A stretch of 34,501 nucleotides of DNA from Candidatus Buchananbacteria bacterium RIFCSPLOWO2_01_FULL_39_33 (lineage in GTDB: Bacteria; Patescibacteriota; Patescibacteriia; 2-01-FULL-39-33). Where the stretch lies: NCBI GenBank assembly GCA_001817505.1, contig MHIM01000031.1:1-34501 (forward strand), read 5' to 3'. Below, in pieces: positions 1-34,501 of this stretch. The number at the start of each line of letters is the position of its first letter. The first letter of the stretch is position 1. The notes beneath the pieces are model-generated. The model was not told where the DNA came from, made no database searches, and saw only the letters and a list, made by a program, of their open reading frames with translations. Made by a program: the position numbers and the translations under genes.

Positions 1-101
1 TCACTTAATCTCTTATAATTAACCATAGAAATCTAATGTAGCATTATTAGCGCTTCGCGCCAAATCTGTTGCGTTAGATTCTGGACTCAAACTAATTATC
101 C

Positions 102-2813
102 ATGCCGATTAAAAAATCTAAAGAAAAATCATCAGAAGAGCATTGGTATGCCCTCTCGGTTGCCGATTGTTTTAAAAAACTTAAAAGTTCCAAGGATGGT
201 TTATCAACCAAGCCAGTGAAAGCGCGTCAGAGATCATTTGGTTTGAATATCTTGCCTCAGGAAAAGCCCCTTTCGGGACTTTTAATTTTATTAAGCCAAA
301 TTAAATCACCCTTGGTTTATGTTCTTTTGATCGCCGGCTCGATTTCTTGGCTTTTAGGCGACTTGACCGATGCCGGAGTTATTTTTTTTGCGGTTTTAAT
401 CAATACTGTTTTCGGCTGGTGGCAGGAAAACAAAGCTAATAAAGCTGTCGCTAAACTGCGTCAAATAGTCAGATACCAAGCCAAAGTTTTGCGCGATGAC
501 CAGGAAATAGAAATTGATTCCAGTGAATTGGTCCCGGGTGATCTGGTTTTTATTAGCGCCGGCGATAAGGTGCCGGCCGACAGCCGAGTAGTTGAGGCCA
601 AAGACCTGCAAACTGCCGAAGCGGCGCTAACTGGCGAAGCGGCGCCGATTGCCAAAAATAATAAAATTTTAAAAAGCGGCACTTATTTGGCTGATAGGAA
701 AAATATGGTTTATATGGGCACTTTGGTGGTCAGAGGGAAAGCCACGGTTTTGGTCTGTGAAATTGGCTTAAAGACGGAAATTGGCAAAATAACTAAGTTA
801 GTTAAAGAAACTAAAGAAGAAAAAACACCTTTGCAGAAAAAATTGGCGCAGTTTAGCTCCTGGTTGACGGTCTTAGTGGTTGTTTCCAGTTTATTGATAT
901 TTTCTCTGGGCTTGTTCTTAAACCAAGACCCCTTAGAAATTTTTATTACTGCCGTGGCGGTGGCGGTGGCTGCCATTCCTGAAGGCCTGGTGATTGCCGT
1001 GACCATAATTCTGACGGTTGGTATGCAGGTTATTTTGAAAAAGAAGGCCTTAGTCAGAAGGTTGGTAGCGGCCGAAACTTTGGGCAGCACTTCTATAATT
1101 TGCACTGATAAAACCGGCACTCTGACTGAAGGCAAAATGCAAGTGGCCAATATCATTACCGCTGATAAAGAATACCAAATCGCTAAAAATGAAAGCATTT
1201 CCAAGATAGAAAAAGTCCAGGATCTGATCTTAAAGGTTTCGGTTTTATGCAATGAAGCGGTGGTGGAAAATCCGCAAGCGGCTTTAGCCGAATTAAAAAT
1301 CATCGGTAGCCCGACTGAAAAAGCGCTATTAATCGCTGCTATTCAATCCGGCTACAACCAGCAAAAATTAAATCAGGAATATGAGAAGCTTGATGAAATG
1401 CCTTTTAATTCAGAAAAAAAGTTTATGGCTACTTTGCATCATCATAAAATTCTTGGCCATCGGCATATTTTTGCCAAAGGAGCGCCGGAAATCATCTTGG
1501 ACTTTTGCGATAAAGTTATGATTGGCGGCAAGGCAGAAAAATTAAATATTAACTATTTGATTTATCTCAAGAAGAAATATGAAGGTTTAACCAGCCAGGG
1601 CTTGCGCCTTTTGGCTTTTGCTTATAAAACCGGCCAGAATTTTAAAACATGCTTAAATGAGCTTGGACATTTGACTTTTTTAGGTTTTGTGGCTTTAAAA
1701 GACCCATTAAGGCAAGAAGCTAAGGAAGCCATTAATCTCTGCCAAGCAGCCGGCATCAGGCCAATAATTATTACTGGCGACCATAAATTGACTGCCAAGG
1801 CCATCTTCCTGGAATTGGGCTTTAAGACCGATGGCAACATCGTTGAGGGCAAGGACTTGGATAATTGGACCGATGAAGAACTGCAAAAAAGAGTTAGCGG
1901 CATTGATATTTATGCCCGGGTTGAGCCCCATCATAAATTGCGGGTGGTTGACGCCTGGCAAGCCAAAGGGGAAGTGGTGGCGATGACCGGCGACGGCATC
2001 AATGACGCTCCCGCTCTTAAATCAGCCGATATCGGCATTGCCTTGGGCGATGGTTCTGATGTCACCAAAGAGACCGCTGATATAGTTTTGCTGGACAATA
2101 ATTTCCGGGTTATTGTGGCCGCAGTTGAACAGGGACGAATAATTTTTGATAATATCCGCAAGGTTATTTTATATCTCTTAACTGACAGTTTTTCGGAAAT
2201 GATACTCATTATTGGCGCGCTGGTAATCGGTTTGCCCTTGCCGATTTTAGCCACTCAAATTTTATGGATTAATTTAGTAGCCGACGGCTTGCCCAATATC
2301 GCCATGACTTTAGAGCCTGGCGAATCAGGTATTATGCGCGACAAGCCCAGGAAAAAATCCGAGCCGATTTTAAACAAAGAAATGAAAATCCTTATTTTCA
2401 TCATCGGTGTAATCACTGACATTATTCTTTTGGGCTTATTTATTTATCTTTTAGGTCTATTGGGCGAAGCCAATTTAGATCACATTAGGACTATTATTTT
2501 CACCGCTCTGGGTATTGATTCCTTGCTCTATGTTTTCAGTGTCAGGTCGCTGCGCCATTCAATCTTTAATAAGAATTTTTTCAGTAATAAATACCTGGTA
2601 GGCGCGGTAATAATTTCTTTCTTTATGATGCTCTTGGCTGTTTATTTGCCCTTCTTGCAGGATATATTCCAGACCGTCAGCTTGGGCGGCAATGAATGGC
2701 TGATCATCTTAATTTTGGCGCTGATTAAAATTATCTTTATTGAAATCGTCAAATATTATTTCATAGTCAAGAACAAAATAAAATCTCAAAAATTAATGCC
2801 CCTTAATGTCTAA
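102..2813 (+). CDS. P-type cation-transporting ATPase (Ca2+-ATPase-like)
   Basis: 903 aa; DKTGTLTEGKMQ phosphorylation motif, TGEAAPI, MTGDGINDAPALKSADIGIA hinge, multiple TM segments. Confidence 0.96.
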   Translation: MPIKKSKEKSSEEHWYALSVADCFKKLKSSKDGLSTKPVKARQRSFGLNILPQEKPLSGLLILLSQIKSPLVYVLLIAGSISWLLGDLTDAGVIFFAVLINTVFGWWQENKANKAVAKLRQIVRYQAKVLRDDQEIEIDSSELVPGDLVFISAGDKVPADSRVVEAKDLQTAEAALTGEAAPIAKNNKILKSGTYLADRKNMVYMGTLVVRGKATVLVCEIGLKTEIGKITKLVKETKEEKTPLQKKLAQFSSWLTVLVVVSSLLIFSLGLFLNQDPLEIFITAVAVAVAAIPEGLVIAVTIILTVGMQVILKKKALVRRLVAAETLGSTSIICTDKTGTLTEGKMQVANIITADKEYQIAKNESISKIEKVQDLILKVSVLCNEAVVENPQAALAELKIIGSPTEKALLIAAIQSGYNQQKLNQEYEKLDEMPFNSEKKFMATLHHHKILGHRHIFAKGAPEIILDFCDKVMIGGKAEKLNINYLIYLKKKYEGLTSQGLRLLAFAYKTGQNFKTCLNELGHLTFLGFVALKDPLRQEAKEAINLCQAAGIRPIIITGDHKLTAKAIFLELGFKTDGNIVEGKDLDNWTDEELQKRVSGIDIYARVEPHHKLRVVDAWQAKGEVVAMTGDGINDAPALKSADIGIALGDGSDVTKETADIVLLDNNFRVIVAAVEQGRIIFDNIRKVILYLLTDSFSEMILIIGALVIGLPLPILATQILWINLVADGLPNIAMTLEPGESGIMRDKPRKKSEPILNKEMKILIFIIGVITDIILLGLFIYLLGLLGEANLDHIRTIIFTALGIDSLLYVFSVRSLRHSIFNKNFFSNKYLVGAVIISFFMMLLAVYLPFLQDIFQTVSLGGNEWLIILILALIKIIFIEIVKYYFIVKNKIKSQKLMPLNV

Positions 2814-3405
2814 TCGTTTAATCAGGAAAATAATTAGCCGAAGTGATGAAGCTGTCTATGATATTATTCGGCCGGCGCTTTGGAGCCGGTTCTGGCAGAT
2901 AATTTTGGCTGTTATTTTGATCAATCTACCCTTCTTTTTGATTTATCCGCTTTTCCTTCGCGGTTACTGGGGTGTGGCGATTTTTGCTGCCCTCTTGATG
3001 ATCGCCCTGTTTTACCTTTTGAGGCTTTATTACGGTCGGTATTATACGGCTCTGTTAATTACCAACAAAAGGTTAATAGACGCCAGTTTGACGGGTTTTT
3101 TTAATTTTTCAGTCCTGACTATACTCTATGGCAAAATCCAGGATGTTGATTATAAATCTAAAGGCCTGCTTAAAACCATTCTCAAAATAGGCGATATCTA
3201 CATAACTTTTATCAAAGACCAGGAAACGTTGATCAAATTAGCCTCAATTAAAAATCCCCACCAAGTGGTGGAAATGATCATAGAACAAAGGGATCGTTAC
3301 TTAAGAGAGAAGCGAGAGGTTCAGGGTCAGGAGGCCATCAGGATCTTGGCTGGTCTGAAAAAAAAGCTGGGCGAAGAAAAATTCAATCAGCTTATTTATC
3401 ATTAA
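2806..3405 (+). CDS. Membrane protein with bacterial PH (bPH2-like) domain
   Basis: Two N-terminal hydrophobic segments then 'YYTALLITNKRLIDAS...ILYGKIQDVDYKSKG' typical of bPH2; overlaps the preceding stop. Confidence 0.7.
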   Translation: MSNRLIRKIISRSDEAVYDIIRPALWSRFWQIILAVILINLPFFLIYPLFLRGYWGVAIFAALLMIALFYLLRLYYGRYYTALLITNKRLIDASLTGFFNFSVLTILYGKIQDVDYKSKGLLKTILKIGDIYITFIKDQETLIKLASIKNPHQVVEMIIEQRDRYLREKREVQGQEAIRILAGLKKKLGEEKFNQLIYH

Positions 3406-3425
3406 TCAATCTCATGCTATAATAA

Positions 3426-3857
3426 ATGATAGGGAAATATAAAAAAATAATCAGCCGGTATTTTTCTAAATCCAGGATAGTCAGCACGGTTTGCCTTATT
3501 TTGATATTTTTTTTTAGCGTCAATTTGACGAAAGAAATAGTCAATCGGCACCAAATTGACCGTAAGATCAGGCAGTATGAGGAGCAAACCGCCAAACTGG
3601 AGAAAGAAAATAAAGAAATCAGCGTTTTGATTGATGCCTGGCAGAACGGCCGGCAGTTGGAGAAGGAAGCACGTCTAAAATTAGGGTTAAAAAAACCTGG
3701 CGAAAATGTAGTTTTAATTTCTCGAAATAACGGCCAAGCCGGCGAGGAAAAAATAATTAACCCCGAGGCCGAAGTGCTGGGAGGGATTATCTTGCCGGAA
3801 AATACCAAAAATATTCCCAATTACAAAAAATGGTGGATATTTTTCTTCAAACGTTAA
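3426..3857 (+). CDS. FtsB/DivIC-like septum formation initiator
   Basis: Short N-terminal TM followed by coiled coil (QYEEQTAKLEKENKEISVLI) and 'EKEARLKLGLKKPGENVVLI' motif. Confidence 0.8.
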   Translation: MIGKYKKIISRYFSKSRIVSTVCLILIFFFSVNLTKEIVNRHQIDRKIRQYEEQTAKLEKENKEISVLIDAWQNGRQLEKEARLKLGLKKPGENVVLISRNNGQAGEEKIINPEAEVLGGIILPENTKNIPNYKKWWIFFFKR

Positions 3858-3870
3858 AAAATAATAATTA

Positions 3871-3972
3871 GATGGTAGCTGGTAGCTGCTTAGCTTGTTA
3901 GGGCTAGTTGATGAAGAAAATATTCTAAATAAATCCTAATAAGCTAAAAAGCTAACTACCTAAAAGCTAAAT
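3871..3972. repeat. AGCTAATAAGCTAAAAAGCTA-family intergenic repeat (copy 1)
   Basis: 'ggtagctggtagctgcttagcttgttag...cctaataagctaaaaagctaactacctaaaagcta'; same words at 26050-26135 and 31269-31322. Confidence 0.75.
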
Positions 3973-3976
3973 ATAT

Positions 3977-5341
3977 ATGGCCAACAGTCTTAATTTGACT
4001 CCGGAAAGAAAAGCCAAATTGAAAAAAGAGGTGATGGAGGAAATAAACAAAGCAGAAGAAAAGAAATCAGCGGCGATTAAAGAAATTCCTCCAGTTATCG
4101 TCAAGCCGCAGCCCCCAAGAGCTGACCTTGGCGCCAAAAAGCCGGCCATGGTTAAAATTGCCAAAAAAGAATTAGTAACCACCAGTTCTAAAAAAATTGT
4201 TATCAAACAACTGCCAAGCCAGCCAAAGCCAGCGCCAACTAAAAAAAAGGCAGTTAAAAAAACTGCCGTTGCCAAAGTATCAGCCCGGCCTAAAGCGCCT
4301 GCCCAGCCCAAAATTGCCGCCGCTTTAAAGCCCAAAGTTACCACCATTTTAAAACCCAAAGAAATTTTTTCTGAACCGGACAGTTTTGTTCAAATAGCTA
4401 AACGAAAAAACATATTTCGCTTTAAAATTCCTCCGATTAATATAAAAAAACTGGTTATTAGCCTGGCAATTGTAACCATCATAACGCTAATAGTAATTCT
4501 AGCGGCGAATATTTGGGGGGTTTACCGGTTTGGCTGGCATAATAAGACCAGCCGGCTAATAGCTGATATTTTACCTTTGCCGGCCGGCACAGTTAATGGC
4601 CAGTTAATACCTTTATCTGATTACCTTGATGATTTTAAAATTATCAGCGATATTTTATCAACTTCAGAGGCTAAATCCGCTCTTGACCAAAATCAGATTA
4701 AAGATCAATTATTCAACCGGCTGGTTTCTTTAAACATCATTGAAAATGAATTGAAAAAATATAATAAATCAGTGACGCCCCCGATGCTTGATGAAGAAAT
4801 GCAAAAAATAATTGATCAATTGGGCTCAAAAGAAAAGGTGATAAGCGATATTAATGATATTTACGGCATGGATCTGGCCATGTTCAAGCAAAATATTTTA
4901 AAGCCGCTGATAGCTGCGGCTATTTTACAGCAAGAGATAATGGCTGATGAAAATCTGGAAATAACCAAGGAAGCCCAGCGACTAGCCGAGGCAGCGTTAG
5001 CCCTTGCTCTTCAGCCAAGCGTTGATTTTGAGGCCTTAGTTCTACAGTATGCTACTGATTCGGCTGTTAGCAGCCAAAGAGGGGATATGGGCTGGTTCAC
5101 TAAGGCAGAATTGCCCGATGAATCGGCAGCCGATTTGTTCTTATTGCCGGCAGGCGGCGTTTATAATAAAGTTGTTAAAGACCAAGACGGTTATCACATC
5201 TTTAAAGTTGACAGCAAACTGACCGATCAGGAATCGGGTAAAGAAAGCATCAAGTTAAGGCAGATACTGATAAAAGTTGATGTGGAATTATACATCAAGA
5301 GTTTGTTTGACCAGGCGGTCATTAAAAGATATGTGAGGTAG
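3977..5341 (+). CDS. Membrane-anchored PpiC/SurA-like peptidyl-prolyl isomerase with Lys/Pro/Ala-rich N-terminus
   Basis: C-terminal 'LQYATDSAVSSQRGDMGWFTKAELPD...VVKDQDGYHIFKV' parvulin motif; single TM; basic low-complexity N-terminus. Confidence 0.82.
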   Translation: MANSLNLTPERKAKLKKEVMEEINKAEEKKSAAIKEIPPVIVKPQPPRADLGAKKPAMVKIAKKELVTTSSKKIVIKQLPSQPKPAPTKKKAVKKTAVAKVSARPKAPAQPKIAAALKPKVTTILKPKEIFSEPDSFVQIAKRKNIFRFKIPPINIKKLVISLAIVTIITLIVILAANIWGVYRFGWHNKTSRLIADILPLPAGTVNGQLIPLSDYLDDFKIISDILSTSEAKSALDQNQIKDQLFNRLVSLNIIENELKKYNKSVTPPMLDEEMQKIIDQLGSKEKVISDINDIYGMDLAMFKQNILKPLIAAAILQQEIMADENLEITKEAQRLAEAALALALQPSVDFEALVLQYATDSAVSSQRGDMGWFTKAELPDESAADLFLLPAGGVYNKVVKDQDGYHIFKVDSKLTDQESGKESIKLRQILIKVDVELYIKSLFDQAVIKRYVR

Positions 5342-5344
5342 TGA

Positions 5345-5415
5345 AGCCCCCTGCCAGAATCGAACTGACGTAAGTGGTTTACGATACCACTGTTCTGCCA
5401 CTGAACTAAAGGGGC
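5345..5415 (-). tRNA. tRNA-Thr(CGT)
   Basis: Reverse complement folds as a cloverleaf: acceptor GCCCCTT/AGGGGGC, anticodon stem GTGGT/ACCAC with loop ATCGTAA (anticodon CGT), T-arm GTCAG-TTCGATT-CTGGC. Confidence 0.93.
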
Positions 5416-5455
5416 GCATTTTATCTAATAATACCTTGTTAAACGATAAAAATCA

Positions 5456-6259
5456 ATGAGATTGCCTTTCTTAATTTTTATAACTCTGAGTTTAATTCTG
5501 ACCAGTTTTAAATACGTTACCGCCAAGGACTTTGTTTATTTTGACACGATTGATTATCCTCTGACCGAAGATTATTCAATCACGCCGCCGGATAATACCG
5601 ATTTGACTTTAAAAATTCTGGCCAATTCCACTAAGGAAAAATTGATTTTGAAGGCCTTAATGATCGTTGACCAAGACAGTATTGGAAATTTTTTTACCCT
5701 GCCGGCTGATAAAACTCCGGCCAGTGATCTTTACTTTATAAAGTTTAATCCAGCCAGCGAAGATAATTTTTCAAATCAGCCGGAACTCACCTTAAAATAC
5801 CAACCCGATAATAAGTATAAAGAAGTTTATTTTTACGATTGGACAATTTTGGAATTTGTTAAATTGGAATCAGTCAGAGACGAAGTTAATCAAACTCTGA
5901 CCGTTAAACTGCCCAAAAGGAAGAAGATAATGATCGCGCTTTTCAATGAATCAGAATTATTGGGTCAGGCCTCCTGGTATGTTTATACAAAATACAGCGG
6001 ACAACTAATAGCCGCCAGCCGGGATTTTGCCATTGATTCCAAAGTTAAAGTTTATAATTTTTATAACGAGCATGAAATAACAGTGACTATTAAAGATTTC
6101 GGACCTAAAAAATGCTCCGACTGGACGGAAAAAGAGCAACGACTGATGGGACCCTGCCAAGACCGGGTCTTGGATCTGTCCAAAGAGGCCTTTTTGAAAT
6201 TAGCCACCACCACCGGTGTGGGCATTATTTCCCAAGTCCGCGTCACCCCAGTTGATTAG
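5456..6259 (+). CDS. Secreted RlpA-like double-psi beta-barrel protein
   Basis: N-terminal signal peptide; C-terminal 'GQASWYVYTKYSGQLIAASRDFAIDSKVKVYNF...VTIKDFGP...DRVLDLSKEAFLKLA'. Confidence 0.8.
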   Translation: MRLPFLIFITLSLILTSFKYVTAKDFVYFDTIDYPLTEDYSITPPDNTDLTLKILANSTKEKLILKALMIVDQDSIGNFFTLPADKTPASDLYFIKFNPASEDNFSNQPELTLKYQPDNKYKEVYFYDWTILEFVKLESVRDEVNQTLTVKLPKRKKIMIALFNESELLGQASWYVYTKYSGQLIAASRDFAIDSKVKVYNFYNEHEITVTIKDFGPKKCSDWTEKEQRLMGPCQDRVLDLSKEAFLKLATTTGVGIISQVRVTPVD

Positions 6260-6283
6260 ATGTCATTCTAATACAAACATTAA

Positions 6284-6345
6284 ATTGCTTCGTCCGCCTT
6301 GCTCCCCTGCCTGCCGGCAGGCAGGTTCGCAATGACAGTCACTAT
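6284..6345. repeat. Intergenic palindromic repeat (TGTCATTGCGA... family) with embedded CCTGCCTGCCGGCAGGCAGG palindrome
   Basis: 'attgcttcgtccgc...cctgcctgccggcaggcaggttcgcaatgaca'; 20-nt perfect palindrome at 6306-6325; related sequence at 8357-8490. Confidence 0.75.
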
Positions 6346-6375
6346 AAGCCATAAGCTATAAGCCATTTGCCATCT

Positions 6376-7056
6376 ATGATCCATTTGATAAATGTAACCA
6401 AAACTTTTGAGCCCAAAACCGTGGCTCTTAAAAATATCAACCTGCATATTGAACCAGGCGAGTTTATTTCCATCGTCGGCCAGTCCGGTTCGGGCAAAAC
6501 TACCATTGCCCGGCTTTTGATTGCCGAAATCCGGCCGGATAAAGGCAAGATAGTGGTAGGCGGTTGGAATATTACCGGTATCAAACATCGTCAGATTCCT
6601 TTACTGCGCCGGCAAATAGGCGTGGTCTTCCAAGATTTTAAACTATTACCAAAAAAAACAGTTTTTGAAAATGTGGCTTTCGCTTTGCAGGTTTCCGGCG
6701 TGCCCAAAAGCCGCATTAATAAGATAGTTCCGCAAGTTTTGAAGATTGTTGATTTAGGCGATAAATTAAATCGCTATCCGCAGCAGCTCTCGGGCGGCGA
6801 AAAGCAACGAGTGGCTATTGCCCGGGCCCTAATCCATCGACCGAAAATCCTTTTAGCCGACGAGCCGACCGGCAATTTGGACGCTATCAACTCCAAAGAA
6901 ATCATTGATCTGCTTTTGAAGATAAATGAATTCGGCACGACGGTGGTTTTAGTTTCCCATGACAAGGAAATTGTCAATGGCCTAAAGAAGAGGGTAGTCA
7001 CTTTGGAAAACGGCGAAATCTCCCAAGACCAGAAAGTCGGAAAATATGTTATTTAG
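6376..7056 (+). CDS. ftsE: Cell division ATP-binding protein FtsE
   Basis: Walker [25 protein letters not shown] signature, Walker [13 protein letters not shown]; directly followed by ftsX; ATG at 6376 preferred over TTG at 6367. Confidence 0.95.
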
Positions 7057-7097
7057 TTAAAAGTTTGTAAAGTTTATAAAGTTATAAAGTCAAGGTT

Positions 7098-8015
7098 ATG
7101 ATCATAATCACCATCAAACGCAGTTTATGGTTTGCTCTCCAATCATTTTGGAGGAATATTTGGCTATCACTGGCCACTATTTTTATCATCTCTTTGACTT
7201 TTTTATCCATTAATTTTTTAGTGATCATCAACGCCATTTCTGATTCGGCTATTACCGCCGTCAAAAATAAAATTGATGTTTCTATTTATTTCAAACAGGA
7301 TATTAGAGAAAGCAAAGTAGCGGAAATCAAATCGCATTTGGAAACTTTGACCCAAGTCAAAGAAATTGTTTATATCTCGCCTGATGAGAATTTAAGAGTT
7401 TTTAAAGAACGCCGCCAGGATGACCAGATTATTCAGGAAGTTTTAAAAGAATTGGAAGGCAACCCATTAAGTTCAACTCTGATCATTAAAGCCAAGAATT
7501 TAAGTGATTATCCGGAAATTTTAAAAGCCATTGATAATCCGGCTTATACTGATTTGATCGATAAAAAAAGCTATGATGATCATCAGACGGTGATTGCCAA
7601 TATCAATACCATTACCAATAATATTAAAAAGGGAGCCTTGGTTATAAGTTTGATGTTTGTTATTATCGCCGCTTTAATAGTTTTTAATACCGTCAGAATT
7701 GCTATTTTTACCCATCAGCAGGAAATCGGCATTATGAAGTTGGTTGGAGCGACCAACGGCTTCATCCGCTCGCCTTTTATTCTGGAAAATGTTTTTTCCG
7801 GTATCATGGCTTGTCTAGTGGCTATCTCGGTGATTTACTTCATTCTATCTTTAGTTCAGCCGCATCTGGCTAATTTTTTTAACGGCGTTGATCTTAATTT
7901 AATAGGTTATTTTAATAAAAATTTTATTTTTGTTTTTGGTAGCCAGCTTTTGGGCATTATTGTTTTGAATATTATTTCCAGCAGCTTAGCACTGGGCAAA
8001 TATTTGAAAGTATAA
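7098..8015 (+). CDS. ftsX: Cell division permease FtsX
   Basis: Four TM, large extracellular loop (DVSIYFKQDI...), 'QQEIGIMKLVGATNGFIRSPF' motif; adjacent to ftsE. Confidence 0.95.
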   Translation: MIIITIKRSLWFALQSFWRNIWLSLATIFIISLTFLSINFLVIINAISDSAITAVKNKIDVSIYFKQDIRESKVAEIKSHLETLTQVKEIVYISPDENLRVFKERRQDDQIIQEVLKELEGNPLSSTLIIKAKNLSDYPEILKAIDNPAYTDLIDKKSYDDHQTVIANINTITNNIKKGALVISLMFVIIAALIVFNTVRIAIFTHQQEIGIMKLVGATNGFIRSPFILENVFSGIMACLVAISVIYFILSLVQPHLANFFNGVDLNLIGYFNKNFIFVFGSQLLGIIVLNIISSSLALGKYLKV

Positions 8016-8050
8016 GTTGGCATATGGCATATGGCTTATAGTACTTAATG

Positions 8051-8080
8051 TGTCATCCCGGACTTGATCCGGGATCCAGT
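8051..8080. repeat. TGTCATCCCGGACTTGATCCGGGATCCAG palindromic repeat (half copy)
   Basis: Inverted repeat ATCCCGG/CCGGGAT; same consensus in head-to-head pair at 21139-21214. Confidence 0.8.
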
Positions 8081-8118
8081 AGTTTTATTAGACAGTAGTT
8101 TCCGATTTATATTTATTT

Positions 8119-8152
8119 CCCCTCCTTACGAAGGAGGGGATTAGGGGAGGTC
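8119..8152. repeat. CCCCTCCTTACGAAGGAGGGGATTAGGGGAGG intergenic repeat
   Basis: Perfect stem CCCCTCCTT/AAGGAGGGG; related to 11861-11975. Confidence 0.7.
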
Positions 8153-8166
8153 TACAATAATAACCC

Positions 8167-8195
8167 TTGATTTTTTACTAATTAACTGATATACT
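8167..8195 (+). promoter_or_regulatory. Sigma-70-like promoter TTGATT-N17-TATACT
   Basis: 17-bp spacer; followed by leader hairpin GCTCCTT..AGGGAGC-TTTT and the 35-aa ORF at 8241. Confidence 0.6.
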
Positions 8196-8240
8196 ATTTT
8201 TGCTCCTTGATCTTAGGGAGCTTTTAATTAATTCAAATTT

Positions 8241-8348
8241 ATGGCTAAAAAAAGAAGAGATCCCAGAGCTAAGGTGCCAAAATTGAAATGGCGCGAATTC
8301 GCCAAAGGCAAGCAAGGCACTGCCGGTAAATACCGAATAGGTAAATAG
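8241..8348 (+). CDS. 35-aa highly basic hypothetical protein (MAKKRRDPRAKVPKLKWREFAKGKQGTAGKYRIGK)
   Basis: Not in ORF track (<60 aa); own promoter-like sequence upstream; strongly basic composition. Confidence 0.5.
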   Translation: MAKKRRDPRAKVPKLKWREFAKGKQGTAGKYRIGK

Positions 8349-8356
8349 GAACTGTT

Positions 8357-8487
8357 GTCATTGCGAGGAACGAAGCAATCCCACCCACTACTATGTCATT
8401 TAGACCGAAGTGGAGGAATCCCTTAATACTTGTCATTGTGAGAGAGATTCCCACACTTCGCTGACAAGCTCTGCAATCCCATCCCAT
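8357..8487. repeat. Three tandem diverged TGTCATT(GCGAGGAACGAAGCAATCCCA)-type intergenic repeats
   Basis: TGTCATTGCGAGGAACGAAGCAATCCC; TGTCATTTAGACCGAAGTGGAGGAATCCC; TGTCATTGTGAGAGAGATTCCCACACTTCGCTGACAAGCTCTGCAATCCCA. Confidence 0.7.
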
Positions 8488-8490
8488 TAT

Positions 8491-8561
8491 TCGGGGGTCG
8501 TCTAACGGTAGGACTCCAGGTTTTGGTCCTGGCTATCGGGGTTCGAATCCCTGCCCCCGAG
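8491..8561 (+). tRNA. tRNA-Gln(TTG)
   Basis: Acceptor TCGGGGG/CCCCCGA, anticodon stem CCAGG/CCTGG with loop TTTTGGT (anticodon TTG), T-arm GGGGTTCGAATCCCT. Confidence 0.95.
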
Positions 8562-8570
8562 TTATAAAAT

Positions 8571-8600
8571 AAAACACTTCCCTTTTGGGAAGTGTTTTTA
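8571..8600 (+). terminator. Rho-independent terminator after tRNA-Gln
   Basis: ACACTTCCC-TTTT-GGGAAGTGT followed by TTTTA. Confidence 0.88.
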
Positions 8601-8620
8601 TTATCTTCAGGAACAAGATT

Positions 8621-8805
8621 GGGATTCGAACAGGATAGAAACGAAACAAGCTTTACTGCGGAAGCGGTAAAGCGCAGTTGGGTGTCGCCAGAGTGCCGGT
8701 GGCACTCTGGCGCTGTCTCAGGACAAGAGAACTCTCCGCTTTCTGGCGGTGAGTGAACACGATTATTCTTATTATTTTGGAGTAAGCGGGGATTCGAACG
8801 GATAG
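8621..8805. ncRNA. Candidate structured RNA / repeat element bounded by GGGATTCGAAC(A)GGATAG direct repeats
   Basis: Three consecutive hairpins: GCTTTACTGC-GGAA-GCGGTAAAGC, CGCCAGAGTGCC-GGT-GGCACTCTGGCG, CTCtCCGC-tttctg-GCGGtGAG; direct repeats at 8621-8638 and 8788-8805. Confidence 0.5.
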
Positions 8806-8858
8806 CACTTAAACTTTAAGATTGAGTTTTATTTTGTTATACTTAATAAAATAAATTT

Positions 8859-9152
8859 ATGTATTTTAACCAAGCAACAAATCCAACAAAACTAAAACAC
8901 GCCGTTTATCTATTATCCTCTACAATTTTAGGCTTACTGTTAAGTTTTATCGCCCATGCTGTAATTGAAATTGGCTATTTAAGCTGGGCACAAAGTCGGG
9001 GAATAATAATAACTTTTTATAATGGCTGTGCCCTTTTACCAATAATTCAGATTGGACTTTTGTTATTTGGTGTAATTGGTGGATTCTTTTTAGGACGATT
9101 TTGGTGGCGAATGATTTATATTGAAAAAGTTTGGGCTAAAAAAAATAATTAA
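8859..9152 (+). CDS. Small hypothetical membrane protein
   Basis: 97 aa with two to three hydrophobic segments. Confidence 0.7.
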   Translation: MYFNQATNPTKLKHAVYLLSSTILGLLLSFIAHAVIEIGYLSWAQSRGIIITFYNGCALLPIIQIGLLLFGVIGGFFLGRFWWRMIYIEKVWAKKNN

Positions 9153-9159
9153 AATTAAT

Positions 9160-9966
9160 ATGTCCCAATACTATACCGCTCAACGCACTCGAGGTCTCTA
9201 TAGCCCCAAAGACAATTCCTCCGCCCAAGGTGGACAGGCTTTCAAACTCTCACGCTCCAAGTTAGAGCTGTTTATTGACTGCCCGAGATGTTTTTATCTT
9301 GACCGCCGCCTGGGCGTTGGCCGTCCGCCGGGTTTCCCTTTTGCCTTAAACAGCGCTGTGGACGCTTTGCTTAAAAAAGAATTTGACATCCATCGCGCCA
9401 AAAACCAAAAACATCCTTTGATTGAAAAATACGGTGTTGACGCTGTACCGGTCCATCATGACGATTTGGACAAATGGCGCCACAATTTCACCGGCATCCA
9501 ATACCTCCATCAGCCGACTAATTTACTGATTACCGGCGCGATTGATGATTTGTGGGCTAGAACTCCCACCCCCTCCGACTCCCCCTCGGGCAGGGGGAGA
9601 GAATTAGAATACATTGTCGTGGATTATAAATCTACTTCCAAAGATGAAGAGATTACCGAATTAAACAAGGACTGGCAAGGCGGCTACAAGCGCCAAATGG
9701 AGATCTACCAGTGGCTGCTGCGCCAAAACGGCTATAAGGTATCCAATACTGGCTATTTTGTCTATTGTAATGGCCGAACCGATTTGGCGGCCTTTGATGC
9801 CCATCTAGAGTTTGATATTACCCTAATTGCTTATGTCGGCGATGATTCCTGGGTGGAGAAATGCATTAAAGACGTCCACCAGTGCCTTAATGGCGCTAAA
9901 ACTCCCAAAGCCAACCCCAACTGCGATTATTGCGCTTACATTGAAGCGGTTAATAGCAAAAATTAA
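9160..9966 (+). CDS. PD-(D/E)XK (Cas4/RecB-like) nuclease-family protein
   Basis: 'LSRSKLELFIDCPRCFYLDRRLG...IVVDYKSTS...GGYKRQMEIYQWLLR...NPNCDYCAYIEAV'; ATG at 9160 preferred over 9121. Confidence 0.85.
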   Translation: MSQYYTAQRTRGLYSPKDNSSAQGGQAFKLSRSKLELFIDCPRCFYLDRRLGVGRPPGFPFALNSAVDALLKKEFDIHRAKNQKHPLIEKYGVDAVPVHHDDLDKWRHNFTGIQYLHQPTNLLITGAIDDLWARTPTPSDSPSGRGRELEYIVVDYKSTSKDEEITELNKDWQGGYKRQMEIYQWLLRQNGYKVSNTGYFVYCNGRTDLAAFDAHLEFDITLIAYVGDDSWVEKCIKDVHQCLNGAKTPKANPNCDYCAYIEAVNSKN

Positions 9967-9982
9967 TCAAATAATAAATAAT

Positions 9983-10378
9983 ATGGACTCTTATGATTGG
10001 TACTTACAACTTATAAAGCCATCATGGTCTCCGCCAGCCTGGCTTTTTGGTCCGATTTGGACAATCCTATATGTTTTAATTACCGTTTCTTTCGGCTGGG
10101 TATTTTATCTGGCCTATCAGAAGAAAATAACTTTTTTAGTGGCTTTGCCATTTATTCTTAATCTGATTTTTAATTTTGCTTTTACTCCGCTGCAGTTCGG
10201 GCTAAAGAATAATCTGCTGTCGGCTGTTGATATCTTGCTGGTTTTAGGCACGCTTATTTGGGCGATGATCGCCATTTACCCTTATGCCCGCCGGATAACT
10301 TACATTCAAATTCCGTATTTGCTTTGGGTGGCTTTTGCCACTGTTTTGCAATTAACGATTACTTATTTGAATAAATAA
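9983..10378 (+). CDS. TspO/MBR family protein
   Basis: 'SYDWYLQLIKPSWSPPAWLFGPIWTILYVLI' TspO signature; ATG at 9983 replaces the longer ORF start. Confidence 0.9.
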   Translation: MDSYDWYLQLIKPSWSPPAWLFGPIWTILYVLITVSFGWVFYLAYQKKITFLVALPFILNLIFNFAFTPLQFGLKNNLLSAVDILLVLGTLIWAMIAIYPYARRITYIQIPYLLWVAFATVLQLTITYLNK

Positions 10379-10381
10379 ATT

Positions 10382-11035
10382 ATGAACGTCTGGGCTATCC
10401 CTCAAAAACAATTTAAAATCTTAAAGAAATTAAATACGCCGGTTAAGATCCAGGATTTCTTGGATAAGATGCCGATAAACTTCGAGCCCAATGGCGACAC
10501 TTGCTTGTCGCCCTTGTTGGTTTTAGAGCAAAACACTTGCCATTGCATTGAGGCGGCGGTTTTAGCTGCCCTGGCGCTGCGGCTGAATGGTCAGCCGCCT
10601 TTAATTTTGGATCTGACTGCTGTTAGAAATGATTTTGACCATGTGATCGCTGTTTTTAAAAAAGGCAAGCAGTGGGGGGCGATTTCTAAAACCAACCACG
10701 CGGTCTTAAGATACCGCGAGCCGATTTATAATTCCATCAGGGAACTGGTGATGAGTTATTTCCATGAATATCTGGATGACTTGGGCCGCAAAACTCTAAG
10801 GAGTTATTCCTGGCCGGTTAATTTGAAAAGATTTGATAAGCTGGGCTGGATGACTGCCAAAGAAGAAATCGGCTATATTCCGGAATATTTGGTGAAGGTC
10901 AAGCATTTTCCCATTTTAACCGAGAATCAAATCAGGAATTTAAGATTGGCTGACCCCATTGAAATTAAAGCCGGCCAGCTGATAGAGTGGAAAGGAAAGA
11001 TGGTATTATACAAAGCGGCTACTTTTAAATCTTGA
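10382..11035 (+). CDS. Transglutaminase-like cysteine peptidase-fold protein (tentative)
   Basis: 'CHCIEAAVLAALALRLNGQPPLILDLTA...FDHVIAVFKKGKQWGAISKTNHAVLRYREP' resembles the Cys/His transglutaminase-like core. Confidence 0.55.
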   Translation: MNVWAIPQKQFKILKKLNTPVKIQDFLDKMPINFEPNGDTCLSPLLVLEQNTCHCIEAAVLAALALRLNGQPPLILDLTAVRNDFDHVIAVFKKGKQWGAISKTNHAVLRYREPIYNSIRELVMSYFHEYLDDLGRKTLRSYSWPVNLKRFDKLGWMTAKEEIGYIPEYLVKVKHFPILTENQIRNLRLADPIEIKAGQLIEWKGKMVLYKAATFKS

Positions 11036-11060
11036 CTTTTAAAGCAAATTGAAATAGAAT
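11032..11060 (+). promoter_or_regulatory. Sigma-70-like promoter TTGACT-N17-TAGAAT
   Basis: Upstream of small ORF 11152. Confidence 0.6.
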
Positions 11061-11151
11061 AATTTTAGTTTTTATTTAGCACTTTTAAACAAAACAAGGA
11101 AAGGATCATAAAGAATGATAATTAGAATGACTCTTTACAAAGGATAGGAAG

Positions 11152-11364
11152 ATGACTGATAAGTTAAGAAGAAAAATTAAAATATTGCGAAAAAAAAGAG
11201 ATGATTTGTGGCAAGAATTTTGCCGCTTGCCTAGACGAAACTCATTTTCCGGCCTGGGTTTAAGCGCTCAATTGGATGAGGTACAGGAGCAACTTGACTC
11301 ATTAGAGGGTAAGAGGCGCTCTAAAAGATATTGTGCGGAAACAGACATCGAAATCATCGGATAA
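11152..11364 (+). CDS. Small basic coiled-coil hypothetical protein
   Basis: 70 aa; upstream promoter, purine-rich RBS (aaggataggaag), downstream terminator. Confidence 0.65.
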   Translation: MTDKLRRKIKILRKKRDDLWQEFCRLPRRNSFSGLGLSAQLDEVQEQLDSLEGKRRSKRYCAETDIEIIG

Positions 11365-11373
11365 ATTAATACA

Positions 11374-11404
11374 GCCGCCATTTAATTGGCGGTCTTTTTT
11401 TATT
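11374..11404 (+). terminator. Rho-independent terminator
   Basis: CCGCCA-tttaat-TGGCGG followed by a T-rich tract. Confidence 0.8.
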
Positions 11405-11423
11405 TTTATTTTTAATTTTCTGT

Positions 11424-11459
11424 AAAAAAATTACCCGGAAGCGCTAAAGCCTTCCAGGT
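11424..11459 (-). terminator. Rho-independent terminator for 62-aa minus ORF
   Basis: Reverse strand CCTGGAAGGC-TTTA-GCGCTTCCGGG then TAATTTTTTT. Confidence 0.6.
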
Positions 11460-11464
11460 GAATA

Positions 11465-11653
11465 TCAGATAACTGGTTCTTCTTCAACATTAAACATTTC
11501 TACAATTCTGACGACTTCTTGGTCACGGGATATGGACTTAATGGAATAGGTTTTGGTCTGGTGATCCGGTTGGCGCTTGGTTGTAATTACCTCGAATCCG
11601 CTACGGGTAACTAAAACCTTTACAAATTGCTGATCAGCCGGAATGTAATGCAC
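11465..11653 (-). CDS. Hypothetical protein (62 aa)
   Basis: Intact ORF with good downstream terminator; no motif recognised. Confidence 0.4.
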   Translation of the reverse strand: MHYIPADQQFVKVLVTRSGFEVITTKRQPDHQTKTYSIKSISRDQEVVRIVEMFNVEEEPVI

Positions 11654-11860
11654 TATGGCCTTAGTCGGGACAAAAGATTTTTGAGCTAATGTTAAAACAA
11701 ATGCCGATATAAAGAAAAAAATATGAATAATGATATTATGTAGTAATTCTTTTTTTCATCCGCATACATATACAATTCCTTTCTTTTCTTTGTTTTTTAA
11801 CTGAAGATGCTGGAACTAAAAATCTTAGCAAATATTATGATTATTGTCGAGCGTAAAAAT

Positions 11861-11975
11861 CCCCCTCTTTAACCAAGGAGAGGCCTGCCTGCGCAGGCAG
11901 ATTAGGGGTGGTTGCCGATGCCTTCAGAAAACTTCGGCCAACCTCCTCTCACTCCCCCTTGGTAAGGGGGAGATT
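11861..11975. repeat. Composite intergenic repeat (CCCCTCTTTAACCAAGGAGAGG / CTGCCTGCGCAGGCAG / CTCCCCCTTGGTAAGGGGGAG)
   Basis: Perfect palindrome 11885-11900; stem CTCCCCCTT/AAGGGGGAG near 11950-11971; related to 8119-8152 and 9579-9599. Confidence 0.7.
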
Positions 11976-11990
11976 TATTATATGGTCTTT

Positions 11991-13781
11991 TTATTTTGCC
12001 CTCTTAGCTCTGATCCTGTCGTTTTCTGTCAGATATTTTTTCCTTAACCTGATGCTCTTGGGGGTTATTTCCAGATATTCATCGTCATTCATCAAATCCA
12101 TGCCCCGTTCCAGAGTTAAGTCCAGAGGCGGAGTCAGGCGGATGGCCTCATCCGAGCCGGCAGCCCGCATATTGGTGAGTTGTTTGCCTTTGATAGGGTT
12201 AACAGCCATATCTTCACCTTTGGCGGTGTTGCCAATAACCATGCCTTCATAAACCTCGGTATTGGCTTCAATATAAAGAGTGCCGCGGTTTTGCAAATTA
12301 AATAAAGAAAAACCCAACGCTTTGCCGGTCGCCATAGAAATCATTGAGCCCAATTCTGTCTTGTTGATTGCTCCGGCGTAAGGCCGAAAGCCGATAACCT
12401 GGGAATATAAAATGCCTTCACCCCGGGTATCAACGATAAAATCATTCTTATAGCCCAATAAGCCCCGGGTGGGGATTTCAAAGACCAATTTTAAGTGGCC
12501 ATGTTCCGGTTTCATCTGGGTCATAGTGCCGCGACGCTTAGCTAATTTTTCAATTACCACACCGGACATTAGTTGAGGCAAGTTAATAATAACTTCTTCA
12601 AACGGCTCATGTTTGACACCGTCAATTTCTTTGATGATGACCTGGGGCTGGGAGATCTGAAGTTCATAGCTCTCGCGCCTTAAGTTTTCCAATAAAATAG
12701 CAATATGCATTTCACCCCGGCCATTGACTTTATAGAATTCAGTGGTGGAAAAATCAATTTTCAAGCCCACATTCAATTCTAATTCTTTTTCCAGCCGTTC
12801 TTTTAATTGCCGGTTGGTGACAAATTTTCCTTCGTGTCCAGCGAAAGGGGAATTGTTAACCAAAAAATTCAAAGAAATAGTCGGCTCGTCAATGTTGATA
12901 GCCGGCAAGGCCTCTTGATTTTCATTGGCACAGATAGTTTCGCCGATATAAATATCTGGCAGACCGGCTAACATAATAATATCGCCGGCGCCGGCGCTCT
13001 CCACTTCTTTTCTTTTCAAACCTTCAAAAGTGAAGAGTTTGGTAATCTTGCCTTTCCGTATTTCGCCAGCGGGAGTTTTGACAACCACATTTTGGCCTTG
13101 GCTGATTTGGCCTTCGTAAATACGGCCAATGGCCAAACGGCCTAAAAAATTATCATAAGCCAAATTAAAGGGCTGTAAGGATAATGGTTTGCCTTTGGCT
13201 TCTTCGCTGGAAGCGACAGGAACTTTGGCCAAAATAATTTCCAAAAGCGGAGTTAAGTCATGGGAATCATCTTCTAATTTATTTTTAGCTATGCCTTCGC
13301 GGGCAATGGCGTAAAGAGTGGTAAAATTCAATTGCTCGTCATTGGCACCCAGATCCAAGAATAATTCATAAACCATTTCTTGGACTTCTTCGGGCCGGGC
13401 GGCGGCTTTATCAATTTTATTTATAACTACAATCGGCTTTAAGCCCAATTCCAAAGATTTTTTCAAAACAAATTTAGTTTGAGGCATCGGGCCTTCCTGG
13501 GCGTCAACCACCAGGATAACGCAGTCAATAGAGCGGAGCACTCGTTCCACTTCCGAGCCGAAATCAGCGTGGCCGGGAGTATCTACGATATTTATTTTAG
13601 TATTTTGGTAATAAACTGAAGTATTTTTGGAATAAATAGTGATGCCCCGTTCTTTTTCCAAATCATTACTGTCCATACTGGTGCCTTCATCGGCCAGGCC
13701 GGTTTGGCGCATCAAAGCCTCGGTTAAGGCGGTCTTACCGTGGTCAACGTGAGCAATGATGGCAATATTTCTGATAATCAT
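11991..13781 (-). CDS. typA: GTP-binding protein TypA/BipA
   Basis: [34 protein letters not shown]-terminal '[22 protein letters not shown]'. Confidence 0.97.
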
Positions 13782-13910
13782 AAAAAATAAAATCTTCTTT
13801 ATTTAGAAGAAGTAAAGGCCTGGCGAATAGCGCCAATTAATCTAAAGGCCCATTAAGCGTAGCAGATTTAATGTCCAATGTCAATGAAAATATCATACAA
13901 TATTAACATA

Positions 13911-13945
13911 AAAAGGCCTCGCGAGTTCTAAACTCAGGCGAAGCC
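13911..13945 (-). terminator. Terminator downstream of 13968-14405 minus ORF
   Basis: Reverse strand GGCTTCGCCTGAGTTTAGAACTCGCGAGGCCTTTTT. Confidence 0.7.
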
Positions 13946-13967
13946 ATAAGAAGCCATAAATAGTTTT

Positions 13968-14405
13968 TCAAACTGGAACTAAAAAACGCCAGAAATTATA
14001 AAGCATGAGATGGGACGGGAAAAAACCCAGTCGTCCATCCGTATTTATACACGGAAAGCGGATATTACCATGCGGATCAATCCAGGCTGGATCAGCAAAA
14101 CCAATCGGTCCATTGTGGTCATAGATAGGGAACTGCAGCTGGAAAGCCCACAACCATTGACTTTCACAAGTAGTAATGGTATGAACCATTGCCAGCGCTT
14201 TCCTGGCTTCTCCTATGTTTATTACTACCGTATTAGTATTAACGAGTCGGAATTCTCTTTCTTGTATGCCTCTGATAAAATTTCCTACATATCGCCAATC
14301 ATTGGGTTGGTGGTCAGAAGCTCGGACCATGCTAAATGGACTATTCCCCAACAGATCACCATCAATTTTCAACCTGAAGATCTCGTTTAAGGCAGGATAT
14401 TTCAT
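13968..14405 (-). CDS. Hypothetical protein (145 aa)
   Basis: Minus-strand ORF with AGGAG RBS and downstream terminator. Confidence 0.6.
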   Translation of the reverse strand: MKYPALNEIFRLKIDGDLLGNSPFSMVRASDHQPNDWRYVGNFIRGIQEREFRLVNTNTVVINIGEARKALAMVHTITTCESQWLWAFQLQFPIYDHNGPIGFADPAWIDPHGNIRFPCINTDGRLGFFPSHLMLYNFWRFLVPV

Positions 14406-14589
14406 GTTCGCTTCTCCTGTTGTTTTGGCGCTTTTTCTGAACTTAACACCGTATTTTCCAGTTGGTAAATTTTCTTTAAAATAACTATTTTTATTGCCAA
14501 AGAACTGGTTTTAATCTTAGGCCATATTATATTATTTTGATAATTTTGTCAATAACCGATATTTAACCGATATTTTAAAAAGCAAACAC

Positions 14590-14621
14590 AAAAAGGCCGG
14601 CGATTATTCAACCGGCTTTTA
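14590..14621 (-). terminator. Hairpin terminator (AAAAGGCCGG...CCGGCTTTT)
   Basis: Inverted repeat with T/A flanks; 3' of 14644-14976. Confidence 0.7.
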
Positions 14622-14643
14622 AGGTTTTAAGAGGTCATCTGGT

Positions 14644-14976
14644 TTAATTGGCTTGATTAAGAAAATAGCGGATGCTCTCAAACTCTTCCGGCGACTGGCA
14701 AGTCAAGACCCTTAAAGGACAAGAAGAGGATTTTAAGACCTTTTCAATGCCGCGATGGATAAAATTGACAATCTCTCTCATCATTCTAACAGCTTCTTTG
14801 TCAGTTTTGAAAATAGGAGCTGTGCGAATCAGGGGCTTATAATCCTTGCCATTATCCATGGCTATCCAGCCAAAATATAGAGGTGTTCCATTAGCGGCGT
14901 TAATAGGACCACCAGAACTGATTGAAATATTACCGGGATTTTGAGCGATTTCCAAGAGCGTGGCTAAGGTTATCAT
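14644..14976 (-). CDS. Hypothetical protein (110 aa)
   Basis: Strong SD AAAGGGAGGTAAC upstream of start; terminator downstream. Confidence 0.6.
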   Translation of the reverse strand: MITLATLLEIAQNPGNISISSGGPINAANGTPLYFGWIAMDNGKDYKPLIRTAPIFKTDKEAVRMMREIVNFIHRGIEKVLKSSSCPLRVLTCQSPEEFESIRYFLNQAN

Positions 14977-15137
14977 TTCGGTTACCTCCCTTTGGGTTAT
15001 GATGAATGAACCACTAATTATTATAGTTTAATGGTAATTAAATGTCAAGTCCGGAAAAATATAAATTAGCCAGCTATTGCCTTTGCCGATTTGTTATGTT
15101 AATCTGTTTTTGGCACCTTTCAACATTTGGAGGAAAA

Positions 15138-15365
15138 ATGATGACTAAATTTTGCCGAATAACTGATTACGGCTATTTGGGCGGAGTTTGCGCCGGTTTG
15201 GCCTACGCTTTAAGAATTCCCACCTGGCTAGTTAGAATACTCTGGCTGATTCTTATTTTTGGTTATAAGGCCTACGTTTTAGGAATTTTAATTTATTTAT
15301 TGCTCTGGCTTGGCCTGCCAAAATGGCATAAGACCCCCAGCGATTATGAAAGGATTTGCGAATAA
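15138..15365 (+). CDS. PspC-domain membrane protein
   Basis: 'CRITDYGYLGGVCAGLAYALRIPTWLVRILWLILIFG' PspC signature; GGAGGAAAAATG RBS supports the internal start. Confidence 0.85.
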   Translation: MMTKFCRITDYGYLGGVCAGLAYALRIPTWLVRILWLILIFGYKAYVLGILIYLLLWLGLPKWHKTPSDYERICE

Positions 15366-15440
15366 GCCCTCTTTAACTTCCTTAAAACAGGAAGTTTTTT
15401 TATTGGCCCAGCAATGATATAATTATTTTAAATAAACCCA

Positions 15441-16211
15441 ATGAAAATAGCCAGTCCTGACAATTCCAAGATAAAAAATCTTAAAAAATTGAAGCAGAAG
15501 AAATACCGAAAAAATTTCGGTGAATTTCTGGTGGAAAATTTAGTCATTATCAGCGATGCTTTAAAAGCCGGTTATAAGCCGATGGCTATTTTTGCCACTT
15601 CAAATTTTTCAGCCAAAAACAGAACAGAATTAGAAAAAATAATTAAGCAAAGTGATTTAAACGATTATTGGGAAATCAGCGATAAAATTAATAAATCATT
15701 TTCTAATTTGGAAATTCCTTCTGGCCTGACCGCTGTTTATAAACTGCCAGCCGAAAAAGAATTATTGTTTGACCAGTCCATCTTATATTTAAACAATATC
15801 AGCGATCCGGGCAATCTGGGGGCGATTTTCAGATCCGCTGTCGCCTTTAATCACAGTCATATCATTTTAGATGAGACCTGCGCCGATGCTTATAATTACA
15901 AAACCATCAATGCGGCCAAAGACGCTATTTTTAAAATAAACATCATTTATGATGATAATCTAAGATTATTAAAACAATTAAAAGGCCAACTGCCGATTAT
16001 TTCAACTGCCACTGTCGGAGCCCAGGGACTGGATATTCTCAAAAAAACCAATAAGCGATGCTTGGTTTTCGGCAGTGAAAGCCGCGGCGTGGCTGAAAAA
16101 ATCAGGCAATTAGCGGACAGTTCCGTGAAAATAAAAATGAGCCGGGAGATGGAATCCTTGAATGTGGCCTCGGCCGCCGCCATTATTCTTCATTATATTT
16201 ACAACCAGTGA
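15441..16211 (+). CDS. SpoU/TrmH-family RNA 2'-O-methyltransferase
   Basis: 'LYLNNISDPGNLGAIFRSAVAF', 'LVFGSESRGV', 'VKIKMSREMESLNVASAAAIILHYIY'. Confidence 0.93.
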   Translation: MKIASPDNSKIKNLKKLKQKKYRKNFGEFLVENLVIISDALKAGYKPMAIFATSNFSAKNRTELEKIIKQSDLNDYWEISDKINKSFSNLEIPSGLTAVYKLPAEKELLFDQSILYLNNISDPGNLGAIFRSAVAFNHSHIILDETCADAYNYKTINAAKDAIFKINIIYDDNLRLLKQLKGQLPIISTATVGAQGLDILKKTNKRCLVFGSESRGVAEKIRQLADSSVKIKMSREMESLNVASAAAIILHYIYNQ

Positions 16212-16306
16212 TAGGTAATAGCTTGGCGGTCAGTTGATTGGCAAGCAGGTGGCTGTCCTGTATAATAATAGACAACAACCGGGCCATAAAATTAACTTTC
16301 ATTCAA

Positions 16307-17257
16307 ATGCCAACTTTTAATTTTACCTATATTTGGTCATTATTCTTATTGATTCTTATTATTATTTTTTTATTTTTTCTTTGGAAAAAAAGAAGCAATT
16401 TATCGCCCGGATTTTATAGCAGCACCTCCACCTTATCTAAATATTCCCGGGATTTGAATAATCAAGCGATTTTAGGCAAACTTGATCCAGTTATCGGGCG
16501 CGAGGAGGAAATTGAAAGGGTTATCCAAATACTTTGCCGTCGAACTAAAAACAATCCGGTTTTAATTGGCCAGTCGGGGGTGGGGAAAACAGCGATTGCC
16601 GAAGGTTTGGCCCAAGCCATTGTCAATAAAAAAGTGCCTAAGATTTTGGAAAATAAAAAAGTTCTGGCTTTGGATCTGGCTGGTATTTTAGCCGGTACCA
16701 AATATCGGGGAGAATTTGAGAAGCGGCTTAAAGAAATTGCCGATGAAATTACCGCCGCTCATCGCAACATTATTTTATTCATTGATGAGATCCATACTTT
16801 AGCTGAAGCCGGCGGCGCCGAAGGAGCGATTAATGCCGATGATATTTTAAAACCGGCTTTAGCCAGGGGGGAGCTCCAAGTCATCGGCGCCACTACCGCC
16901 GAAGAATACAAAGAATTTATTGAAAAAGATGTTACTTTAGACCGCCGCCTCCATCCCTTATTAATTGATGAGCCCTCGGCCCAGGAAACTGTTGCTATCT
17001 TAAACGGCATCAAGCGAAAATATGAGCAGTTCCATAAAGTAAAAATTACCGAAGAAGCGATTAAAGCCGCTGTGGAATTGACGGCCCAAAATATCAAGGA
17101 CAAATCATTTCCCGACAAAGCTATTGATCTGATGGATGAAGCGGCTTCTAAAACCAGTTTGGAAGTGATTGATAAGAAAAGAGAAAAGGATTGGCCGGCA
17201 GTTGAAGTCAAAGAAGTTAAAGAAGTGATGGAGGAATGGCTGAAAAATAAAGTTTAA
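16307..17257 (+). CDS. TM-anchored single-AAA+-domain Clp (ClpC/ClpB D1-like) ATPase
   Basis: One N-terminal TM ([15 protein letters not shown]), '[45 protein letters not shown]', '[10 protein letters not shown]', ends after the D1 small domain. Confidence 0.88.
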
Positions 17258-17264
17258 TAAAATT

Positions 17265-20200
17265 ATGTCAGCTTGGCTAAAAGATTTAAATAGCCGACAA
17301 AAAGAAGCGGTCACCTATGGCGAGGGGCCGCTTTTGATCGTGGCTGGCGCCGGCACCGGCAAAACCACCGTCATTACCAATCGCCTGGCCTATTTAATAG
17401 AAACGCAAAAATGCCGGCCGGAAGAAATTCTGGCGCTGACTTTCACCGACAAGGCAGCCGGTGAAATGGAAGAGCGGGTAGATAAATTATTACCTTATGG
17501 CTATGTGGATTTATGGATTTCCACCTTCCATTCATTGGCCGAGAGATTATTAAAGGAGCATGGCTTGGAAATCGGCTTGCCAACCGACTTTAAATTACTC
17601 TCCACTACTAACCAGTGGCTCTTGGTCAGAAATAATCTGACTAAATTTGATTTGGATTATTATCGCCCCTTAGGCAACCCGACTAAATATATCCATAGCT
17701 TATTAAGCCATTTTTCTAGGGCTAAAGACGAGAATATTAGGCCTAGTGATTATCAAAAATACGTTGACGGACTTTGGGAAATCACTGACCAGCCCAAATT
17801 GGCCAAGGAATTGTTTTCGCCGGAAATTCTTGAAGAATTGCCGGGCGAAGACCTGACCATAGCTGTTTCGCAGGAATTGAAAAAACTAAAAGAAATAGCC
17901 CAGGCCTACCAAACCTACCAGCAATTATTGTTAGATAATAACGCCCTGGATTTTGGCGATCTGATAAATTATTTGCTAAAATTGTTTTTGGAAAGAAAAA
18001 ATATCCTGGCCCAATACCGGGCGCAGTTCAAATACATCTTGGTTGATGAATTCCAAGATACCAATTTAGCCCAATACGAGCTGATCAAGCTTCTTTCAGC
18101 GCCTAAAAATAACATTACCGTGGTTGGCGACGACGATCAGGCGATTTATAAATTCCGCGGGGCTTCTATTTTCAATATCCTGCAATTTAAGGATGATTAC
18201 CCCGGCGCCCAGGAAGTATTTTTGACTGCCAATTATCGCAGCGCCCAGAATATTTTGGATTTATCTTATCAGTTTATCCAACAAAACAATCCTTATCGCC
18301 TGGAAGTGAAATTAGCCCAAGATAAAAACCGCGAGGGCGGTTTGTCCAAAAAGCTGGCAGCCCAAAATAAAGACCAAGGGGAAATTGAACATCTTCATGG
18401 CCAGAGTTTGGCTGACGAGGTAAAACTGACAGTTGAAAAGATGATTGAAATTTATAATAAGAATAAAAACCTTAAATGGTCGGATTTTGCCATTTTAATC
18501 AGGGCCAACAGCAGCGCCAATGAATTTATTTATGCCTTAGAACAAGCTAAAGTGCCTTATAATTTCTTGGCTTCACGCGGGCTTTACAGCAAAAAAATCA
18601 TCCTGGATATTTTGGCTTTCTTGAAGCTCTTGGATGATTATCATGAAAGCCCGGCTATGCATCGCCTCTTGTCTTGGCCGCTTTGGGCCATTCCCCATCA
18701 GACTGTGATTAATTTCAATTACTGGGCCAAGCGGCGGGGCTGGTCGCTTTATGAATCGCTACAGCTGGCCCAAGAACTCGGCCAGATTGATTTGGAAACG
18801 CGAAAAAAGGTCTCTAAGATTATGGATCTGATAAATGAATTTTCCAAGTTGGCCAATGACAATAAAAAAACCACTGAAATTATCCAGGGTTTTATGGACA
18901 AATCCGGCTATCTTAAGGCCCTGACTGAAACTGATTCTGCCAAGAATCGGGAAGAGCTTAATTATCTGAACCAGTTTTTTAAGAAAGTCCAGGCCTTTGA
19001 AAAAGACCTGCCGACGCCAGCGGGCCAAACTAATAAATCAGTTAAAGATTTTCTGGCGCTGATTGATTTGGAATTGGCATCGGGTGAAGAAGGGGATTTA
19101 GACGGCTTTAACGAACAAGATGATCCGGAAACAGTCAAGATAATGACGGTGCATTCGGCCAAGGGCTTGGAATTTGAATATGTCTTTTTGCCCAACTTAG
19201 TGGACAAAAGATTTCCCACCATTGCCAGAGGCGAGGCAATTAAACTGCCGGACCAGCTGGTTAAAGAAATTGCTCCCGAAGGCGACATCCATCTGCAGGA
19301 AGAAAGAAGATTGTTTTATGTGGCTATGACTCGGGCTAAGCGGGGACTTTATTTTTCTTCAGCCAATAATTATGGCGGCGCCAGAACCAAAAAAATATCC
19401 CGTTTTTTGACGGAATTAAAAGAAGGCGGTTTGATTTTGAAATCAAAACCGGCAACTTTAGTAGTTGAAGAAAAAATAATTGTCAAAGCGCCATTGACAA
19501 CCCAGTCCCGGCTGCCGGCCAAATTGTCATTTACGCGGTTAAAGGCCTTTGCCAATTGTCCCTATCAATACCGCTTCGCTTTTATCCTGAAAGTTCCAAC
19601 CAAAGGCAAGCCGCAATTTTCTTTTGGTAAATCTCTGCACAGCACTTTGCAAAAACTTTTCCAGCTGGTTAACAAACAAATTAATAATCAGCAACTGCCG
19701 TTAATGACCGGCGGCGATAAAATTGAAGTTGACTGGCCAGACCTCCTTAGTTTATACCGGGAATCGTTTATTGATGATTGGTATCCCAGCCAGGCAGTCA
19801 AGGAACAATATTGGCAGAGTGGCGAAACGGCGCTCAAAGAATTCTATGAGCGCCATCGGGGTAATTGGCCGGCAGTTATCCAGATTGAATATCCGTTTAA
19901 TTTCCAGCTGAAAAGCGACGGAGAAAATTTTACTTTATATGGAGTAGTTGATCGGATAGACAAAGTTGAGGGCGGGATCAGATTAGTTGATTATAAGACC
20001 GGCACCGCTAAAGATAAATTGTCGCTGGAGGATAAGGAACAGTTGCTTATTTATCAAATGGCGGTTGAAGAAATTTTAAAAGAACCGGTCAAAGAATTGG
20101 TTTTTTATTATCTTAATGGCAATAAGGCGGTATCTTTTTTGGGAACAGAAAAAGAGCTGGAAAAAACCAAAGCCAAGATATTTAAAAATATCGCCGGGAT

Positions 20201-20282
20201 AAAAAAAGGCGAGTTCTTGCCTCAACCCGGTCTGATTTGCCAACACTGCGATTTTAACGGCATCTGCGATTATCGGGCTTAA
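17265..20282 (+). CDS. UvrD/PcrA-like superfamily I helicase fused to C-terminal PD-(D/E)XK nuclease domain
   Basis: 'AGAGTGKTTVI', 'VDEFQDTN', 'GDDDQAIYKFRGAS', 'IMTVHSAKGLEF'; C-terminal 'IRLVDYKTG' and cysteines CPYQYRF...CQHCDFNGICDY. Confidence 0.94.
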   Translation: MSAWLKDLNSRQKEAVTYGEGPLLIVAGAGTGKTTVITNRLAYLIETQKCRPEEILALTFTDKAAGEMEERVDKLLPYGYVDLWISTFHSLAERLLKEHGLEIGLPTDFKLLSTTNQWLLVRNNLTKFDLDYYRPLGNPTKYIHSLLSHFSRAKDENIRPSDYQKYVDGLWEITDQPKLAKELFSPEILEELPGEDLTIAVSQELKKLKEIAQAYQTYQQLLLDNNALDFGDLINYLLKLFLERKNILAQYRAQFKYILVDEFQDTNLAQYELIKLLSAPKNNITVVGDDDQAIYKFRGASIFNILQFKDDYPGAQEVFLTANYRSAQNILDLSYQFIQQNNPYRLEVKLAQDKNREGGLSKKLAAQNKDQGEIEHLHGQSLADEVKLTVEKMIEIYNKNKNLKWSDFAILIRANSSANEFIYALEQAKVPYNFLASRGLYSKKIILDILAFLKLLDDYHESPAMHRLLSWPLWAIPHQTVINFNYWAKRRGWSLYESLQLAQELGQIDLETRKKVSKIMDLINEFSKLANDNKKTTEIIQGFMDKSGYLKALTETDSAKNREELNYLNQFFKKVQAFEKDLPTPAGQTNKSVKDFLALIDLELASGEEGDLDGFNEQDDPETVKIMTVHSAKGLEFEYVFLPNLVDKRFPTIARGEAIKLPDQLVKEIAPEGDIHLQEERRLFYVAMTRAKRGLYFSSANNYGGARTKKISRFLTELKEGGLILKSKPATLVVEEKIIVKAPLTTQSRLPAKLSFTRLKAFANCPYQYRFAFILKVPTKGKPQFSFGKSLHSTLQKLFQLVNKQINNQQLPLMTGGDKIEVDWPDLLSLYRESFIDDWYPSQAVKEQYWQSGETALKEFYERHRGNWPAVIQIEYPFNFQLKSDGENFTLYGVVDRIDKVEGGIRLVDYKTGTAKDKLSLEDKEQLLIYQMAVEEILKEPVKELVFYYLNGNKAVSFLGTEKELEKTKAKIFKNIAGIKKGEFLPQPGLICQHCDFNGICDYRA

Positions 20283-20324
20283 ACTCCTTGCCCTATATTG
20301 AATAAATTGAATAATGATAATTAG

Positions 20325-20352
20325 CCAAGACATCCCTGTCTTGGCATTTTTT
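20325..20352 (+). terminator. Rho-independent terminator
   Basis: CCAAGACA-TCCC-TGTCTTGG then CATTTTTT. Confidence 0.88.
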
Positions 20353-20368
20353 ATGGGAAAAACTACTC

Positions 20369-20397
20369 TTGCCAAAAAATATGGCGTATGTTAAGAT
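20369..20397 (+). promoter_or_regulatory. Promoter-like TTGCCA-N17-TAAGAT
   Basis: 17-bp spacer; immediately after a terminator; upstream of 20468. Confidence 0.45.
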
Positions 20398-20467
20398 GAA
20401 ATCCGGGTTTAGTTCATTGGATGGGGCAAAGAAAACGAAGCAAGACAACCAAAAAGGAAAGAAAACA

Positions 20468-20950
20468 ATGAAGCGAATGCTTGTTTTATCTTTGGTAGTC
20501 ATGGTGACTGCGGCTCTCTTAGCGCCCAACGCTGAAGCCGGCGGGCTGAAGAATGCCGGCCAGAACACCGGGCGGGCGCTATTGTGTCCGCTCAAGGCAG
20601 TGGCGCGAGTGGCAGTGGCGGCTATTGACACCGTGACACTCAAGAAACCGGCGGCAGTTCTGTCAGCGCCGAAAATCGTTCGCCAGGAAGCGGTGGATGT
20701 GGTGGAAAGCCTGGCGCGTTGCGTCGCCAATAAGAAACCGATTCCCAAGAACGATGTCGGCAATGTCAACACCGCCATTAGCGAAGCCAAGGCGGATTGG
20801 CTGGTTGACGGCGTTGTCTATGGCGTAGCGACTGGCGTGGTTGTCCACAATGGCAATGACGTTGGCGCTATTCACCATGTCGGCAAGGCCGCCGCTACAG
20901 CAGTAGGCGTTGCCGTCAGCGCCGATTTAGTGGAGGAATGCGCTGACTAA
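20468..20950 (+). CDS. Secreted small hypothetical protein with signal peptide
   Basis: MKRMLVLSLVVMVTAALLAPNAEAGG signal peptide; RBS aaaaggaaag; start at 20468 preferred over 20369/20399. Confidence 0.75.
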   Translation: MKRMLVLSLVVMVTAALLAPNAEAGGLKNAGQNTGRALLCPLKAVARVAVAAIDTVTLKKPAAVLSAPKIVRQEAVDVVESLARCVANKKPIPKNDVGNVNTAISEAKADWLVDGVVYGVATGVVVHNGNDVGAIHHVGKAAATAVGVAVSADLVEECAD

Positions 20951-21038
20951 TTTTTAAATTGCGGTCCTTAGTTTTTTAGAAATTTTGTTAAAATTCAAAC
21001 CAACCCGCCTGCTCCCCATCCCTTTCAAAAAGTTTAGA

Positions 21039-21070
21039 GCCGAAACATCACCAATGTTTCGGCGTTTTTT
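21039..21070 (+). terminator. Rho-independent terminator
   Basis: GCCGAAACAT-cacca-ATGTTTCGGC then GTTTTTT. Confidence 0.9.
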
Positions 21071-21138
21071 ATTCTACCCACGTAATACTATGGGCATTAG
21101 CCTATAGATGCAGTATTTTCTGCTATCTTCTTTTTACT

Positions 21139-21214
21139 TGTCATTCCGGGCTTGACCCGGAATCCAGTGGTTTTATTTTATAATTCTGGATCCCCGATCA
21201 AGTCGGGGATGACA
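21139..21214. repeat. Head-to-head pair of TGTCATCCCGGACTTGATCCGGGATCCAG repeats (MITE-like)
   Basis: TGTCATTCCGGGCTTGACCCGGAATCCAG ... CTGGATCCCCGATCAAGTCGGGGATGACA; terminal inverted repeats. Confidence 0.8.
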
Positions 21215-21338
21215 AAAACAAAAGATTAACCAAGAAGACAGCAGACAAGCGAAGCTTGAATTGTAAAATGCTATGTCTCTAAAGTCGTAGTATTTTATTA
21301 TAATTTAGCTATTTTTTAGTTAAAATAGGCGGTAGCTA

Positions 21339-21367
21339 TTGACAGAATTTATAATGTATGATATAAT
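21339..21367 (+). promoter_or_regulatory. Exact-consensus sigma-70 promoter TTGACA-N17-TATAAT
   Basis: Both hexamers perfect with a 17-bp spacer (21345-21361). Confidence 0.85.
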
Positions 21368-21373
21368 GCAAAA

Positions 21374-21476
21374 ACAATCAGGAGAGAGATTACTAAAACA
21401 ATATAAATTTTTCATATATTGTTTACCGCTCAAGGACCCTCTCTCCACTGAAAGGGTTCTTTAGTTTTTACAAAAT
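21374..21476 (+). ncRNA. Candidate small structured RNA / attenuator with pseudoknot-like pairing
   Basis: GGAGAGAG(21381-88):CTCTCTCC(21439-46); inner hairpin AACAATATA..TATATTGTT; AAGGACCCT(21432-40):AGGGTTCTT(21453-61) then TAGTTTTT; no ORF. Confidence 0.6.
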
Positions 21477-21485
21477 CCCATGCCA

Positions 21486-21735
21486 GAGGCAGGCAAAGCG
21501 CCTTTGGCAGAAGGGGAGTGGCAATCTTTTACAACTTATCTTGACTCGCTGAAGCTTTAACGAAAGTGAATCAAGAAGATTCAAAGTTCCTTGTTAGGGC
21601 GGTATGCTGGTCATCCAGAGATATCGCCCTATGACAAGGGTCTTGGAATGAGACAGTGATGGCTTTCCTCCTCCGGTTTGCCCATCATTCTCTCTTCTTT
21701 AGATGACCCCAGGGTCGGGCTTTTTATGCCCGACC
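21486..21735 (+). ncRNA. Candidate structured non-coding region (series of strong hairpins)
   Basis: TGCCAGAGGC/GCCTTTGGCA; TCTTGAcTC/GAaTCAAGA; CCTTGTtAGGGCGgTATgCTGG-TCAT-CCAGaGATAtCGCCCTatGACAAGG; no convincing ORF. Confidence 0.45.
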
Positions 21736-21736
21736 C
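21712..21736. repeat. Hairpin H1 abutting palindromic repeat R1
   Basis: GGGTCGGGC-TTTTTAT-GCCCGACCC. Confidence 0.8.
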
Positions 21737-21815
21737 GCCAAAACTATCTTGCTAATCTGCCGATCTCATTAAAATCAGGAGGGGATTTACGGGGCTTGGC
21801 AGGATAGTTGTGGCG
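21736..21815. repeat. Imperfect palindromic repeat R1 (80 nt)
   Basis: CGCCAAAACTATCTTGCTAA...TTGGCAGGATAGTTGTGGCG; about 20-bp terminal stem with one mismatch; 78/80 identical to R2. Confidence 0.88.
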
Positions 21816-21845
21816 CACTATAAAACACAAAGGGGAAAACAAACA

Positions 21846-22049
21846 ATGAAATTAACATTAAACCCCTCGGATTTGTCTAGAGTTTATCAAACTGTAAGGG
21901 GTGACGTCGGCCAAGTGATCCCCACTCACAGGGTGTCGTTTGAGAAATTAAGCCCGGAGGCCCAAGCAGCGGTCAGAGTTGTTGGGCGAGCTATTTTCCA
22001 TTCTTGGGATGAGAAAACTTTCGTCGCTGTTTTTCCGCCCAAGGAATAA
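21846..22049 (+). CDS. Small hypothetical protein (67 aa)
   Basis: ATG after AAAGGGGAAAAC RBS-like sequence; first of three tightly packed ORFs. Confidence 0.6.
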   Translation: MKLTLNPSDLSRVYQTVRGDVGQVIPTHRVSFEKLSPEAQAAVRVVGRAIFHSWDEKTFVAVFPPKE

Positions 22050-22053
22050 TGAA

Positions 22054-22254
22054 ATGGAATTGATAGAAGCGGTGAAATCGGGCGGCCTTGAGGCGGTGGT
22101 AAGAGCCATCGCTAAGGGTATTGATCCCAATATAATTGGCCCAGACGGCCTGACTGCGCTGGATCATGCCGAGAAATTGGCAGAAGGGCCAAGTTCTCGA
22201 AATGTTATGGCATTTGTCAGGGACATGTTGGCAGCTGCCAACAAGGAGGAATAA
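22054..22254 (+). CDS. Small ankyrin-repeat-like protein (66 aa)
   Basis: MELIEAVKSGGLEAVVRAIAKGIDPNIIGPDGLTALDHAEKLAEG matches ankyrin-repeat consensus; AAGGA RBS. Confidence 0.65.
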   Translation: MELIEAVKSGGLEAVVRAIAKGIDPNIIGPDGLTALDHAEKLAEGPSSRNVMAFVRDMLAAANKEE

Positions 22255-22406
22255 TGGAACAGAAATATGGTGGTTGTCCGTTCTGCCAAAAGACCGTGCC
22301 GGTCTTTTGGACTCGTGGTCACTACCTTTTAGAGGACCACGAGGATGATGCCGTTCACCAACCCTGCGAGGGTTCGTATTGTGAACCCGAGGGGGTAACC
22401 AAGTAG
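22254..22406 (+). CDS. 50-aa Cys-rich hypothetical protein
   Basis: MEQKYGGCPFCQKTVPVFWTRGHYLLEDHEDDAVHQPCEGSYCEPEGVTK; AAGGAGG SD; TAATG overlap with upstream ORF. Confidence 0.6.
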   Translation: MEQKYGGCPFCQKTVPVFWTRGHYLLEDHEDDAVHQPCEGSYCEPEGVTK

Positions 22407-22413
22407 AAAACCA

Positions 22414-22440
22414 GGGAGCATGGATTTTATCTGTGCTCCC
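22414..22440. repeat. Hairpin H2 abutting palindromic repeat R2
   Basis: GGGAGCA-tg-GAT-tttt-ATC-tg-TGCTCCC. Confidence 0.8.
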
Positions 22441-22520
22441 CGCCAAAACTATCTTGCTAATCTGCCGATCTCACTAAAATCAGGAGGGGATTTACGGGGC
22501 TTGGCAGGATAGTTGTGACG
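22441..22520. repeat. Imperfect palindromic repeat R2 (80 nt)
   Basis: 78/80 identical to R1 (C/T and A/G substitutions only). Confidence 0.9.
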
Positions 22521-22547
22521 AGCAACTAAACTGAAAAGGAGTGAGTT

Positions 22548-22772
22548 ATGGCGTATGAAGTCAAAGAGAAAGAACACGGAGGGTTCAGGGAAGTGGTTTG
22601 GTGTAGGTGGTCTGAAAAGATAGACACAATCCAGTTCCCAAGTCTGGCCGAGATCATAGAAGCCGCTATAAGGGAGTTTCCAGAAATTCCATTTAGTGAT
22701 CTCATGATTGAGGCCAATGGTTTTGAAGCTGAACTCGTCTGCCTTAGGCAGAAGGGAGTTCCCAGGTACTAA
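22548..22772 (+). CDS. Small hypothetical protein (74 aa)
   Basis: AAAAGGAGTGAGTTATG strong RBS; sits between R2 and H3/R3. Confidence 0.65.
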   Translation: MAYEVKEKEHGGFREVVWCRWSEKIDTIQFPSLAEIIEAAIREFPEIPFSDLMIEANGFEAELVCLRQKGVPRY

Positions 22773-22780
22773 GGGTTCCA

Positions 22781-22809
22781 GGGGAGTACGGACAAAGTCC
22801 GTGCTCCCC
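22781..22809. repeat. Hairpin H3 abutting palindromic repeat R3
   Basis: GGGGAGTACGGAC-AAA-GTCCGTGCTCCCC, 13-bp stem with one wobble. Confidence 0.85.
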
Positions 22810-22895
22810 GCCAAAACTATCTTGCTAATATAGAATATTCCAGAAAATGAATTTTTACGAGGGAATTGAAATCAATTTGGCGAGATAGTTTTGGG
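22809..22895. repeat. Imperfect palindromic repeat R3 with conserved ends, diverged interior
   Basis: CGCCAAAACTATCTTGCTAA...TTGGCGAGATAGTTTTGGG; 18/18 terminal positions pair (incl. two G-T). Confidence 0.82.
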
Positions 22896-22914
22896 AAAGC
22901 ACCTTTAATTTTCA

Positions 22915-23215
22915 AAAGTTTAGAGCAATTTCATAGGGGAGGGAAAATAAAAAGATAACTGCCGGTCACAACCAAGAATAGGGCCGAGGCCAGATATCTT
23001 AATAATCATCTTCTATCAGTTGCTCTAAATAGCAACGGCCAGGGGGATTTTCTCTCTGCGCCGATACGAAGGAGGCATCTGCTTGTCCAACTCGTAGAAA
23101 CCTGCCTGTCGGCAGGCAAGAATTTTGAATCGCGCCTTTGGCGCTTAATTGCCTGAAAATCAGCAGTTATTAAAACTGCTAAATCAGCGATTAGCCGAAA
23201 TTTTTCTACGGGCTT
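22915..23215 (+). ncRNA. Candidate structured non-coding leader region
   Basis: TTTAGAGCAA / TTGCTCTAAA long-range pair vs local GTTGCT-ctaaat-AGCAAC; CTCGTAGAAA (23091-) / TTTCTACGGG (23203-) enclosing several hairpins; no ORF. Confidence 0.4.
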
Positions 23216-23227
23216 AAATCAGCAAGC

Positions 23228-23256
23228 TTGATAAAACCGGTACAAATAATTATATT
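23228..23256 (+). promoter_or_regulatory. Sigma-70-like promoter TTGATA-N17-TATATT
   Basis: 17-bp spacer; upstream of the Cys-rich ORF pair. Confidence 0.6.
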
Positions 23257-23331
23257 ATAAGAGACCGACCATTTTATCAGGGTCTTGTTCGTATCGTTGC
23301 GGAGAGAATAACCCAGACCAAAGGAGATTTT

Positions 23332-23490
23332 ATGGTTGTTCAATGCTGTGTTTGCAAGAAAACCAAGATGCCAGACGGCTCTTGGCAGGTTATTTCTGTG
23401 ATTGGGGAGGAAATAAGCCACGGCTATTGTCCTCCTTGCGCGGAGGAGGCAATGAACGCTCTAGAACAGAGCGGAAGGAAGGTCAAATGA
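23332..23490 (+). CDS. 52-aa stand-alone zinc-ribbon-like protein
   Basis: MVVQCCVCKKTKMPDGSWQVISVIGEEISHGYCPPCAEEAMNALEQSGRKVK; AAAGGAG RBS; CxxCK...SHGxCPxCAE motif. Confidence 0.65.
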   Translation: MVVQCCVCKKTKMPDGSWQVISVIGEEISHGYCPPCAEEAMNALEQSGRKVK

Positions 23491-23666
23491 AAATGTTATT
23501 GAAAAAGTTTTTTAGCCAGGAAAGAAGCAGTTCATGCGCTGGTTGTCCCTGCGAAGATTGGGATAACTGTGGCTGTGTGCTGTGCCCATTCTCCCAGGCC
23601 GATGAGCTTGAGAATGAGGGGCTGGACACAGTGGATTTTATGGCCGCTTTGTCCGGCGGCCGTTAA
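23487..23666 (+). CDS. 59-aa Cys-rich hypothetical protein
   Basis: ATGA overlap with upstream ORF; CAGCPCEDWDNCGCVLCPFS Cys cluster. Confidence 0.6.
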   Translation: MKMLLKKFFSQERSSSCAGCPCEDWDNCGCVLCPFSQADELENEGLDTVDFMAALSGGR

Positions 23667-23676
23667 CAAGTCGAGT

Positions 23677-23738
23677 GGGGGAAGTTAAAACCTTCCCCTC
23701 TCCAATCAAGTTAATAACTAAATTATTAATTGGCTTGG
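23677..23738. repeat. Hairpin H4 + AT-rich palindrome P4
   Basis: GGGGAAG-ttaaaac-CTTCCCC followed by CCAATCAAGTTAATAA..TTATTAATTGGCTTGG; same hairpin-then-palindrome layout as H1-H3/R1-R3. Confidence 0.6.
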
Positions 23739-23849
23739 GGAAAAAAGATTACCTGATAATTATTTCAGGTTTAACATTCTCTCTTCTTTTTCCCCGTTAG
23801 ATTTCTAAATCTTCTAGAAGTTTAACGGAGACACGGAAGAGAGTTTTTT
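23737..23849 (+). ncRNA. Candidate pseudoknotted structured RNA ending in a T-tract
   Basis: GGGGAAAAA(23737-45):TTTTTCCCC(23787-95); ACCTGA/TCAGGT inner hairpin; CTCTCTTC(23779-86):GAAGAGAG(23836-43) then TTTTTT. Confidence 0.55.
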
Positions 23850-23920
23850 GTTTTGTTATGCATAAATTATCCGGAGTTTAGAGGAGTTTTGAAAGTTATT
23901 AGGTTAATTTCATGACCCCC

Positions 23921-24045
23921 GCTACCCGTTCCTGGGTAGCGCTAAATGCTTTGCATTTAGCGACGCTCACTTCGTTTCGCTTCTACCCGTCGCTCTGCGA
24001 CCCCTTACCTGTCCGCCTTTGGCGGGGTAAGGGGAGGAATTATTT
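23921..24045. repeat. Composite intergenic palindromic repeats
   Basis: CTACCCGTTCCTGGGTAG; GCTAAATGCTTTGCATTTAGC; CCCCTTACC...GGTAAGGGG. Confidence 0.65.
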
Positions 24046-24132
24046 TTAGCTTTATTGTTTTCTTGATTTCTTGTTTTTGTGTTTTCTTGTTTTTTACTTT
24101 CTTGATTTATCCACAGAAACATTAAAAAAAGA

Positions 24133-24161
24133 TTGATTGAAATTTTTGGTGGTGATACAAT
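24133..24161 (+). promoter_or_regulatory. Sigma-70-like promoter TTGATT-N17-TACAAT
   Basis: 17-bp spacer; no ORF downstream before the terminator at 24276. Confidence 0.55.
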
Positions 24162-24167
24162 TTTAAA

Positions 24168-24303
24168 TTGAGGGAAGGATTCAATGCCGATTCGGTAAGA
24201 ATTGTATGACCTCAACTTAGGTTTGAGGGTTTTCTCTTCTATGCAATTTCCTAACGCTCCGGTTCACCCTTCTCTAAATCCCGTCTTAACGGACGGGATT
24301 TTT
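24168..24303 (+). ncRNA. Candidate ~135-nt small RNA
   Basis: Promoter-to-terminator interval without ORF; CCTCAA/TTGAGG and AATTGTAT/ATGCAATT pairings. Confidence 0.5.
24276..24303 (+). terminator. Rho-independent terminator
   Basis: AAATCCCGTC-ttaacg-GACGGGATTT TT. Confidence 0.85.
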
Positions 24304-24360
24304 ATGCGGAAGCTTTCTTAAATACAATGCCAATAGCATTGTATTTAAGAATGATCGCAT
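24304..24360. repeat. Large perfect palindrome
   Basis: TTCTTAAATACAATGC-CAATA-GCATTGTATTTAAGAA (16-bp perfect stem) flanked by ATGCG/CGCAT. Confidence 0.9.
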
Positions 24361-24526
24361 AACCCCGTCTTAATTCTATAATTAATAATAATTTTAAAGT
24401 AAGGTAAGCCGAAGGCGGTTTCTGAATTTTTATATTTTATAAGCATTAAACATCAACTGAATTAAGGTGGGGTTAAATGTTTTTTAATTTTTGTGCTATA
24501 ATATCAGCAAATGATATTGGTATTTT

Positions 24527-24907
24527 ATGAATATAAAACAATTATTAACAGTGGTGTTAATCGCGACTGCGGTTTTCTGGCTTGTTTGGCTGTTGGCTTT
24601 ATCGCAAATAGATCCTTTTGACACTGATTTATTCGGTCTTGTCTTATTTTATCTGACTTTTTTCTTTTCGTTATTGGGAACTTTTTTTCTGACCAGTTTC
24701 GCCTACCGGAAAATTTTTAATAAATTTTCGCTGGAATACAATATTGTCGGTCTGTCTTTCAGGCAGTCATTTTTTCTGGCGCTTTTAGTTGTTAGTTTGC
24801 TGATGCTTCAGGGCATAAAAATGTTAAATATGATCAATGCTTTGCTACTGGTGGCGGCGGTGGTGATTTTGGAATTTTTCTTTTTAAGTTATAAAAGAAG
24901 AATATAG
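24527..24907 (+). CDS. Small multi-TM hypothetical membrane protein
   Basis: 126 aa with about four hydrophobic segments. Confidence 0.75.
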   Translation: MNIKQLLTVVLIATAVFWLVWLLALSQIDPFDTDLFGLVLFYLTFFFSLLGTFFLTSFAYRKIFNKFSLEYNIVGLSFRQSFFLALLVVSLLMLQGIKMLNMINALLLVAAVVILEFFFLSYKRRI

Positions 24908-25017
24908 TTGGCTGACAATCTAGACGGCTGGCGGGAAAAACGCCGGCTTTTATAATTGACTAAAATCCTTAATTTCAGTTATAATAACTACATTATTTAT
25001 CTTGGCTTTAAAGTGAA

Positions 25018-26052
25018 ATGAAAGGAAAATTAGAACAAATCAAGAAAGAATTCCAAAAAGAAATTGAAGCAGTTAAATCTCTGGCTGATTTAGAAATTTT
25101 GGACAATAAATATCTGGGCCGAAAAAGCGGCGCTCTGACTTCGGCGATGAAAGAATTAAAATCACTGGCCAAAGAGGAAATACCGAAAATGGGCCAGTTA
25201 GCCAATGAAGTAAAAATTTTTCTGACAGGCGAGTTTGAAAAAACTAAGAAAAAACTAAAAAGCCAAGATCAAATCAGCGGATCATTTGATCCGACTTTGC
25301 CGGGTACTGAACAGCCGATTGGCCATTTGCATTTGGTCAGTCAGGCTATTAGGGAAATATCGTCAATTTTTGAACACATCGGCTTTCAACGAGCCAGGTA
25401 TCCGGAAGTAGAATGGGATTATTATGCTTTTGAAGCCCTCAATATGCCTATTAGCCACCCAGCCAGAGATGAATGGGAGACATTTTTTATTGACCAAAAA
25501 CCGATTAATAAAAAATTAGGACAGCGGATTTTAACGCCGCATACATCTTCGGGCCAGGTCAGAGAAATGGAAAAGGGGATACTGCCAATTAGAATGATGA
25601 ATATCTCTAAAACTTACAGGCGACAGATTGACGCTTCGCATTCGCCGATGTTTCACCAATTTGAAGGCCTGGTTATTGATAAAGACATAAATATCACTCA
25701 TCTAAAAGGCACGATAGAATACTTTGTTAAAAGATTTTTTGGAGAAAATAGAGAAATTCGCTTGCGACCTCATCATTTCCAATTCACTGAACCTAGTTTT
25801 GAAGTGGATATTTCCTGCGGGGTCTGCGAAGGTCGTGGCTGCAAACTTTGCAAAGAGGGCTGGCTGGAACTGGCCGGCGCCGGCCTGGTGCATCCTAATG
25901 TCTTAAAAGCCGGAAAAATAGATCCCAATAAATATAGCGGTTTTGCTTTCGGTTGGGGAGTGGAAAGATCCTACCTGATGAAATCAGGATTAAACATTGA
26001 TGATATCCGGCTCTTGTATAAAAATGATTTGAGAGTGATTAATCAGTTTTAG
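25018..26052 (+). CDS. pheS: Phenylalanine--tRNA ligase alpha subunit
   Basis: 'HTSSGQVREM', 'YRRQIDASHSPMFHQFEGLVID', 'FTEPSFEVDISCGVCEGRGCKLC', 'GAGLVHPNVL'; followed by pheT. Confidence 0.97.
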   Translation: MKGKLEQIKKEFQKEIEAVKSLADLEILDNKYLGRKSGALTSAMKELKSLAKEEIPKMGQLANEVKIFLTGEFEKTKKKLKSQDQISGSFDPTLPGTEQPIGHLHLVSQAIREISSIFEHIGFQRARYPEVEWDYYAFEALNMPISHPARDEWETFFIDQKPINKKLGQRILTPHTSSGQVREMEKGILPIRMMNISKTYRRQIDASHSPMFHQFEGLVIDKDINITHLKGTIEYFVKRFFGENREIRLRPHHFQFTEPSFEVDISCGVCEGRGCKLCKEGWLELAGAGLVHPNVLKAGKIDPNKYSGFAFGWGVERSYLMKSGLNIDDIRLLYKNDLRVINQF

Positions 26053-26135
26053 CTTATTAGCTGGTAGCTTTTTAGCTTCTTAAGAAAATATTATAAAAAT
26101 AATCTAAAAAGCTAATAAGCTAAGAAGCTACAACC
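26050..26135. repeat. AGCTAATAAGCTAAGAAGCTA-family inverted repeat (copy 2)
   Basis: 'agcttattagctggtagctttttagcttctta...taaaaagctaataagctaagaagctaca'. Confidence 0.78.
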
Positions 26136-26140
26136 TAATT

Positions 26141-28501
26141 ATGAATCTCAATGTTTCCTACAACTGGCTGAAAGAACATATCTCTACCAAAGATAATGCT
26201 CATGATTTTGCCAAAAAATTGACGGTTAGCGGACCGACTGTTGATTATATTAAAGAACTCTCACCGACTTTTAAAAAAGTGGTGGTGGGCGAAATTATTT
26301 CTATAGAAAAACATGCCTCGGCTGACAAGCTTAATGTCTGTCAAGTTGAGGTTGGCGGAAAAAAACCACTCCAGATAGTTTGCGGCGCTCCCAATATAAA
26401 AGTCGGCCAGAAAGTGCCGGTGGTTTTGGTTGACGGAGAAGTTTCGGGAAAAAAAATAAAAAAAACCAAAATCCGTGATATTGAAAGCGAAGGCATGATG
26501 TGCAGTCAGAAAGAATTGGGTGTCGGTGAAGACCAGAGCGGCATATTTATTCTGCCTCATTACACCAAGACCGGAGCGGCTTTAGAAAAAATATTGCCGA
26601 TTGAAGATAGTGTTATGGAAATTGAAGTTACTTCTAATCGACTGGATGCTATGAGCATTATCGGTCTGGCTAGGGAAGCGGCGGCTATAACCGGCGGGAA
26701 GTTTTTATACCAAGAGCCGAAACCAAACCTGAAAATACACCAACCAACAAAATTGTCAGTTTCAGTTAAAGAAAATAAATTATGCCCCCGATACCAGGCC
26801 ATAGTCATGACTGATGTCAAAGTTGATGATTCTCCGCTCTGGCTGCAGCAGCGGCTTTTATCAGCCGGCCTTCGGCCGATAAATAATTTGGTGGATATTA
26901 CTAATTATGTCTTATTGGAATTCGGCCAGCCGATGCACGTTTTTGATTACCAAAAATTGAAAGGCCAGTCAATAATTGTCAGATTGGCCAGAAAGGGGGA
27001 GATTATTCTGGCTTTGGACGGCAGGAATTATGAACTAACAGAAAACAATCTGGTGATTGCCGATAGCAAGATGCCAGTAGCCATGGCTGGAGTGATGGGT
27101 GGAGAATTGTCGGCGGTTAGCGGTGAAACCAAGACCATTGTTTTGGAATCGGCCAATTTTGAACCAATAAGCATTAGGAAGACATCGCGCTTACTCAATT
27201 TGCAATCAGACAGTTCCAATCTTTTTGAAAAAGGACTGCCAGCGGACAATACCAGGCCAGCGCTACTAAAAGCAGTGGAATTAGTCAGGGAACTGGCCGG
27301 CGGTCAGGTAGCTTCCAAAATATTTGACGAAGCTAGCTATAAATCAAAAACCAAGGAAATTTCTTTCGCGTCGGAAAGTATCAAAAAAACCTTGGGCGTA
27401 GAAATAAAGCTGTCAGAAATAAAATCAATTTTAGAAAGTTTGGGTTTTGCTGTATCGGGTAATAACACTTTAAAAGTCAAAATACCTTTTTGGCGGGCTA
27501 ATGATGTTGAAGAGGCCTATGATTTAGTCGAGGAAGTGGCGCGGATTTACGGTTACCATAAGCTGCCCTCAAAATTAATGACGGGCGTTATACCTTTGGG
27601 CGATTTTAAAAACGAATTTTTATTGGAAGACAAAACTAAAGATATTTTAGTGGGCTTGGGTTATAGCGAAAATATCAATTATTCATTTATTTCTAAGAAG
27701 CTGATCACTAATTGCTCATTGGATCCTAAAAATCATATAAAAATCGCTAATCCTTTGAGCGGTGATTTTGAGTATATGAGAGCCACTTTAGTGCCCGGCC
27801 TCTTGCAGTCAATCAAAGAAAATGAAAGATTGGTTAAGGATTTAAAAATTTTTGAATTAAGCCAATCATACCAGAATAAAAAAGACGATCTGCCCACAGA
27901 AAAGATGGATTTGGTGGTGGCTATAGCTGAAGATTCAGTGGCTAAGCCCTTTTTTGATATTAAGGGCGCGTTCTCGGTGATTTTGCAAAAATTAAATATT
28001 GAAGATTTTAAAATTGAACCGCTCAAAGATGACTGGTCGTACTGGCAGACTAGCGAATCAGCTGAAATCTCAATCAATGATAAAAAAATCGGCATCATCG
28101 GCTCTATCAATAAAGAAATATTGTCACTGTTTGGCATTAAAAAACCGGTGGCTATGGCCGAGATAGATTTTGCCGGTCTGACTGAATTAGCCAAGGCCAG
28201 CCCGATTTACCGGCCCATTGCCAAATTTCCGGCCATTGAATTGGATATTTCCATGGAAATCGGCCAAGAAGTTTTATACCAAAAGGTTGTTGATTTAGTG
28301 AAAAATATCAGCGAACTCATAAGACAAGTGCTGTTCTTGTCGGAATACCAGGACGAAAATATCCCCAAAGGCAAAAAGGCGCTGGCTATTAGAATTGTTT
28401 ACCGCGATGACAATAAAACTTTGGAACTTTTGGAAGCGCAGAAAATCCACAATCAAGTTGTGGAGAAATTAAAGAAGGAATATAATGTAAATATAAGGTA
28501 A
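26141..28501 (+). CDS. pheT: Phenylalanine--tRNA ligase beta subunit
   Basis: tRNA-binding N-domain, B3/B4, 'EVARIYGYHKLP', C-terminal anticodon-binding FDX domain. Confidence 0.97.
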   Translation: MNLNVSYNWLKEHISTKDNAHDFAKKLTVSGPTVDYIKELSPTFKKVVVGEIISIEKHASADKLNVCQVEVGGKKPLQIVCGAPNIKVGQKVPVVLVDGEVSGKKIKKTKIRDIESEGMMCSQKELGVGEDQSGIFILPHYTKTGAALEKILPIEDSVMEIEVTSNRLDAMSIIGLAREAAAITGGKFLYQEPKPNLKIHQPTKLSVSVKENKLCPRYQAIVMTDVKVDDSPLWLQQRLLSAGLRPINNLVDITNYVLLEFGQPMHVFDYQKLKGQSIIVRLARKGEIILALDGRNYELTENNLVIADSKMPVAMAGVMGGELSAVSGETKTIVLESANFEPISIRKTSRLLNLQSDSSNLFEKGLPADNTRPALLKAVELVRELAGGQVASKIFDEASYKSKTKEISFASESIKKTLGVEIKLSEIKSILESLGFAVSGNNTLKVKIPFWRANDVEEAYDLVEEVARIYGYHKLPSKLMTGVIPLGDFKNEFLLEDKTKDILVGLGYSENINYSFISKKLITNCSLDPKNHIKIANPLSGDFEYMRATLVPGLLQSIKENERLVKDLKIFELSQSYQNKKDDLPTEKMDLVVAIAEDSVAKPFFDIKGAFSVILQKLNIEDFKIEPLKDDWSYWQTSESAEISINDKKIGIIGSINKEILSLFGIKKPVAMAEIDFAGLTELAKASPIYRPIAKFPAIELDISMEIGQEVLYQKVVDLVKNISELIRQVLFLSEYQDENIPKGKKALAIRIVYRDDNKTLELLEAQKIHNQVVEKLKKEYNVNIR

Positions 28502-28503
28502 TT

Positions 28504-28600
28504 TAAAAATTTTTAATTTTCAATTTCAAACAATTAATTAATTTTAAAATTTTAAAATTGTTTTTGAAATTGAAAATTGAAAATTTTAAAATTTAATTTA
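28504..28600. repeat. AT-rich long inverted repeat
   Basis: 'attttcaatttcaaacaatt...aattgtttttgaaattgaaaat'. Confidence 0.75.
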
Positions 28601-28607
28601 TATTCCC

Positions 28608-28898
28608 ATGCTTGAAACTTCACAAGATCTTTTACGTTTAGCTATCGCATTAGTGATCTTATTTATCGGCTTGGCTATTGGCTGGGGTTGCGTTTATATC
28701 GCTTTGATTCTGCGCGATATTAAGAAAATGACTAAAAGCGCCAGAAAAAAACTGGACTTGATTGACCAGATTTTAGAGACCGTCAAAAAGAAAGTGGAAA
28801 CGACCGCCAATTATCTGCCGCCCTTAATTGAAGGTATGGGCAAATTAGCTGCCCACTTTAAGGACAAAAAAACCAGCCAGAAAAAACGTAAAAAATAA
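28608..28898 (+). CDS. Small membrane-anchored hypothetical protein
   Basis: One N-terminal TM, basic C-terminus. Confidence 0.7.
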   Translation: MLETSQDLLRLAIALVILFIGLAIGWGCVYIALILRDIKKMTKSARKKLDLIDQILETVKKKVETTANYLPPLIEGMGKLAAHFKDKKTSQKKRKK

Positions 28899-28908
28899 TT
28901 TAAAAAAT

Positions 28909-29358
28909 ATGAAAAAACCTTTATATTTTTTATCTTTTTTAGCTTTGCCATTATTTATTAGCAGTTGTAATAATCAGTCGGCGGTTAATCTTAATAATAA
29001 TCAAGTGGCTAATCAGATTGTCAATCAGAATAGTTTAACTGAACCGGCCGCTGTCAATGCTGTTTTGCCGACTAATACCGATACCCCGGCTGTAACCACA
29101 CCGGCTGAAGTGACCTTAGCCGGCTTTGCTTTTAAGCCCCGAACTCTGACTATTAAAAAGGGAACAACGGTTACCTGGACCAATCAGGATTTAGTGACTC
29201 ATACTGTCACGGCTGACGCCGATTCAGCTCTGAATTTTTCTTCACCCAGTTTGAGTCGGGGAGATACTTATCAATTAACTTTCAATTCTCTTGGCACTTT
29301 CAATTATCATTGTTCGCCTCATCCCCAGATGAAAGCGCAAATTATTGTTATAGAATAA
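28909..29358 (+). CDS. Cupredoxin (plastocyanin-like) lipoprotein
   Basis: Lipobox-like FISSC; 'KPRTLTIKKGTTVTWTNQDLVTHTVT...GTFNYHCSPHPQMKAQIIV' type-1 Cu ligands. Confidence 0.88.
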   Translation: MKKPLYFLSFLALPLFISSCNNQSAVNLNNNQVANQIVNQNSLTEPAAVNAVLPTNTDTPAVTTPAEVTLAGFAFKPRTLTIKKGTTVTWTNQDLVTHTVTADADSALNFSSPSLSRGDTYQLTFNSLGTFNYHCSPHPQMKAQIIVIE

Positions 29359-29359
29359 T

Positions 29360-29578
29360 ATGCTAAATAATTTCAGTTATTATCCGATTCTCGGCAAACC
29401 TTTGATAATGTATTTAGGTATTGCCACCTTTTTGCTTTTTTTGGCTACTGCCGGTGTTGGCTATGGTATTTTCAAAGGCCAATTAAAAATTTCCATTACC
29501 TGGCATTTCCGCTTGGCCAAAGCCGCCATCGCCTTAGCTATTATTCATGCCGCTTTGGGTATTTTGGCTTATTTTTAA
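29360..29578 (+). CDS. Small hypothetical membrane protein
   Basis: 72 aa, two TM; closely follows the cupredoxin. Confidence 0.65.
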   Translation: MLNNFSYYPILGKPLIMYLGIATFLLFLATAGVGYGIFKGQLKISITWHFRLAKAAIALAIIHAALGILAYF

Positions 29579-29605
29579 GAAATTTATTGGTAATTTTAAA
29601 AAATT

Positions 29606-29632
29606 AAAAGAGTGAAAAACTCTTTTTATTTT
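29606..29632 (+). terminator. Rho-independent terminator
   Basis: AAAAGAGT-gaaaa-ACTCTTTT then TATTTTT. Confidence 0.75.
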
Positions 29633-29714
29633 TAACTTAAAAAGCAGAAATATTTGCTTTTGTCCTTTTAATCCTGTAAAATTAAACTATTCATTTGACT
29701 TAAATCAAATAATT

Positions 29715-31232
29715 ATGGCCGAAAACAACCCCCTTGACGAACGCCAAGTGCGGCTTCAAAAATTGGAAAAAATAAAAGCCGCCGGTCTAAACCCTTATCC
29801 GGAAAAATTTGACAAGCCAAACTCTTTAATCCAAGCCAAAACCTTGAAAGAGGGGACTAAGGTTAAGGTAGCCGGCCGAGTCATGACCAAACGGGAGATG
29901 GGTAAAATCGCTTTTTACCACCTGCAGGACCTTTCGGGCAAAATACAAATAGTTTTCAAATCGGACAAGATTGGCCAAGAACCATTCAAATTCCTGTCTA
30001 AAATGGTGGACTTAGGTGACTTTTTAGGCATTGAGGGAAAAATATTCACCACTCAAAAAGGCGAAATTTCTGTTTTAGCCGATAAATATGTTTTCTTGGG
30101 CAAAGCCCTGCGCCCCTTGCCGGAAAAATGGCATGGCTTAAAAGATCCGGAAATAATTTACCGCCAAAGATATTTGGATCTGCTAATGAACGAAGATTCC
30201 AAAAGAATTTTTGAATTCCGAAGTAATTTTATCCGAGCTATCAGAGAATTTTATTGGCAGGAAAATTTTCTGGAAGTAGAAACGCCGACTTTTATGCATC
30301 GGGCCACTGGCGCCACCGCCACCCCTTACAAAACCCACAACAACGCTCTGGACATTGATGTTTATTTGAGGATTTCCCACGAACTGCCCTTAAAGGAACT
30401 GATTATTGGGGGCTTAGAAAAAGTATTTGAATTGGGCAAGGCCTTTAGAAACGAAGGAGTAGATCCCTCGCATTTGCCGGAACACACCCACTTGGAACAC
30501 TACTGCGCTTACTGGAATTTTGAAGATAATATCCGGTTTACTGAAAAGATGATTGATTATTTGTTTGCTAAACTTAAAATAAGCCAGAAAATGGATTTGG
30601 TCGGTCGTGATGAGAAAACTCATCAGGTTGACTGGTCGACGCCTTTCAAGCGCATCAATTTCATAGAACTTTTAAAGCATGATACAAAAATTGACATCAG
30701 AAAATATACTGACGCTAAAAGTTTATTGAAAGACCTTAAAAAAGCCCAGATAGAATTTGAAGGCATGAGCGAGATGGGACTAGCCGGCTTGATTGATAAC
30801 TTATACAAAAAAGTTTCACGCCCCAAAATCATCAATCCGACAATTTTATACCATTACCCTAAATATCTTCAGCCCTTAGCCAGGATAAATGATGATGATA
30901 AAAATATCGTGGACCAATTCCAGCTAGTGGTTAATGGCTGGGAAATAGTCAAGGCCTATTCTGAATTAATTGACCCGATTGACCAAAAAGAGAGGTTTAA
31001 TGAGCAATTGAAAGCCAAGGCCAGCGGCGAAGCCGAAGTGATGGAAAGCGATGAGGAGTTTATTATTGCCTTAGAACATGGCGCGCCGCCTATCTCTGGC
31101 TGGGGTCTGGGCCTTGACCGGGTAGTGGCGCTACTAACCGGCCAGACCAATTTGCGGGATGTGGTTTTGTTTCCACTGCTTAGGCCAATAGAACAAGAAA
31201 ACGAAAAAGCCAGAAAACCAGAAAACAAATAA
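29715..31232 (+). CDS. lysS: Lysine--tRNA ligase (class II)
   Basis: 'VAGRVMTKREMGKIAFYHLQD', 'RQRYLDLL', 'VFELGKAFRNEGVDPSHLPEHTHLE', 'GWGLGLDRVVALLTG'. Confidence 0.97.
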   Translation: MAENNPLDERQVRLQKLEKIKAAGLNPYPEKFDKPNSLIQAKTLKEGTKVKVAGRVMTKREMGKIAFYHLQDLSGKIQIVFKSDKIGQEPFKFLSKMVDLGDFLGIEGKIFTTQKGEISVLADKYVFLGKALRPLPEKWHGLKDPEIIYRQRYLDLLMNEDSKRIFEFRSNFIRAIREFYWQENFLEVETPTFMHRATGATATPYKTHNNALDIDVYLRISHELPLKELIIGGLEKVFELGKAFRNEGVDPSHLPEHTHLEHYCAYWNFEDNIRFTEKMIDYLFAKLKISQKMDLVGRDEKTHQVDWSTPFKRINFIELLKHDTKIDIRKYTDAKSLLKDLKKAQIEFEGMSEMGLAGLIDNLYKKVSRPKIINPTILYHYPKYLQPLARINDDDKNIVDQFQLVVNGWEIVKAYSELIDPIDQKERFNEQLKAKASGEAEVMESDEEFIIALEHGAPPISGWGLGLDRVVALLTGQTNLRDVVLFPLLRPIEQENEKARKPENK

Positions 31233-31268
31233 AAATAACAAGAAATTAAAAAATAAATTATTTTTTAA

Positions 31269-31322
31269 AAGCCATTAGCTAAACGTTAAAACCTAAAAAG
31301 CTAAGAAGCTAATAAGCTACTA
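31269..31322. repeat. AGCTAATAAGCTAAGAAGCTA-family repeat (copy 3)
   Basis: 'aagccattagctaaacgttaaaacctaaaaagctaagaagctaataagctac'. Confidence 0.75.
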
Positions 31323-31329
31323 CTAAAAT

Positions 31330-32586
31330 ATGTTAGACATTAATAAAATCCGAGATGATCAAGAGGGGATTAGAAAAGCCCTGCTTAAAAGGCTGGAGGC
31401 CGACCAACTTGACCAAATTTTGAAAAAAGTTTTGAAGTTGGACAAAAACCGGCGGAAATTAATCAGCCAAACAGAAAAATTGAAAGCCGAGAGAAACCAA
31501 CAATCCAAAACCAAACCCACGTCGGAAATTATTGAGCGGCTGAAAACCAGCGGTGAAGACATTAGAATATTGGACGGCAAACTGGCTAAAATCGAAATCA
31601 AGTTTTTTGAAATAATGTCGGAACTGCCCAATATCCCGGCTGATGATGTAGTTAGTGGCGGCAAAGAAAATAACCAAGTTGTTAAAACATTTGGCGAAAA
31701 ACCAAAGTTTAATTTTACGCCCAAAGACCATTATGGATTGGCCACTTCTTTGGATATTATTGACTATGAAAGGGGAGTGAAAATGTCTGGCGCTAATTTT
31801 TGGATTTATAAGGGACAAGGCGCGCTCTTGGAATGGGCGCTATTGAATTATTTTATTGATTTCCACACTAAAAACGGCTACCAATTTATGATCCCGCCAT
31901 TTTTATTGACAGAAAAGTCAGCTTACACTTCCGGCCATTTGCCAAAATTTAAAGATGACCTGTTTTGGACCCAAGATAAAACTTGCCTTAATGCCACCTC
32001 GGAAATGATGCTGGGTAATTATCATCGCGATGAAATTTTAGATGAAAAATTACTGCCTTTGAAATACTGCGCTTACAGCGCTTGTTTTCGGCGTGAAGCC
32101 GGCTCTTATGGCCAAGAGGAGAGGGGCATGATCAGGGGCCATCAATTCAATAAAATTGAAATGTTCCAATTCACCAAACCGGATGACTCGGCTCTGACTT
32201 TTAATGAGTTAGTAGAAAGTGCTGAAAAATTGGTTGAAGGTTTAAGTTTGCATTACCGAACTAGGCTACTGGCTGCCGGTGATGCTTCAGCCGCTATGGC
32301 CAAAACCAAAGATATTGAGGTCTGGATTCCTTCAATGAACACCTACAAAGAGGTCTCCAGCGCTTCCAATGCCCTGGATTACCAAGCCAGGCGCGGCAAT
32401 ATTAGATTTAAGAATACTAAAACCGATAAAAATGAGTTTGTCCATACCTTAAACGCTTCCGGCTTGGCTACCAGTCGTTTGTTTCCGGCAATTTTAGAAC
32501 AATTCCAGCAAGCGGACGGCTCGATTTTAATCCCTCAAGTCCTGCAAAAATATACCGGTTTTGATAAGATCACTTCCTTAAAGTAA
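31330..32586 (+). CDS. serS: Serine--tRNA ligase
   Basis: N-terminal coiled-coil arm; 'CFRREAGSYGQEERGMIRGHQFNKIEMFQF', 'EVWIPSMNTYKEVSSASNALDYQARR'. Confidence 0.97.
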   Translation: MLDINKIRDDQEGIRKALLKRLEADQLDQILKKVLKLDKNRRKLISQTEKLKAERNQQSKTKPTSEIIERLKTSGEDIRILDGKLAKIEIKFFEIMSELPNIPADDVVSGGKENNQVVKTFGEKPKFNFTPKDHYGLATSLDIIDYERGVKMSGANFWIYKGQGALLEWALLNYFIDFHTKNGYQFMIPPFLLTEKSAYTSGHLPKFKDDLFWTQDKTCLNATSEMMLGNYHRDEILDEKLLPLKYCAYSACFRREAGSYGQEERGMIRGHQFNKIEMFQFTKPDDSALTFNELVESAEKLVEGLSLHYRTRLLAAGDASAAMAKTKDIEVWIPSMNTYKEVSSASNALDYQARRGNIRFKNTKTDKNEFVHTLNASGLATSRLFPAILEQFQQADGSILIPQVLQKYTGFDKITSLK

Positions 32587-32588
32587 AA

Positions 32589-33527
32589 ATGACCGATAAA
32601 ATTAAAATAGGAGTGGTTTTTGGCGGCACATCCAATGAAAGGGAGGTGTCGCTGTTTTCTGGTTCTCAAATAATCAATAATCTTAACAAGGAAAAATACG
32701 ACATTAGGACTTATGATTCGAAAATAAACTTAAAAGAGTTGATCAGCGACTGTTTGGATAAAAAAATTGATTTTTGTTTGATAGCGTTGCACGGACGAGG
32801 CGGTGAAGACGGATCAATCCAGGGAATGTTGGATTTATTGAAGATGCCTTACAGCGGCAGCGGAACTATCTCTTCAGCTCTATGTCTGGACAAATCTTTA
32901 GCGAAAAAAATAGTCAAGTTGTCTGGCCTATTAGTGCCCAATGATCTGATTATTAAAAAAAATGATTGGCAAAATAATAAGAATGGATTATCGGAAACAA
33001 TTTTAAATAGTTTTAAGCTGCCTCTGGTGGTCAAGCCCAATTCAGCCGGGTCGTCGGTTGGAGTTAACATCGTAAAAAATGAAAATCAATTGATTGAAGC
33101 TATTGAAGAATCATTTTGGCACGATCAAGTGATTATTTTAGAAGAATACCTAAAGGGCTTGGAAGTTACTGCTCCTATTTTAGGTGATAGGGCTTTGCCG
33201 CTAATTGAAATAATTCCAACCAATGAATTTTTTGATTATGAAGCTAAATACACGGTCGGCCAATGCCAAGAAATAATCCCGGCCAGGCTTAGTAATGAAC
33301 TAACCAAAGAGGTTCAACAACAAGCTCTAAAAATAGCTGAAATTCTCAAATGTCAGGGTTTAAGCCGAATTGATTTCATAATCAGAGATAAGGAAATTTT
33401 CTTTTTAGAAACCAATACCATTCCGGGAATGACAGCCAATAGCTTATGCCCTAAAAGCGCTCAAGCTGATGGTCTGAATTTTTCTGATTTATTAGATAAA
33501 ATTATAGAATTAGCGCTTAAAAAATGA
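32589..33527 (+). CDS. ddl: D-alanine--D-alanine ligase
   Basis: 'GVVFGGTSNEREVSLFSG', 'ALHGRGGEDGSIQGML', 'VVKPNSAGSSVGV', 'FLETNTIPGMT'. Confidence 0.96.
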   Translation: MTDKIKIGVVFGGTSNEREVSLFSGSQIINNLNKEKYDIRTYDSKINLKELISDCLDKKIDFCLIALHGRGGEDGSIQGMLDLLKMPYSGSGTISSALCLDKSLAKKIVKLSGLLVPNDLIIKKNDWQNNKNGLSETILNSFKLPLVVKPNSAGSSVGVNIVKNENQLIEAIEESFWHDQVIILEEYLKGLEVTAPILGDRALPLIEIIPTNEFFDYEAKYTVGQCQEIIPARLSNELTKEVQQQALKIAEILKCQGLSRIDFIIRDKEIFFLETNTIPGMTANSLCPKSAQADGLNFSDLLDKIIELALKK

Positions 33528-34369
33528 TCAGAGATTTTCCCCATGGCAGTTATCAGCCAAAAATAAAAATCAGGAAGGATTATAAAAAAAAACATTTTAC
33601 TAATCCTTATTTTAATCAGGCACACAAAAAAGCTGGGAGCGAGGGCTTTAATACCAAATTGTATTTGAAAATAATCCTGGTTTTGTTTTTATTATATCTG
33701 GCTGTTTATAGCGATTTATTCAAAATTAAAGTTATAGAGATAAAGGGGACTGATTTAATTGATCCGGCGGCAATAAGACAGATCGTTAATGAGCAAATCA
33801 ATTCCTGGCGCTGGTTTTTATTGCCTCAAAATAATCTTTTATTGTTAAGCCAGAAGAGAATCACCCGAGCTGTTAATGCCAAATACCGGTTGGAAAAGAT
33901 TGAAATACACAGGGGCTGGCAAAAACTAAAAATAGAAGTTAAGGAAAAAGTCAATTATCTGATTGTCATTGATAAAAGCAAGTCATTTTTTACTGATGAA
34001 CAGGGGCTAATAGTCCGCGAGATAACTCCAGCAGAAATGGCGGATTATTCAGCTAAACTGCCGCTGCTAAACACCGATCAAGAAATCAAAGTGGGCGATC
34101 AAGTGGTCAAAAAAGAAATAGTTGATTTTATTTTAAAATTAAGCGAGAAAATACAGGCAACCAGTATTGGCGTCAGCGGCTATCAGAGCGGGGGACAGAC
34201 CGAAGTTACTCTGATAACCAAAACCGGCTGGCAAGCCCATTTTGACATTAACAATGATCTTGACATCGCTATTGCCAACCTGCAATTGATATTAAATGAC
34301 AAAGTTAAAAACCAAAACAATCTGGAATATATTGATTTAAGATTCGGTGATAAAGTTTTTTATAAGTAA
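33524..34369 (+). CDS. FtsQ/DivIB-like POTRA-domain cell division protein
   Basis: One TM then 'FKIKVIEIKGTDLIDPAAIRQIVNEQ...' POTRA; follows ddl. Confidence 0.8.
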   Translation: MIRDFPHGSYQPKIKIRKDYKKKHFTNPYFNQAHKKAGSEGFNTKLYLKIILVLFLLYLAVYSDLFKIKVIEIKGTDLIDPAAIRQIVNEQINSWRWFLLPQNNLLLLSQKRITRAVNAKYRLEKIEIHRGWQKLKIEVKEKVNYLIVIDKSKSFFTDEQGLIVREITPAEMADYSAKLPLLNTDQEIKVGDQVVKKEIVDFILKLSEKIQATSIGVSGYQSGGQTEVTLITKTGWQAHFDINNDLDIAIANLQLILNDKVKNQNNLEYIDLRFGDKVFYK

Positions 34370-34419
34370 AGAAAAGAAGTAAAAAACGGTTAATACCTTA
34401 ATATTGACAAGATCGTTCT

Positions 34420-34500
34420 CTATCCAATAGCTTGGCAACACTTTTGAAGAATTTGGGAAGGAGTTTGTAAGTTAATGCCCAGATGTAATCTTTCTTGATT
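34420..34500 (-). CDS. C-terminal fragment of DDE integrase/transposase (partial, runs off window)
   Basis: Minus strand: NQERLHLGINLQTPSQILQKCCQAIG*; 'N-ER-HLG-N--TP' is the typical rve-integrase C-terminal motif. Confidence 0.65.
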   Translation of the reverse strand, partial: NQERLHLGINLQTPSQILQKCCQAIG

Positions 34501-34501
34501 A

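Follow-up and report, generated by a model that had tools for sequence, protein, structure and literature searches.

Conserved hairpin–palindrome units separate replaced tiny ORFs at one locus of Candidatus Buchananbacteria: a candidate intercistronic RNA element

The early genes of phage T7 have RNase III processing sites between them, which form irregular long hairpins. Among integron-type cassette arrays, CALINs lack the integron integrase IntI by definition, and the absence of this enzyme alone does not exclude a CALIN. Recombination at attC uses the folded bottom strand of the site (PMC2727003). The Correia or NEMIS repeats of Neisseria, ~100–155 bp in length and bounded by long terminal inverted repeats, are co-transcribed with adjacent genes into long stem-loops and have been described as RNase III substrates (PMC2229807, PMC2649163), and the large ornate RNAs GOLLD, ROOL, and OLE are long transcripts with many hairpins, to which no role has been assigned (PMC12286853).

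In this study, we analyse an array of hairpin–palindrome (H-R) units and tiny ORFs in a window of 34,501 nucleotides, which is contig 31 of a 0.97-Mb Candidatus Buchananbacteria genome (G000, 97% complete), using for comparison two congeneric species (G001 and G002) and more distant relatives. Buchananbacteria are members of the Candidate Phyla Radiation (CPR). The locus is a clear case of conserved, non-coding, folded separators between which the genes have been fully replaced, in bacteria with ~1-Mb genomes and many unexplained small proteins.

Each of the systems above resembles the locus in part. As in T7, irregular long hairpins are repeated between small cistrons of what is predicted to be one transcript; unlike in T7, each site adjoins an additional GC hairpin and the sequence of the outer stem is strongly conserved. 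The Correia/NEMIS repeats have long terminal inverted repeats like those of R, but they are dispersed in many copies, whereas R occurs at one locus only, always abuts a GC hairpin, and lies mostly between small cistrons. GOLLD, ROOL, and OLE share with our locus the (here predicted) long multi-hairpin transcript without an assigned role, while differing in that the modules described below have no Rfam match and that tiny ORFs lie within the structured transcript. Integron arrays and CALINs have same-orientation folded sites, conserved ends, short variable ORFs, and a fixed chromosomal place (PMC2727003), as does this array, which differs in having no GTTRRRY/RYYYAAC core and no integron integrase, in favouring the sense-strand fold, and in having ORFs that look like normal small cistrons within a transcript. 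As processing sites, the units would make up a new class of intercistronic RNA elements not represented in Rfam; as exchange points, they would form a system akin to an integron but lacking the integrase. None of the family-conserved RNA modules at the same locus (b, d, and e) matches an Rfam family.

The hairpin–palindrome units

In each unit, a GC-rich hairpin (H) is directly joined to a palindrome with a long stem (R), which is made of an 18-bp outer stem, P1, and an inner stem, P2; in all units, the P1 start (C/T)CAAAAC comes 0–3 nt after H. The initial annotation of the window had described three tandem units, and we find all three, in + orientation, between uvrD/pcrA and pheS: H1 (21712–21736) with R1 (21738–21813), H2 (22414–22440) with R2 (22443–22518), and H3 (22781–22809) with R3 (22811–22894). 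The near-identity noted for R1 and R2 holds, the second copy matching the first at 98% (blastn, E 9.8e-35). R3 had been described as keeping its ends around an unrelated interior: the end is indeed kept, with a 23-nt left end in common with the first copy (E 1.8e-5), but the interior is not wholly unrelated, as P2 and a G(A/G)GGAATT / GGGGATTT block are common to the R1/R2 type and the R3 type in the alignment with relatives. The two stem gains read in R3, A-G to A-T and T-G to T-A, are correct, and all seven units aligned from the three species have the 18-pair P1, the inner P2, and a GAGGG-type block.

The repeat is not a simple local duplication, as units also occur at the homologous loci of G001 and G002, which carry three and two of them, respectively, between uvrD/pcrA and the small conserved genes that precede pheS (the G002 array contig stops before pheS, and pheS lies with the membrane-protein gene on another contig). 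The array thus has three carrier species and eight units in total, with no convincing unit elsewhere in these three genomes or in the other seven family genomes searched. A strict R-unit pattern matched only within the genus among 380 phylum genomes, gave no match in viral contigs, and retrieved from the GTDB collection only the two congeneric Candidatus Buchananbacteria MAGs (PEZY01000012.1 and JAUSEE010000035.1). Two unit-like matches, at G000:C13:855 and G005:C53:44190, were weak and did not convince on inspection, and the literature on integrons in Patescibacteria and on structured RNAs of the CPR yielded nothing about this locus.

The units fall into three types. The alpha type comprises R1, R2, and the first unit of G001 (G0U1, G0U2, and G1U1), the beta type the second unit of G001 and the first of G002 (G1U2 and G2U1), and the gamma type, to which R3 belongs, is always the last unit in all three species. 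Between species, the interior DNA is 84–91% identical for gamma and 72–74% for alpha; the beta pair is only 49% identical, and since a ~160-nt hairpin-forming insert between P1 and P2 disrupts the interior of the G002 unit, the beta assignment is the least certain.

Fold energies set all three units apart from dinucleotide shuffles (z-scores of -7.2, -5.3, and -9.7 for units 1, 2, and 3), and no shuffle out of 200 folded as well as the real unit in any of the three cases. Folding in a 120-nt frame slid along the entire window also shows the array region to be more structured on average than the rest, but this is not specific evidence, because equally strong scores came from other intergenic hairpins and from stretches next to tRNAs. 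The hairpins, said earlier to differ in sequence and yet stay paired, do so across the eight units of the three species: stem positions 5–9 use three to six pair types, and every pair is standard (with the stems taken from each hairpin's own predicted fold), while some of the outer sequence is shared, with GGAGYA/TGCTCC recurring in four of the eight. No T tract directly follows H in any unit, by sequence or by terminator scan, so H is not an ordinary intrinsic terminator.

Within R, pairing is kept through base changes in both P1 and P2, a modest signal drawn from seven related sequences and weaker than the covariation of module b. P1 is further constrained: 11 of its 18 pairs never vary in the seven-unit alignment, which is beyond what pairing requires and suggests sequence-specific recognition. 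Its arms pair equally well with those of other units as with their own, so that cis versus trans pairing is no discriminator. Opposed P1 pairs over the eight units include 14 G-T against 3 A-C, and the + strand folds with lower energy than the - strand in all seven full units; the favoured fold is therefore on the ORF-sense strand. This fits an RNA and is, by itself, also compatible with top-strand single-stranded DNA.

Tiny ORFs replaced between conserved separators

Four tiny ORFs, all on the + strand, occupy the gaps of the G000 array. ORFs A (21846–22049, 67 aa), B (22054–22254, 66 aa), and C (22254–22406, 50 aa) follow the first unit, and ORF D (22548–22772, 74 aa) follows the second. ORF B has a weak ankyrin-like match just below the cut-off (Pfam Ank_4, E 4e-4), ORF C is Cys-rich and zinc-ribbon-like by inspection with no family above the cut-off, and ORF D has no homologue in searches of families, phage records, viral contigs, and class genomes. 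Single-sequence structure models are of low confidence (pLDDT 62 for ORF A and 59 for ORF D), and a codon-usage test could not confirm that several of the tiny ORFs are coding, because antisense negative controls also scored high. In all three species, the ORF groups begin 24–41 nt after a unit, at ATGs preceded by purine-rich, Shine-Dalgarno-like sequences. The spacing of about 30 nt reported for R1 and R2 thus stands, although the exact distances from the end of P1 are 32 and 29 nt rather than 31 and 28.

Homologous loci do not have a fixed gene content: the ORFs differ wholly between congeners, with A, B, and C and then D in G000, one ORF per gap in G001, and a single ORF in G002. The inter-unit DNA gives no blastn match between congeners at E<1, array ORFs show no similarity between species by blastp, and in a shuffle test the array proteins reach z-scores of at most 1.6, versus 3.5–24 for the flanking small genes. 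A concatenated search of 381 class genomes recovered array ORFs in their own genome only, except ORF A, together with a marginal match to a G001 ORF in G434 (E 0.002). Clear homologues of ORF A (39–47% identity) occur in two CPR genomes of one distant family and in none of its own genus; there, they also sit among small ORFs, but R units are lacking. We take ORF A to be a real gene of patchy distribution, to judge from these matches. Its homologues in distant CPR genomes make exchange fit better than divergence, and the tiny ORFs have more likely been replaced than diverged.

The structured transcript around the array

Upstream of the array, a TTGACA-17-TATAAT element with a TG extension (21339–21367, + strand) matches the consensus at 12 of 12 positions, is conserved in aligned G001 and G002, and is promoter-like, of the perfect sigma-70 kind by consensus match. 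It precedes an attenuator-like leader with an internal hairpin (21379–21476, + strand), conserved in three species with paired changes, in which a terminator hairpin with a T-rich tail, AAGGACCC...GGGTTCTT, has a loop that GGAGAGAG can pair with. A pseudoknot or attenuator-like function may be inferred from this pattern, which has no match in viral contigs. Next comes module b (21580–21651, + strand), a 28-pair hairpin conserved at this locus across the family, with compensatory changes in 8 of the 28 pairs over five genomes. A model of module b located a copy that had not gone into building it, in G006 (E 3.6e-10) and again upstream of the membrane-protein gene, and we regard the module as a candidate new RNA family. 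A weak match (E 7.5e-4) lies in another family of the class (L085, G441:C35:3748-3810).

Downstream of the last unit lie module d (22923–23025, + strand), a folded segment of the form GGGGAGGGA...GGTCACAACC...GGGCC whose closing stem changes in a paired way between species, and module e (23044–23314, + strand), a long inverted repeat, GATACGAAGGAGGCA...TGCTTGTC...TTCGTATCG, containing an internal promoter-like site at 23228–23256. Loops of structured RNA hold a different hairpin-forming insert in each species (L015 14600-14770; window 23090-23225; L014 ~7200-7460), with the host stem kept around the insert. Two conserved small Cys-rich proteins follow on the + strand: one beginning MVVQCCVCKK (23332–23490), 54–68% identical between congeners and with a homologue also in G009, and a second (23487–23666). 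At gathering score, an Rfam search of the window and five related loci returned only tRNAs, and a permissive search added chance-level matches such as mir-184 and MIR828.

Both G009 and G003 carry modules b, d, and e but no R units or array ORFs; the modules have been rearranged, since in G003 d lies nested within e. In G004, G005, and G006, other genes (or the contig end) directly follow uvrD. Judged from this distribution, the array seems to have been added at genus level to an older, family-conserved structured transcript. In the sister genus represented by G006, module b is followed by different tiny ORFs and, at their end, by a unit of the H plus long-stem kind whose sequence is unrelated (L046 10712-10853), in which a 15-bp GC hairpin abuts a very long-stem palindrome, CCAAACCTCAGACAG...TTGTTTGAGGTTTG (MFE -80, z -11.3).

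Punctuation, leaders, or exchange sites

A cis-acting RNA element common to small operons, which the initial annotation had offered as the main alternative to its cassette model, is the best-supported reading. We see about an even chance that the H-R units are genus-specific, intercistronic, cis-acting structured RNAs, likely serving as processing or stability punctuation, with exchange of the tiny genes by homologous recombination. One polycistronic transcript would start at the promoter at 21339 and run through the family-conserved structured leader; co-transcription across the units is assumed from this promoter and from the lack of terminators between the ORFs. Because the H-R unit is repeated between the small cistrons, each tiny-ORF group would follow one unit and precede the next. 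A long irregular duplex between ORFs is seen on folding all three units, and this duplex in R could be a site of cleavage or protection, for which RNase III is the natural candidate by analogy with the NEMIS/Correia transcripts (PMC2229807, PMC2649163). Were R a processing site, every tiny-ORF group would carry R as a stem-loop at its 5' end and H as a hairpin at its 3' end, and might be expressed or decay independently. Homologous recombination within the conserved units and flanks would most simply account for exchange of the tiny genes over evolutionary time, with no need for a dedicated recombinase. RNase III is encoded in G000, G001, G003, and G009; the RNase III reading is weakened because none was found in the G002 MAG, which carries units. 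The G006 unit, of the same architecture after the same module b despite its unrelated sequence, fits the punctuation reading. Counting against it are the conservation of P1 beyond pairing, which suggests recognition of a specific sequence, the equally good pairing of P1 arms between units, the codon test that left several tiny ORFs unconfirmed as coding, and the restriction of the array to three species.

The conservation of P1 would be explained if R were a riboswitch-like or protein-binding leader, a sequence-specific site that switches the following tiny ORF on or off in translation or transcription. The regular placement of R 24–41 nt before each ORF group and the attenuator-like leader that opens the transcript agree with such a role, but the last (gamma) unit is followed in all three species by module d rather than by a tiny ORF, no alternative structure was seen masking a start codon or forming a terminator, and R has no Rfam match; we judge this fairly unlikely.

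Punctuation and exchange might also coincide. The units would then form an integrase-free, sedentary cassette platform in the CPR, punctuating a polycistronic transcript and also marking the points at which tiny genes from a pool common to the CPR are exchanged, with the hairpin–palindrome architecture kept across genera despite wholly replaced sequence, as in G006. We hold this to be unlikely.

A more literal version of the cassette model has site-specific recombination take place at the units, as parts of a platform resembling an integron in which R folds as single-stranded DNA and an Xer/XerA-type enzyme swaps tiny-ORF cassettes. The likeness to integron cassettes drawn in the initial annotation stands in so far as the same-orientation folded separators have conserved ends and enclose short ORFs whose content is wholly different between congeners, variation of cassette content between relatives being a mark of integrons and CALINs; identity with either does not stand. 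As already suspected, the canonical core is absent, no RYYYAAC...GTTRRRY pair occurring on either strand of any of the eight units, whose outer 7-mers read YCAAAAC / GTTNTGR. Nor does an IntI appear: a genome search gave only two XerC/D/A-like tyrosine recombinases, a pair also present in the array-less G003 and G009, and integron-integrase models scored below cut-off (TIGR02249, 216 bits versus 265 for the better recombinase). The better fold, moreover, is that of the ORF-sense (top) strand, contrary to the attC strand rule. An integron or attC array was rejected on these grounds, namely core sites, the lack of an array-specific integrase, and strand. Recombination sites of another kind would account for folded sites conserved in one orientation while everything between them is replaced, for P1 conservation beyond pairing, for the XerA-type recombinase in the genome, and for an ORF A common to distant CPR lineages. 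Against them stand, besides the missing attC core and the sense-strand fold, the ordinary recombinase pair shared with array-less genomes and the confinement of convincing units to one place per genome, and we consider them improbable.

With its conserved 18-bp terminal inverted repeats, variable interiors, and length of ~76–91 bp, R has the form of small mobile repeats (PMC2229807), and other hairpin-type inserts are found in the region, in G002 unit 1 and in module e. R might accordingly be a miniature inverted-repeat element of the Correia/NEMIS or ERIC kind, inserted repeatedly by chance and without function for the tiny genes. Copies, however, occur at this locus only in G000, G001, and G002, with no dispersed ones; R always abuts H in the same orientation; and positional orthologues are kept across species, all of which makes a mobile element very improbable. 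Inspection of the occupied sites showed no constant target duplication. It is least probable of all that the tiny ORFs are homologues diverged beyond recognition with no cassette exchange, for although one flanking small Cys protein is only ~30–40% identical between congeners, the array ORFs differ in number and length, their shuffle z-scores are at noise level, the adjoining unit DNA is 72–91% identical, and ORF A matches distant families and nothing in its own genus.

Other structured elements lie in the window on either side of the array. At 21140–21215, there is a palindromic element, TGTCATTCCGGG...GGGGATGACA, of a kind often dispersed in bacterial genomes. At 24140–24310, a structured leader, GGGAAGGATTC...CCGGTTCACCCTTCTC, followed by a terminator, lies upstream of the membrane-protein gene and pheS, and this leader is also present in G002 (L049 ~4470-4310).
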